Part shown: positions 1 through 53,015 of the stretch, one piece after another
How positions within the stretch are numbered: the first letter of the stretch is position 1
Layout: each line of letters opens with the position of its first letter
From: a virus
Virus record (IMG/VR): IMGVR_UViG_3300028008_001497
Span: 1-53,015 of that record
Length of the DNA: 53,015 nucleotides
Strand: one strand, 5' to 3'
Made by a program: the position numbers and the translations under genes
The notes under the pieces: generated by a model
Told to the model about the DNA's origin: nothing
What the model saw: only the letters and a program-made list of their open reading frames with translations
Database searches by the model: none

Positions 1-2
1 CA

Positions 3-137
3 CTAGATAAAGTTATTCAAGGACGTAGAGACTTCCACAACTTCTTTGAAGAACAAGGGCGTAGACGTAATGTCGATCACGAACAAGTGTTTCCAGAGAT
101 GTCAGACTTTTTTGAACTTTGTAAGAAATACGTCTAG
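3..137 (+). CDS. C-terminal fragment, probable radical SAM (twitch-type) protein
   Basis: An open frame enters from the left edge and ends at a TAG at 135-137, giving 44 residues. The tail carries a phrase like VFPEMSDFF close to the C-terminus. This resembles the ends of the family B radical SAM proteins in this window (ETFPEMKDIF at the end of the protein at 9722-11119, ETFPELAELI at 7489-8664). I infer it is the last part of another such enzyme, but no catalytic motif is in view. Its 3' end overlaps the convergent minus-strand gene at 102-716 by 36 bases. Confidence 0.6.
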   Translation, partial: LDKVIQGRRDFHNFFEEQGRRRNVDHEQVFPEMSDFFELCKKYV

Positions 138-716
138 TGCTTGTTTAGTTTCAGGCCACATATTTTCTTCTAGTTTTTTCATATAAAAATCAACGTCAAC
201 TTTCCAAAATGTTTGAAATGTTCCTTTGTACTCTAACTCTATAGGATCTTTTAAATATCCTTGGTTGTGCATAATCTTTGACCATATGCGATGTACTTTA
301 CTTTGACTTCCAGTTTCTAATGTATTTGTACTAATATATTGAGGATTTTCTAATCCAACATAGTGCATACACACAGGCGTAAGCATTTGACTAGTCCAAT
401 GATTCATAGGAGAGTGTCGATAGTTGTGTACAGCATGGGCACGTTCCCCGTCAACTATATCATTTAATACACATGTTCTAGCACTTATTCTATGTGCATT
501 TTTTCCTAGTATGCCTAACTGTTGCAAACTATGGCTCACACTAGTGCCTACAATATTATCTCCATAGTATAATAAAAATAAGTTTGCATTTTCGTGTTTG
601 TTAATATAATCTATTAACACAGTTTTATTATGATTGTTATAAAACCCTTTAGCAGCAGCACCTTTATAAAAATCTGTTAGATCTTGTGTACCATTATACA
701 TTTCTAGTTTATACAA
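102..716 (-). CDS. GNAT-like acetyltransferase (tentative)
   Basis: This 204-residue protein has a central stretch, about residues 45-85, that reads like the beta strands of a GNAT fold (NLFLLYYGDNIVGTSVSH followed by an AHRISARTCVL strand). A clear acetyl-CoA-binding R/QxxGxG/A loop is not evident, so the assignment is by overall pattern only. It is the last gene of a three-gene minus-strand operon (DUF6356-type, ANL enzyme, this gene) and its start overlaps the end of the ANL gene by 8 bases, suggesting translational coupling. An acyltransferase next to an adenylating enzyme would make sense as an activation/transfer pair, which is inference. Its 3' end overlaps the convergent radical SAM fragment. 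Confidence 0.5.
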   Translation of the reverse strand: MYKLEMYNGTQDLTDFYKGAAAKGFYNNHNKTVLIDYINKHENANLFLLYYGDNIVGTSVSHSLQQLGILGKNAHRISARTCVLNDIVDGERAHAVHNYRHSPMNHWTSQMLTPVCMHYVGLENPQYISTNTLETGSQSKVHRIWSKIMHNQGYLKDPIELEYKGTFQTFWKVDVDFYMKKLEENMWPETKQALDVFLTKFKKV

Positions 717-1770
717 ATGTTTGCGTCCTTATAATCTTTTTTAGATTATTATCTACTTCTATTTTATCTACTGCCCGAAGTCTAAATCTTGGAATATATC
801 GATGTTGTTCTACAAAATTTGCCATATCTTTTATATTGCCTGTATAATATAATATACACTGATTTTTAATTTGTTGGCATAATGCAAGTTCTGCACCAGC
901 TGCAACGGCCGCTTTTTCTATTTGTTCAGGGTATACTCTGATAGTATTTTGTTTAAACATATTGTGTTTGCGTCCGTTAATTGTAAATCTATTTCTGTCA
1001 CCGTTAACACAGTCACCACTAATCCATATGTTAGATTGACTACTCCATTTGCAAGCAATCTGCCCGTTTATAATATCAACTTCTGCACCCGGAGTAATAC
1101 TATCTATAGTATATGTATTTTCTTCTTCGCTGTACAACACCATAGGAGGTACTTCAGTACTACCGTATACATTGTATACTTTTCCTGGATTATGCTCACG
1201 TAGCTCGTCCAGCATACCTGTTGGTGTAAAATCACTTCCTGTAATAACAGTTTCTAAACTACTATAATCTAGTGTCTTCCATCTATCGTGTTTGTGTAAT
1301 ACTTTCCAAACATTGGGTAATAATAATGTATGTGTCGGACGTATTTCGTGTACACGATTTACATAGTCAATGCCTTTGAATGTTTCGATGTATAGTTCGC
1401 AATCTAGTTTTAATGCAAGGTATACACTTAGCACACTAAACGCAATACCGCGAGGAGAATAGTAACTGAGTATTTTACTATTTTTATCTAACCCTAGTGT
1501 TTTAATATTTGCATCTACAACTTGTTCTATGGTTTCTTTGGTATGTCCAATGTCCTGCGGAAATCCAGTTGTACCGCTAGTACTTAGATTAAGAAACTGA
1601 TCACCTCTATAGCCATAGCTATATCCATTTTGCCAATACCAGTTGTGTAATAGTTTAAGAACGTTCTGTTCCCAGTCTGGGTTGTTACTGTAACAATTCA
1701 CAGGATTACTTAGTGTGTAATCGCTTATCCATTGTTCGGATATTTGTTCACCGTCTATAAAAATTTTCAT
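709..1770 (-). CDS. Short ANL-superfamily adenylating enzyme (acyl-CoA synthetase-like)
   Basis: The enzyme should activate a carboxylate with ATP to an acyl-adenylate. Visible family motifs, in order: STSGTTG phosphate-binding loop at 63-69, YGSTE at 202-206, the GD of the ribose-binding region at 252-253, an NGRK hinge-like segment at 265-268, and a terminal NNLKKIIR segment whose lysine (about 345) fits the C-terminal catalytic lysine. At 353 residues it is much shorter than the usual 500-600; the N-terminal part before the phosphate loop is only about 60 residues. It follows the DUF6356-type gene with no gap and overlaps the GNAT-like gene. The substrate is unknown; no carrier protein is visible nearby. 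Confidence 0.8.
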   Translation of the reverse strand: MKIFIDGEQISEQWISDYTLSNPVNCYSNNPDWEQNVLKLLHNWYWQNGYSYGYRGDQFLNLSTSGTTGFPQDIGHTKETIEQVVDANIKTLGLDKNSKILSYYSPRGIAFSVLSVYLALKLDCELYIETFKGIDYVNRVHEIRPTHTLLLPNVWKVLHKHDRWKTLDYSSLETVITGSDFTPTGMLDELREHNPGKVYNVYGSTEVPPMVLYSEEENTYTIDSITPGAEVDIINGQIACKWSSQSNIWISGDCVNGDRNRFTINGRKHNMFKQNTIRVYPEQIEKAAVAAGAELALCQQIKNQCILYYTGNIKDMANFVEQHRYIPRFRLRAVDKIEVDNNLKKIIRTQTFV

Positions 1771-1989
1771 TTATTTCTCGTTGATACAAGCAGGAAAGTT
1801 TTTTTCAGTACCGTCGGTGATTTTTTTAGCAATCTTGTAAGGTGTAAATCCAAACATAAAAGGAAAAAATGCGTGTAATATGCCCATTATAAAAATACCA
1901 AGTCCCAAAAAACTATAACATATTGCTATAAAACAATGTGTAAAATAGTTAGTATTTGCTTTTTTTAAATGTTTCCAATCAAATAACAT
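1771..1989 (-). CDS. DUF6356-type small membrane protein
   Basis: A 72-residue protein with one or two hydrophobic segments, about residues 17-45, between a short basic N-terminus and a polar tail. The pattern HLKKANTNYFTH followed by a hydrophobic run and HAFFPFMF matches what I recall of the DUF6356 family, whose function is unknown. The start ATG is preceded by a good AAAGGAGAG ribosome-binding site and a near-perfect promoter (2027-2055). It is the first gene of the operon that continues into the ANL enzyme, whose start directly abuts its stop. A role in anchoring or supplying the ANL pathway at the membrane is possible but not shown. Confidence 0.65.
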   Translation of the reverse strand: MLFDWKHLKKANTNYFTHCFIAICYSFLGLGIFIMGILHAFFPFMFGFTPYKIAKKITDGTEKNFPACINEK

Positions 1990-2026
1990 ACTTTACTCTC
2001 CTTTGAAGACTTTTTAATATGTTATC

Positions 2027-2055
2027 ATTATAGCATATTTTTTAGTGTAAGTCAA
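2027..2055 (-). promoter_or_regulatory. Sigma70-type promoter for the DUF6356/ANL/GNAT operon
   Basis: On the minus strand: TTGACT (2050-2055), a 17-base spacer, and a perfect TATAAT (2027-2032). Transcription would start near 2020, giving a leader of about 30 bases containing AAAGGAGAG. The -35 box lies within the last codons of the upstream tail-fibre-like gene. Confidence 0.8.
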
Positions 2056-3457
2056 CCCATGTTGTTCCGGTATATCCTTGGAACTTGTTATTACTAGTGT
2101 TAAACAATATCATACCTGCTTCTGCTGTCATACTATCTCTGTCAGCAAATGTAGTACCTCTAGCTTTAAATACTGGAACTTCTAATACGCCCTTGTTGTT
2201 GAACTCTAGTCTATTTTCTGTATTTGTAACATGTGTATTAGACGCTGAACTTAGTTGTATACCAAAACTTGACGGCATAGTATTTCCAGTTGCAGCCGGT
2301 GTCCCGTCAACTTTAAATCCAAAAAGCCCACCACGTTTGTATTCAGTACCGTTGTATCCCCAGCTTTCGATACTTAATAGTTCGTCATTGTTTAATAATG
2401 ATGTTTTAGAATTGCCTTCGCCTCTGTGTGCAAGAGAGTCAATCGAGTCAGTTTGTATACTTAAACTATCAGCAATAATATTTACTTCGTCATTTTCATT
2501 ACCAATGTTTACCTTATCATTTACACCACTAATAAGTGTTCCATTGCTTGAACCTGATACAATATTAATAAATCCATCTTCGCCTTGTGTGTCATATGCA
2601 ACTGCTCCAACAAGTCTTCCCATAAAATCAGCTTTGTAAGTTGGCGAGCTTTCCAGGGACAATCTCATTACCGGTGTGCCATCGTAATGATTTAAGTTGG
2701 CTCTTACTTCTGTGTCAGCTCTAGTTGCTCCAATATTAACTATAGGACCTCTTGCAACTGCATCATCTTCAGGATAAACAGGATGAGCAAGTCCACCGTA
2801 AAACTCCCATTGATCGTATCCACCAGTATTGTTGTGTCCAGTTAGTCGTGTAGCAATATCATCGCCTGGCTGTATAGCAAGTAACTCTCCAGTAAGATTT
2901 CCTGTAACATTGCCTGTTACGTCTCCAGTTACTCCGCCTATTACTTCACCAGTATGTGTACCTGTAGTATCACCGAAAAAATCTCCGTAGCTAGTACCAT
3001 TAAAGTCACCGTTAAATGTACCGTATATTACACTATCGGCAGTTATACTTCCTGTAAGCTCACCGTAAAACGATCCAGTAATACTGTCGGCATTAATAGA
3101 TCTTGCTCCAGTATTAACAATAGCTTCGCCATTGCTATCTACAATGTTTCCGACAACATCAGCAATAACCAATCCAGTATCACCATCAAATGCTAACCCC
3201 TCGTTGTCGTCGTATACACTACCAGTAACACTACCAGTTAGATTGCCTGTGGAAGATAAAATAGTATTACCTTCTGTATCTTCAATGGTTCCAATCAAAG
3301 AACCATACAAGTTTCCAGTTTCAACATCAACTAATATAATACCGTCAACATCAACAACACTGGCTTTAATCTGTCCCTGCCAGCTATCAACAATAACTGT
3401 TTCGTCTGCTGTAATAATATCTAGTCGGTATGCTTCACCTGGTATAAAATCGGTCAT
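2042..3457 (-). CDS. Tail-fibre-like structural protein with TG-repeat shaft
   Basis: The 471-residue protein is probably a trimeric virion fibre or collar protein. Its first half is a run of short glycine-threonine repeats (GEVIGGVTGDVTGNVTG type), typical of phage fibre shafts. It ends in a module with ADRDSMTAEAGMILFNT and KFQGYTGTTWVDL, closely resembling the C-terminus of the other fibre-like protein here (41893-43542). I chose the ATG at 3457 because it is preceded by GAGGA at suitable spacing; a GTG 33 bases upstream is also open. A late-type octamer GATAAATA lies at 3481-3488. It sits directly beside the divergent radical SAM cassette, consistent with a host-recognition locus. Confidence 0.75.
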   Translation of the reverse strand: MTDFIPGEAYRLDIITADETVIVDSWQGQIKASVVDVDGIILVDVETGNLYGSLIGTIEDTEGNTILSSTGNLTGSVTGSVYDDNEGLAFDGDTGLVIADVVGNIVDSNGEAIVNTGARSINADSITGSFYGELTGSITADSVIYGTFNGDFNGTSYGDFFGDTTGTHTGEVIGGVTGDVTGNVTGNLTGELLAIQPGDDIATRLTGHNNTGGYDQWEFYGGLAHPVYPEDDAVARGPIVNIGATRADTEVRANLNHYDGTPVMRLSLESSPTYKADFMGRLVGAVAYDTQGEDGFINIVSGSSNGTLISGVNDKVNIGNENDEVNIIADSLSIQTDSIDSLAHRGEGNSKTSLLNNDELLSIESWGYNGTEYKRGGLFGFKVDGTPAATGNTMPSSFGIQLSSASNTHVTNTENRLEFNNKGVLEVPVFKARGTTFADRDSMTAEAGMILFNTSNNKFQGYTGTTWVDLH

Positions 3458-3480
3458 TTTTGTTGGTTCCTCTTCTCTAG

Positions 3481-3488
3481 TATTTATC
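3481..3488 (-). promoter_or_regulatory. T4-late-like promoter octamer GATAAATA
   Basis: On the minus strand GATAAATA lies 23 bases before the ATG at 3457. T4 late promoters use TATAAATA, and NATAAATA variants are known in marine T4-like phages. The short leader contains GAGGAA. It would serve the tail-fibre-like gene. Confidence 0.6.
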
Positions 3489-3499
3489 ACATTCTGTTC

Positions 3500-3528
3500 T
3501 TGACTTGTTGATTAAAATATGTTATAAC
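3500..3528 (+). promoter_or_regulatory. Sigma70-type promoter of the radical SAM cassette, leaderless
   Basis: TTGACT (3500-3505), 17-base spacer, TATAAC (3523-3528), then only 7 bases to the ATG at 3536. The expected start of transcription coincides with the start codon, so the first gene would be translated from a leaderless mRNA. No Shine-Dalgarno sequence fits in the 7 bases. Confidence 0.75.
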
Positions 3529-3535
3529 TAGTTAT

Positions 3536-4489
3536 ATGTATGATATAATCTTTATTGGCGAAAAAAACAAACAGTGGAACTCTGTAAAACAAAGATTTCC
3601 TCTTTTAAAAAATGCAGATACTCTTGAAGATGCAAAGCGTATTTGTATTACAAAAATGTTCTGGGTAGTGTGGCCTGACATTGTAATAAACAATGATTTT
3701 AACTTTGATTACGAACCAGATGCATGGAGCACTGATTATGTTCATGTATTTAAAAATAATGAGTTTTATGATGGTGTTTCGCTAATACCTAAAAATGCAA
3801 CAATATCAGACAGAGAGTTGCAGCATAGATTTTTTGTTAACAAAAAAGAAGTAGATATACAAGCAAGTGTGCCTGCTCCGTATGATATATTCAACATTGA
3901 TACATATAAAGAATACTTAAACGCATTAGAAACTAGCACAACTGATATGTTTTGGATGAGTACTGCTAATATTAGTATTGATACAGAGTTTGTTGACACG
4001 TTCTACATATCACATCACGAACAGATTGATAGAAAACAAAACCATGCATTTATACATCAAGTAGACGGCGAAGATTTGTACAATGGTTTATTTTTATGCA
4101 GCAAACACGTTCCGTTAAGTAAACGAGAAGTAGAATATAGATTTCCTGTAAATCGAAAAGAACACGATATAGTTACAAGTGTTGCTGGTAAGTACAATAT
4201 ATTTAATGTTGTTGATACATATGAAGAATATATAAACGCATTAGAAACTAGTACAACTGAAATGTTTTATATTATTCCCCCAACGGTAACAGTTTGTAAA
4301 GATTTTATGTTTGATGATTATTTTGAACATTCTAATAGTTTTGATAGACGTATTAATCATGTATTTCTAAATGGCAAGTTTCATGATGGTATTATACTTT
4401 GCAGTAAATATGCTAAAATCAGTAAACGTGAATGGCACTTTAAATTTATTGCTAACAAAAAAGAAGTAGATATACAAGCAAGTACACCT
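3536..4489 (+). repeat. Three degenerate ~105-residue coding repeats
   Basis: Internal repeats encoded within the first gene of the cassette, with unit starts near nucleotides 3536, 3875 and 4187. Shared phrases include YLNALETSTTDMFW / YINALETSTTEMFY and NKKEVDIQAS, which is identical in units 1 and 3 at protein level. The fourth, intact-looking unit follows at about 4490. Confidence 0.7.
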
Positions 4490-5182
4490 AACCCTTACGA
4501 TATTGTTTTTATTAGTTATCAAGAACCAAATGCAGATGAAAACTTTGAAAATCTAAAAACTAGATTTCCAGATAGAGTAATACATAGAGTACATGGTGTC
4601 AAAGGAATACATCAGGCACATATCGAAGCAGCAAAGGTATGCAATACACCTATGCTTTATATAGTTGATGGCGATGCTGTAGTTGTTGACGATTTTAACT
4701 TTGATTGGCAAGTTCCAGCTTGGCAATATAATCATGTGCATGTATGGCGTAGTAAAAATCCAGTAAACGGATTAGTTTATGGGTATGGCGGTATTAAGTT
4801 ATTTCCAAGACACGAAACACTTAACATGGATATTAGTAAGCCTGATATGACCACAAGTATTAGTGATAAGTTTGTAGCTATGCCAAGTGTTTCAAATATT
4901 ACAGCATTTAACACTGATGCGTTTAATGCGTGGAAAAGTGCATTTAGAGAATGTGCAAAACTATCGAGTAAGATTATTGATAGACAAAAAAGTCAAGAAA
5001 CTAATGAACGTTTGAGGACTTGGTGTATGCATATGATACCCGATACTCCGTTTGGAAAGGATGCACTGCAAGGAGCCAAAGCAGGCACAGCTTACGGCAC
5101 TCGCAACAAAGGTGATAGCCAAGCATTAAAAGCTATCAATGATTTTGATTGGTTAAAGGAAAAGTTTGATGGAAATATATAA
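3536..5182 (+). CDS. Four-unit glycosyltransferase-like repeat protein
   Basis: The 548-residue protein is built from four related units beginning near residues 1, 114, 218 and 319, each opening with a PYDI(V/I)F-like strand and containing an MF(W/Y) or MLY strand and a (V/A)F/VHVW strand. Only the last unit keeps a glycosyltransferase-like DGD at 378-380 (LYIVDGDAVVVDDF), plus VHVWRSKNPVNGLVYGYGG. In units 1-3 the DGD position reads WPD, TAN or PPT. I recall similar single-unit proteins from marine T4-like phages, but the reaction is unproven. It is the first gene after the leaderless promoter and its end overlaps the methyltransferase-like gene. Confidence 0.6.
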   Translation: MYDIIFIGEKNKQWNSVKQRFPLLKNADTLEDAKRICITKMFWVVWPDIVINNDFNFDYEPDAWSTDYVHVFKNNEFYDGVSLIPKNATISDRELQHRFFVNKKEVDIQASVPAPYDIFNIDTYKEYLNALETSTTDMFWMSTANISIDTEFVDTFYISHHEQIDRKQNHAFIHQVDGEDLYNGLFLCSKHVPLSKREVEYRFPVNRKEHDIVTSVAGKYNIFNVVDTYEEYINALETSTTEMFYIIPPTVTVCKDFMFDDYFEHSNSFDRRINHVFLNGKFHDGIILCSKYAKISKREWHFKFIANKKEVDIQASTPNPYDIVFISYQEPNADENFENLKTRFPDRVIHRVHGVKGIHQAHIEAAKVCNTPMLYIVDGDAVVVDDFNFDWQVPAWQYNHVHVWRSKNPVNGLVYGYGGIKLFPRHETLNMDISKPDMTTSISDKFVAMPSVSNITAFNTDAFNAWKSAFRECAKLSSKIIDRQKSQETNERLRTWCMHMIPDTPFGKDALQGAKAGTAYGTRNKGDSQALKAINDFDWLKEKFDGNI

Positions 5183-6209
5183 ACTTTTAGACAGATTCGA
5201 AATACTAAATCCGCAAGATGAATATTTTGAAAACTTACGCCGTGTATACATTGATAATGATATAAGTGCTATATTAGAGTTTACATCAGATGAAGATTTG
5301 CGTAGTGCTATTTTAACAAAAAACATTCATAGTATTTTTCGTTGTATAGATAACAAACGTATAATTGGTGAAGCTGAAGACTTACGCAAGGCAGTCTTAG
5401 AAAAAAACTTACATAGTTTATTTAGATTACTGCCAGGAAACGATGATTTAAGAAAAGCAGTCGTCGACGACAACATGCATAGTATTTTTAGATTAGTAGG
5501 CAACGAAGATTTAAGAAAAGCTACGATGGATGACAATATATGGAGTATACTTAGACTCTTAAAAGATAGAGATAGTACACATTTTGTTGATGCATTTAAA
5601 AACTTTGAGACTAACAATGTTCAAATAGACGAAGATTGTTTTAGTAGAGGACAGCTACAAAGTAAACTTTGGCTAGTAGATGAGCTTAAAAAATGTAATG
5701 TTGAACTAGGTAAAGTATTTTTATGTGCAGGGTGGTATGCTACTCTTGCTACTATGTTATTTGAAAGTGATATAAAAATAGATTTTATTCGGAGTTTTGA
5801 TGTAGATCCAGATGTTTGGAAAATAGCCGAAATATTTAACAAACCTTGGGTTACTGATAACTGGAAATTTAAAGCCAGCACTGAAGACATACACGAAATA
5901 AGATTTGACGAACATATATACGATGTAAACAAAACAGACGGTACAACTCAGAGATTGTGGACAGTACCAGATACTGTTATTAACACAAGTTGCGAACATA
6001 TAAATAACTTTGATAGTTGGTATGACAGCATAACATACGGAAGTTTAGTAATAATGCAAAGTAATAACTATTTTGAAATCAACGAACATGTTAACTGTCA
6101 TGAAACACTTGAAAGTTTTACAAAACAAGTATATCTCGGCGAAGAGCTGTACAGTGGCGAACTAGAACTAGAAAAATACAAAAGGTTTATGCGAATTGGA
6201 TATAAGTGA
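5169..6209 (+). CDS. Class I SAM methyltransferase-like protein with N-terminal DLRKA repeats
   Basis: Residues about 42-130 contain four repeats of roughly 22 residues of the form EDLRKAV.DDNMHSIFRL. The C-terminal half reads like a Rossmann methyltransferase: FLCAGWYATLATMLFE (about 184-199), then FIRSFDVDPDVW, and a later VINTSCEHINNFDSWY and LVIMQSNNYF segment. The motif I glycines are weak (CAGWYA), so methyl transfer is an inference. I chose the ATG at 5169; a TTG three bases upstream is also open. It overlaps the previous gene by 14 bases and the next by 14 bases. The repeats may bind a partner or count units, which is unknown. Confidence 0.55.
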   Translation: MEIYKLLDRFEILNPQDEYFENLRRVYIDNDISAILEFTSDEDLRSAILTKNIHSIFRCIDNKRIIGEAEDLRKAVLEKNLHSLFRLLPGNDDLRKAVVDDNMHSIFRLVGNEDLRKATMDDNIWSILRLLKDRDSTHFVDAFKNFETNNVQIDEDCFSRGQLQSKLWLVDELKKCNVELGKVFLCAGWYATLATMLFESDIKIDFIRSFDVDPDVWKIAEIFNKPWVTDNWKFKASTEDIHEIRFDEHIYDVNKTDGTTQRLWTVPDTVINTSCEHINNFDSWYDSITYGSLVIMQSNNYFEINEHVNCHETLESFTKQVYLGEELYSGELELEKYKRFMRIGYK

Positions 6210-6420
6210 TTTAAGTGTACGTGAGCTACAAAAAGAAAGTGCAAGAGCTCTAAGTACAATACAAGCAACTAACAATAATATTTGGCAGTTTAATAAGAAA
6301 GCACATCACAACAGTCAAAACTGGTACAAGGCTGTTATTGAATGGTATGTTGAACAGTATGGCGACCTACCCAGTAAGGTTGGTCCTGGTAAAGATGTAA
6401 AGTTGATAATGGATGTATAA
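6196..6420 (+). CDS. Small protein of unknown function before the first radical SAM gene
   Basis: A 74-residue protein starting at TTG (6196), the only initiation-type codon available near the end of the preceding gene, which it overlaps by 14 bases. It is rich in Gln, Asn and Lys at the start and ends in GPGKDVKLIMDV. It overlaps the first radical SAM gene by 8 bases (ATGTATAA). I do not recognise it. The position directly before a radical SAM enzyme invites comparison with RiPP precursors, but no leader/core division or Cys-rich core is visible. Confidence 0.6.
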   Translation: MDISDLSVRELQKESARALSTIQATNNNIWQFNKKAHHNSQNWYKAVIEWYVEQYGDLPSKVGPGKDVKLIMDV

Positions 6421-7492
6421 GTACGAAAATATAAAAACAATACATTTAGAAAACACACAAAACTGTCAAGCCAGTTGCCCTATGTGTGATAGAAATCAAA
6501 ACGGCGGAGCATTAAATCCGCATATTGATTTGAGCGAACTTACACTAGATGATTGTAAACGCATCTTTGAACCAGAGTTTATTGCACAACTGAACACTAT
6601 GTATATGTGCGGTAACTTGGGCGATCCTATTGTAGCACGAGATACACTAGAAATATTCAAGTACTTCCGTGAACACAATGATAAAATGTGGCTCAGTATG
6701 AATACAAATGCAGGAGCAAAAAGTGTTGAATGGTGGAGTGAGTTGGCTAATGTTATTGGCCGGATGGGTGCTGTTATTTTTAGTGTTGATGGTTTAAGGG
6801 ATACTAATCACCTGTATCGTCAAGGCGTTGTATGGGATAATGTAGAACGCAACATGCGAGCGTTTATTGCAGCAGGTGGCAGAGCACGTTGGGACTTTTT
6901 AATTTTTGAACACAATCAACACCAAGTTGAAGAAGCTGAAGCACTTGCAAATACATGGGGATGCGAAAGATTTGTTAAGAAGAAAACTGGCAGATTTGTA
7001 ACAGCACAAAGTGAAAAGAAAGAATCACATCAAGCAGTAAATCGCAAAGGTGAACAAACTGCCAAACTTAAAAAACCTGATGCCAAGTATTTAAACAAGG
7101 CACTCGAAACATACGACAAAGTAAAAGAAAAACACGGAAGTATGGATACTTATTATGATCGTGCTGCTATACATTGTAAAGTAAAAGACGAAGGCAACTT
7201 GTTTATTACAGCAGAAGGACTTGCTATGCCGTGTTGTTGGACTGCTGGACGTATGTACAAATGGTGGCACAAAGATCCTAAGCAAGAACAAGTATGGGAT
7301 TTTGTTGATGCAGCTGGAGGCAAAGATGCTATTAGTGCTAAAAAACATGGATTACGTGCAGTATTTGAAACAGGCATTTTTGATAATATACAAAATAGTT
7401 GGGATAAGAAAAGTATAGCTGATGGAAAACTAAAAGTATGCAGCATGAAATGTGGCAAAGAGTTTGACCCATTTGCAGAGCAGTTTAAATGA
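6413..7492 (+). CDS. Radical SAM enzyme, family A (first copy)
   Basis: 359 residues. CQASCPMC at 18-25 is the cluster-binding CxxxCxxC very near the N-terminus. Downstream are MCGNLGDPI, an SMNTNAG strand and an FSVDGLRDTNHLYR strand typical of the radical SAM barrel. The C-terminal part has AMPCCW and VCSMKCG, a SPASM/twitch-like auxiliary cysteine set. The proteins at 8661 and 16954 share the same layout, including D(G)xxxTNHxYR and an FxHNxHQ/EQ phrase. Residues about 180-245 are Lys-rich and variable. It overlaps its neighbours by 8 and 4 bases. The substrate is unknown. Confidence 0.85.
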   Translation: MYKYENIKTIHLENTQNCQASCPMCDRNQNGGALNPHIDLSELTLDDCKRIFEPEFIAQLNTMYMCGNLGDPIVARDTLEIFKYFREHNDKMWLSMNTNAGAKSVEWWSELANVIGRMGAVIFSVDGLRDTNHLYRQGVVWDNVERNMRAFIAAGGRARWDFLIFEHNQHQVEEAEALANTWGCERFVKKKTGRFVTAQSEKKESHQAVNRKGEQTAKLKKPDAKYLNKALETYDKVKEKHGSMDTYYDRAAIHCKVKDEGNLFITAEGLAMPCCWTAGRMYKWWHKDPKQEQVWDFVDAAGGKDAISAKKHGLRAVFETGIFDNIQNSWDKKSIADGKLKVCSMKCGKEFDPFAEQFK

Positions 7493-8664
7493 CGCCGTAT
7501 TGGAAAAATAAAACATTTTGTTATGCACCGTTTAACCAAATATATTTTGGAAGAGATGGTATTGTAAAACCGTGTTGCGCATCTACTAGTAGTTTTGGCA
7601 ACTATAACTACAGTTCTATTGAAAATGTTTACAACAGCAAATCTGCAAAACTTACTCGCCAGGATTTTTTAGAAGGAAACTATCCTAAAAATAGTTGCCA
7701 GTCTTGCAGCAAGTTTTATAATCAAACCGGCAGCATACATAATGTACAAATGTTTTCAAATGAAAATGCATACAAGGCAATGCATTATAGTAAACAGGTA
7801 ATGAGTGCTGATTTATCAGAACAAAAACCTATTTTTGTTGATTTACTTGTAAGTAATAACTGTAACTTTGCATGTCTAGGATGCGAATCTGAACTTAGTA
7901 GTACATGGGCAAAAAACTATACTGATATAGAAATACAAAGAGATTTAGATATACGACATACTAATGTATCCAGCGAATGGAGTAATAATATAGATCCTAT
8001 TATTGAATACATTTTAGAACATGCGGATACAATACAATCAATACATTGTAACGGAGGTGAGCCCTTTATGCAAGAACAATACTACAAACTATTTGATGTA
8101 TTGATTGATAACAAAATATTTGACATACACATTACATCGCATACAAATGGCAGTGTAAGTACATACAAAGGCAAAGATATTGTAAATGATTATCTGTCAA
8201 AGTTTACAAATTTTGATATCACATTTAGTCATGATCATTTTGGCAAGCGTGGTACATATATTAGATATCCGCTGGTAGAAGAAAAATGGTTAAAAAACTA
8301 CAACAGAATAAAACAAGTTGCAAAAGTACACGTACAAACAAGTTATAGTTTGTTTAATGCACTAACTATAGATACACTAGAAGAATGGTATATTGACAAT
8401 GATATTGATATGGACAATTGGATTTTGTTACCATGGCACGGGCCAACAGCATACACTCCGGTGCTACTAAATGATCAGCAAATGATGTTTGCAAATTCAA
8501 AGTTATACAAACTACAAAAAAATCATCGATTATTTGATTATCTAAATATACGTGATGATAATCCTAATCTTCACCGTAACTTTAAAAAAACAATAGAGAT
8601 GTGGGACCAAAAAAGGAATACTAACTTTGTAGAAACCTTTCCAGAGTTAGCAGAACTAATATGA
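7489..8664 (+). CDS. Radical SAM enzyme, family B (N-terminal twitch-like module)
   Basis: 391 residues. An N-terminal module with FCYAPFNQIYFGRDGIVKPCC (cysteines 11, 29, 30) and CQSC (70-73) precedes the core motif CNFACLGC at 125-132; NGGEP lies at about 188-192. The protein ends in FVETFPELAELI, the family tail. In ordinary SPASM proteins a module of this type follows the core, so the order here is reversed. Its ATG overlaps the preceding stop by 4 bases and its own stop overlaps the next ATG (ATGA). The substrate is unknown. Confidence 0.85.
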   Translation: MTPYWKNKTFCYAPFNQIYFGRDGIVKPCCASTSSFGNYNYSSIENVYNSKSAKLTRQDFLEGNYPKNSCQSCSKFYNQTGSIHNVQMFSNENAYKAMHYSKQVMSADLSEQKPIFVDLLVSNNCNFACLGCESELSSTWAKNYTDIEIQRDLDIRHTNVSSEWSNNIDPIIEYILEHADTIQSIHCNGGEPFMQEQYYKLFDVLIDNKIFDIHITSHTNGSVSTYKGKDIVNDYLSKFTNFDITFSHDHFGKRGTYIRYPLVEEKWLKNYNRIKQVAKVHVQTSYSLFNALTIDTLEEWYIDNDIDMDNWILLPWHGPTAYTPVLLNDQQMMFANSKLYKLQKNHRLFDYLNIRDDNPNLHRNFKKTIEMWDQKRNTNFVETFPELAELI

Positions 8665-9725
8665 TTAAAAAAGTTGAACTAGAAATAACCAGTGATTGTA
8701 ATGCAGCTTGTCCGGGTTGTGCTAGAACACTTAATAGTGATTTGCTGAGAATAAACAGTTTTTCACTGCAAGATCTGCAGCGAATATTTCCACCTGCAGA
8801 TTACAATGGAGTAGAGTTCAAGTTTTGTGGTGTGCTTGGAGATCCTATTACCAATCCTGATTGTTTGGCTATGACAGAGTACCTTCTTAGTCAAGGTGCT
8901 TATTGTGAATATAGTACCAATGGTGGATATAATAATGCAGCGTGGTGGAAACAACTAGGCGAACTTGCATCAATGTATATTGGAAAGTTGCATATACATT
9001 TTTGTATTGACGGACACAAAAACACCAATCACATATATAGAGTAAACACCAAATGGAGTGTTGTAGAACGCAATATTATAGCATTTTCTGAAGCAGCACC
9101 AGAACGTCATGCTACATGGATTTATATTATTTTTGATCACAATGAGCAAGAGTTAGTTACTGCTAGAGCACATGCCGCAGTACTAGGATTTGATTTTGCT
9201 ACACGTACTGGAATGCGTAATAGTTATCACGATTGGGTTGCAAAAATAAAAACTAAAAAACAAACGGAACAAAAAGTTATTACAACTACAGGAAGTAAAG
9301 AGCATAGTAAAAAAGATATAATGAAAGATTTAGATAAGTTTATTACTGAGTATAAATCTCATAAAGCTGATGCCAAAAAAACTAAAGAAGTAGTTGATAG
9401 TATTATATGTAAGTATATCCACGAAGGTGAAATATTTATAGCAAGTGATCAGACTATGTGGCCGTGTTGTTTTTTATGGGATAGTGCATTTAAAAACAGA
9501 GAAGGTATAATGCAGAAACTAAACAGATTTGAACCTGGGTGGAATAGTTTACTGTTACACACCAAGGAAGAAGTAATGCAACATCCTTGGTATAAAGATC
9601 TATTAACAGCAAGTTGGCAACCAAGTCATCCATTACATCTTAGTAGATGTATTAGAACATGTGCAAAAAATAAAGCATATCATAATGAAATAAACTACGC
9701 AGATAAAGGTATAAGTACAGTATGA
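8661..9725 (+). CDS. Radical SAM enzyme, family A (second copy)
   Basis: 354 residues with CNAACPGC at 13-20. It shares with the 6413 and 16954 proteins the order GDPIT, STNGGYNNAAWW, FCIDGHKNTNHIYR, FDHNEQE and a Lys-rich variable middle (about 190-240). The C-terminal cysteines appear in MWPCCFLW and in SRCIRTCAKN near the end. ATGA overlaps link it to both neighbours. Alternation of A- and B-type genes (6413 A, 7489 B, 8661 A, 9722 B) suggests they act as pairs, which is inference. Confidence 0.85.
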   Translation: MIKKVELEITSDCNAACPGCARTLNSDLLRINSFSLQDLQRIFPPADYNGVEFKFCGVLGDPITNPDCLAMTEYLLSQGAYCEYSTNGGYNNAAWWKQLGELASMYIGKLHIHFCIDGHKNTNHIYRVNTKWSVVERNIIAFSEAAPERHATWIYIIFDHNEQELVTARAHAAVLGFDFATRTGMRNSYHDWVAKIKTKKQTEQKVITTTGSKEHSKKDIMKDLDKFITEYKSHKADAKKTKEVVDSIICKYIHEGEIFIASDQTMWPCCFLWDSAFKNREGIMQKLNRFEPGWNSLLLHTKEEVMQHPWYKDLLTASWQPSHPLHLSRCIRTCAKNKAYHNEINYADKGISTV

Positions 9726-11119
9726 GCAAAGTAAGTGACACATTTTGTATCCTTCCATGGGTACACCTTAGTACAAGACCAGATGGTAGTATGCGAGTAT
9801 GCTGTACAGCAAACGCTAGTAGTGTAGGCGCCACCAACGATAAAGAACATGGCGGACAAGTTGGTATTCTTAAAACCGATGACGGAAAGCCAAACAACTT
9901 AAACGTGACTGATTTTCAAACTGCTTGGAATAGTGAATACATGAAAAATGTACGCAAGCAAATGATGAACGGTGAAAAGCCTCCTAGTTGTTTGAAGTGC
10001 TATAGAGAAGAAGCAGCAGGACACAATAGTAAACGTATGTGGGAAACAGCATACTGGAGCCAGCGTACTGATGTTGACAAACTGATAGCCGATACAACAG
10101 AAGACGGCGAAGTGCCTCCTAACCTAGCATACATTGACTTACGCTTCGGCACCAAGTGTCAGTTGGCATGTGTAATGTGTTCACCACACGATAGTAGTGG
10201 TTGGATCAAAGATTACAAGGCAATCTTTCCAGGTGTTAAGAATGAGTCACTCAAAGAAACAATGCAGTGGCAAGACAAAGGCAGTACAAACGGCAGTAGC
10301 TACAACTGGCATAAACAAAATCCAGTATTTTGGAAACAGTTTTACGAACAAATGCCAAGTATGCAACAAATATACTTTGCCGGCGGCGAAAGTCTTATCA
10401 TTGAGGAACATTATGAAATACTTGAACATGCGATTAAAATGGGCTATGCAAAAGATCTCGAACTACGTTATAACAGTAATGGAGTCGAATGGAGAGAAGA
10501 TTTATTTGATCTATGGCGAGAATTCAAACTGGTGCGCTTCCACTATTCGATAGATAGCATACATGAAATGAATGATTATATTCGTTATCCAAGTGAATGG
10601 AAACGTCAGGAAGAAGTATTTCATATATTAGATAACGAAACCAGTAACAATGTAGAAATAACTGTAGCATGTGCAGTACAAGCACTAAACATATACTACA
10701 TACCAGATTTTATCAAGTGGAAACTAGAGAAAAGATTTAAAAAGATCAACATGTGGCCCTTTGGCGCAGGCGGAGTAAACTACCACTTTGTTTACCATCC
10801 TCCGCACTTGAATGTTAAAGTGCTGCCAGAATGGTTTAAAGCAGAAGTACGTAAAAAGTATGAAGAGTTTTATCCATGGTGGGAAGAAAACTGGGAACTA
10901 GGTATTCCTAGTTGGCACAAAGGTAAAGTAACCAAAGCAATGTTTGACGCCGCTCCTTATGGTATTAAACGTCTTAACGGTATGCTACAGTTTATGGAAT
11001 CAGAAGACTGGAGTAGACGCTTGCCGGAAATGCAAGAGTTTATAAACCTATGCGACAAACAACGTGGTATTACCTTTGCTGAAACATTTCCTGAGATGAA
11101 AGATATTTTTGATGGATGA
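9722..11119 (+). CDS. Radical SAM enzyme, family B, paired with a PP-loop ATPase
   Basis: 465 residues, the longest family B member. The N-terminal module holds FCILPWVHLSTRPDGSMRVCC (cysteines 9, 27, 28) and CLKC (90-93). The core motif CQLACVMC is at 146-153, preceded by YIDLRFGTK. The position of the usual GGEP reads AGGES. It ends in RGITFAETFPEMKDIFDG. The stop overlaps the start of the PP-loop gene at 11112, an arrangement repeated at 11983/13310, so an activated substrate may pass between the two, by inference. Confidence 0.85.
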   Translation: MSKVSDTFCILPWVHLSTRPDGSMRVCCTANASSVGATNDKEHGGQVGILKTDDGKPNNLNVTDFQTAWNSEYMKNVRKQMMNGEKPPSCLKCYREEAAGHNSKRMWETAYWSQRTDVDKLIADTTEDGEVPPNLAYIDLRFGTKCQLACVMCSPHDSSGWIKDYKAIFPGVKNESLKETMQWQDKGSTNGSSYNWHKQNPVFWKQFYEQMPSMQQIYFAGGESLIIEEHYEILEHAIKMGYAKDLELRYNSNGVEWREDLFDLWREFKLVRFHYSIDSIHEMNDYIRYPSEWKRQEEVFHILDNETSNNVEITVACAVQALNIYYIPDFIKWKLEKRFKKINMWPFGAGGVNYHFVYHPPHLNVKVLPEWFKAEVRKKYEEFYPWWEENWELGIPSWHKGKVTKAMFDAAPYGIKRLNGMLQFMESEDWSRRLPEMQEFINLCDKQRGITFAETFPEMKDIFDG

Positions 11120-11990
11120 TACTAAGTACTTAGACTATTTAGAACTACATTATAAAAAACGAAATTTTGTCGATCAGTTTGAAAAAAAGAACTATACTCG
11201 AAGATATCCCACTGTTTATAGAATAAACAACCTGCCTATACATCTTGATAAACATGCAAAAAAAATATTAGTAGCATTTAGTGGAGGTGCCGACAGCAGT
11301 CTATTACTTTACATGTTGTGTACACTTATTAAAAGAGAAAAACTCAAAACAAAAATAGATGTATACACAATGGTACGTTTCTGGGAACAAAAGCCTTGGC
11401 TAAAACCAATGGCAGAAGATGCTTTTAAATATTTAAAAAAACAGTTTCCAAATATCATTGGTATGCAGCATTGGGGATTCTTGCCACACGAATTTGAAAC
11501 AGTGCCTTTAAAAAATCTAAATCTACCCAACTTGACATTGCCACCAATGGCAAAATGCGATGTGTTAATAACACATGGTTATCAAGAATATTTAATAAAA
11601 TCTTATAACTACGAATGGGTATACAGCGGAACCACTATGAATCCTCCTTTGGATAACAATCAAGCACCTGAATTTCGAAATGAAAAAGTTGTTAAGGATA
11701 ACTGGGATTGGGTTATTACAGGATCTTGTATTAATCCTTTTGGGCTTCTAAGAAAAAACTATACAATGGCACAGTATGTTAACTATAAGTTAGATGATTT
11801 ATTAAAGTTAACACGAAGTTGTGAAGCTGGCATAGTTGATATTAAAGAAGATTACAAAACTAAATATCCTCCAGAATGCGGAACTTGTTTTTTCTGTCAG
11901 GAAAAACAATGGGGAAAGGACAATGTCAGCGGATTTTTATTAGATATACCAAAACAAAAACAAAGTTTATGGGAGAAAATCTTTGGCTAG
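11112..11990 (+). CDS. QueC-like PP-loop ATPase (first copy)
   Basis: 292 residues. SGGADS at about 57-62 is the PP-loop that binds ATP and adenylates a carboxyl, carbonyl or thiol substrate. Near the C-terminus TRSCE followed by PPECGTCFFCQEKQWG gives four cysteines (about 237, 256, 259, 262) spaced like the zinc site of QueC. It is longer than typical QueC (about 230), with an extra N-terminal 50 residues, so 7-cyano-7-deazaguanine synthesis is not assured. I chose the ATG at 11112; a TTG directly before it is also open. It sits between two family B radical SAM genes and resembles the protein at 13310. Confidence 0.8.
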   Translation: MDDTKYLDYLELHYKKRNFVDQFEKKNYTRRYPTVYRINNLPIHLDKHAKKILVAFSGGADSSLLLYMLCTLIKREKLKTKIDVYTMVRFWEQKPWLKPMAEDAFKYLKKQFPNIIGMQHWGFLPHEFETVPLKNLNLPNLTLPPMAKCDVLITHGYQEYLIKSYNYEWVYSGTTMNPPLDNNQAPEFRNEKVVKDNWDWVITGSCINPFGLLRKNYTMAQYVNYKLDDLLKLTRSCEAGIVDIKEDYKTKYPPECGTCFFCQEKQWGKDNVSGFLLDIPKQKQSLWEKIFG

Positions 11991-13317
11991 TTTAGATTGT
12001 TATTATGCTGTAGGCGGAATCAACTTTAAAAATGGATTTGCAACGAGTTGTCCTACACAACACGAAAAGTTTCAAATGCTTGATGATGAGTACCTACCAA
12101 GCAAGTTTTTTAATAATGAAAACTTTAAAAATCATCGTAAAAAACTAATGAGTGGAACTTGGTGCAAAGGCTGCAATATGTGTGAACATGTTGAACAAGC
12201 AAACGCAGGCAAGAGTATGCGTCAAGAGCAAGATGTTGATTTGCAATATTATAATAACGAAACCGGAGAAACAGCATTTGAAGGATTAAAAACAATCGAG
12301 ATGCGTTTTAGCCATAGTTGTAATATGAGCTGTTTGCATTGTAGTCAAGTATTCAGCAGCGGCTGGATGTCCAAGCTAAAAAAATACACACCTGACGATG
12401 AAGATTATAAACACAATCTAATACAGCTAACTGGACAAATGCATCGACAAGATGCAGATGATGATTATACTATAAGTATTAGTACAGCTCGTGCTTTAGA
12501 AATAGTCGAAGATCTCAACACCAACTTTCCAAACCTCGAAAGAGTAGATTTTGCCGGCGGCGAAGTGTTGTATCAAAAACAGTTCTTTCCAACACTCAGC
12601 AAACTATCTGAACATCCTAATGCTGAAAATATGAAAATCATTTTCCATAGTAACTTTAATGCAGATTTTGATGCAGTTGAGTTAAGTAGGTTATTAAACT
12701 TGTTTGGTGATGTAAACATTCAAATAAGCGTAGATGCTGGTCCTAGATTATATCCTTACTTTAGACAAGGCGATTGGCAAAAGCTAAAAGAAAATATAAA
12801 TCATTTTAAACAAGCTGACAATAATCATTGCGAGATTAATATAGTTTACACTACAGGAACATATCAACTTATGGAAATAAAAGATGCGATGCTTAGTTTT
12901 TTAGAACTTGACATTAACTATATCAATGTTAGTATAGTGTATACACCTGATTATCTAAATCCAAGTGTAATGTTATTGAAACATAGAAGTTCGGTATTAA
13001 ACGATATCGAAGAAACACGTAATGCTATATTTGGTGTAGATAAAAAAAGAAGAGAGAACATAGAGTCGTCTAGGATATTAAAAAGTCACTTCCAAGTAGG
13101 AATAGAACAGCCTTACGATATGTGGCAAGATATCAATAGTGCAGTAGCAGGTTTAGAATATATAAGAAAATACATTTTAAACTACGATGCAAAAAAATCT
13201 GATTGGACTGCTTTTATGAAGTATATTGAAAAAACAGATAAAATATGGAAGCAAGATTTTAATCAACATATTAAAAACTACAAGTTTGTAAACGGAGAAG
13301 TTATACGAAATGTTTAA
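11983..13317 (+). CDS. Radical SAM enzyme, family B, paired with second PP-loop ATPase
   Basis: 444 residues. The start is probably TTG (11983), overlapping the PP-loop stop by 8 bases; no ATG is available before the first module. The N-terminal module is divergent (GGINFKNGFATSCP, then CKGCNMC at 61-67). The core CNMSCLHC is at 113-120. The GGEP position reads AGGEV. The following PP-loop gene overlaps its end by 8 bases, repeating the layout seen at 9722/11112. Confidence 0.82.
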   Translation: MASLDCYYAVGGINFKNGFATSCPTQHEKFQMLDDEYLPSKFFNNENFKNHRKKLMSGTWCKGCNMCEHVEQANAGKSMRQEQDVDLQYYNNETGETAFEGLKTIEMRFSHSCNMSCLHCSQVFSSGWMSKLKKYTPDDEDYKHNLIQLTGQMHRQDADDDYTISISTARALEIVEDLNTNFPNLERVDFAGGEVLYQKQFFPTLSKLSEHPNAENMKIIFHSNFNADFDAVELSRLLNLFGDVNIQISVDAGPRLYPYFRQGDWQKLKENINHFKQADNNHCEINIVYTTGTYQLMEIKDAMLSFLELDINYINVSIVYTPDYLNPSVMLLKHRSSVLNDIEETRNAIFGVDKKRRENIESSRILKSHFQVGIEQPYDMWQDINSAVAGLEYIRKYILNYDAKKSDWTAFMKYIEKTDKIWKQDFNQHIKNYKFVNGEVIRNV

Positions 13318-14134
13318 TACAAACAATTCTTTATACAAAAATATTTCAAATGACATACTGCTTACAACTTTTAGTAAGTTGACTATTCCTTTTGATACAA
13401 GATGGCAGCGTATTGGCATCAATCTTTCAGGTGGTGCTGATAGTGCATTGCTGACATATCTGTTGTGTACAATCATACAACGTAATAATCTAGATACAAA
13501 AGTAGATGTGATTACATATCAACGTTGTTGGGAAACAAGACCATGGCAAGGATATATTAGTTTACAAGTATTCAACAAACTAAAAGATATGTTTCCATAT
13601 ATTATTGAGAATAGATATACAACATATATTCCACCTGAAATAGAACACGGTGTAATAGGAGCAAGTATCAACGGCAAAAGTGGCGATCAGATCATAGTAG
13701 GAAGTTACAATAAGTTTGCTGCTTGGGAATATAAACTAGATGCAGTGTACAATGCTACTAGTAAAAACCCAGACGATTTGCGTGAAGACCGCATGACCAA
13801 TAGAGACAAAGATGCAGAGGATGGCGTAACGTCCGACGTGTGGTTTTACAGCGGTAAAGTAAAATCAACGTTTGTACATCCTTTTAGATTTGTAAAAAAA
13901 GACTGGATTGTAGCACAGTATCATATACGAAATATTTTAGATTTGTATGACACAACACGTAGTTGTGAAGGTGATATAAATCATATGGAAAGTATAAAAG
14001 AGGCATGCGGCCATTTTAGAGATTATAATGCAGGAATGTATATTCCAGAATGTAAACAGTGCTGGTGGTGCGAAGAAAGAGATTGGGCAGATAAGCAAGT
14101 AAAATCTGTCATTGAGGAAATAAATGAGTTTTGA
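13310..14134 (+). CDS. QueC-like PP-loop ATPase (second copy)
   Basis: 274 residues with SGGADS at 40-45 and the C-terminal cysteines TRSCE and CKQCWWCEERDW, spaced like the QueC zinc site and like the paralogue at 11112. The two share further phrases (LLCTxI.R..L.TK(I/V)DV, a tryptophan-rich ETRPW / EQKPW strand, AQY near the TRSCE). It is preceded by a family B radical SAM gene and followed, with an 11-base overlap, by a family C one. The substrate is unknown; deazaguanine-type nitrile or amide formation is one possibility. Confidence 0.8.
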   Translation: MFNTNNSLYKNISNDILLTTFSKLTIPFDTRWQRIGINLSGGADSALLTYLLCTIIQRNNLDTKVDVITYQRCWETRPWQGYISLQVFNKLKDMFPYIIENRYTTYIPPEIEHGVIGASINGKSGDQIIVGSYNKFAAWEYKLDAVYNATSKNPDDLREDRMTNRDKDAEDGVTSDVWFYSGKVKSTFVHPFRFVKKDWIVAQYHIRNILDLYDTTRSCEGDINHMESIKEACGHFRDYNAGMYIPECKQCWWCEERDWADKQVKSVIEEINEF

Positions 14135-15278
14135 TACTATTGATTTGTTAACTGGAAAGTTGTTTCAAGTGACATGGGATCTTGGAAGACGGTGCAACTA
14201 TGACTGTAGTTATTGCCCAATACACAGACATGACAACTTTAGTAAACATGCTACGTTAGATGAACTAAAAGCCAACGTAGATTTCTTGTTTGAATACATT
14301 GACGTGTACATGGAACATCGTAACTTCAAGGAAGCAAATGTAGGATTTACAGGCGGCGAACCTACGGTAAATCCGCACTTTATTCCGTTTGCAAAATATT
14401 TAAAAGAAGCATACGAAGCAAAATATCAAGACAAGTGGGAAGCTGATTTTGCCCTTACAAGCAATGGTGCATTTAGTGAAAAAATGGGCCAAGCAATAAT
14501 GGAAAACTTTTGTCATGCCACTATTAGCTATCACAGTGAAAGTGATAGTAAACTCAAACAACAAGTAAAAGACAGAATACTACAACTACACTATCAGGGC
14601 GATATGTATGGGTGTACAGTTAGTGTAAATGTTATGTTTCATGCAGAATATTTTGACGAGTGTAAAGAACTATGTGAGTTTTTACTGCAACACGGTGTTG
14701 ATTTTGTTCCGCGGGTTATCGGCGAAGAGCCTGATAGCAAACCTAGCTTTGCTCATCAATATAATGAAGAACAACTTGCGTGGATGAAAAACTATTGGAA
14801 ACAAAAGAATGATGCATTGTATGCTAGTAGTGCAGTAGGTGATGTTGTAAAAAATGCAAAAAAACTAGGAAGTAGTATAGGACGTCCTTGTTGCGGCAGT
14901 AGAGATATGATGCTTCACAACGGTACAGAAAAACGTAAGAGTACATTTGTAGATTTTAGAGAGTTTAAAGGATGGAAGTGTAGTGTTAACTGGTTTTTCT
15001 TACACTTAGAACAGCAAACCGATCAAGTGTTTCATCATCAAACCTGTCAAGCAAAGTTTAATGGCACAAGAGGCGCAATAGGAAAAATAAGTGAAGGTAA
15101 AAAGTTAGTTGACGATTTAAGAAAACAAATGCAATCTGGTACTATGCCTACTATTGTTTGTCCAAAACAGACATGTGGTTGCGGTCTATGTGCTCCTAAG
15201 AGTATGCAAACAGATAAACTATTAAACGTGCTAAACAACCACATAGATATAGGAGTATTAGATGATCATAACGGGTAA
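14124..15278 (+). CDS. Radical SAM enzyme, family C (first copy)
   Basis: 384 residues. CNYDCSYC at 24-31 is followed by FTGGEPTVNPHF, and the C-terminal region contains FKGWKCSVNWFF, HHQTCQAKF and CPKQTCGCGLCAPKS, a cysteine-rich auxiliary cluster region. It is a close paralogue of the protein at 24182; long identical stretches such as SDSKLKQQVKDRIL remain. The segment around residues 225-260 is variable and Lys-rich. GAGGAAATAA before the ATG gives a usable ribosome-binding site. Its stop overlaps the SDR-like gene. Confidence 0.87.
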   Translation: MSFDTIDLLTGKLFQVTWDLGRRCNYDCSYCPIHRHDNFSKHATLDELKANVDFLFEYIDVYMEHRNFKEANVGFTGGEPTVNPHFIPFAKYLKEAYEAKYQDKWEADFALTSNGAFSEKMGQAIMENFCHATISYHSESDSKLKQQVKDRILQLHYQGDMYGCTVSVNVMFHAEYFDECKELCEFLLQHGVDFVPRVIGEEPDSKPSFAHQYNEEQLAWMKNYWKQKNDALYASSAVGDVVKNAKKLGSSIGRPCCGSRDMMLHNGTEKRKSTFVDFREFKGWKCSVNWFFLHLEQQTDQVFHHQTCQAKFNGTRGAIGKISEGKKLVDDLRKQMQSGTMPTIVCPKQTCGCGLCAPKSMQTDKLLNVLNNHIDIGVLDDHNG

Positions 15279-15816
15279 CAAAGACACCGGTGTAGCTGGA
15301 GCATTAGCAAAGATTTATCCTGATGCAGAGTTTATTAGTAGAAGTACTGGCTACGATTTTGGTAAAAAACTAGACATGGAACGCTGTGCAGAAGCAGTAC
15401 TAGCACATGATGTGTTTATTAACTGTAGTGCTTTGTTTAGATTCAATCAAACTAGTTTACTTGATATTGTCTATAAAAAATGCACACTTGAAAATCATCA
15501 ATGCCATATTATCAACATAGGCAGCACTACTGATAGAGTTAAAAAAGGCGGAGCATGGTTATACAATGCTGAAAAGAAAGCATTGCGTGATTATAGTAAT
15601 ACGTTAGGACTTACAGGTGTATGGGCAAGTGGTCCTAAAATAAGCTATATTAGTTTTGGAACACTAGACAATAATCAAGAAAAACACCCAGATAGAAAAA
15701 CTATGGATATCAATCTAGCTGCTGAATATGTCAAATGGATGGTAGATCAGCCTAGTCATTTGAACATCAACGAACTAAGTATTGATCCAATGCAATCAGA
15801 GAAATGGTATGCCTAG
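15262..15816 (+). CDS. Short-chain dehydrogenase/reductase-like protein (first copy)
   Basis: 184 residues, shorter than usual SDRs (about 250). TGNKDTGVAGALA at 4-16 resembles the TGxxxGxG dinucleotide loop in degenerate form. HDVFINCSALF corresponds to the NNAG strand, INIGS to the catalytic-serine strand, and YNAEK (101-105) is the YxxxK active site. The likely role is NAD(P)-dependent reduction or oxidation of a pathway intermediate. AGGAG lies 6 bases before the ATG. A second SDR-like protein is at 29840. Confidence 0.72.
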   Translation: MIITGNKDTGVAGALAKIYPDAEFISRSTGYDFGKKLDMERCAEAVLAHDVFINCSALFRFNQTSLLDIVYKKCTLENHQCHIINIGSTTDRVKKGGAWLYNAEKKALRDYSNTLGLTGVWASGPKISYISFGTLDNNQEKHPDRKTMDINLAAEYVKWMVDQPSHLNINELSIDPMQSEKWYA

Positions 15817-16954
15817 TGTACCAAAATATGCATGTGCATTGCCATTTCATCACATGGCTATGCGTCCTGATGGACAAATACGACCTTGTTGTGTGTTTAG
15901 AGAAGAAGAAGTTCCAGACGATTTAAATGTAGCACATCCTGATCCGTTCAATCACGAATATATGAACTATCTTAGACAAAAAATGTCCAAAGATGAGTAT
16001 GTTCATGGCTGTAAAAAATGTTATGATGATGAAAAAAGTAGTGCTAGGAGTATGCGTACTGACATTAATGCCGGACTTATAGGAGATTTTGGATTACCCA
16101 CAGAAGAAGAAGGCAGAGGAAAGATAAAAAAACTTACAAATATCGATCTAGCTCTTAGTAATGTGTGTAATAATAAATGTAGAATGTGTATGCCTGAACT
16201 TAGTACACATTGGTACAGTGATGCTAAAAAACTTGGATGGAAAATACCAAAAGGCATTATCACAGACAACACTATTGTTAACCATTATGATTTATCTGAC
16301 TTAAGATTTATAAAAGTGCTCGGCGGCGAGCCGATGATGGAACAAGACAAACTAATCAAAGTACTCAACAAGTGCAATCTTAGCCAGTTGACTATATTGC
16401 TAGTAACAAATGTAAGTATATTACCAAACAAACAACTGGTTGAACTATTACAACAGTGTAAAAAAGTACATATTGATTTAAGTATTGATAGTTACGGAGA
16501 GCTTAATGAGTTTCTTCGTAAAGATAGTAACTGGAACACAGTTTACAACAATCTTGCTTGGTACAAACAGCATTTTAAACATATAAATGTACACAGTGCA
16601 TTTAGTATATACAATATAAACAAAGTGCATGAAATATTAGATTTTTGTATAGAACAAGAGTTGTATCATGAATGTGTGGTTGTTGATGGACCGGAGTGGA
16701 TGCAACCACGTAACTTGCACGAAGATGTAAAACCTTGGATTTTAGAATACTTGCAAAATATTGAAAAAAACTATAGTGTGTTATATCGTAAAATATTTGC
16801 ACAACTTGTACACGAGATTAAACAACCAGGAAACTTTGGATTGTTTTTAAGAAATGATGCACAGTTAAATAAGCTACGCAAGGAACACTGGATGGATAAA
16901 AACAGCGAGCTTTGGAACAAGTTAGAACACCTAATAACACCGGAGTTATTTTAA
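15809..16954 (+). CDS. Radical SAM enzyme, family B
   Basis: 381 residues from the ATG at 15809, which overlaps the SDR stop by 8 bases; an upstream TTG in the same frame is less likely. The N-terminal module has ACALPFHHMAMRPDGQIRPCC and CKKC (68-71). The core CNNKCRMC is at about 120-127, preceded by NIDLALSN, and LGGEPMM is present. It lacks the FPE tail and ends in LEHLITPELF. Its TAA shares a base with the ATG of the next family A enzyme (TAATG). Confidence 0.85.
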   Translation: MPSVPKYACALPFHHMAMRPDGQIRPCCVFREEEVPDDLNVAHPDPFNHEYMNYLRQKMSKDEYVHGCKKCYDDEKSSARSMRTDINAGLIGDFGLPTEEEGRGKIKKLTNIDLALSNVCNNKCRMCMPELSTHWYSDAKKLGWKIPKGIITDNTIVNHYDLSDLRFIKVLGGEPMMEQDKLIKVLNKCNLSQLTILLVTNVSILPNKQLVELLQQCKKVHIDLSIDSYGELNEFLRKDSNWNTVYNNLAWYKQHFKHINVHSAFSIYNINKVHEILDFCIEQELYHECVVVDGPEWMQPRNLHEDVKPWILEYLQNIEKNYSVLYRKIFAQLVHEIKQPGNFGLFLRNDAQLNKLRKEHWMDKNSELWNKLEHLITPELF

Positions 16955-17961
16955 TGCAAACAATTAATGATACCGATGTTTATCAAATACAAATAGATGT
17001 AACAAGTTACTGTAATAGTTTTTGTCCTTCATGTATTCGTAATATTAATGGCGGCCCCGTAAATCCAAGATTAAAATTGCAGCATATGTCTTGGTCTATA
17101 TGGAAAGAAGTTTGTAACTTTGCTAAACATAGTAATATGCATCTCATAACTTTTAATGGAAACTATGGAGATTTTACAAGTCATCCAGAAATCGTTGATA
17201 TGTTATACTATCTACATGAAATACATCCTAAAATAAAACTAGCAATACATACAAACGGTGGAGCTAGGAATACACAATTTTGGATAGATCTTGCAAAAGT
17301 GTACCAGTTGTTTAACGACTCGGAAGTTGTGTTTAGTATCGACGGGTTAGAAGATACTAATCATATCTATCGCCGTGGAGTCGACTTTAATCAGGTAATG
17401 GCTAATGCAAAAACATTTATGGACCATGGCGCCGATGCACGATGGAGAATGATAGTATTTGATCATAACAAACATCAGTTAAAAGAAGCAAGTGATATGG
17501 CTAAACGTTTAGGGTTTTGTTCATTTACACTAAATCGTAGTTATTTTACAGAAAATAAAGCAGACGAATATAAAGAATTTCCTGCAGGCACAATTACTGC
17601 ACCTACTGCTAAAGAAGTAGATATTATGCGATCTGCTGTAGAATATATTGGTAATGCAGAACAGAAGAAACAACTAGTAAAAATAAAAAGTGCATGTCCG
17701 TGGCAGCAAGAAAAAAATTTACAAGTAAACCAGATGGGTGAAGTATGGCCTTGTTGCTATTTAAGTTTTCATACAGGCAGCAGATGGCGTGGCAATTTTG
17801 AATGGCTCGACGAAAAAATCGAGTTGTATGGCAAAGATTTTAATAACTTACATAAGCATTCGTTTAAAGATATTGTAAATCATGACTTTTTTAAAAAAGA
17901 TTTGCCACATTCATTTAAAAATAGTTTGCTAGGTATTTGCACAGCAAAGTGTGGTGTGTGA
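16954..17961 (+). CDS. Radical SAM enzyme, family A (third copy)
   Basis: 335 residues from the ATG at 16954 (TAATG overlap). CNSFCPSC at 20-27, NGGPVNPR, then FSIDGLEDTNHIYRRGV and FDHNKHQ match the proteins at 6413 and 8661. The C-terminal cysteines are ACPW, VWPCCYL and CTAKCGV at the very end. It is slightly shorter than the other two because the Lys-rich middle is reduced. The stop TGA overlaps the next ATG by one base. Confidence 0.85.
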   Translation: MQTINDTDVYQIQIDVTSYCNSFCPSCIRNINGGPVNPRLKLQHMSWSIWKEVCNFAKHSNMHLITFNGNYGDFTSHPEIVDMLYYLHEIHPKIKLAIHTNGGARNTQFWIDLAKVYQLFNDSEVVFSIDGLEDTNHIYRRGVDFNQVMANAKTFMDHGADARWRMIVFDHNKHQLKEASDMAKRLGFCSFTLNRSYFTENKADEYKEFPAGTITAPTAKEVDIMRSAVEYIGNAEQKKQLVKIKSACPWQQEKNLQVNQMGEVWPCCYLSFHTGSRWRGNFEWLDEKIELYGKDFNNLHKHSFKDIVNHDFFKKDLPHSFKNSLLGICTAKCGV

Positions 17962-19073
17962 TGTTTAAGTGTGGTTGGCTAGCAGGCGGCATTAATATTT
18001 CAGAAAATCCATCAAGGTCGGTAATGCCTTGTTGTCATGTTGATAAGTTAGATCCTAAAAATCATGTATTAATTCATAATGGAAAAGATCTTATAAACGG
18101 CGATACACTAAAACAAATGCGCAAAGATGCTGTAAATGGTATTACTCCAGAGTTGTGTAAAATGTGTGTATCAAAAGAAAAGCTAGGTATAGACACTCCT
18201 CGATTGCGTAGTATTAGAGAATTTAATAACAAAGGTATTGTTAAAGAAGTATTTGATCCGTCTGATGTTGAAGCATTGTATATTAAGTTTAGTAACTTGT
18301 GTAACTTTAAATGCGTGATGTGCGGCGCAGGATCGAGTCATTTGATCGCAAAAGAACAAAACTGGAGTACGCCTCTTTCGGAAATAAACGATTTTTATGA
18401 TACACAACTGTTAGATTTGCTACCACAAATGACGAACTTACGTCATGTACAAATCACCGGCGGAGAACCGTTGTTGCATAAAAAGAAAAATTTAGACTTT
18501 TTGAGTAAACTTTCAAAAGATGTAAAAATACAATATAGAACAAACGGTAGTATATATGACAACGAAGTAACCGATTTCTTAAAAACTTTTGACACTGTGC
18601 ATTTTCTAACGTCAATTGACGGGCAAGAAGATGTATTGCATTATCAACGTCCAAGAAGCGAATGGAATGTAATCGAAGAAAATCTCAAGCAATATAAGGA
18701 TAAAGGATTTACAATCATTAACACTATGACAGTAACATCTTTTAATATACATCAAATACCAAAGTTTATTAACGAACAAGGATATTTATTTGATTATATG
18801 GTTTATACTCCTGTAAGATTTCCAGAAGAGTATAGGGTAAACTTAATACAGCCTAGCAAGCTCGAACAGATTGTTGAAGAACTAAAACAAGCCGAAGACC
18901 CAGAGCAAGGCGATCTAAAAAATATTATCAAGGATATAGAAGAAAACTATATGTACACTCCAAGTGATAAAATAATAGAAAAGTTTTGGACACAAGCTGA
19001 GTATATGAAACAGCATAGAGGTGTTGATTTGGAGACGCTCATCTCTGAAATGTACGCACATTATATACGGTAA
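17961..19073 (+). CDS. Radical SAM enzyme, family B
   Basis: 370 residues from the ATG at 17961. The N-terminal module begins almost at once: MFKCGWLAGGINISENPSR, then VMPCC (22-26) and CKMC (66-69). The core CNFKCVMC is at 114-121 and TGGEPLL follows. The opening GWLAGGINI resembles the AVGGINF of the protein at 11983, so these two may form a subgroup. The next gene begins 7 bases after its stop, one of the few non-overlapping joints in the cassette. Confidence 0.85.
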   Translation: MFKCGWLAGGINISENPSRSVMPCCHVDKLDPKNHVLIHNGKDLINGDTLKQMRKDAVNGITPELCKMCVSKEKLGIDTPRLRSIREFNNKGIVKEVFDPSDVEALYIKFSNLCNFKCVMCGAGSSHLIAKEQNWSTPLSEINDFYDTQLLDLLPQMTNLRHVQITGGEPLLHKKKNLDFLSKLSKDVKIQYRTNGSIYDNEVTDFLKTFDTVHFLTSIDGQEDVLHYQRPRSEWNVIEENLKQYKDKGFTIINTMTVTSFNIHQIPKFINEQGYLFDYMVYTPVRFPEEYRVNLIQPSKLEQIVEELKQAEDPEQGDLKNIIKDIEENYMYTPSDKIIEKFWTQAEYMKQHRGVDLETLISEMYAHYIR

Positions 19074-19080
19074 GTACAGT

Positions 19081-20289
19081 ATGCAGTGTGTTATGCCATT
19101 TATACATATGAATATAAAGCCAAACAAAACAGCAACCGCTTGCTGGCGTTGTCACGAAAAGTTAGGTGATTATACTACAACTAATCTAACGGATATTTGG
19201 TACAGCGACAACTGGCAAGAGTTTCGTCGACAGCATCTTGCAGGTGAAAAGCCTGAAGGATGTAAAAGTTGTTGGCAAATGGAAGAAGCAGGAATCAAAA
19301 GCACTAGATTAACAATGCTTGAGGATTATTCAGAACAAGTTGAAGCACTCGAAGATGTAGAAGATTTAACAATACCGCCCTTTCCAAGAGATATGGAGTT
19401 TAGGTTTGGAAACTTGTGTAATATGAAATGCAGGCATTGCAGTCCTAAGTTTAGTAGTCAGTGGGTTACGCAATGTAAAAAAGATCCTGAATTTTATGAA
19501 GTTGCAAAAGATATTTCAAGTGGTAGCTTAAACTTTAGCATCAATCAGTTGCCCGAAGATACTATGCAACAACTTAAAAGTTTTGCACCTAACTTAAACA
19601 TGATACGTATAACAGGCGGCGAACCGTTGATGCACCCGATGCATCATGAAATGTTGGAAGTATTAAAGCCATATGCACAAAATATCACACTTGAATATAG
19701 TACAAACTTGCACTATCTAAACAATGTATTAGAACATTGGCCATTGTACAAAAGAGTTATATGTAGAGTAAGTGTAGATTCAGATCCTAGCACATACGAA
19801 TACTTGCGTGAAGGTGGCAACTTAGATAAACTTGTAGAAAACTGGAACACTGTAAAAACACAGATGTCGACTCAAATAGAAAACAAGCAACTAGACTTAC
19901 ATGCTACTTGTACTGTAAATGTACTTAATGCTGTTAAGATAGATGAAGTGTTAAAGTTTTGGACAGAACTAGACAGTAGATTGCACGTTAGTTTTGTACA
20001 ATACCCTGGAGTAATGGATATTTGTAACTTACCAGATAATCTCAAAGACGTAATAAGAGAACGCTGTCATATAGGATTAGAATATACAAAACAACATGCA
20101 TCTAACAGACTAGTACACCATGCAACACAGAGTGTAGAAAAAATAATAAAATGGCTAGACAAACCTGTAAACGCAGAATTTGATCACACATTTGTTAAAT
20201 GGATGCGAGCACAGGATAAAGTTAATAACAAATGTTTGTTTGATTACTACACAGAATTTGATTATTTAAAGGATTTATATTATGAGTAG
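19081..20289 (+). CDS. Radical SAM enzyme, family B
   Basis: 402 residues from the ATG at 19081; a longer frame starting inside the previous gene is less plausible. The N-terminal module is QCVMPFIHMNIKPNKTATACWRC (cysteines 3, 21, 24) with CKSC (61-64). The core CNMKCRHC is at 113-120, preceded by FRFGNL, and TGGEPLM follows. Instead of the double CC of most relatives it has CWRC. The end overlaps the first SGNH-like gene by 8 bases. Confidence 0.85.
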   Translation: MQCVMPFIHMNIKPNKTATACWRCHEKLGDYTTTNLTDIWYSDNWQEFRRQHLAGEKPEGCKSCWQMEEAGIKSTRLTMLEDYSEQVEALEDVEDLTIPPFPRDMEFRFGNLCNMKCRHCSPKFSSQWVTQCKKDPEFYEVAKDISSGSLNFSINQLPEDTMQQLKSFAPNLNMIRITGGEPLMHPMHHEMLEVLKPYAQNITLEYSTNLHYLNNVLEHWPLYKRVICRVSVDSDPSTYEYLREGGNLDKLVENWNTVKTQMSTQIENKQLDLHATCTVNVLNAVKIDEVLKFWTELDSRLHVSFVQYPGVMDICNLPDNLKDVIRERCHIGLEYTKQHASNRLVHHATQSVEKIIKWLDKPVNAEFDHTFVKWMRAQDKVNNKCLFDYYTEFDYLKDLYYE

Positions 20290-21055
20290 AGTTTGGGCGT
20301 TTGGTTGTAGTCACACACTAGGAACAGAACTAGGAGTGTCTAAATATGTAGATCCTGATAAATGGATGCTGGAAAATGCAGGCACAACAAACATTTGGGA
20401 AGTGCCCGACAAACACCTTGGTAGAGTAAGAAATGACTGGGCAGATTTGCTTGACGAATTGTATAAAACTACAGATCTACTACAAGAAGAAAAGCATTTG
20501 TCATATGCAGGAAAAGTTGCAGAGTCACTAGGATACGAACTGTGTAATCATGCAATACGAGGATCAGGTGCTGATAGAGCCTTACACGAGCTAAGTGTTG
20601 TTCGTGAAAAGCATATAGACTGGGACAATGATATTGTATTTGTTGGTTATACACACATTTACAGATTTATGTTTGACGAAGAACGTTGGGACGGCAACCG
20701 CAATCTCAACTGGATGAAAACACACAAACAAAAACATTTACAACAACTACACAAAATGATGTTGTTAGACGGGCCTTGCGATTACTTTTGGAGCGCAGCA
20801 AATGCAGGAATATATCATATGATAAAGACAATGTATCCTAAAGTGCATATGATAGATGTAGTAAATACCACCAACACTTATAAGCCGGGCGTTGCACTAA
20901 AAGATTTACGATTTAACACAACAACACTTGACGACTATAGTAAACGAACTAATAATAAAAAAGACATATATCCGCAAGGACATTTTAAAGAATACACACA
21001 TGAGTTATTAGCAACTCATTTAATCAACAAACTTGGAATAAACTCAGATGAGTAA
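20282..21055 (+). CDS. SGNH/GDSL hydrolase-like protein (first copy)
   Basis: 257 residues. AFGCSHTLGTELG near the N-terminus matches the GxS(x)T nucleophile block of SGNH hydrolases, with Ser at about 10. NHAIRGSGADRALHEL may be the glycine block, and the C-terminal PQGHFKEYTHELLA contains a candidate catalytic histidine. The family removes or transfers acyl groups on sugars and lipids. It lies between two family B radical SAM genes, as does its partner at 22222, with 8-base overlaps on both sides. The substrate is unknown. Confidence 0.65.
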   Translation: MSRVWAFGCSHTLGTELGVSKYVDPDKWMLENAGTTNIWEVPDKHLGRVRNDWADLLDELYKTTDLLQEEKHLSYAGKVAESLGYELCNHAIRGSGADRALHELSVVREKHIDWDNDIVFVGYTHIYRFMFDEERWDGNRNLNWMKTHKQKHLQQLHKMMLLDGPCDYFWSAANAGIYHMIKTMYPKVHMIDVVNTTNTYKPGVALKDLRFNTTTLDDYSKRTNNKKDIYPQGHFKEYTHELLATHLINKLGINSDE

Positions 21056-22232
21056 GATATCACCACCATCAGAAACATTTTGCAATCTTCCGTGGATGCA
21101 CATTGCTACTAATGCAAGTGGAAACTTTCGTCCTTGCTGCAACAGTACTCCTGGAAAAAACTTCATCAAAGATCCTGAAACTGGCAAACCTTATAAAATG
21201 GGCAAGGTGCCACTTGACAAAGTTTGGAATAGCCCAGATTATGTAAATCTACGTAAACAAATGTTAGCTGGCGAACGTCCGGAAATGTGTTCACGTTGTT
21301 GGAAAGAAGAAGACTCTGGTATAAAAAGTTTACGTCAGTCATGGATGGATAGGTGGCTAGAAGATAAAGAATATACAGAAACCCCCGAACTAAACATAGT
21401 ATATGCAGATATTAGATTAGGAAATATGTGCAATCTCAAATGTCGTATGTGCAATCCTTATGCTAGTAATCAATGGTTAGATGAATGGCATTTGGTTAAT
21501 GATCCTTTACCTGATGACGAAATGAAAAGACTTGGTGGCGAAACCTGGCCCTGGTATCGGTATACACAGTATGAAAGAAATATTGATGCCTTTTTGCCAA
21601 CTATCGAAGAAGTATACCTTACAGGCGGCGAACCTACTATTATTAAAGATCATGAATTTATACTTGATAAAATAATAGAGTCGGGCCGTGCAAAAAAAGT
21701 AAAAATAAAATATAACACTAATCTAACAAATATTCCAAACTATCTATTAGAAAAATGGAAAGAATTTAAAGCAATAAAATGTAATGTAAGTATTGATGCA
21801 ATAGGAGATTTGGATAGATATATTCGTTATCCTAGTAACTGGAATAAAGTTGAAGAAAACTTTTTAAAAGTACGACAGTTGGATAACGTAGTAAATGAAA
21901 TACATTGCACAGTACAGATGTACAACATAACACGATTGCATGAGTTTTTAGATTGGGCAGAACCGTTTGGACATAAAATTTATCTAAATATATTAAATCA
22001 TCCTGAGGAGTTAAATATAAGAGTATTACCTCAGGAACTAAAAGCACAAGTTACAAAAACATTATCTAACTACACACATATAGATAAAGTCCAAGGAGTT
22101 ATTGACTACATGAATGCTGAGAACTGGGTTGACAAACTAGAAAAATTCTATTATTATAGTAAACAACTAGACCAAAGTCGTGGTCAAAATCTGTATGATG
22201 TATTACCGGAGTTTAAAAAATATGAAGTCTAA
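21048..22232 (+). CDS. Radical SAM enzyme, family B
   Basis: 394 residues. N-terminal module FCNLPWMHIATNASGNFRPCC (cysteines 12, 30, 31) and CSRCWKEE (81-88). The core CNLKCRMC is at 128-135 with ADIRLGN before it, and LTGGEPT follows. The tail DVLPEFKKYEV is a variant of the FPE ending. The motif set is closest to the proteins at 22872 and 9722. Its 3' end overlaps the second SGNH-like gene by 11 bases. Confidence 0.87.
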   Translation: MSKISPPSETFCNLPWMHIATNASGNFRPCCNSTPGKNFIKDPETGKPYKMGKVPLDKVWNSPDYVNLRKQMLAGERPEMCSRCWKEEDSGIKSLRQSWMDRWLEDKEYTETPELNIVYADIRLGNMCNLKCRMCNPYASNQWLDEWHLVNDPLPDDEMKRLGGETWPWYRYTQYERNIDAFLPTIEEVYLTGGEPTIIKDHEFILDKIIESGRAKKVKIKYNTNLTNIPNYLLEKWKEFKAIKCNVSIDAIGDLDRYIRYPSNWNKVEENFLKVRQLDNVVNEIHCTVQMYNITRLHEFLDWAEPFGHKIYLNILNHPEELNIRVLPQELKAQVTKTLSNYTHIDKVQGVIDYMNAENWVDKLEKFYYYSKQLDQSRGQNLYDVLPEFKKYEV

Positions 22233-22875
22233 AAATATTGCAGTATTTGGTTGTAGCTGGACTCAAGGAGTAAAATCAGAAGTTTTTGATAACTGGGTAG
22301 TTTGGTTAAGTAAGATGTATCCTCAGCATAAATTTTATAACTTTGCAGCAGCTGGAACTGCTATAACATATCATACTCATTTATTAGAACAAGTAATGCA
22401 AGATAAAACTTTTGATGTAAAACTTTTTCAAGTCACAAGTCCTGGAAGATTTACATGGTGGAAACCTCATAAGTTTAAAGAAATAATGTATCAAAAATAT
22501 GACAACTATTATTGCCTAGAGGAAGATTATGGCAAGTTTGTCGACCGTATTAATACAGGAACAATACTTTCAAACAAGTTTTTAGATTCTGATCGCAAAA
22601 AACACAAGTTTGGAGTAGAATATTACAAAAGATTGTGCGACGATCAAGTTGATTTAGATCATCGTGTTTACATAAACTATGTAAAAAATAATGTAGATTT
22701 TTATTTCCATCATAGAAGATCATATGAATCTCATATTCCTAGTGTGTTCACTGAGTTAGGTGAAAAGCAGTTTTACAAATATGTAGTTGATGACGGCGAA
22801 CATTTTGGTACAGAAGGAAACCAATGGGAAGCTAACTGGATTAAAGATCAGTTAACTGATAGGAACATATTATGA
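22222..22875 (+). CDS. SGNH/GDSL hydrolase-like protein (second copy)
   Basis: 217 residues from the ATG at 22222. VFGCSWTQG (about 8-16) is the nucleophile block and DDGEHFGTEGN near the C-terminus supplies a DxxH-like Asp/His pair, as in SGNH hydrolases. FAAAGTAITYH could be the block with the oxyanion glycine. It overlaps the radical SAM genes before and after it. The two SGNH-like proteins differ considerably in sequence and so are unlikely to be a recent duplication. Confidence 0.68.
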   Translation: MKSKNIAVFGCSWTQGVKSEVFDNWVVWLSKMYPQHKFYNFAAAGTAITYHTHLLEQVMQDKTFDVKLFQVTSPGRFTWWKPHKFKEIMYQKYDNYYCLEEDYGKFVDRINTGTILSNKFLDSDRKKHKFGVEYYKRLCDDQVDLDHRVYINYVKNNVDFYFHHRRSYESHIPSVFTELGEKQFYKYVVDDGEHFGTEGNQWEANWIKDQLTDRNIL

Positions 22876-24185
22876 CAAACACATTTTGTCCCATTCCTTG
22901 GATATTCCAAGCTGTCCGGTCCAATGGCGATCTCAGAGTATGTTGTCAGGCTAATGTAACAAAAAATAAAGGTGTAATACGCAAATCAGATGGCATAGCA
23001 TATAACTCAGGAGTTGATAACTTACAAGAAGCACGTAATGCAGATTTAATGAAAAATATACGTTCTAATATGCTACATGGTAACTGGAGCGAAGAGTGCG
23101 GGCGCTGTCAACGAGAAGAAGATAACGGACTAACAAGTAGAAGACAATACGAAAATGTACAATGGAAATATAGTATTATTGATGCTTTAAAAGATACAGC
23201 TCCTGATGGTAGTATTGATATAGAAAAAACTCCAGTAATATATTATGATTTGCGATTTGGCAACTTTTGTAATCTTAAATGCCGTATGTGTGGACCAAGT
23301 GACAGTAATGCGTGGTTTGAGGATTGGATTAAACTAACAGGTAAAAATACGTTTAGTGATACTAGTGGCGAAGTTACAATAGAAAACATAAATGGCAAAC
23401 TTTGTGCTAGTGATTTTGATTGGCCTAACAACGAAAGTTTTTGGCAACAGTTAGAAGCAAATGTACATAATATTGAGCATGTGTATTTTGCTGGCGGCGA
23501 GCCTATGCTTATTGAAAGACATTATGAGTTTTTGCAAAAATGTATAAATGTTGATGCTGCTAAAAATATGACAGTAGAATATAATACTAATATGAGTACG
23601 TTACCTCCTAGGGTAATGAAGTTATGGGAAAAGTTTAAGCATGTACGAGTAGGTGCAAGTATAGACGGCATGGGCAAGGTATTAGAATACCAGCGATATC
23701 CTGCAAAATGGGACAAGTTGCATAAAAACCTAACTACACTAGATAGTATGCCTGAGAACATACAGAGTTGGTTTGCATTTACAGTTACAGCATATAATGT
23801 GTTTCACATGGTTGACTTTATGAAATGGAAACTGCAAGAAAGTAACTTTAAAAGAATAAGTGGAACCAAAAGTAAGCCAATAGTTAGTCATCATGTTGCA
23901 CATAATCCTGAACATTTGAATATTCGAGTACTACCACCGGAGTTAAAAGTTATTGCTACTAATAATTTTAATGAGTTTGTACAATGGGTAGAAGATAACA
24001 AGTATCCAGACTATGTATTACGTTCTGCAAAACATATACGAAATGGTATTGTAAAATATATGAATAGTGAAAGTTATTATGAAGAATATTGGGATTATTT
24101 TGTTACCTATACAAAGTCCTTAGATAAAATGAGAAACGAGTCACTACTAGACGTCGAGCCAATGTTTAAAGGACATTTTAAATGA
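22872..24185 (+). CDS. Radical SAM enzyme, family B
   Basis: 437 residues. N-terminal module TFCPIPWIFQAVRSNGDLRVCC (cysteines 6, 24, 25) and CGRCQREED (76-84). The core CNLKCRMC is at 133-140, preceded by YYDLRFGN; FAGGEPM follows. It shares with the protein at 9722 an inserted segment between core motif and GGEP, and the phrase VxHNPEHLNIRVLPPELK resembles YHPPHLNVKVLPEWFK there. The ATGA overlap joins it to the family C enzyme that follows. Confidence 0.87.
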   Translation: MTNTFCPIPWIFQAVRSNGDLRVCCQANVTKNKGVIRKSDGIAYNSGVDNLQEARNADLMKNIRSNMLHGNWSEECGRCQREEDNGLTSRRQYENVQWKYSIIDALKDTAPDGSIDIEKTPVIYYDLRFGNFCNLKCRMCGPSDSNAWFEDWIKLTGKNTFSDTSGEVTIENINGKLCASDFDWPNNESFWQQLEANVHNIEHVYFAGGEPMLIERHYEFLQKCINVDAAKNMTVEYNTNMSTLPPRVMKLWEKFKHVRVGASIDGMGKVLEYQRYPAKWDKLHKNLTTLDSMPENIQSWFAFTVTAYNVFHMVDFMKWKLQESNFKRISGTKSKPIVSHHVAHNPEHLNIRVLPPELKVIATNNFNEFVQWVEDNKYPDYVLRSAKHIRNGIVKYMNSESYYEEYWDYFVTYTKSLDKMRNESLLDVEPMFKGHFK

Positions 24186-25357
24186 GTTTTGATACAATAG
24201 ATTTACTTACGGGCAAGAACTTTCAAGTAACATGGGACTTAGGCCGCCGTTGTAACTACGACTGTAGTTATTGTCCGGCCCATCGTCATGACAACTTTAG
24301 TAAACACGCTACATTAGACGAACTAAAAGCAAATATAAACTTTTTGTTTGAATATATGGATGTATATATGTTATATAGAGAACACAAACATGCAGCTATA
24401 AGTTTTACAGGTGGCGAACCTACAGTAAATCCGCACTTTATTCCGTTTGCAAAATATTTAAAAGAAGAGTATGAAAAAAAATATGCAGATCGGTGGGGCG
24501 CTGTATTTTCATTAACTACAAACGGTGCCATGAGTGAAAAAATGGGCAAGGCAGTTATGGAAAACTTTCGTCACGCAACAGTAAGTTATCATAGTGAAAG
24601 CGATAGTAAACTCAAACAACAAGTAAAAGATAGAATACTACAGTTTCATAATGACGGACCTTCTTATGAGTTTACATTAAACGTAAATGTTATGTTTCAT
24701 GCAGCATATTTTGATGAATGCAAAGAACTTTGCGATTTCCTACATGATAATGGCATTAAATATGTTCCTCGTATTATTGGCGAAGAACCGGGTAGTGCAA
24801 GTGCTATGGCTCATCAGTATACTGACGATCAGTTAGACTACATGAAAAACTATTGGAAGTATAAAAATGCCAGCTTAAATAATGACAAAGTTGATACTAC
24901 ACCAAAAGTTAAAAAAGAAAAACCCAAAGAAGAAACAAAAAAAGCAGGATACGAAATTGGTAGACCTTGTTGCGGTCAAAGAGAAATGTGTTTAAGTTCA
25001 AAAGGAAATAGTCGTAAAAGCACCTTTGTGGATTTTAGAGATTTTAAAGGATGGCATTGCAGTGTTAACTGGTTCTTCCTGCATCTAGAACAACAAACAG
25101 ATAGTGTGTTTCATCATCAAACTTGTCAAGCAAAGTTTGATCAAACTAGGGGATCGATAGGAAAAATAAGTGAAGGCCATAAGATTATTGCAGACTTAAA
25201 ACAAAAGTTAGAAACTGGTACTATGCCTACTATAATATGTCCAAAGCAAACTTGTAGCTGTGGACTGTGTGCTCCTAAAAGTGCATACAAAGAAAACTTC
25301 CAAGATGTTTTATATTCACATGTTGATAAAGTAGTATTTGAAAATAATATTGATTAA
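24182..25357 (+). CDS. Radical SAM enzyme, family C (second copy)
   Basis: 391 residues, a close paralogue of the protein at 14124. CNYDCSYC at 24-31, FTGGEPTVNPHFIPFAKYLK, SDSKLKQQVKDRIL and CPKQTCSCGLCAPKS are shared. The difference is concentrated at about 225-265, where this copy has a Lys/Pro/Glu-rich linker (PKVKKEKPKEETKK). This is the last gene before a 35-base gap that contains a late-type octamer, so it may close the first transcriptional block of the cassette. Confidence 0.87.
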   Translation: MSFDTIDLLTGKNFQVTWDLGRRCNYDCSYCPAHRHDNFSKHATLDELKANINFLFEYMDVYMLYREHKHAAISFTGGEPTVNPHFIPFAKYLKEEYEKKYADRWGAVFSLTTNGAMSEKMGKAVMENFRHATVSYHSESDSKLKQQVKDRILQFHNDGPSYEFTLNVNVMFHAAYFDECKELCDFLHDNGIKYVPRIIGEEPGSASAMAHQYTDDQLDYMKNYWKYKNASLNNDKVDTTPKVKKEKPKEETKKAGYEIGRPCCGQREMCLSSKGNSRKSTFVDFRDFKGWHCSVNWFFLHLEQQTDSVFHHQTCQAKFDQTRGSIGKISEGHKIIADLKQKLETGTMPTIICPKQTCSCGLCAPKSAYKENFQDVLYSHVDKVVFENNID

Positions 25358-25362
25358 AACTA

Positions 25363-25370
25363 AATAAATA
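25363..25370 (+). promoter_or_regulatory. Late-type octamer AATAAATA before nitroreductase-like gene
   Basis: AATAAATA lies 22 bases before the ATG at 25393, in one of the few gaps of the cassette. The leader carries AAGGAA 6 bases before the ATG. The octamer fits the NATAAATA late pattern, but AT-rich chance matches are frequent. Confidence 0.45.
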
Positions 25371-25392
25371 TATTTTTAAGTAAGGAATAACT

Positions 25393-25992
25393 ATGGGCAA
25401 TACTTTCAATAAAAGATATATTAACAGACGATCTACATTTAACTTTGATCTTACCAAAGATTTTGATATGGATGCCTTCAAAACTGTAATAGAACTATTT
25501 TCTTCTAATATGCCCAGCAAACAACACCAGTTTCCGTATCGAATAGATATTCTTGACTGGAGTGATAGAGAACTGAGAAAAGATATTATGTATGGATCTA
25601 CGCCGAGAGAACAATCTATTCGTAACGCTAAGTTTAATAGTCAAGTTCTTGCACCAGTATTAGTTTGTTTTACACATCGCTTAGATCCTGAACCATATAT
25701 TGCTCCTGTAGAAATAGGAATGGCACTAATGTCATTAACATACTTACTTCAGTCTAATGGATTTCTAACTAGTTTTTGTCAATGCATCGAAGATCCTAAT
25801 AGTCTTGGTACACGTATCACTGGAAAAGACAATACCACGCTGCGAGTGATTTTACCAGTAGGCCAACACGCCTATCCTAAAGACACACTCACTATTCCAA
25901 ATCCGTTTGAAGAAGAAGAACTGTGCTTAAAACTAAATCCTATACATCAAAATACTCCTAATATAAAATATCAGATTGACACACGTAAATAG
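25393..25992 (+). CDS. Nitroreductase-like flavoprotein (first copy)
   Basis: 199 residues. INRRSTFNFD near the N-terminus recalls the RRSxRxF opening of FMN nitroreductases; MPSKQHQFPYRIDIL corresponds to the APSxxNxQPW region and the IGMALMSLTYLLQSNGF helix to the family's dimer helix. It probably binds FMN and reduces or oxidises a pathway intermediate. It has its own ribosome-binding site and a late-type octamer upstream. A perfect promoter for the next gene overlaps its last codons. Confidence 0.55.
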   Translation: MGNTFNKRYINRRSTFNFDLTKDFDMDAFKTVIELFSSNMPSKQHQFPYRIDILDWSDRELRKDIMYGSTPREQSIRNAKFNSQVLAPVLVCFTHRLDPEPYIAPVEIGMALMSLTYLLQSNGFLTSFCQCIEDPNSLGTRITGKDNTTLRVILPVGQHAYPKDTLTIPNPFEEEELCLKLNPIHQNTPNIKYQIDTRK

Positions 25993-26004
25993 GAATGTTA
26001 TAAT
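25976..26004 (+). promoter_or_regulatory. Perfect-consensus sigma70 promoter, leaderless
   Basis: TTGACA (25976-25981), exactly 17 bases, TATAAT (25999-26004), then 6 bases to the ATG at 26011. Every hexamer base matches the consensus. The expected transcription start is the A of the start codon. The -35 box and most of the spacer are inside the end of the nitroreductase-like gene. It would drive the second half of the cassette. Confidence 0.85.
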
Positions 26005-26010
26005 ACAAGT

Positions 26011-27123
26011 ATGAATGAAGATTTAAAATGGTCCAACTATGATTTTACTAAGATACCTTTCGACGACATTGTCAGCGTTGGCCAACGCACTTTGTTGTAT
26101 CGCGATATATTTACTGTCAGCTGGTTACTTGGACGGTTCTGCAACTACAAATGCTCCTACTGCTGGCCTTACGCCCGCAGTGACCGTAAAGACCACCGTC
26201 CTACAGAACTATGCTTACGGACCATAGATGAAATAAAGAGGCAAGCACGTGAAAACGGATTTAATAGTTATCATTTTAGTCTTAGTGGGGGTGAGCCTAC
26301 TTTCCATCCTGGCTACTTGGACATTCTACAGCATCTGGCTGATGACGTAGACAACACCAACTACACCAGTGTACATATGACATCTAACTGTAGTCGCAAC
26401 ATGGCATGGTTTGAAAAGTATGTAGAAGCAGTCAAGCCATTCCACCGTGCCAGTATTACTGCAAGTTTACACACAGAACACTTAAATACAGTTGAGAAGA
26501 TGCAAGACTTTGCAGATAAACTAATCTTCTGTCAGGAGCACGATGTTCAAGTTACAATCAATATGGTTATGGTTCCAGACTGGTTTGAAAGAGATTGGGA
26601 AAACGCCTTGTTCTTCCATGAGCAAGGAATCAACGTTACACTCAAACCGCAATCAGACCCTACTGCTAGTAGGGTGGTTGATGGATACAAACCGGAGGAC
26701 CTAAAACGTTTGCACAATGGTATGCCACAACGTGCATATACAGAAAGTAAACGCAAGTGGTCAGGCCGGCCGAGTCCTAGTTTTGATATACCTAAAGATA
26801 TGATGTACATGCCTGATGCTAGTGTGCCTTGGCATATGCAAGTAGAATTTAGAGATTCCAAAGGTGAAGCATGGTATATGGATCAAGCAGAAAGATTTAA
26901 TGCTTTTAACTTCAATAACTTTAAAGGATGGAGTTGCAACGCAGGCTATCAAGGTATTATTATACGTGAACCTGATGGTAGTGTAAAGCGTAGTTATAGT
27001 TGCCATGATGCTCCGCTAGGCAATATCGAAACAGGCTTTAAACTGTTTGACAAAGCTATGCCTTGTGTTACAGGCAGTTGTGTTAGTAGTGCCGATAGTA
27101 AGATACCAAAGAGAAAGGTATAA
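26011..27123 (+). CDS. Radical SAM enzyme, family C (divergent member)
   Basis: 370 residues. CNYKCSYCWPY at 44-54, LSGGEPTFHPGY, and C-terminal FKGWSCNAGY, SYSCHD and CVTGSC give the same cysteine-region plan as the proteins at 14124 and 24182. There is no other Met before the core motif, so the ATG at 26011 is well supported although only 6 bases follow the -10 box. It is the first gene after the perfect promoter, and its stop overlaps the next ATG (TAATG). Confidence 0.87.
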   Translation: MNEDLKWSNYDFTKIPFDDIVSVGQRTLLYRDIFTVSWLLGRFCNYKCSYCWPYARSDRKDHRPTELCLRTIDEIKRQARENGFNSYHFSLSGGEPTFHPGYLDILQHLADDVDNTNYTSVHMTSNCSRNMAWFEKYVEAVKPFHRASITASLHTEHLNTVEKMQDFADKLIFCQEHDVQVTINMVMVPDWFERDWENALFFHEQGINVTLKPQSDPTASRVVDGYKPEDLKRLHNGMPQRAYTESKRKWSGRPSPSFDIPKDMMYMPDASVPWHMQVEFRDSKGEAWYMDQAERFNAFNFNNFKGWSCNAGYQGIIIREPDGSVKRSYSCHDAPLGNIETGFKLFDKAMPCVTGSCVSSADSKIPKRKV

Positions 27124-28547
27124 TGGCCAACTTTATTATTTTTGCAGGTATGGAAGAACCAGCGACATATGCCGTACGTTCAGGCGGCCAGTATCAACTT
27201 GCTTCCTGGCTACGTTCCTTTGGTTATACTGTAAAAGTAATAGATTTTTGTTTTAAAATTAGTCCTAATATTTTAGAAGAAATTGCAAATAAACATATTG
27301 ATGACGATACACTTGCATTTGGAATAAGTACTACTTTTTGGAATATTGATCTAGTTACACATAATGGATTAACTATAGGCGGAATTCATTGTCCAAAATG
27401 GGTAAAATATTTAAAGAAAACTTTTCAAAAAACAAATCCTAATATTAAATGGATACTCGGCGGATCCAACGCAGCATCTCCTTTATTAGAAGATGACGAC
27501 TGGATTCGTATATATCAGTTTGCTGAAGACGAAACACTTGCAATGTTAGATAGATTATCTAACAAAATAGAAGTACGCCCACTGTTTAATATACAAAACT
27601 TTACAAGAAAATATCATGACAGTGATGCTATTCAGCCTTATGAAACGTTAAGTATTGAGATAAGTAGAGGATGTATATTTAAATGTAAGTTTTGTCAGTT
27701 TCCTTTGATTGGTAGAAAAAAAGGAACTAACATAAGGCGAGAAGAAGATATCCGTACAGAGCTATTACAGAATTATGAACAGTTTGGCACTACAAAATAT
27801 TATTTTAGTGATGATACATTTAACGAAAGTCTAGATAAAGTACAAATGATTCATCGTATTAGTAAGTCTTTGCCATTTGAGTTAGAATATGTAGCTTATA
27901 TTAGAATAGATTTATTAGCTTCGTATCCTGAAATGATAGATTTGTTACCGGAATCAGGATTGCGTAGTGCATTTTTTGGTATCGAAACATTCCAAGAACA
28001 AGGTGCAAAAGCTATCGGTAAAGGCTGGAATGGAAAATATGCCAAAGACTTTTTGTTAGAACTAAAAGAAAAATGGAAAGATAAAACAAACTGGTGGATG
28101 GGAATGATTGTAGGTCTTCCTGGTTGGAATAGAGAACAAGAAGAAAAAGATTTACAATGGTTAATAGACAACGATATGAGTTGCTGGTGGCATTGGGCAT
28201 TATATATTAATCCTATTAACGCAGAAAACGGAGTACAGTTTGTAAGCGAGTTTGAAAAAAACTATGAAAAATATGGATATGAGTTTACAGAAGACAACCT
28301 TGTTAACTGGGTTAACGGAAATTTAGTACATACTGAGCTACAACAAGCAGCAATCGAAATAAATGACAAGTCTTTTAAATATAAAAAAGTTTCTGGATTT
28401 CGAATAGGAGAGTTTAGTACAACTTTAAGATGTGATATGAGAGATTTAGTTAATGTAAAGGAAATAGATGTTCCCCGTGAAACATTATTAAATAATACAA
28501 AACAGTTTGTAAATAAATATATTGAATGCCAGTTGCAGGAAATCTAA
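27123..28547 (+). CDS. Radical SAM enzyme with B12-binding-like N-terminal domain, family D
   Basis: 474 residues. Residues about 1-145 read like a B12-binding-type Rossmann domain (GGQYQLASWLRSFGYTVKVIDF, LAFGIST, IKWILGG) but lack the DxHxxG that coordinates cobalt from below. The core motif is SRGCIFKCKFC (cysteines 184, 188, 191). FGIETFQEQGAKAIGKG and GMIVGLPG are typical of the barrel in this family. Enzymes of this type methylate, rearrange or ring-contract inert carbons. It overlaps the preceding stop by one base. Confidence 0.85.
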   Translation: MANFIIFAGMEEPATYAVRSGGQYQLASWLRSFGYTVKVIDFCFKISPNILEEIANKHIDDDTLAFGISTTFWNIDLVTHNGLTIGGIHCPKWVKYLKKTFQKTNPNIKWILGGSNAASPLLEDDDWIRIYQFAEDETLAMLDRLSNKIEVRPLFNIQNFTRKYHDSDAIQPYETLSIEISRGCIFKCKFCQFPLIGRKKGTNIRREEDIRTELLQNYEQFGTTKYYFSDDTFNESLDKVQMIHRISKSLPFELEYVAYIRIDLLASYPEMIDLLPESGLRSAFFGIETFQEQGAKAIGKGWNGKYAKDFLLELKEKWKDKTNWWMGMIVGLPGWNREQEEKDLQWLIDNDMSCWWHWALYINPINAENGVQFVSEFEKNYEKYGYEFTEDNLVNWVNGNLVHTELQQAAIEINDKSFKYKKVSGFRIGEFSTTLRCDMRDLVNVKEIDVPRETLLNNTKQFVNKYIECQLQEI

Positions 28548-28548
28548 A

Positions 28549-29274
28549 ATGTATTATTCTAAAGAACTAATGAAATCTCAAAATAAAACAATGTTTCCTT
28601 CTAAGGCATTTGAAAACTTTTTTAGTAACAGTGAGTTTGACAAAATAAAAACTACGGCAATCGAGCTTGAAGAAAACGATCCTGTTGTACATTCAGGACA
28701 ACAATATACTAAGTTTAAATATTACGAAAGTAACCTTTATGCTCTACTTAACAAACGTATAGAAGATATAATAGGAAAACATAATGTATACTTGTCGGTA
28801 GTTTCAAACACTCAAGGAAATCCTGTTCCAACACACACTGACCATAACTTATCAGATGTTAGGGAAAATGCATTACCCTATGCAACATTATGTATTCCTT
28901 TAGATGTTATAAGTGAAGATAACAAATGGGGAACAGCATCAACCATAACGTTTGATCAATATTATTTTCCTGATCAAGATTGGGAATACAGACGTCATAT
29001 TTTTACAGGATTTTTAAAGCCTAACACAATAAAAAACTCAAAAGGTTTTATAAATGAAACTACTATTACAAAAGAATATTATGATCGCTATTTAAATCAA
29101 CACGAAGATTATAGTTTTTTTGAAGGAATGAGTATTGAAAAAATAATAGATTGGAAAAAAAATAGTCTTATGATTTGGCATCAATGTAGATTTCATTGTA
29201 GTGATTCTTATTTAAGTTCTGGTACTAAAAATAAAAAAAGTATAATATTATGGACAACAAAGGAAAGTAAATGA
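28549..29274 (+). CDS. 2OG-Fe(II) oxygenase-like protein (first copy)
   Basis: 241 residues from the ATG at 28549, which has AGGA 8 bases upstream. A double-stranded beta-helix iron site is suggested by HTD (96-98) and a distal histidine in MIWHQCRFHCSD (211 or 216), with a Lys pair about 229-230 for 2-oxoglutarate. Hydroxylation or desaturation of an unknown substrate is the likely role. Homology is judged from motif spacing only. The next gene, also oxygenase-like, begins in an ATGA overlap. Confidence 0.55.
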   Translation: MYYSKELMKSQNKTMFPSKAFENFFSNSEFDKIKTTAIELEENDPVVHSGQQYTKFKYYESNLYALLNKRIEDIIGKHNVYLSVVSNTQGNPVPTHTDHNLSDVRENALPYATLCIPLDVISEDNKWGTASTITFDQYYFPDQDWEYRRHIFTGFLKPNTIKNSKGFINETTITKEYYDRYLNQHEDYSFFEGMSIEKIIDWKKNSLMIWHQCRFHCSDSYLSSGTKNKKSIILWTTKESK

Positions 29275-29843
29275 ATTTTATTGAACTCGACGATCTTCCA
29301 GTATATGATTTATACACAGAGTTTTTAAGATTACTTGACGAAAAAAAGATATGGTGGTCTGATACAGGCAACGATCAGATTTGTTTAAATGCAACCAAAG
29401 CCGATCCGTCAAACTGTTTGACAGGAAGAGGAAGTTTATTTTTAGATTGGGATAGCTCTTATACAAACAAACAAGGAACACTAGTAGTACCTCCTAGAAA
29501 AGTTCCTTTAAAAGAAGATAGCTTTGAAATACTTTGTACAGGGTTTAAAGATTCGTTATTTGAAGATGTATATAACAGCATAACCAAAAAATACAACGTA
29601 GGTAGGATTCGCATAATGAATTCTAGACCTAAAACTTGTTTAACTTGGCATAACGATGATACTCCTAGATTACATTATCCGATGAAAACACAAGACGGAT
29701 GTTATATGGTAATCGAAAACGAAAGTAAACATCTAAAACAAAATCAATGGTATTGGACAAATACAGTTGTTCCTCATACTGCATTTAACGGTAGTACAGA
29801 TGAAAGATTTCATCTAGTAGTTACAATACTAGGTGATAAATGA
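29271..29843 (+). CDS. Aspartyl/asparaginyl beta-hydroxylase-like oxygenase
   Basis: 190 residues. WHNDDTPRLHYPM places the HxD iron ligands at 127 and 129; VVPHTAFNGS gives the distal His at 169; ERFHLVV gives the 2-oxoglutarate-binding Arg at 179. This order and the phrase NTVVPHTAFNGS fit the aspartyl/asparaginyl beta-hydroxylase group better than other 2OG oxygenases. It overlaps both neighbours by 4 bases (ATGA), so it is probably translated together with the gene before it. Confidence 0.7.
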   Translation: MNFIELDDLPVYDLYTEFLRLLDEKKIWWSDTGNDQICLNATKADPSNCLTGRGSLFLDWDSSYTNKQGTLVVPPRKVPLKEDSFEILCTGFKDSLFEDVYNSITKKYNVGRIRIMNSRPKTCLTWHNDDTPRLHYPMKTQDGCYMVIENESKHLKQNQWYWTNTVVPHTAFNGSTDERFHLVVTILGDK

Positions 29844-30334
29844 AATACGCAATAACAGGACATACATCGGGTATAGGAAAAGCTATATCTGAATCAGTTG
29901 TAAACTTTATTGGATTTAGTAAAAGTACTAGCTATGACATTAATAACCGTATTGACAGAAAACGTATTATTAAACAATGCAATGACGTTGATGTTTTTAT
30001 AAACAATGCACATGATGGGTTTGGACAAACTTATATGTTATTAGATTTGTTCCATGCATTTAAAGATACTAACAAAACAATAATTAATGTTGGTAGTAAT
30101 GTAGCTGAGGATGAAACTATATTAAAAAACTACGAACATTTACTAGAATACCAAATACAAAAAAAATCATTACGTATATTGCACAATGATCTGATTAAGC
30201 TGGACACAACCTTAAATTTAAAATATACTCATTTTGGATATGTAGGAACTGAACGCATATTACAAAAGTATCCTAATATGTCCACTACAGAGTATATCAC
30301 AGTAGACAATGCAGTTAGTATAATATTGTCATAA
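29840..30334 (+). CDS. Short-chain dehydrogenase/reductase-like protein (second copy)
   Basis: 164 residues. TGHTSGIGKAI (6-16) is a clean TGxxxGIG cofactor loop; VFINNAH (52-58) matches the NNAG strand, INVGS the catalytic-Ser strand, and YQIQK (104-108) the YxxxK motif. It is shorter than standard SDRs, lacking most of the C-terminal substrate region. It is better conserved in the cofactor loop than the copy at 15262. A 22-base gap with a late-type octamer follows. Confidence 0.75.
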   Translation: MKYAITGHTSGIGKAISESVVNFIGFSKSTSYDINNRIDRKRIIKQCNDVDVFINNAHDGFGQTYMLLDLFHAFKDTNKTIINVGSNVAEDETILKNYEHLLEYQIQKKSLRILHNDLIKLDTTLNLKYTHFGYVGTERILQKYPNMSTTEYITVDNAVSIILS

Positions 30335-30337
30335 ATA
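30330..30337 (+). promoter_or_regulatory. Late-type octamer CATAAATA before second nitroreductase-like gene
   Basis: CATAAATA spans the stop codon of the SDR-like gene. It is followed by a strong GAGGAG (30342-30347) 9 bases before the ATG at 30357. This is the same arrangement as before the first nitroreductase-like gene at 25393. Confidence 0.5.
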
Positions 30338-30356
30338 CATTGAGGAGAAAATATTT

Positions 30357-31007
30357 ATGGATCATACAGAAGTAAAAAAAGCAATCATTAGAAGTCAACA
30401 TTGTCAGCGTAACTGGGATTTACAAAAACAGATTCCAAAAGATGATATTGATTTAATAATACATAGTGTGACAAACTGTCCTAGTAAACAAAATATTTCT
30501 TTTTATAAAGTACATGCAATCACTAATAGACAAGTTATTGAAAATATTCATGATAACACTTCAGGGTTTTTAAACTATGAAACAGGAAAGAACGAAACTA
30601 ACAGTCAGGTATTGGCAAACTTAGTGTTGGCATTTGAAGTTGAAGATTATATGAGCAGACATACTACTGATACGGTACACAGAAATGACGAAATGTGGGC
30701 ATATGATGATGGTAAACTAACGGCTGCTCAAAAGAAAAGTTTAGAAAAAGATGCACATATGGCTATTGGTATTGCAGCAGGCTACGCAAATCTTATTTCT
30801 AGTATGTTAAACTACGGTACTGGTTGTTGTGCATGTTTTGACGCAGATGAGGTTGCAACTGTAGTTGGTGCTAAAAATCCAATCAAGCTATTAATGGGTA
30901 TAGGAATCAAAGACGAAACAAGACCACGTAGAGAGCATCACACAAAACCTGAGTTTGTTTTTCCAACCAAATCTAAACAAGAGATACAAGTAAACTTCAT
31001 AAACTAA
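30357..31007 (+). CDS. Nitroreductase-like flavoprotein (second copy)
   Basis: 216 residues. The opening IRSQHCQRNWD and NCPSKQNISFYKVHAI fit the FMN-binding start of nitroreductases (usually RRSxRxF and APSxxNxQPW). HMAIGIAAGYANLISSMLNYGTGCCACF matches the family's long helix and glycine strand. KLLMGIGIK is near the usual G-x-P strand. It has one of the best Shine-Dalgarno sequences in the cassette. It is probably a homodimeric flavin oxidoreductase; whether it reduces or dehydrogenates cannot be told. Confidence 0.68.
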   Translation: MDHTEVKKAIIRSQHCQRNWDLQKQIPKDDIDLIIHSVTNCPSKQNISFYKVHAITNRQVIENIHDNTSGFLNYETGKNETNSQVLANLVLAFEVEDYMSRHTTDTVHRNDEMWAYDDGKLTAAQKKSLEKDAHMAIGIAAGYANLISSMLNYGTGCCACFDADEVATVVGAKNPIKLLMGIGIKDETRPRREHHTKPEFVFPTKSKQEIQVNFIN

Positions 31008-31010
31008 TAT

Positions 31011-31673
31011 ATGACAGTTAAAATATATAAATCATTATTGTCTAATCAAGTGATAGACAATCTTCTTGATTTCTTCAATAGTAATACAAGTTTGCATTAT
31101 GATACAATGGGCATGATCAAAATAGGTCAACCCTGGAGTCACATACAGCATATACTCGAACCTATTTTAAAAAAATATATACCGGTTGATAAAAACTTAG
31201 GTGACAACTTTTACAAGCATAGTTTTCCTTACTTTACACACGTAGATAGCGGAAATAATAAAAATAGTTACAATGTTTTAATTCCACTTTATGTAAGTAA
31301 TAATATAGAACAAAAGTTTGTTGTGTTTGATCAATATTGTACAGATTACAGTGGTGCAACATGGTTAGGTGATATATGGAAACCTGAACAAGATTTTAAT
31401 CTCAATAAAAAACGTGATTTTCCATATAAAGACCCAACTGTAGTTGGTTGTACTGACCAGCCTATTTCTGATGACATGTATGAAATATTAAAATATGATT
31501 ACCGTAATGAAGAACAATTTTATGGGTTAACTGGTACTGCATATGATTACAAACCAGGAAATGTTCTTATATTTCCTAGCAATAGACTACATTGCACAGG
31601 TCGTATGGATTGTGATTATAAAATAGGATTAAGTTTACGATTTGAAATACTTGACAAATCTGTTTTTCTATAA
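31011..31673 (+). CDS. 2OG-Fe(II) oxygenase-like protein (third)
   Basis: 220 residues. THVDSG places HxD at 77-79. The C-terminal strand pair YKPGNVLIFPSNRLHCTG gives the distal His at 194, and GLSLRFE an Arg at 210 for 2-oxoglutarate. PGN(V)LIFPS followed by H is typical of phytanoyl/prolyl-hydroxylase-like folds. It begins 3 bases after the previous stop and no ribosome-binding site is clear. The substrate is unknown. Confidence 0.62.
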   Translation: MTVKIYKSLLSNQVIDNLLDFFNSNTSLHYDTMGMIKIGQPWSHIQHILEPILKKYIPVDKNLGDNFYKHSFPYFTHVDSGNNKNSYNVLIPLYVSNNIEQKFVVFDQYCTDYSGATWLGDIWKPEQDFNLNKKRDFPYKDPTVVGCTDQPISDDMYEILKYDYRNEEQFYGLTGTAYDYKPGNVLIFPSNRLHCTGRMDCDYKIGLSLRFEILDKSVFL

Positions 31674-31684
31674 TACAATAAGAT

Positions 31685-32662
31685 ATGAAACCTCAAGACA
31701 AGCAATCAATTCTTCTGAGCCTAGCACAGTTTATAGAAGATAACCAACAAAAAATACTACAACTTGAACCAACTGCACTTGTTAATATTAGTGTTGATAT
31801 TTGTAGATATTATGCTGGTGCAGCTCGAAACCTAATAGCTGTGCCTGAATATGAATACTTTAAGACATGTACTAGTAGTATGAGATGGGAATCAAAAGGA
31901 CACTGTTTAGGTGTTGTTCCGTGGAACTATCCATTGGTTATAGCATTATGGAAAATAGCGCCGGCACTAGCAGCTGGATGCACTATTGATATTAAACTAA
32001 ATGATGGTAATGTAGGTGCCTTGCCTTGGATATTAGATAACTGGAAAAACAAATACAATAGTGTAAAAATAGTCAACAATATAAACTTAAAAGATTATGA
32101 CTTTGTTGATATAACAGGCAGCAAGAAAACAGCAGATTATTTTAAATCAAACCATCATGATGTAAATGCAGATGTAGGCGGAGCAAGTATAGCAGTTGTT
32201 AACGATGGTAATTCGGCATTTATATTAGAAAATCTTGAATGGAGTGTTAAGTACAATCTTGGAGCAGATTGCACAGCACCTAAACATATTTTTGTTGTTG
32301 AAGAACTACTTGATACTGTAATGGCAATCGACGGTGTTACTTTAGGAGAGTGCAATGATATTGATCACTTTTCTCCAACAGCAACAGTAAGTACATATAC
32401 AAATATCAAAGATCTTGTAAAACAAATAAACCAACTTCATAATAGATTAGGATTGCATTTATATACCAAAGATTTAGCAACCAAACGTTATGTAGTTGAA
32501 CATGCACGTTGGGGAACTATCTTTGTAAACAAACCATTAACTGTGCCAGTTGAAATGCCACACAGCGGAATGGCTTCTAGCGGCAATACATTCAATCAAA
32601 GTTTTTTTAAAATATATCAATATCTTGTACCCAAGCATATTGTTGTAGGAGATCAGTATTGA
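31685..32662 (+). CDS. Short aldehyde dehydrogenase-like protein
   Basis: 325 residues against 450-500 for the family. PWNYP (79-83) and the helix after it are the classic ALDH cofactor region. GADCTAPKHIFV supplies the catalytic Cys (196). The Glu of the usual ELGG is replaced by Asp (DVGG, 163-166). The end MPHSGMASSGNTFNQSFFKIYQY matches the ALDH C-terminal segment. Sections between PWNYP and DVGG are shortened. It may oxidise or reduce an aldehyde in the pathway, or activity may be altered by the Glu-to-Asp change. Confidence 0.8.
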   Translation: MKPQDKQSILLSLAQFIEDNQQKILQLEPTALVNISVDICRYYAGAARNLIAVPEYEYFKTCTSSMRWESKGHCLGVVPWNYPLVIALWKIAPALAAGCTIDIKLNDGNVGALPWILDNWKNKYNSVKIVNNINLKDYDFVDITGSKKTADYFKSNHHDVNADVGGASIAVVNDGNSAFILENLEWSVKYNLGADCTAPKHIFVVEELLDTVMAIDGVTLGECNDIDHFSPTATVSTYTNIKDLVKQINQLHNRLGLHLYTKDLATKRYVVEHARWGTIFVNKPLTVPVEMPHSGMASSGNTFNQSFFKIYQYLVPKHIVVGDQY

Positions 32663-33102
32663 TTAAAGAACTATCATACGATGAAGTTTATCAAGTTTGG
32701 CAAGAGTTTTTATGGCCCAACCGAAATAATATATTACCTATGAGTAATATGCGTTATAAAGATACATCATATGATAACATTTATAAAAACTATAAACCTA
32801 CGTTTTTTGGTTATATTCTTGATGACAAGATAGTAGGTGTAAACAGCGGTCATTCAACAAGTAGAGTGCATTACAGAAGCAGAGGATTATATGTAATGCC
32901 TGAATATCGATACAATAATATTGGTAAACATTTGTTAGAATATACTGTAAATTTAGCCAAAAACGAAAACAGAAAATATTGTTGGAGCCTACCACGAAAG
33001 GTTGCATTAAAGACTTATTTGAATGCTGGCTTTGAACAAACAAGCAAGTTTTTTGAAACTGAAACTAGCGAACAAAATTGTTATGTGATTAAAGAAATAT
33101 GA
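32659..33102 (+). CDS. GNAT-family N-acetyltransferase
   Basis: 147 residues starting at TTG (32659), which overlaps the ALDH stop as TTGA. The GNAT pattern is FFGYILDDKIVGVNSGH, then RGLYVMPEYRYNNIGKHLLEYTVNLAK: a beta-4 strand followed by an R/QxxGxG/A-like acetyl-CoA loop (YRYNNIGKHLL). Then NAGFEQTSKFF is the usual C-terminal GFE strand. It probably acetylates an amine, perhaps the product of the aminotransferase encoded at 36989, which is inference. Confidence 0.8.
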   Translation: MIKELSYDEVYQVWQEFLWPNRNNILPMSNMRYKDTSYDNIYKNYKPTFFGYILDDKIVGVNSGHSTSRVHYRSRGLYVMPEYRYNNIGKHLLEYTVNLAKNENRKYCWSLPRKVALKTYLNAGFEQTSKFFETETSEQNCYVIKEI

Positions 33103-34622
33103 GTTATGATGTAGTGCTATTTACAGAATGCAATGGTAGCATAGGCTGGGGCAGAGATGCTGGCGCCTATACAGTTGCCAGCAGACTACGTGAATCAGGA
33201 TACAAAGTTAAAGTTATAGACTTTTTTAGTCACTTTACAGAAGAACGTTTTCAACGTGCAGTAGATTTATACGTAAGCAATCAAACAAAGTTTTTAGGAT
33301 TTAGTAGTACACATTTTAGTACACTAATGCCAGAAGATTGGGAAACACATTGGAGTGCAGATAGTAGAACACGCAAAAGTAATATGTGGAATGTGTATTT
33401 TCCTTTTTCTCCAGAAGAAGTTACTAAATGGTTTGATATTGCAAAAGCCAAATACCCTAACATCAAGATAGTTGTAGGTGGCCAAAAGGTTGCACAAAAA
33501 CGTGCTCTACAAAAGAAGTATCCTATGGTAGACTTATGGGTAGGAGGTATGGCAGATAAAAGTGTGTTGGGATTAATGGAACAGTTTCCTGAAACTAACT
33601 TTGTTAAGTCAGAACTTGATTATGGTAGTATGACAGAGCAAGAGTTTAGGTACAGTAAAATACACTGGACAGACGATGATTATATATTTCCACATGAAGC
33701 ACTACCATTAGAAATCAGTAGAGGTTGTCCTTTTAACTGTGCCTTTTGTGACTACCCTAAAAAAGCAGTAAACAGCTGGACCTTAGACAAAACACATTTG
33801 CGAGATGTACTAATAGAAAACTATGAACGTTTTGGTACACATCACTACATGATTACTGATTATCAGCTCAACGAAAACATGAGAAAGATGAGTCTAATAC
33901 ACAATGTATTTACTGACCTACCGTTTGATATTACATGGAGTGGTTTTGGTAGACTTGACTTGTTATACCAAAAGCCTGAAATGATTAGTATGATACAAGA
34001 AAGTGGCTGTCGCAGTATACAATGGGGAATAGAAACAGTTACAGATCATGTAGGACCTCTTATAGGCAAAGTAACCAAACGTCATATTATTGAAAGTGCG
34101 TTAGAACAATGTAAAAGTGTATGGGGCGATAGTATAGTACAAGGCAGTGGATTTATACTAGGATTGCCAGGAGAAACAAAGTCTAGTTGTATTGAACTAG
34201 TAGATTGGATTAGTACACAGCCATGGCTTGATGCTTGGGAGATAACTCCTCTATATATTGGTGGATATGATCCTAACAAAGAATATACTATTGATTATAG
34301 TAGAATACAACGCAATCCTGAAAAATACGGATATACGGTTACACTTGAAAAAAACGCTAATGGTATATATGTTGAAGATTGGCAAAACGGCGATATGACA
34401 AAGTCAGACTTGATAAATATTATTGAACAAGCACAACAAGGATCCGCATGGCAAAAACGCATTATGACATCTTACTTAGGATACAGTCGTGCTAGTAATC
34501 TAAGATTTACACACAGTGAGATCATTCGTGCAGATAAAAATAATACAACATGGATTAGACAACACGCTTCTAACTATAAAAAACTAGCAAATGAATATTT
34601 AAGGAAAAACAACTTATTATGA
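33099..34622 (+). CDS. Radical SAM enzyme with B12-binding-like domain, family D
   Basis: 507 residues. N-terminal Rossmann-like domain (GAYTVASRLRESGYKVKVIDFF, FLGFSST, IKIVVGGQK) without DxHxxG, then SRGCPFNCAFC with cysteines 210, 214 and 217. WGIETV, GSGFILGLPGET and WEITPLYIGG follow in the barrel. The DDYIFPHEALPLEISRG run resembles the 34619 protein at the same position, so these two adjacent genes are probably an old duplication. ATGA overlaps link both. Confidence 0.86.
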   Translation: MSYDVVLFTECNGSIGWGRDAGAYTVASRLRESGYKVKVIDFFSHFTEERFQRAVDLYVSNQTKFLGFSSTHFSTLMPEDWETHWSADSRTRKSNMWNVYFPFSPEEVTKWFDIAKAKYPNIKIVVGGQKVAQKRALQKKYPMVDLWVGGMADKSVLGLMEQFPETNFVKSELDYGSMTEQEFRYSKIHWTDDDYIFPHEALPLEISRGCPFNCAFCDYPKKAVNSWTLDKTHLRDVLIENYERFGTHHYMITDYQLNENMRKMSLIHNVFTDLPFDITWSGFGRLDLLYQKPEMISMIQESGCRSIQWGIETVTDHVGPLIGKVTKRHIIESALEQCKSVWGDSIVQGSGFILGLPGETKSSCIELVDWISTQPWLDAWEITPLYIGGYDPNKEYTIDYSRIQRNPEKYGYTVTLEKNANGIYVEDWQNGDMTKSDLINIIEQAQQGSAWQKRIMTSYLGYSRASNLRFTHSEIIRADKNNTTWIRQHASNYKKLANEYLRKNNLL

Positions 34623-36385
34623 GTAGGATAATAATTTTAAGCGATATCTATGATGTAAGAGGTACAGGTGGTACAAAGTTTAGATCGCACTTTCTCGAAG
34701 AGGATGAACGTACTGACATGTACAAATCTGCTTTTGAAGATGTTAATAGTGAATACGGATTAGAAATATCAGTTAAAAATACCAACTATGTAGGTGGCAA
34801 ATATTTAGGTAGTAGTAAGTACAACTTCTGGACTAGATACATGGGACCGTATACTGTAGCTAGTAATATTAGAGAACATACAAAATACGAAGCAATAGTT
34901 TTTGATTATTTTACTAAACTAGATAATTTCTTTGATTTCTTTGAACAGTTAGTAACACCAGATACTGAGTATGTTGCTTTAAGTTTAACGTTTTTAAATA
35001 ATCCTTTTAATCCTACTCAAGGAAAATTTAATTTATGGCATTTTAGTCATGAAGAATGTTGCGAATGGTTTAAGGAATTAAAACGTCGGGCCCCAAACGC
35101 AAAAATAATAATCGGTGGCGCATTAGTAGATACAATATATAAACAGCACTTTGTAACAGGAAAAGTAAATAAGTCTTTGCCCGAGGCAATGAAAGAGTAT
35201 ATTGATTATGCGTTCCATGGGTACAGTGAAAGAACAATGGTTGATTTTTTAAATGGCGAGCTAGACCCTTCTCAAATGCGTATAAAAGATAATGTAACAT
35301 TTATTAATGAACCTGCACTAGCTGGCAAAGGCGCAATAGTTACACAAACAAAATGGATACCGCAAGATAGTGTACAAACAGGCGAATGGCTTCCTTTAGA
35401 AATATCAAAAGGTTGTAGATTTGGATGTAAGTTCTGTTTCTATGATCATAGTGGAACAGTTATTAAAAGTGCTGAATGTTTAAGAAGAGAACTACTTTAT
35501 AACTATGAGCATTTTGGAACAACTGGATATCAACTTACTGATGATACAGTAAACGACAGTATGGCAAAAATTAATATGATGCATGATGTTATTAGTAGCT
35601 TGCCGTTTAAGATCGAATGGATTGCGTATACCAGACCGGATATGTTCCATAAGTTTCCACAAATGTTAGATAAAATGCTAGACATGGGATGTAGAGGTAT
35701 GTTCTTAGGCGTTGAAACTTTTAATCATACAGCAGCAAAAGTTGCCGGTAAAGGATTAGACCCTGAAAAAATTAAAGGAATACTAGAGTGGATTCGCGAA
35801 AAAGCAGGAGACGAAATCTTTATACTTACTAGTTTTATAGTAGGGCTTCCTGGCGAAACTGAAGAAAGTCTAATGGATACTGCTGATTGGTTAGTTAAAC
35901 AACAAGTTATCGATAAAGCGCAATACGAAATACTTTTTGTATCAGATGCCGGCGGCCGCACAAGTAATGCGTTTAGTGACAAGTCTGATAAATTTGGAAT
36001 ACATGAAGTAAGATGGGATCCTGAATACTATTGGAGACACGGCACTATGGATTTACCTAAAGCTAAAGAAATTGCGTTAAGGTGGGAGAGTATAATGGAA
36101 AATCATCCCCGCACACAATTTGAAAGACATGCTGACTACAATGTAAGTTTTTGGGCATATCCAAGACTTCGTAGCTTTGGATTAACACATCATGAAGCTA
36201 CAGACGCATTATGTTCTGGAATAGTACCTGATTATGTATACAAGTCAAACATTGAATGGATAGGTAAGTACCACCTTGGCTTAATAAAACATAATGATCT
36301 CACAGGAAATATAACGTACAACACCAGTTGGATGTATCCAACAGACGGAGATCAGCGAAATAATCAGGTACCTATTAAACTATGA
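34619..36385 (+). CDS. Radical SAM enzyme with B12-binding-like domain, family D (longest)
   Basis: 588 residues, the largest protein of the cassette. An N-terminal extension of about 75 residues precedes the Rossmann-like domain (GPYTVASNIREHTKYEAIVFDYF, AKIIIGGALVDTIY), again without DxHxxG. SKGCRFGCKFC has cysteines 266, 270 and 273. GVETFNHTAAKVAGKG and SFIVGLPGETEES are shared with its relatives. It overlaps the next gene by 4 bases (ATGA). Confidence 0.86.
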   Translation: MSRIIILSDIYDVRGTGGTKFRSHFLEEDERTDMYKSAFEDVNSEYGLEISVKNTNYVGGKYLGSSKYNFWTRYMGPYTVASNIREHTKYEAIVFDYFTKLDNFFDFFEQLVTPDTEYVALSLTFLNNPFNPTQGKFNLWHFSHEECCEWFKELKRRAPNAKIIIGGALVDTIYKQHFVTGKVNKSLPEAMKEYIDYAFHGYSERTMVDFLNGELDPSQMRIKDNVTFINEPALAGKGAIVTQTKWIPQDSVQTGEWLPLEISKGCRFGCKFCFYDHSGTVIKSAECLRRELLYNYEHFGTTGYQLTDDTVNDSMAKINMMHDVISSLPFKIEWIAYTRPDMFHKFPQMLDKMLDMGCRGMFLGVETFNHTAAKVAGKGLDPEKIKGILEWIREKAGDEIFILTSFIVGLPGETEESLMDTADWLVKQQVIDKAQYEILFVSDAGGRTSNAFSDKSDKFGIHEVRWDPEYYWRHGTMDLPKAKEIALRWESIMENHPRTQFERHADYNVSFWAYPRLRSFGLTHHEATDALCSGIVPDYVYKSNIEWIGKYHLGLIKHNDLTGNITYNTSWMYPTDGDQRNNQVPIKL

Positions 36386-37005
36386 ATAATATAAAGTTTA
36401 TAGATCCTTTATTTGATACTAGGTATTTTAAAAAGTTATATAAAAAACAAATAAACCAGCACTTATATTCCGATCTTGGACATGTAATCAACGATTGGAT
36501 TATTATAAATTTATATAATCCAATCAATAGTGTAATTGAAACACAGACAACATTTAACAATGAATGGAAAATGGAAAATTGGTGTATGCAGCAGCCTGTT
36601 GGTAGTACAACTATATATATGGATAAAACTGGAAATGTTATATACAATGATTTATACAATAGTGTAAAAATACATAGCTTTGATCTTGATATTGCAAATA
36701 ATAAAAAATATGTTAATACTTGTACAAAATACAATTTTAAGTATTTGTGGTACAGTATTCATAAAGGACCTCATAAGTTGCCAATGCACGTAGATAAAGA
36801 TAGTCCAATTCGTTATGTTCAGTGTATAAGTAAAGAAACTACACATACAGATTGGTGTTATAACGGAAATAATTTAAGTTTAAAAGAAGGCGATGCTTTT
36901 CTTTTTGATCCAAAATTTACACATAGTATTATTACTGAACAAGATGAAAGTGTCTTTTTAATAGCAGATTGTGTTGAATATACAGTAGATGAGTTTAATG
37001 TCTAG
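36382..37005 (+). CDS. 2OG-Fe(II) oxygenase-like protein (fourth)
   Basis: 207 residues. PMHVDKDSPIRYVQCI gives the HxD ligands at 136 and 138; LKEGDAFLFDPKFTHSI gives the distal His at 181. The beta-helix pattern is good, although an obvious 2-oxoglutarate Arg/Lys is not certain. It precedes the aminotransferase gene and overlaps it by 17 bases (8 if the later ATG of that gene is used). Confidence 0.62.
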   Translation: MNNIKFIDPLFDTRYFKKLYKKQINQHLYSDLGHVINDWIIINLYNPINSVIETQTTFNNEWKMENWCMQQPVGSTTIYMDKTGNVIYNDLYNSVKIHSFDLDIANNKKYVNTCTKYNFKYLWYSIHKGPHKLPMHVDKDSPIRYVQCISKETTHTDWCYNGNNLSLKEGDAFLFDPKFTHSIITEQDESVFLIADCVEYTVDEFNV

Positions 37006-38044
37006 ACAAATATTTTCTTATTCAAACCATAGTAGATTTACAAATCCAGAAGTTTTTGTTTCGGGAAAAAATGATACTGTAACAAACGCTGACGATAAGA
37101 CATATATCGATTGTAATAGTGGATTATGGAATGTAAACTTTGGATACAATAATCCAATGTATACTCCTACAACTGATCTGCATTATTACCCAACGCATTT
37201 TTGGAGTAGCACTGAATCAACAGAACTTGCTGCTGAACAAATATGTAAATGGTTTGGTTATGATAGAGTGTTTTTTGGACACAGCGGAAGTGATGCTATA
37301 GACACTTCTATATACATTGCAAAATATTATACAGGTAAAACAGACATTTTAGCATACAGTGTAGGCTATCATGGTACAAACACTCAAGCAAGTGTGTATG
37401 ACAGCTACACGGCGCTGTTAGACGCTGTAAACAGCAACACAGCAGCAGTTATTATAGAGCCTATAATGATTACTAATGGTGTTATAGAGTTTGATAAACA
37501 AACATTGCAGCAACTATTTGATTTAAAGCAGCAGTATGATTTTTGTATTATATTTGATGAAACTGTTACTGCATTAGGACGAGGCGATTATAGTTTTGAT
37601 TACAAGCCAGATATACTTATTGCTAGTAAAGGATTAACCAATGGAATATTTCCTCTAAGTGCTACAATGGTAAACGCTGATATTGGAAGTTATATTAAAA
37701 ATACAGATAGAGTATTTTCGCATGGATATACAATGAGTGGCCATCCACAAGGCAGTTATGCACTATTACAAACTATAAAACAAGTCGAAGACATGAAATA
37801 TCAATTGATAGATTTGCAAAATGCATTTTGCAAACAGTTAAATGAGCATAACTTAGATTATACAAACAAAGGATTAGTGTTTGGTATTCATGTTGAAAAC
37901 GGAATATACATACGTAGAGAACTACAAAAACAAGGATATCTTATACGTCAAGCAAATAACACACTATTATTTTTGCCTATGTTTATTGCTGATCATAATG
38001 ATTATACTAGATTTTTCGATCTTGTAGCCACTTTGTCAAAATAG
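36989..38044 (+). CDS. Class III PLP-dependent aminotransferase
   Basis: 351 residues, shorter than the usual 400-450. GHSGSDAIDTSI (97-108) is the phosphate-binding region, IIFDETVTALGR holds Asp190 that contacts the PLP ring nitrogen, and IASKGLTNG carries the Schiff-base Lys214. The small N-terminal domain is reduced. It probably transfers an amino group to an aldehyde or ketone of the pathway (an ALDH and a GNAT are nearby). It is the last gene of the plus-strand cassette; its 3' end overlaps the SET-domain gene on the other strand by 38 bases. The second in-frame ATG at 36998 is an alternative start. Confidence 0.88.
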   Translation: MSLMSRQIFSYSNHSRFTNPEVFVSGKNDTVTNADDKTYIDCNSGLWNVNFGYNNPMYTPTTDLHYYPTHFWSSTESTELAAEQICKWFGYDRVFFGHSGSDAIDTSIYIAKYYTGKTDILAYSVGYHGTNTQASVYDSYTALLDAVNSNTAAVIIEPIMITNGVIEFDKQTLQQLFDLKQQYDFCIIFDETVTALGRGDYSFDYKPDILIASKGLTNGIFPLSATMVNADIGSYIKNTDRVFSHGYTMSGHPQGSYALLQTIKQVEDMKYQLIDLQNAFCKQLNEHNLDYTNKGLVFGIHVENGIYIRRELQKQGYLIRQANNTLLFLPMFIADHNDYTRFFDLVATLSK

Positions 38045-38546
38045 TACCACTAACCCGATAGTTGTATACTTCGGGTAGGTTGTGTACTAACCAATCCTTG
38101 CCAGTTATATGTTTTCGACATTGTTCTGCACCACAGCAGCATTTATCAATGATAGTATAATCGTGATCAATAAACCCGGCATAATCTACAGTTATCTGTT
38201 CGTCTACATTAATGTCACGCAATGCAATGATTAAGTTTTCTTGAACGTATGCTGTAGGGTTGCAACTATGATTGTGGCAACCATTGAGCCAGTATTTCAA
38301 TCCACCTTGAAAGTGCCATGCACTGTTTACTAAATGAAAGTAATCTTGTTTGTATGCAGATCTTTCTTTTTCAGTTAACCACATACCACCTACACGATAA
38401 ATGATATCTCCTTCTTTGATATCTCGAGTAGCAAACTTACCATAACCAACTGTATCACTAATGAAGCGCAACTCATTAGTATCACTACTAAGTCCCAAAC
38501 TTATTTCGTGTGTATTTAAATATTCAATGAGATTGTGTTTATTCAT
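38007..38546 (-). CDS. SET-domain protein (lysine methyltransferase-like)
   Basis: 179 residues. GYGKFATRDIKEGDIIY (34-50) opens the SET fold, NHSCNP (92-97) and ITVDY (118-122) are the S-adenosylmethionine and catalytic core motifs, and CCCGAEQC (136-143) is a post-SET-like zinc cysteine cluster. Such proteins methylate protein lysines; they are unusual in phages. The target may be a host or virion protein, but nothing in the sequence says which. It overlaps the preceding PP-loop gene by 8 bases, and its 3' end runs into the convergent aminotransferase gene. Confidence 0.83.
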   Translation of the reverse strand: MNKHNLIEYLNTHEISLGLSSDTNELRFISDTVGYGKFATRDIKEGDIIYRVGGMWLTEKERSAYKQDYFHLVNSAWHFQGGLKYWLNGCHNHSCNPTAYVQENLIIALRDINVDEQITVDYAGFIDHDYTIIDKCCCGAEQCRKHITGKDWLVHNLPEVYNYRVSGTILTKWLQDRKI

Positions 38547-39426
38547 ATTTTATAGGTCTTAATAGCTCTACACCAAACATTGGAATATATTCTTCAAACG
38601 GTATTAGTTGCTCGCCGTTATCACCTAAGTTTAATGCTAATAGTTTGTCTCTGTATTCTTTATCTAAATCCATCATTAGTTCAAAGCCGGTAAGTTTGCC
38701 TCTAGGCTCAACATCAAAATCTTCAGCAATAATACTTGGTTTAATCTTTTTACTGTTTATATATCTATCTTTGAAAGCTGTTTCTACCCAACGATATACA
38801 CTTTCTTTTTGTAAATAACTTATCATAGTTTCTGGTGTGTATTGGAAAAAACTAGGAATACATTCTCTTTGTATATCTCGGAAATATGTATATAATGTAG
38901 TAACTCTAGCTTCTTCGCAATCGTATACAGGCTTTTTTCCTATTTGTCGTATCAAGTAGTTTTCACCACCACCAAATACAGGTATACCATCCAAACGATT
39001 GGCACAGTGATAATATAAGTTTAGTTGAGGACTACTACAACGTGTGACTTGTGCAAAATCTATTAGCTGTGTTTTATAAAAGTCTTCTACATTGATATCA
39101 ATAATATCAGGAGAAATACCTCTGGCTGCACATAATCTTAATGCATAGTTTATATCGTGTAAGTTAAGGTTACGCTCATATCTAAATATAGCTACTCTAG
39201 GAGTTATACCACATGAAATAAAACTATGCAGCATTACTTCACTATCAAGCCCGCCACTTAATAATAAAACAAGTTTGTCACCATGTAAATCATAAAGTTG
39301 CTGTGCTGTAGATTTGCATTCATCTCTCCACGATCCATACGAACTTACAGTTCCGTGATTAAAATAAAAGTCGTTGTCGCATGTAAATCCACAATCTACA
39401 TGATTATTTTTTGTATATTCAAACAT
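38539..39426 (-). CDS. Asparagine synthetase-like PP-loop protein
   Basis: 295 residues with SGGLDS at 57-62, the PP-loop of the asparagine synthetase B/argininosuccinate synthetase type; no glutaminase domain is present. IPVFGGGENYLIRQ resembles the substrate-side loop of asparagine synthetase-like domains. It differs from the QueC-like copies at 11112 and 13310, having no C-terminal CxxC pair. No Met occurs before the PP-loop other than the first, so the start is firm. Transcription comes from the perfect leaderless promoter at 39433-39461. It forms an operon with the SET-domain gene. Confidence 0.78.
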   Translation of the reverse strand: MFEYTKNNHVDCGFTCDNDFYFNHGTVSSYGSWRDECKSTAQQLYDLHGDKLVLLLSGGLDSEVMLHSFISCGITPRVAIFRYERNLNLHDINYALRLCAARGISPDIIDINVEDFYKTQLIDFAQVTRCSSPQLNLYYHCANRLDGIPVFGGGENYLIRQIGKKPVYDCEEARVTTLYTYFRDIQRECIPSFFQYTPETMISYLQKESVYRWVETAFKDRYINSKKIKPSIIAEDFDVEPRGKLTGFELMMDLDKEYRDKLLALNLGDNGEQLIPFEEYIPMFGVELLRPIKYE

Positions 39427-39432
39427 AACACT

Positions 39433-39461
39433 ATTATATTATTATATAGAAAAAATGTCAA
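39433..39461 (-). promoter_or_regulatory. Perfect-consensus sigma70 promoter, leaderless, -35 over a stop codon
   Basis: On the minus strand: TTGACA (39456-39461), exactly 17 bases, TATAAT (39433-39438), then 6 bases to the ATG at 39426. The TGA stop of the upstream protease gene (39458-39460) lies inside the -35 box (GGT-TGA-C). Confidence 0.85.
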
Positions 39462-41881
39462 CCTCTATCCCATTTTTGAATATAGTTTATTTGTACACCG
39501 CTAGTGCGCAAGCCTGACTTCATACTACTCTTACGCTTTGGAAACACTGTTTGTTTAAACTGTGTTGCATCTTGGTATATAACCTTTGGCGCTTCGCTAG
39601 TTTCTATACTAGTATAATCAGTCCAGTTAGCATCATTTAAACCTGTTGATTCGGTTCCGTAATAGAAGTTGGCAGTGGTTTGCCCTGGCATATTAGAAAG
39701 ATATGTCTTGATATCTGCATATGTCCAGTCTCTATTAAACTGCACCAATGTAGAAATAAATCCTGCTGCACACGGACATGCTGCACTAGTGCCACTAAAT
39801 CCTGTATCTTCAGGAACACCAGCACCACTTCCACTGTTGCCAGTAAACCCAGCATACGTAGCAGGATAATCACCTTCTGGAACATAACTACGGTTTGCTG
39901 CTAATATTCCATCTGCTGGTGCATACAAGTCTATTCCGTTGCCTCTGTCACTGTATCCAACTTTTCGTTCTTTAGCAGTTCCTGTGGAATGATCATCGTC
40001 TAGTGCACCGATGTTGATCGTTTTGTATGTGACCTCGCCAGTTACTCCGTCAACAGTTTTACCACCTTGTTGTGGAAATCCACGTCTATTGGTAGTACCT
40101 GTAACTTCAATACCAAACTCTTCAAAGCTACTTTGTTCTAAGGTATCGGTATTGTTTTGTGCGATATAGTTATCAAAGTCTGGATGCCCCCAGTTGGTTT
40201 GTTTTTGATTACTATTACCAGCAGCACATACAAATATAACGCCGCTGTCGATCAATTCGTCTAATGCTGTTGTCATAGAATTAGTTTTCATTTCGCCTTT
40301 CCAACGTCCACCATCGCCTTGTGTTCCCATGTGGCTTAGCCAACTTATACCAGTTTCTGTTGTGTATGCTGTTGCAGCACCACCTCTAAAATGATGATAA
40401 AGTGTAGAAGCTTCAGTGCCCCCTGGTGACTTAACAGCTCTGTATCCCCAACTATTTGAACTCACAGTTGGATCTTGTGTGCCATATGCAGGATTTATAG
40501 GTTTTACATTATGAAAGATTTTTTGCATGTCAAAACCAGGCTCGATGTCACTGCCATATGTGCCATACAAGTTTAAAACCCATTTGTTAGCGTTGTATGC
40601 CCAACCTTGTGTTCTACCGTATGTAAGCGCCATACAGGGTGTACAGTGCTCTCCTACACTGCTCTGTGTTGTGTTGGTACCGTTGCAGTATGCTCGTGTA
40701 TAGTTGCTTGTAATAAACGATACAACGCCAGCACTTGGAAACTTTGCTCTAAACACACTACTTCTATTATTTGAATTAGTCCACCATCCTCTTGCAAAAC
40801 TTTCGATAGGTACAGTAGTTCCGTCCCATCTTTGTTCAATTCTGTCGCCCATTTGGACATTAATAGTTCCACTCATATTTACATGAGTACTACATTGATA
40901 ATAATATGTTCCTGCTTCGGTTGGTGAAAAAGTAACAGTTCCGTTGTTTACTGCACCCTGTCCGGTAGTATTTGGCGCTTGATCTCCTGTACCAGAAGTT
41001 TGTGTAATTTTAATATATAACGGATGATTACCTTCTGGACTTGTGTTGGTTATTCTGAGAGTATCGCCTACGTAAATAGTTATAGGATAATCAGGACCGC
41101 CACCGCTTCCAGTACGATCTTGTCCAGTGTTTAATGTATAACTACCACCTTCAGAAGGACTAGCAAATACTGATCTACTGTAAGATGCAGGTAAAGGAAG
41201 AAAATAATCTGGATCTAAGTATAATGGTGCATCTAAACATAAATCTAATACATCACAGCTACCATTTCCAGGTAGTAGATTACCACCTGTGTATCCGTTT
41301 GGTTTCTCACCTTCGGTATCTCTATTAAACTCAGGGTGTCCAAGCCAACCAGCACCATCATCTGCTACAATAACATCAACATGCTTGCCATCACCCCACT
41401 GAGGTATTTTACTTGTTTTTACAACGCTATCTGCGTCACCGCCCTCGATCCATGGATCAACTAGTGTACTAGCTCTTAATGTCCCCCAGTTGGTTCTGTT
41501 GATATCTGCTGCACCGGGTGTACCAGGTAGTGTGTTAGAAGTTTCCATCTCTTTGTAAACTTTAACTGTATTTGTGTATCTATTAAAGTTTTTTGGACTA
41601 GCACTTGCATGAAGTTCGTCTGCAGGTGCTTTATATGTTTCAGGATACTTCGAGTAATCAATATTAATAAATTTTACACGAGGGTCGTCTTTTAGTGCAG
41701 TTGCTTCTGCATCAGTAAGTAGATAACTTCCTCTAGTAGCACTATGTTCTTTTTCGTCTTCTACAGTAACTTCTCTACTTGGAACACTAGCGTATGTGTT
41801 TCCGTCTGCAATAAGTTCTGCATGTAGTTCTTGCCATTGCTCTGCTGTATTTGTTCCTAGAGAATAATATTGTTCACTCAT
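39458..41881 (-). CDS. Subtilisin-like (S8) protease with inserted cupredoxin domain
   Basis: 807 residues from the ATG at 41881 (AAGGAC upstream). A propeptide-like N-terminus (about 1-110) precedes the catalytic parts: Asp174 in VIVADDGAGW, His412 in GEHCTPCMALTYG, Asn556 in VCAAGNSN and Ser699 in GFSGTSAACP. Between Asp and His, about residues 240-343, lies a cupredoxin-like domain (ITIYVGDTLRITNT ... GTYYYQCSTHVNMSGTINV) with candidate copper ligands His286, Cys330, His333 and Met336. It lies between a fibre-like gene and a promoter and is probably a virion protein. The HGTH motif of the family is altered to EHCT. Whether the protease is active is unknown. Confidence 0.83.
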   Translation of the reverse strand: MSEQYYSLGTNTAEQWQELHAELIADGNTYASVPSREVTVEDEKEHSATRGSYLLTDAEATALKDDPRVKFINIDYSKYPETYKAPADELHASASPKNFNRYTNTVKVYKEMETSNTLPGTPGAADINRTNWGTLRASTLVDPWIEGGDADSVVKTSKIPQWGDGKHVDVIVADDGAGWLGHPEFNRDTEGEKPNGYTGGNLLPGNGSCDVLDLCLDAPLYLDPDYFLPLPASYSRSVFASPSEGGSYTLNTGQDRTGSGGGPDYPITIYVGDTLRITNTSPEGNHPLYIKITQTSGTGDQAPNTTGQGAVNNGTVTFSPTEAGTYYYQCSTHVNMSGTINVQMGDRIEQRWDGTTVPIESFARGWWTNSNNRSSVFRAKFPSAGVVSFITSNYTRAYCNGTNTTQSSVGEHCTPCMALTYGRTQGWAYNANKWVLNLYGTYGSDIEPGFDMQKIFHNVKPINPAYGTQDPTVSSNSWGYRAVKSPGGTEASTLYHHFRGGAATAYTTETGISWLSHMGTQGDGGRWKGEMKTNSMTTALDELIDSGVIFVCAAGNSNQKQTNWGHPDFDNYIAQNNTDTLEQSSFEEFGIEVTGTTNRRGFPQQGGKTVDGVTGEVTYKTINIGALDDDHSTGTAKERKVGYSDRGNGIDLYAPADGILAANRSYVPEGDYPATYAGFTGNSGSGAGVPEDTGFSGTSAACPCAAGFISTLVQFNRDWTYADIKTYLSNMPGQTTANFYYGTESTGLNDANWTDYTSIETSEAPKVIYQDATQFKQTVFPKRKSSMKSGLRTSGVQINYIQKWDRG

Positions 41882-41892
41882 ATTTTTAGTCC

Positions 41893-43542
41893 TTAGATTA
41901 AGCTGGCCCAAGCACCGTTTTCATATCCCTGGAATTTGTTTAGTGTAGTATTGTAAATCATATCACCGTTTTCGGCACTCAAAGCATCACGTTCAGTGGT
42001 TGTAAAACTTGCTAGTTTAAACGGACTACTTGATACTTCTACCCTTGTACCGGCAGCAAGTATAATGTCAGTGTCACTTGATATTTCTGGTGTTCCACTA
42101 GCATTAGTAATGATGTTTTCAACTTCTATAGTATCGGCAATAATTTTGTTTGTAACAATTAAATCGTTTTCAACTGTAACATCACTGCTAAATGTAGCTG
42201 CTGGTGTTACTACAACTCCACTCGAATCACTTGAGTCTAATGTAGTACCAGTAAATGTAAAGCTACCTAATGTTGCTGGCTGTACAGCACTATCTGCTAA
42301 TGCACCTTGCGCACTAGTTGCAGCATCTGTTATTCCGTAACCTGCTAGTGTAGTTGGTGTTACACCTAAATCAGTAAAATCTTCTACTGTACCAGTAATA
42401 GTTATGTTGCCTTCTGCATCACTTGCTGTCGTAATACCGGTACCACCAAGTATACCAATAGTTTCTTGACCATTAACAACTCTTAATGTACTATCGTCTG
42501 CTGTGACATTCCAATGTGAATAGTTGTCAGTACTTCCGCCACCGCCACCACTAGATACTTCACGCATATTTAACCAGTTGCCAGCTTCATATATTTGGAA
42601 TCTACTATTTGTTGTATTGTAGATCATCATACCGTTTGCACCAGTTAGTGCGTCACGTTCTGCTGTTGTAAAAGATCCTGTTTGTATAAAGCCTGTTGCT
42701 TTTACATTACCTCTTACATCAAGTCTTAAACCTGCTGCTGGAGTATAATCACCAATAGCCATATTACCATCGGCAAATCCTACATAGTTAGTTGCCGCGT
42801 ACGATCCACTTGATGATGTACCAAGATACAATCCTGAATGCCATGCAGCAAATGATACATATGTTTTTGTACCAGTATCGTCTATTTGATCAAAACCTAT
42901 TAATCCAATATTTTGATCACTTGCCGTACCTGCATCAGTTCTTCTAATTTTTAAATACTGAGCTTCTTCGGTATTTGAAAAGTTTGTAGTGCCTATTGAT
43001 CCAGATGTTCCGTGACTTACATTTAACGAAGTATCATAAGTTATCTTATTAACATCTTGTAAGTTTCCGTGTAATGTACGAGTATTGCCGTCGACTATTA
43101 TAGTCGAATCGTCAGAAAACACACTACCAGTCATGTCTCCATCAAAAGTACCTGTGTGCGCACCTACTGCATTACCTGTAACATTACCTGTAACATTACC
43201 AACAAAACTATTAGCGGTTATTATGCCAGTACCTGCACCGCTTGCTGTAACATCTCCAGATATATTAATATCGCCATCGCCGACAATCTCTTGTCCGGTA
43301 ATACTTAAATCAACATCAATACTGATATTTGCATCACTAAGCGTTAAAACTGATGCTGTAGCATTATCAGTAATGCCTGTTAAGCTGCCGCCACCACCGC
43401 TGCCGCCCTGTAATACACCACCGGGTGTAGTTCCATCGCCAACGTATATTTTTTTAGTATCGGTGACATATATTATTTCGCCTTCAGCTGGCGTAATACT
43501 TGTCCTGTTTGCTTCTGTTCCGCGTCTTAGCTTTAAAGCCAT
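41893..43542 (-). CDS. Tail-fibre-like structural protein
   Basis: 549 residues. The N-terminus ALKLRRGTEANR, GEIIYVTDTKKIYVGDGTTPGG is the attachment-type domain common to many marine phage fibres. The middle has Gly-rich linkers and VTGNVTGNAVG-type repeats. Two copies of the module ERDAL..(E)NG.MIYNT...(K/R)FQ.YE are present, at about 308-345 and at the C-terminus, and a third lies in the protein at 2042-3457. A late-type GATAAATA (43573-43580) and AGGAGA precede the ATG. It ends 12 bases before the protease start, so the two are probably co-transcribed. Confidence 0.82.
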   Translation of the reverse strand: MALKLRRGTEANRTSITPAEGEIIYVTDTKKIYVGDGTTPGGVLQGGSGGGGSLTGITDNATASVLTLSDANISIDVDLSITGQEIVGDGDINISGDVTASGAGTGIITANSFVGNVTGNVTGNAVGAHTGTFDGDMTGSVFSDDSTIIVDGNTRTLHGNLQDVNKITYDTSLNVSHGTSGSIGTTNFSNTEEAQYLKIRRTDAGTASDQNIGLIGFDQIDDTGTKTYVSFAAWHSGLYLGTSSSGSYAATNYVGFADGNMAIGDYTPAAGLRLDVRGNVKATGFIQTGSFTTAERDALTGANGMMIYNTTNSRFQIYEAGNWLNMREVSSGGGGGSTDNYSHWNVTADDSTLRVVNGQETIGILGGTGITTASDAEGNITITGTVEDFTDLGVTPTTLAGYGITDAATSAQGALADSAVQPATLGSFTFTGTTLDSSDSSGVVVTPAATFSSDVTVENDLIVTNKIIADTIEVENIITNASGTPEISSDTDIILAAGTRVEVSSSPFKLASFTTTERDALSAENGDMIYNTTLNKFQGYENGAWASLI

Positions 43543-43572
43543 ATTAAAGTCTCCTAGGTGTACTGTTTTATA

Positions 43573-43580
43573 TATTTATC
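43573..43580 (-). promoter_or_regulatory. T4-late-like promoter octamer GATAAATA
   Basis: On the minus strand GATAAATA lies 30 bases before the ATG at 43542, with AGGAGA between. It is the same octamer as before the other fibre-like gene (3481-3488) and before 49010. Confidence 0.65.
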
Positions 43581-43610
43581 ATATCTACACAGAAACTATT
43601 TTTAAAAGGC

Positions 43611-43657
43611 AAAGGCTACTGCAACTTTGTATTAAAAATACAGTTGCAATAGCCTTT
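43611..43657 (-). terminator. Long hairpin, probable terminator
   Basis: A 47-base inverted repeat just after the stop of the 43661 gene. The arms pair over about 21 positions (AAAGGCTA with TAGCCTTT, TGCAACT with AGTTGCA, GTATT with AATAC), with one U-G pair and an AA bulge, and a 3-base loop. On the minus strand the following TTTGCCTTTTAAAAATAG is only moderately U-rich, so a processing or stability role is also possible. Confidence 0.6.
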
Positions 43658-43660
43658 TGT

Positions 43661-43954
43661 TTACTTGTTTACTTTAAGAAAGCGTGTTGTTCTTTTTTGA
43701 ATGTCTTTCTTTAGACGTTCAGTATCTAATCTAAAGTCAACTTTATCAATTGTATCATCATATTCTGTAAAAAACTCTTCTAGTATAGAATCAACATCGT
43801 CAGTACTTTGTTTGGTCTTTTTAATATCAATTTCCCATTCCTTACCATCAACAAATCCAACAATAACAGTGTTGATATATTCTAATGGAATAAAATCCAT
43901 ATCAATATCATTTAGTATTTCTTCCCAATACTCGTCTTTGCTTTTATCCGTCAC
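43661..43954 (-). CDS. Small conserved phage protein, unknown function
   Basis: 97 residues, acidic in the middle and basic at the end (RTTRFLKVNK). The opening MTDKSKDEYWEEILNDID and IPLEYIN recall proteins I have seen in marine T4-like phages near structural genes, without known function. It overlaps the upstream gene by 11 bases and is followed by a long hairpin, so it ends its transcription unit. Confidence 0.75.
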   Translation of the reverse strand: MTDKSKDEYWEEILNDIDMDFIPLEYINTVIVGFVDGKEWEIDIKKTKQSTDDVDSILEEFFTEYDDTIDKVDFRLDTERLKKDIQKRTTRFLKVNK

Positions 43955-44588
43955 TGGTCTCAGTTTTCTTTGCTGATACCTTTGCTTTCTTCTTAATAGT
44001 TGGAACTAGTTCTTCGGCTTGATCTCGTAATGCTTTTGCTTCTTTGTATAAAGCATCTGCTTGTGAACGAAATTGTGCAGCAAGTGCTGCATCGTCAAGT
44101 ACACTGTCAGCTTGTGGAGCAACAGCATCGGCACTGTACATTTGAGCAGGATCTACAGTCTCTTCTGTTTGATTTGCAGGCTGTTCTGCTGTTTTACCGC
44201 CAGGACCTTTTAGTGCTAAATCGTTTACTGTAACACCTTGTTGTTCTGCAATAGTACTATTCAAGTCACTAAGTGAAATATTAGTATTACCATTTGGAGT
44301 CATTTCGATATCGCTAGTTAAAACTTTTCTTAGTTTTCCAGTCTGTTGAAATCCTGCCAACATATTACGACCATCAGGCAAGTATGCACGAGCCATTGCT
44401 TCTGCAAACTCATATGCTTCCTGTCCAGCTGCTGATTCAACAACTCTAATTAAGCTGTCATGTTCGTCTGCACTAAGATTTTCTGTCTGTACAACCAAGC
44501 AGTTATCAGGATCACCTGGTATAACTCGGTATGCTACGATTACTTTGCGTCTATTGGCAGCTACTCTGCCTACGTGTTTAAGCGCCAT
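43944..44588 (-). CDS. Conserved marine T4-like phage protein, probably structural
   Basis: 214 residues from the ATG at 44588, which has AGGAGG 6 bases upstream; a GTG two codons earlier is also open. The N-terminal 110 residues are compact (ALKHVGRVAANRRKVIVAYR, DNCLVVQTE, ESAAGQEAYEFAEAMARA), while the rest is Ala/Gln-rich with a probable coiled coil (about 160-205) and a Lys-rich end. The pattern is familiar from cyanophage-type genomes, where it is annotated as hypothetical or virion protein. It overlaps the genes on both sides by 11 bases. Confidence 0.75.
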   Translation of the reverse strand: MALKHVGRVAANRRKVIVAYRVIPGDPDNCLVVQTENLSADEHDSLIRVVESAAGQEAYEFAEAMARAYLPDGRNMLAGFQQTGKLRKVLTSDIEMTPNGNTNISLSDLNSTIAEQQGVTVNDLALKGPGGKTAEQPANQTEETVDPAQMYSADAVAPQADSVLDDAALAAQFRSQADALYKEAKALRDQAEELVPTIKKKAKVSAKKTETSDG

Positions 44589-44817
44589 CTTCACCCTCCT
44601 GTGTTGGTTCAGTCATTGCTGCTTCGGCACCTTCTTTTGCTGCCTTAGCTTGTGCTTCTACTTCTTTCAAGAAAGCATCTAGTTTATTATATAACGCACC
44701 TACATTAGCCATTTCATTAGCTTTAAATGTACCACGCTCTGTTGCAAGTTCAATAACGGCTCTTGCTAATGCTAAATCTTGAATATTTAATTCATTTGCT
44801 TGTGTATTTTCGGTCAT
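44578..44817 (-). CDS. Small conserved phage protein with coiled-coil tail
   Basis: 79 residues. A helical core (LNIQDLALARAVIELATERGTF, VGALYNKLDAFLKEVEAQAKAA) with a Glu-rich end. I recall this type beside the 214-residue protein in marine T4-like phages; the function is unknown. It is the first gene after a perfect TATAAATA late octamer and has AAGGAG before its ATG. Confidence 0.75.
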   Translation of the reverse strand: MTENTQANELNIQDLALARAVIELATERGTFKANEMANVGALYNKLDAFLKEVEAQAKAAKEGAEAAMTEPTQEGEDGA

Positions 44818-44837
44818 ATTTTACTCCTTGTATAATT

Positions 44838-44845
44838 TATTTATA
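44838..44845 (-). promoter_or_regulatory. T4 late promoter TATAAATA
   Basis: On the minus strand an exact TATAAATA lies 20 bases before the ATG at 44817, followed by AAGGAG. This is the canonical T4 late octamer and should drive the structural-type genes 44817-43661. Confidence 0.75.
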
Positions 44846-44854
44846 ACCACTGTT

Positions 44855-45133
44855 TTAGTTGTACTTCAAATGTGGACAAGCCAACATAAAGAAACTTAGT
44901 TCTTTTGAGCTTTCAAATCCAACATAATGTTGATGTACAAGATTCTTTTGTTCGTCTAACTGTACAGAGTTACCAAAAAAATATCTGCCAGTTAGATTGC
45001 TAATAATCCAATCGCATATTGCTTGATCTAAGTTATATCTACGTGGAATACTTATTGTAGCAAAATGAGGAGGGCAAAAATCTACCCTCCTTATATTTAA
45101 TACATCGAGTGGATTAGGGTCTTTTAGTTTCAT
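44855..45133 (-). CDS. Small conserved phage protein, unknown function
   Basis: 92 residues. No catalytic motif is evident. FCPPHFATISIPRRYNLDQAICDWIISNLTGRYF looks like a folded alpha/beta core, and it ends in FFMLACPHLKYN. Its ATG overlaps the stop of the metallopeptidase/VWA gene by 4 bases, so it belongs to that operon. I do not recognise a function. Confidence 0.7.
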   Translation of the reverse strand: MKLKDPNPLDVLNIRRVDFCPPHFATISIPRRYNLDQAICDWIISNLTGRYFFGNSVQLDEQKNLVHQHYVGFESSKELSFFMLACPHLKYN

Positions 45134-46425
45134 GCAGCCTCGTCATAATGTGCTGTTACACCAAACGGCGCTTGCAAGTTTTTATCATGGTGCGAATGAA
45201 TAATAAACACTGTCTCGCAATAGTCTTCGTCGCCCCAGCTATCCCATGCATAACCGTCTGTGAACATTAAAAACTTCTTAGGCTGAATATCATTTTCTTT
45301 CATATATGTCCAGTTAACCATAAAATCAGTGCCACCGCCACCAAGTATTTCATAGTCACATAGATTTTCTCCATTATCTGCACTAAAGTCTTGTTCATTA
45401 TATACTTTAGTATCAAAGCACCATAGTTTGATCTTATAGTCTTTGAACTCTTCCATAATGCCTTGTATTTCACCTAAGAAATCTGCTGCCTGTGAGTTAC
45501 CAATACTACCAGACATATCAATACAAATGCATAGATCGATTGTATCTTGAAAGTCCATACCGGGCAATATAGCACCCGTATGCCAACCTTTGCGTGATGG
45601 ACGGCTAAATGTAAAATCACTTTTAATAGTACTTTGGATTTGCTGACGAATAAGTTCACGCCAGTTCATCTTAGGCTCAGTAAGTTCTTTGATCATACGT
45701 GCAACACCTGCAGGTGTATTTCCTGCACCAGCAGTTTGTGCCGCATTAATCATAGCTTCTTTTACTTCGTCTCGAATCTGATCCATTTCTGCTTTGCTGT
45801 ACTTAGGACGACCTTTACCGCCTTTTCCATCTTTACCAGCTTCACCTTCCTCACCATCTTCGCCTTCTAAGTCTAAATGTTCATCTAACATTTCGCCTAG
45901 TTGTTTAAGATAATCTTCACCATTCTTTTTGGCTTCTTCAAATAGATCGTCATATACTTCTTCACTAATCCAACCTTCGTATTTGAAGTCTTGATAACAA
46001 CTTACAATACTTGGAATAGTACCAATACGATCACGTACTAGAAGATTATTAACAATATAGTCGGCTGCAATATTATACAACATTGGATTACGATCATCAC
46101 GTCGACCCAAGTGATCAAACACACAGTGAAGTATTTCGTGTGCAATAACAAATTCAATTTCTTTGTTATTCATTGCATTAAAGAACTGTGTATTAAAGTA
46201 TAGGTTACGACCGTCTACTGCGGCAGTACCTAACCATTCGTCTGCTGCCTGAATACGTAAACGTGTTGCCATATTACCAAAAAATGGGTGACGCAATAAT
46301 AGTCCAACTCGAGCAATAATAATACGATCAAGAACTTCTACACGCATTTCCTCCAGTTCTTCTGGAGTAATATCTGGATTCGGCTCCCAGTTTTTAAGTT
46401 TAGTTTGTGTATCTTTAGTAGCCAT
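45130..46425 (-). CDS. Metallopeptidase-like/VWA domain protein (partner of MoxR ATPase)
   Basis: 431 residues. HEILHCVFDH (96-105) is an HExxHxxxxH zinc site. An acidic, Gly-rich linker at 187-205 separates it from a VWA-like domain with DMSGS (303-307) and later GGGGTD and FTDG, which form the metal-ion adhesion site. This layout matches the DUF2201-type proteins that work with MoxR AAA+ ATPases as chaperone-like pairs. The MoxR gene lies just upstream in transcription order, but a terminator and a separate promoter (46455-46482) intervene. Confidence 0.85.
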   Translation of the reverse strand: MATKDTQTKLKNWEPNPDITPEELEEMRVEVLDRIIIARVGLLLRHPFFGNMATRLRIQAADEWLGTAAVDGRNLYFNTQFFNAMNNKEIEFVIAHEILHCVFDHLGRRDDRNPMLYNIAADYIVNNLLVRDRIGTIPSIVSCYQDFKYEGWISEEVYDDLFEEAKKNGEDYLKQLGEMLDEHLDLEGEDGEEGEAGKDGKGGKGRPKYSKAEMDQIRDEVKEAMINAAQTAGAGNTPAGVARMIKELTEPKMNWRELIRQQIQSTIKSDFTFSRPSRKGWHTGAILPGMDFQDTIDLCICIDMSGSIGNSQAADFLGEIQGIMEEFKDYKIKLWCFDTKVYNEQDFSADNGENLCDYEILGGGGTDFMVNWTYMKENDIQPKKFLMFTDGYAWDSWGDEDYCETVFIIHSHHDKNLQAPFGVTAHYDEAA

Positions 46426-46454
46426 GTCTAACCTCTTATAAGTGTTATACAGTT

Positions 46455-46482
46455 AATATAACATATTTACTATTATTGTCAA
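46455..46482 (-). promoter_or_regulatory. Sigma70-type promoter for the VWA protein gene
   Basis: On the minus strand: TTGACA (46477-46482), 16-base spacer, TATATT (46455-46460); leader of about 20-25 bases containing GAGG before the ATG at 46425. It lies immediately after the UUCG hairpin terminator of the MoxR gene. Confidence 0.75.
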
Positions 46483-46494
46483 CCTTTAAATAGA

Positions 46495-46522
46495 ATAATG
46501 GACAGCCGAAGCTGTCCATTAT
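46495..46522 (-). terminator. UUCG-tetraloop hairpin terminator after the MoxR gene
   Basis: A perfect 12-bp stem closing a TTCG loop on the minus strand (GGACAGC-TTCG-GCTGTCC core), followed by TATTCTATTT. C(UUCG)G is an exceptionally stable tetraloop typical of T4 terminators. It lies 9 bases after the stop codon of the MoxR gene. Confidence 0.85.
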
Positions 46523-46530
46523 GTACCAAC

Positions 46531-47616
46531 TTAAACTTGTTGCGCTGCCTTAATATACTTACCAAAGCGATTGTGGAATTCATCAAAGCATTCTACTTCG
46601 TCTGGATCGATAGGAAGTGCATATTGCGTAAGAGCAAGTTTAATACCCATAACAACCAGTTCTGTGTCAAAGTTATCCATTGCAAAGCGTAGGAAGTTAT
46701 TGACTTTATCATCAAACTTTTTGTCATTTTTATCAGATGATTCTTTGAGTTCATAACAGAGCGAAACAGTCAAGGAATACATGGCACTGATTTCTTTAGT
46801 TTTTAACTCCTTTACTTTACCTGCAAGAATATCTGTTGGGTTTGGCATACTTGAGGCAACCTTACGGTGTGCCATAAACTTAACAGCAAGACCTTCGCCT
46901 ACTGTACCTGCAACCAAATCAGTAGTAGTACTTTCGTCAAGTTCGTCTTCGAGCAATTCGCTTACAAATGACCAACTACGTGGTGTTGCAAATGACCGGC
47001 TTGCTGACTTTGGATCAAAATCATACAAGTCTTTTTTTGCAAACGTCAAGTAACCTACAACATCTTTGTGTTGATTATTGTCTACTGACCAGTTGAACCA
47101 GTCATCAAAGTTAACAGCAAGTTCTAGGTGAATAAAGCGGTTAGCCAATGGTGCTGGCATACGATATGTAACACCCTTGTCGCTTTCACGGTTACCTGCC
47201 GCAACAATAATAACATTGTCTGGTAGTTTGTATGTACCTACACGACGATTCAAAATCAACTGATATGCAGCCGCTTGTACAGCAGGTGCCGCTGAGTTCA
47301 TTTCGTCTAAGAAAAGTACAATATTATCATATTGTGCTGCCATTTCTTCATCTGGCAGTTCACTTGGTGCACCCCATGCCATTTTAACATTGTTGCTGTC
47401 AAAATACGGAATGCCTTTAATATCGGTTGGATCCCAAAGACTCAATCGAATATCAATAAGATGAGAGTTAGAAAAAGTTTTAGTAACTTGTTCTACGATA
47501 TCGGATTTACCAATACCCGGAGGACCCCAAAGAAAAACAGGACGCTTTTTATGCATTGCATGACGAAGAGCGTTTTTTGCTTTACTTGGAGAAACTGTGC
47601 GAATTACGTCTGACAT
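46531..47616 (-). CDS. MoxR-family AAA+ ATPase
   Basis: 361 residues. GPPGIGKS (31-38) is the Walker A loop and IVLFLDEMNSA (99-109) the Walker B strand. AAGNRESD holds the sensor 1 Asn, and PAPLANRFIHLEL the arginine-finger region, as in MoxR proteins. It should form a hexameric chaperone-like ATPase working with the VWA/metallopeptidase protein encoded next. Its own promoter lies at 47657-47685 and a UUCG terminator follows. Confidence 0.87.
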   Translation of the reverse strand: MSDVIRTVSPSKAKNALRHAMHKKRPVFLWGPPGIGKSDIVEQVTKTFSNSHLIDIRLSLWDPTDIKGIPYFDSNNVKMAWGAPSELPDEEMAAQYDNIVLFLDEMNSAAPAVQAAAYQLILNRRVGTYKLPDNVIIVAAGNRESDKGVTYRMPAPLANRFIHLELAVNFDDWFNWSVDNNQHKDVVGYLTFAKKDLYDFDPKSASRSFATPRSWSFVSELLEDELDESTTTDLVAGTVGEGLAVKFMAHRKVASSMPNPTDILAGKVKELKTKEISAMYSLTVSLCYELKESSDKNDKKFDDKVNNFLRFAMDNFDTELVVMGIKLALTQYALPIDPDEVECFDEFHNRFGKYIKAAQQV

Positions 47617-47656
47617 TTTATATTCCTTTTAGATTTGTTTTCAGTGCCTATACAGT

Positions 47657-47685
47657 ACAATAGCATTAACTGCTATTAGTGTCAA
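47657..47685 (-). promoter_or_regulatory. Sigma70-type promoter for the MoxR gene, -35 over a stop codon
   Basis: On the minus strand: TTGACA (47680-47685), 17 bases, TATTGT (47657-47662), leader of about 35 bases with AAAGGAA before the ATG at 47616. The TGA stop of the upstream gene (47682-47684) is part of the -35 box. Confidence 0.75.
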
Positions 47686-48065
47686 CCTTTAAAGTAAAGT
47701 TTTGCGATATTTTTTCGATCGCTATAACCAATGCCTTGCAACCAAAGAAAGTAATCAAACTCTTGACTGTTTTCTTCGATGTTGCAGTCTTCAGCAACAG
47801 CTAGGTGCCGCAGTGCAGATTTCCAGTTGCAGTTAGCAACCTTCATAACACCTGCTACACTTTTGCGGAAACTAACAATAGCCTGCTCTTCAGCAGCCTT
47901 TTCGGCAATGTTGTTGCGCTCTAGTTCGTCGCACAACATATCCCAAATACGCTGTTTAGTATTAGCTGGAGATTGTGTCCATTCCTCCCAGAAGTATTCA
48001 CCAGGACGGAACCCACGTGCGTCTTTGTGAAGATCGGAGATGATATCGTCGCTATAATCGTACAT
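47682..48065 (-). CDS. Conserved phage protein with DLHKDARGFRP start, unknown function
   Basis: 127 residues, mostly helical by appearance. ISDLHKDARGFRPGEYFWEEW is a phrase I recall from other phage hypothetical proteins; no enzyme motif is evident. It ends in KLYFKG, whose Gly codon and stop form GGTTGA of the next gene's -35 box. Its own promoter is at 48100-48127. Confidence 0.72.
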   Translation of the reverse strand: MYDYSDDIISDLHKDARGFRPGEYFWEEWTQSPANTKQRIWDMLCDELERNNIAEKAAEEQAIVSFRKSVAGVMKVANCNWKSALRHLAVAEDCNIEENSQEFDYFLWLQGIGYSDRKNIAKLYFKG

Positions 48066-48099
48066 TGTATTGCCCTTTGTGTATTTGCCCTATACACTT

Positions 48100-48127
48100 A
48101 ATATAACACAAGTACTACAGAAGTCAA
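48100..48127 (-). promoter_or_regulatory. Sigma70-type promoter, -35 over a stop codon
   Basis: On the minus strand: TTGACT (48122-48127), 16 bases, TATATT (48100-48105), leading to the ATG at 48065. The TGA of the Smr gene (48124-48126) is inside the -35 box (GGT-TGA-C). Confidence 0.7.
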
Positions 48128-48354
48128 CCTCTTTTTTTCAACTTTATACTAAAACTTCCAGGATTATGTTTGGTTTGAACACATTCTCTAATTCGTGAAT
48201 GATTGCTTGCCCACGTGTGTATTTCACGCATCATAGCACCTTGTCCGGTAACTACATGACATTTTTTGTATCCGCTAAGATATGCTTCTTCTATTTGTTG
48301 ATTAAAATGTTGCCATCCTATATGAATATGCAAGCCGTGTAGATCAATTCGCAT
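48124..48354 (-). CDS. Smr-domain protein
   Basis: 76 residues, a bare Smr domain. IDLHGL (3-8) and CHVVTGQGAMMREIHTW (33-49) are the DLHG and TGxG motifs of Smr proteins, which are MutS2/SMR-type nucleic acid nucleases or binding modules. The C-terminal GSFSIKLKKRG takes the place of the G-x-V-L strand. It overlaps the preceding gene by 11 bases. Confidence 0.82.
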   Translation of the reverse strand: MRIDLHGLHIHIGWQHFNQQIEEAYLSGYKKCHVVTGQGAMMREIHTWASNHSRIRECVQTKHNPGSFSIKLKKRG

Positions 48355-48772
48355 CTTTACTTCTGTTCATAGCTTTAGTAAGTCCATACTTACGCAAGTC
48401 GCCACTAAACAGACCAAGCTCTATTGCTTTACGTTCGTCTGTAACCGTTATGCTTCGATTTGTAAGATAATATGGACAAGTTATAAACTTATCAAGATGT
48501 ATTATAATCTGTGTAGTTAAAGGAATATCTCTTGGATACGGTATATCGTATGTAGTAATACCAATTTGATTGATAACATCAAATCCTTCTTCAGTAAGTC
48601 TTAGTCCGCCATTGCCTTTGGTTCGTGTATTCTGCCACCATAATGGCATGTATTCTTTTACATTTATATCATTATAACTTTTTTCAAGTTCTTTTAAAAA
48701 AAGTTTGGTATAGGTAACTTTATCAGTCAAACAACTTCTCACCTTCGGATAACATATATACCGAAAAGTCAT
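48344..48772 (-). CDS. Conserved phage protein, unknown function
   Basis: 142 residues if the ATG at 48772 is used, overlapping the upstream gene by 50 bases. That is unusual here: a TTG at 48730 (LTDKVTYTKLF) with AAGGTGAG upstream would give 128 residues and an 8-base overlap. LWWQNTRTKGNGGLRLTEEGFD and the end with ERKAIELGLFSGDLRKYGL look like a small DNA-binding or structural fold, but I recognise no function. Confidence 0.68.
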   Translation of the reverse strand: MTFRYICYPKVRSCLTDKVTYTKLFLKELEKSYNDINVKEYMPLWWQNTRTKGNGGLRLTEEGFDVINQIGITTYDIPYPRDIPLTTQIIIHLDKFITCPYYLTNRSITVTDERKAIELGLFSGDLRKYGLTKAMNRSKDAN

Positions 48773-49010
48773 TACAGTTAAATGTAGAGTTTAGTTTTTT
48801 GGCTAGATTATGTGCATGTCCAGGATTTGAGAAACTAGTTTTTTTGTATTTAGGACCAGGATAGTTGGTTAATGCATTTGAACTTTTTAAGTTAAATGGT
48901 TTGTCTTGATAAAAAACTGCCCAAATAGCTTCTGCATCTAAAATCTGTTCACATTTATAGGTAACTTTATTGGTATATTCAAGTCTAACAACTGGTTTTG
49001 GTCTACTCAT
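48723..49010 (-). CDS. Conserved marine T4-like phage protein, unknown function
   Basis: 95 residues. MSRPKPVVRLEYTNKVTYK, AIWAVFYQDKPFNL and YPGPKYKKTSFSNPGHAHNLAKKLN are phrases I recall from cyanophage-type hypothetical proteins. It follows a late-type GATAAATA at 49039-49046 and an AAAGGA before the ATG. Confidence 0.75.
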   Translation of the reverse strand: MSRPKPVVRLEYTNKVTYKCEQILDAEAIWAVFYQDKPFNLKSSNALTNYPGPKYKKTSFSNPGHAHNLAKKLNSTFNCNDFSVYMLSEGEKLFD

Positions 49011-49038
49011 AATGCGTGTCCTTTATTAACTACGCATA

Positions 49039-49046
49039 TATTTATC
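49039..49046 (-). promoter_or_regulatory. Late-type octamer GATAAATA
   Basis: On the minus strand GATAAATA lies 28 bases before the ATG at 49010, in the 39-base gap after the 49050-49292 gene. Confidence 0.5.
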
Positions 49047-49049
49047 TTT

Positions 49050-49292
49050 TTACCAAGCCCCAGAGTCCATGTTTACTTCAATAACTTGATCATCATTGAG
49101 CTTTTCAAGTTTGCTATCAATGATTTTTTCTAAATCTCCATGCAGTCTTGCCATAACTTCGCCTAATGTAAGTGCTAGTATTTTTGCTTGATTTATATCG
49201 AGTCTAACTTCTCTTGCTTTACTTTGTTCAGCAACTTTAACCATTTGGATTAGTTGCTGTATAGGCATTGTATTAATTGGCTCTGTTGACAT
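49050..49292 (-). CDS. Small phage protein, unknown function
   Basis: 80 residues, helical: LIQMVKVAEQSKAREVRLDINQAKILALTLGEVMARL followed by an acidic tail DDQVIEVNMDSGAW. No known motif. Its start overlaps the preceding gene by 20 bases. Confidence 0.65.
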   Translation of the reverse strand: MSTEPINTMPIQQLIQMVKVAEQSKAREVRLDINQAKILALTLGEVMARLHGDLEKIIDSKLEKLNDDQVIEVNMDSGAW

Positions 49293-49746
49293 TACTTAGT
49301 GCTACTTTCATTTCTAGCTCAGTTTTATACGGACCTGAGTATTCGTTACGTTCAATAGTAATTAGCTTTGGACAGTAACTTTTAAGCCAGTTAACATTAA
49401 ACTTAACAAGATAGTAACCGGCACAATATACACTTTTAGATTTTTTACTTTTAGTAAACAATGGTAGTTTATGTTTGATGTCATACATACTATTGTAAGG
49501 AGTAGTACGTGTTGGATATCCGTGTACTTCTTTACTTGAAAGTGATTTTTTGTTTTTAATATTTGCAATTAAAAAGTTCTTACCAAATGTTTTTTTCAAC
49601 TGGTTTTCACTTTTATAAAACTTAACAGAACCTTTTTGACTAACAACAAATCCGTCATCGTTTTTTGAAAGAGTACCAACTCGCATTCCTTCTTCTTCAA
49701 CAATCCAAAATTTATTTTCTAGTACAGGTTTAGCTTTCATGCTCAT
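49273..49746 (-). CDS. Phage protein, unknown function
   Basis: 157 residues from the ATG at 49746, which overlaps the exonuclease stop as ATGA; a longer frame inside the exonuclease gene is unlikely. FWIVEEEGMRVGTLSKNDDGFVVSQ looks like a small beta fold, and the rest is basic and Tyr-rich (GYPTRTTPYN, YYLVKFNVNWLKSY). I do not recognise a function; the type is familiar from marine T4-like genomes. Confidence 0.7.
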   Translation of the reverse strand: MSMKAKPVLENKFWIVEEEGMRVGTLSKNDDGFVVSQKGSVKFYKSENQLKKTFGKNFLIANIKNKKSLSSKEVHGYPTRTTPYNSMYDIKHKLPLFTKSKKSKSVYCAGYYLVKFNVNWLKSYCPKLITIERNEYSGPYKTELEMKVALSNVNRAN

Positions 49747-50729
49747 TGTGGATATCTCGCTTGTAATGGGTCTGCATAACTTGCTGCCTGGTCTGCAATA
49801 CGTTGCATATCCCACTTAGCACAGAACTTCATAAGACGCATACCTACTTGCTTAACGTCTTTGGGTACTGCATGTTGTGCAATAGTGTTATCTATCTCTT
49901 GTCTAATATGCTCGGGTTGTGCAGTCAAATCACATAGTACAACATTGCGTGTGTAATCATCAAGCACACGATGCTCTACACCTTCGTGGTCAGTCCAACG
50001 TTGTAGCATCATGTTGTTCCAACTAAAGCCTTTTGTTTGTTTGTCGTCAAATGCTTCAATCAGTCCAACTTTGTTTTTTGTACCTTTTTTTCTAACACCT
50101 GGATAGGCGCTAAACACATTGTCACTAGTGTCGCCACGCATACACTTTTCAAACAACATGAATTCAGGGTGTGGAGCAGGCTTAGGTTCTCCTGTCTTCT
50201 TATCGCACACGGGCTTGCCTTTGTCATCAAAGTATCCTTCTACTGTAATAGTAGTATTACTTACCCCGTTGTACTGTCTACAGTTAGGTGCAATAAGTTG
50301 TGCAAAGTCACCGTCTGTAGAGATAATAACATGATTGTCATTAGGATGTGCTTGTACCCAACCTGCAATAAGATCATCTGCTTCTAGTACAGGATTTTGC
50401 ATTACTGTACAGTTAGTCTTGCTACCAACAAAGTCTTTGAACTCGTCAAAGATTTCCCAAAATAATGTATCTTCTTCTTGCTGTGCAGGAGTAAGTGCAT
50501 CTCGATGTTCTTTGCGGTTGCGCTTGTAAGGCTCATAGTAATCTTTGCGCCAACTACGACCTTCTAAACAAAACACAACATGATCTGCCTTAAAGTCAGT
50601 CCATGCTTTCTTTACACTGTTAAGTGTAATGTGTAGTGCCATGCCAAGTTTAGTATCTACATCGCCACGTACTACGTGTCTTGCACGAAAGAATGTGTTA
50701 GCTGTATCTACAAGAATATAAGTTGCCAT
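49743..50729 (-). CDS. rnh: T4 RNase H-like 5'-3' exonuclease (FEN-1 family)
   Basis: 328 residues. ILVDTANTFFRARH (5-18) carries the first metal Asp, WRKDYYEPYKRNR the helical-arch region, EADDLIAGW and STDGDFAQL the central acidic metal ligands, and RGDTSDNV with GVRKKGTKNKVGL the helix-hairpin-helix part. This is the FEN/T4 RNase H order; the role is removal of RNA primers and flaps in lagging-strand synthesis. A strong promoter (50762-50790) and GAGGTAA precede the ATG. The symbol is by analogy with T4. Confidence 0.85.
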   Translation of the reverse strand: MATYILVDTANTFFRARHVVRGDVDTKLGMALHITLNSVKKAWTDFKADHVVFCLEGRSWRKDYYEPYKRNRKEHRDALTPAQQEEDTLFWEIFDEFKDFVGSKTNCTVMQNPVLEADDLIAGWVQAHPNDNHVIISTDGDFAQLIAPNCRQYNGVSNTTITVEGYFDDKGKPVCDKKTGEPKPAPHPEFMLFEKCMRGDTSDNVFSAYPGVRKKGTKNKVGLIEAFDDKQTKGFSWNNMMLQRWTDHEGVEHRVLDDYTRNVVLCDLTAQPEHIRQEIDNTIAQHAVPKDVKQVGMRLMKFCAKWDMQRIADQAASYADPLQARYPQ

Positions 50730-50761
50730 TAGTTTACCTCTATATGGTTTGTATATGTACG

Positions 50762-50790
50762 ATTGTATACGATTTTGTACGAGTTGTCAA
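50762..50790 (-). promoter_or_regulatory. Sigma70-type promoter for the RNase H-like gene
   Basis: On the minus strand: TTGACA (50785-50790), 17 bases, TACAAT (50762-50767), then a leader of about 30 bases with GAGGTAA before the ATG at 50729. The -35 box follows the stop of the 50794-51198 gene by a few bases. Confidence 0.78.
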
Positions 50791-50793
50791 CCA

Positions 50794-51198
50794 TTACGAT
50801 ACTTCGCTTTTACCTTTATCAATTGGCACAACATTAATATAACCTGCACCTCGATTGGTATCTTGCCCTTCTTCTTGAAGCATATTATAAACTATATCTT
50901 TGAACCATCGGTCTACAATTTCTTCTTCAACATCACCCTCGCTGCCATAACCTGCTGTTAAAAGTTCTTCAATAAAGTATTTGTTCCAATCAAGTTCAAA
51001 AAAGCCATTACGTATATTATCTTCATTGACTTTCATATCAAGAACATTAACCCAAGGTTCTTTCTTTTTAGTAGCATATGCCTTCGGATCTTTAATTTTT
51101 AGTTTTTTATCAGATTCAGCTTCTAGTGCAGCCTTTTGTTCAGCAAGTTCTTTTTCTTTTGCTTCTATACCTGATACTTTTTTAAGCCATTGTTTCAT
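50794..51198 (-). CDS. Conserved phage protein, unknown function
   Basis: 134 residues. A basic/coiled-coil start (about 10-35: AKEKELAEQKAALEAES) is followed by DPKAYATKKKEPWVNVLDMKVNEDN and ELDWNKYFIEELLTAGYG, phrases I recall from marine T4-like phages. No function is known to me. The ATG overlaps the stop of the 31-codon gene by 4 bases. Confidence 0.72.
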   Translation of the reverse strand: MKQWLKKVSGIEAKEKELAEQKAALEAESDKKLKIKDPKAYATKKKEPWVNVLDMKVNEDNIRNGFFELDWNKYFIEELLTAGYGSEGDVEEEIVDRWFKDIVYNMLQEEGQDTNRGAGYINVVPIDKGKSEVS

Positions 51199-51290
51199 AG
51201 TCCTGCCTTTCTAAGTGCGTCTTGATCGATAGGCGCCTTCATAGCCTTTTCGTGTTGTGCGTTTTTATATTGTCTAAGTTCCCCAGGCAT
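51195..51290 (-). CDS. 31-residue small protein between queE and the 50794 gene
   Basis: A 31-codon frame starting at an ATG inside the end of queE (17-base overlap) and ending in an ATGA overlap with the next gene. The product is polar and helical (GELRQYKNAQHEKAMK, DQDALRKAGL). It fills the only gap in an otherwise overlapping operon, which favours a real gene. The frame remains open further upstream within queE, so a longer form is formally possible but unlikely. Confidence 0.55.
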   Translation of the reverse strand: MPGELRQYKNAQHEKAMKAPIDQDALRKAGL

Positions 51291-52230
51291 TTCCGAATAG
51301 GCTAATGTGGAGTCTTGGAGTGAATCGCCATCCTTCTGCCATACACGCTTCAGCAACGTCTTTAACATTGAGGGTGTATTCTTCACTGCGTCCACCCATT
51401 GGCATAAGATATACTGGACATTGTACCCCGGCATCTTGGTAAGCACTAACAGCTCTTTTAACTTCGATAAAGTCGTCTTCAGTAGCCACAACAAACTTAA
51501 GATAAAGTTCGCTACCGTCAACAGTAGTATACTCACGAGCAACATCAGGCTTGATAGCAGTTTCCCAAGGTTCTCCTGAGACACTAAGTTTTGGGGAACA
51601 ACTCCAAGTGACTGTAAGTCTGTCGCTGTCGTTGAGATAGTTGTAGAGATCGTCGTGTAAATGTTGTGTAGTATTTGTTTCAAATGTGATGTTCCTTAAA
51701 TCCTGCATACGTGGATGTTCAAACAGCTCTACGTAAAGCCGTTGCCACGCTAACAACGGTTCACCGCCTGTCATGATCAAGTGTACATCTTGACCATTGT
51801 CTTGTACCCACTTACCGTTAGGAGTAAGTGAAAGTAAATGCTCAACTACTTCATCTACAGTTGCTTGTCGATTAAAGTGTTTAAACTCTGGATAGATACT
51901 TGCATATGTATCGCAACCTGTGTGGATAATAGGCAGGTCTGTAAACTCTTTAGTTGTTTCATGTACACCTGCGTCAAGTAATCCTTGTACTTCGGCATTG
52001 TGAATAATGCCTGCTTTTTGTTTTACATCACGCATTGGTTCGTTCTTTAAGCCAAAGTTCATACAACGAAAGTTACAACCGAAGGTGCGTAGGAATACAC
52101 TGGGTACTCCTACAAACTTGCCTTCGCCTTGTACGCTATAAAAAGCTTCTGAATATCTTAGTTTCATAGATGTCTTTCTATTAACTGCTTCATAGTCAGG
52201 ATAACCTTTTTCAAATACTGGTGCTATCAT
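51274..52230 (-). CDS. queE: 7-carboxy-7-deazaguanine synthase QueE, atypical cluster motif
   Basis: 318 residues. QueE converts 6-carboxytetrahydropterin to 7-carboxy-7-deazaguanine, a radical SAM step of preQ0 synthesis. SEAFYSVQGEGKFVG (27-41), FLRTFGCNFRC (46-56) and MTGGEPL are family marks. The third cysteine of CxxxCxxC is missing at its normal place (CNFRCMNF); the matching CDTYAS phrase comes 49 residues later, with Cys106. The start at 52230 overlaps folE as ATGA. With FolE just upstream it forms a preQ0-type pair; no QueD is in view. Confidence 0.88.
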   Translation of the reverse strand: MIAPVFEKGYPDYEAVNRKTSMKLRYSEAFYSVQGEGKFVGVPSVFLRTFGCNFRCMNFGLKNEPMRDVKQKAGIIHNAEVQGLLDAGVHETTKEFTDLPIIHTGCDTYASIYPEFKHFNRQATVDEVVEHLLSLTPNGKWVQDNGQDVHLIMTGGEPLLAWQRLYVELFEHPRMQDLRNITFETNTTQHLHDDLYNYLNDSDRLTVTWSCSPKLSVSGEPWETAIKPDVAREYTTVDGSELYLKFVVATEDDFIEVKRAVSAYQDAGVQCPVYLMPMGGRSEEYTLNVKDVAEACMAEGWRFTPRLHISLFGNAWGT

Positions 52231-52958
52231 CTTGGTGCAAACTCCTGTTGGAGTTTGATGTTGTCAAAGAATTCTTTCTTTGTACCAGGATCGGTTTTAA
52301 ATGCACCTTTTAGCACACTTGTTTGTGTTAAACTACTATGTGCCATAATGCCTCTATTCTCACAACAACCGTGTGTTGCTTGAATGTAAACACCTAAGTG
52401 TTCTGCACCTGTGGCTTTTTGTATTTGCTTTGCAATATCACCAGCCAGTTCTTCTTGTAGTGTGCCACGTCTAGCACACCATTGTGCAATACGTGTGTAT
52501 TTGCTTAGTCCAATCAGTTTGTCTGCTGCAATAATACCAATGTACGCAATACCAGCTACTGGCTGATGGTGATGCGAACATACACTTTTTAGTTCGCTAC
52601 GTACTACCAACATTCCTTCATAACGATCTTCATCGTGATTGGGGAATGCAGTAGCCTTTGGCTGAGCAAAGTATCTACCACTCATAAGCTCATTGATATA
52701 CATTTTAGCAAGACGCTTTGCAGTGCCTTCGCTGTTAGGATCATTGTCTGTATCAATAATCAATGTTTCCAGTACATCTTGAAACTTGTATGTTAGTTCG
52801 TTCTGAATCTCTTGTAATTCAAACTCACTAATATGTTCGCTGATATTATCATTAGCAAAAAAACGTACATTGTTTTTTCTTAGTCTTTCACGTACGACTT
52901 CACTTACTTTCACTGTAGCCACAGTATCAGTGTCAAGTCCAATATTTTTATCTTCCAT
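52227..52958 (-). CDS. folE: GTP cyclohydrolase I
   Basis: 243 residues. The enzyme makes dihydroneopterin triphosphate from GTP, the first step of pterin and deazaguanine synthesis. SVCSHHHQPVAG holds zinc-binding Cys and His, HGCCENRGI the second Cys, and GLSKYTRIAQWCARR the catalytic region. About 45 N-terminal residues extend beyond the core. GGAG precedes the ATG. The gene is followed directly by queE. Its promoter probably lies at or beyond the right edge: AT-rich -10-like boxes are visible at about 52994-53004 but the -35 region is outside the window. Confidence 0.9.
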   Translation of the reverse strand: MEDKNIGLDTDTVATVKVSEVVRERLRKNNVRFFANDNISEHISEFELQEIQNELTYKFQDVLETLIIDTDNDPNSEGTAKRLAKMYINELMSGRYFAQPKATAFPNHDEDRYEGMLVVRSELKSVCSHHHQPVAGIAYIGIIAADKLIGLSKYTRIAQWCARRGTLQEELAGDIAKQIQKATGAEHLGVYIQATHGCCENRGIMAHSSLTQTSVLKGAFKTDPGTKKEFFDNIKLQQEFAPR

Positions 52959-53015
52959 TTGTTTCTCCGAGTTATAGACGAGGATGTCTATATTTTATAA
53001 TATAATGTATTTAGG

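Follow-up and report, generated by a model that had tools for sequence, protein, structure and literature searches.

The window (the whole stretch of DNA analyzed here, 53,015 nucleotides of the IMG/VR virus record IMGVR_UViG_3300028008_001497) encodes a phage subtilase of 807 amino acids that is interrupted, between its catalytic Asp and His, by a cupredoxin domain with a complete set of predicted copper ligands. Our confidence in the fold and in the completeness of the ligand set, which draws on sequence profiles and on structure modeling, is high. As for what the protein does, the reading that we prefer, and to which we assign a probability of roughly 0.6, is that the subtilase is a tail- or baseplate-region protein of a marine tailed phage, carrying an exchangeable copper-site module, displayed for contact or stability.

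The subtilase and its gene neighborhood

The ORF matches Peptidase_S8 (PF00082) in Pfam with 48.4 bits (1e-12), which passes the curated cutoff of 21.8, and is assigned to phrog_9158 in PHROGs at 9e-90. Its cyanophage homologues carry the annotation T4-GC 292 together with PF00082. The features of the protein outside the inserted domain, and the adjoining tail gene, are as follows.

39458..41881, minus strand: S8 subtilase with inserted cupredoxin domain, 807 aa (ORF from ATG, Pfam, PHROGs)
41648..41881, minus strand: N-terminal region, predicted beta-alpha-beta-beta-alpha-beta order (low-confidence model)
41360..41362, minus strand: codon of catalytic Asp174 (invariant in alignment A3; matches the subtilisin Asp motif)
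40646..40648, minus strand: codon of catalytic His412, in GEHCTPCM (invariant in A3)
40214..40216, minus strand: codon of oxyanion-hole Asn556, in AAGNSN (near-invariant in A3; aligns with subtilisin AAGN)
39785..39787, minus strand: codon of catalytic Ser699, in GTSAACP (near-invariant in A3; aligns with subtilisin GTSMASP)
41893..43542, minus strand: Mtd_N-domain tail protein, 11 nt upstream of the protease start (Pfam Mtd_N, 6e-13)

Alignment A3 comprises the window subtilase and 16 relatives. The Asp/His/Ser triad and the oxyanion Asn are present and conserved in it (the alignment to subtilisin itself is partial), and the columns of Asn556 and Ser699 have gaps solely in truncated rows. Because these catalytic residues are conserved, the protease is probably active. 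An AlphaFold2 run on the full-length subtilase gave a pLDDT of 50.8, which is too poor to place the cupredoxin domain or to be used. In the N-terminal region the local pLDDT is mostly 65–77, falling to 44–49 near residues 31–50, and there is no Pfam match; judging from the predicted order of its elements, this region is possibly a propeptide-like domain.

The Mtd_N protein has a weak match to a tail-fiber PHROG, and no relatives of it were found among annotated phages. Just downstream of the protease is a SET-domain protein (38007–38546, minus strand; Pfam SET, 9.9e-12), with which a QueC-like ORF was also noted in Pfam searches. Elsewhere in the window, a VWA/metallopeptidase-like protein (DUF2201; 45130–47616, minus strand) adjoins an AAA ATPase of the MoxR type, and positions 51274–52230 encode a radical SAM protein similar to QueE. 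A radical-SAM array of ~30 kb (6413–36385, plus strand) contains no fewer than 15 ORFs that match Pfam Radical_SAM and one that matches SPASM only. ORFs for aldehyde dehydrogenases and nitroreductases accompany them, and the array is bordered by ORFs for AMP-binding and class-III aminotransferase proteins.

Fold and predicted copper ligands of the inserted domain

The inserted domain sits between Asp174 and His412, and its position and predicted ligands are given below. Here A2 is an alignment and profile of 68 related modules that are 29%–71% identical to that of the window; 31/31 and 12/12 refer to the two sets of copies described further on.

40844..41200, minus strand: cupredoxin cassette, residues 228 to ~346 (~119 aa), at insertion site 1 (DNA breakpoints, AlphaFold2, Foldseek, profile)
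41024..41026, minus strand: codon of His286, first predicted copper ligand (invariant in A2; outside the fetching pattern)
40892..40894, minus strand: codon of Cys330, predicted copper ligand (invariant in A2; 31/31 modules, 12/12 isolate copies)
40883..40885, minus strand: codon of His333, predicted copper ligand (invariant in A2; 31/31 modules, 12/12 isolate copies)
40874..40876, minus strand: codon of Met336, predicted axial copper ligand (invariant in A2; 31/31 modules, 12/12 isolate copies)

A preliminary description of this DNA had proposed a plastocyanin- or amicyanin-like cupredoxin domain at this place, and the structural evidence bears it out for residues 228–346. The AlphaFold2 model of the domain, built from the A2 alignment, has a pLDDT of 90.8 and a pTM of 0.85, and the top PDB folds for it in Foldseek (TM 0.4–0.6) are rusticyanin, amicyanin and plastocyanin, followed by CuA domains and multicopper oxidases. 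When the A2 profile was compared with PDB sequences, it matched plastocyanin (4e-7), pseudoazurin (4e-6), and amicyanin (5e-6), and all 60 of the PDB matches listed were copper proteins. The Pfam family Copper-bind (PF00127) is matched by 49 of the 68 modules at E ≤ 0.01. For the window copy taken singly, the score for this family is 14.3 bits when the whole protein is searched and 18.0 bits for the domain, both under the cutoff of 21.2, whereas the homologous module in the relative L022 exceeds it with 24.3 bits; against the NCBIfam amicyanin model TIGR02657, the window copy scores 14.2 bits, far under the equivalog cutoff of 110.2. A chance motif is ruled out by the profile and fold matches to blue copper proteins.

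The four ligands lie exactly at the residue numbers first given for them, with Cys330, His333, and Met336 in C-x2-H-x2-M spacing, and they account for four of the seven columns that are invariant among the 68 modules of A2. It should be noted that many of the A2 loci were fetched with a DNA pattern for the Cys-His-Met segment, which biases this count, and it was countered with loci and isolates that had been found otherwise. Homologues without the ligands, which the preliminary description took as the finding that would speak against it, are not what these sets contain: all four residues are kept in 31 of 31 non-redundant modules from loci that were not pattern-fetched, and in 12 of 12 copies from cultured isolates found by tblastn (11 Kyanoviridae and one T7-like podovirus). 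More broadly, the ligands are intact in 127 of 130 near-full modules, and each of the three exceptions has lost three or four of them together. Partial modules that miss just some ligands were also seen (e.g., L185 and L210), so ligand loss is not strictly all-or-none, and because some copies have lost their ligands, the fold can apparently persist without the copper site. The spacing to the Met is Cys-x2-His-x2-Met in the window and its relatives; plastocyanins, with Cys-x2-His-x4-Met, have two extra residues. The fold matches and the sequence alignment place the four residues in a single putative site. As far as sequence comparison can tell, the module has a strongly conserved type-1 copper ligand set, and we have moderate confidence that the predicted site would bind copper.

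Insertion sites and probable exchange of the module

Comparison with related loci indicates that the module is a clean cassette. The window region is also present in three IMG/VR contigs at 99.98%–100% identity; DNA alignments to all other relatives without a cupredoxin at site 1 end at 41201 and mostly restart at ~40844. L014 and L017 share 86% identity with the window in the protease core but have a different, unrelated domain of ~300 aa at site 1, and the DNA of L019 follows the window at 89% identity until the module edge and then runs into that same domain. Site 1 is empty in L018, L020, L022, L024, and L028. Two further internal sites, both empty in the window, were located from the alignments of relatives.

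40041..40057, minus strand: insertion site 2, after NRRGFPQQGGK, empty in the window (relatives' alignments)
40337..40387, minus strand: insertion site 3, approximate position, empty in the window (relatives' alignments)

Site 2 is occupied by a cupredoxin in L022, L024, and L179 and by the unrelated ~300-aa domain in L015, L020, and L028, and site 3 by a cupredoxin in AG-345-F15 (L006) and L193. The S8 proteins of S-H9-1, S-CAM4, and others carry the cupredoxin at their C-terminus. Thus, by these alignments, there are at least three internal sites, each either empty or filled with a cupredoxin, and sites 1 and 2 also accept the unrelated domain; that is, a phage protease has internal sites that take up domains of unrelated kinds. 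The position within the protease fold had been called unusual at the outset. The insertion itself is borne out, but it is not unique; among relatives, the module is found at different internal sites, C-terminally, or in the baseplate protein gp9. Because relatives have site 1 empty or otherwise filled, and the cupredoxin elsewhere, the position between Asp and His is not special to the protease mechanism.

The S8 core and the module also group differently in our trees. In the tree of S8 cores, the window belongs with L014, L020, and L028 (100/99), and all three lack a cupredoxin at site 1. In the module tree, by contrast, the window cupredoxin and that of L015 are sisters (100/99), although L015 falls outside the window's S8 clade. 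This conflict supports exchange or repeated loss of the module, as far as the trees can show.

The unrelated ~300-aa domain (L014:4718–5620 and L038–L117) has the motif EHVFHTxHMHG and matched no family in Pfam or NCBIfam. It is embedded, at about 76%–100% identity, in many unrelated tail-type ORFs of marine phages (178 stretches), occurs also in 85 cyanophage records, and looks highly mobile. Judged by eye, it is unlikely to be an intein.

Occurrence, possible role, and known systems

The module is not a rarity among phages: it occurs in 184 annotated phage records, all from marine cyanophages or marine single-cell viruses, and many IMG/VR contigs encode it as well. The majority of the isolate matches listed are to gp9, the baseplate wedge-tail fiber connector; other carriers are S8 proteases, the proximal tail fiber of P-SSM2, and other large phage proteins. 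In S-SSM7, P-SSM2, and S-CREM1, S8 genes have gp9, tail-fiber, or baseplate genes as neighbors. In S-SSM7, Sf-FS3, and S-SCSM2R the protease is free of inserts, and the product of the adjacent gene has a cupredoxin with the full ligand set at its C-terminus. In the open-licence literature (preprints on bioRxiv excluded), we came across no account of cupredoxin domains in the tail or protease proteins of phages.

Among bacterial genomes, the closest matches to the module are in marine Flavobacteriia (E down to 1e-42), where it forms either a small stand-alone protein whose N-terminus resembles a signal peptide or one domain of a large protein that looks like a lipoprotein; these signal-peptide and lipobox-like features were recognized by eye. 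Large exported-looking proteins that end in the module are encoded at the Flavobacteriia loci L240, L275, L281, L296, and L321, among others.

The preferred reading is that the module would be a portable extracellular domain displayed on the phage tail or baseplate. It would take up a single copper ion, probably once the phage is free in seawater or in the lysate of the infected cell, and the bound copper may rigidify it. Its job would then be to contact the host surface or to stabilize an exposed protein, and would be neither protease catalysis nor electron transfer. We propose adhesion or stability as the most likely role because of the kinds of proteins that carry the module, that is, from where it occurs. 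The sequence does not separate the two, and our confidence in any specific function is low. If copper is bound, a sizeable fraction of the marine cyanophages in culture would have a copper protein in the tail or baseplate, and phage infectivity would be tied to a trace metal that is scarce and toxic in the ocean. Metal centers occur in phage tail tips and fibers, for example in T4 and P2. We consider it distinctly unlikely that the full claim holds, namely that marine phage tails carry a functional, exchangeable type-1 copper site, loaded after release, which either locks the protein in a stable state or switches binding or protease activity, with environmental copper affecting infectivity.

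Several other readings share part of this evidence. The cupredoxin fold could be a structural relic, an Ig-like beta-sandwich spacer whose ligands aid folding or are inherited, in a virion that is copper-free; we regard this as unlikely. Such a spacer would be consistent with the ligand-less copies, which are found in multi-module proteins, with the unrelated domains held by the same protease sites, and with the scarcity of free copper in the cytoplasm, the compartment of phage assembly. However, the four ligands are among the most conserved columns even though the modules have diverged as widely as described above, which is unexpected for a spacer, and all 12 isolate copies have kept them. 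The inserts might alternatively regulate or target the protease in a copper-dependent manner, presenting substrate or gating activity near the substrate cleft, with copper acquired after release as the switch. The motif order suggests that all three internal sites lie between catalytic-core motifs which, in subtilisin, border the cleft, and the conserved catalytic residues point to a protease that is probably active; but other S8 proteins lack the module or carry it at the C-terminus, and the gp9 and tail-fiber carriers have no protease at all. Because the module occurs in non-protease proteins, we disfavor gating as its general role and find it quite improbable overall.

A plastocyanin-like auxiliary metabolic function, in which the viral protein would transfer electrons or deliver copper, might be suggested by the blue-copper ligand set, by the plastocyanin that some cyanophages encode (PMC3037559), and by the annotation of the neighboring protein in S-SCSM2R as PetE. 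That gene (L003:5173–5679), however, encodes a fiber-like N-terminus followed by a C-terminal cupredoxin, and its product resembles gp9 of S-SSM7 and Sf-FS3. In the phages examined, the module forms part of tail, baseplate, or protease proteins, and its Met spacing is unlike that of plastocyanin. We therefore rejected a viral plastocyanin gene on the grounds of fusion to tail-type proteins and Met spacing; electron transfer is an unlikely role for the module, and we give the metabolic reading as a whole very little credence. Because the S-SCSM2R “PetE” is fiber-like, phage genes annotated as plastocyanin can encode tail-type proteins, and plastocyanin-like matches in viral data more generally can represent such proteins rather than photosynthesis genes.

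Compared with the known cupredoxins (PF00127; amicyanin, plastocyanin, rusticyanin), the phage module shares the beta-sandwich and, with amicyanin, the His...Cys-x2-His-x2-Met ligand order. It differs in being inserted in a protease or appended to tail or baseplate proteins, with no redox partner known. The exported proteins of marine Flavobacteriia contain the same module family, frequently at the C-terminus of a protein that resembles a lipoprotein, but they are cellular and, unlike the phage subtilase, have no protease that could be recognized by eye. Cyanophage T4-GC 292 (phrog_9158) is the same protease family in the same tail-region neighborhood as the window subtilase, although its members in S-SSM7, Sf-FS3, S-SCSM2R, and P-SSM2 are proteases without the cupredoxin. 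Conversely, cyanophage gp9 (phrog_677) has the same module with all ligands but is not a protease, and carries it at the C-terminus whereas that of the window is internal. Subtilases with inserted domains are known, among them tripeptidyl peptidase II, in which the insert lies between Asp and His, and the PA-domain subtilases. The window subtilase resembles these in having an extra domain between catalytic residues; however, they have domains other than cupredoxins as inserts, and within a family the insert is constant, whereas the content of the phage site varies among close relatives.
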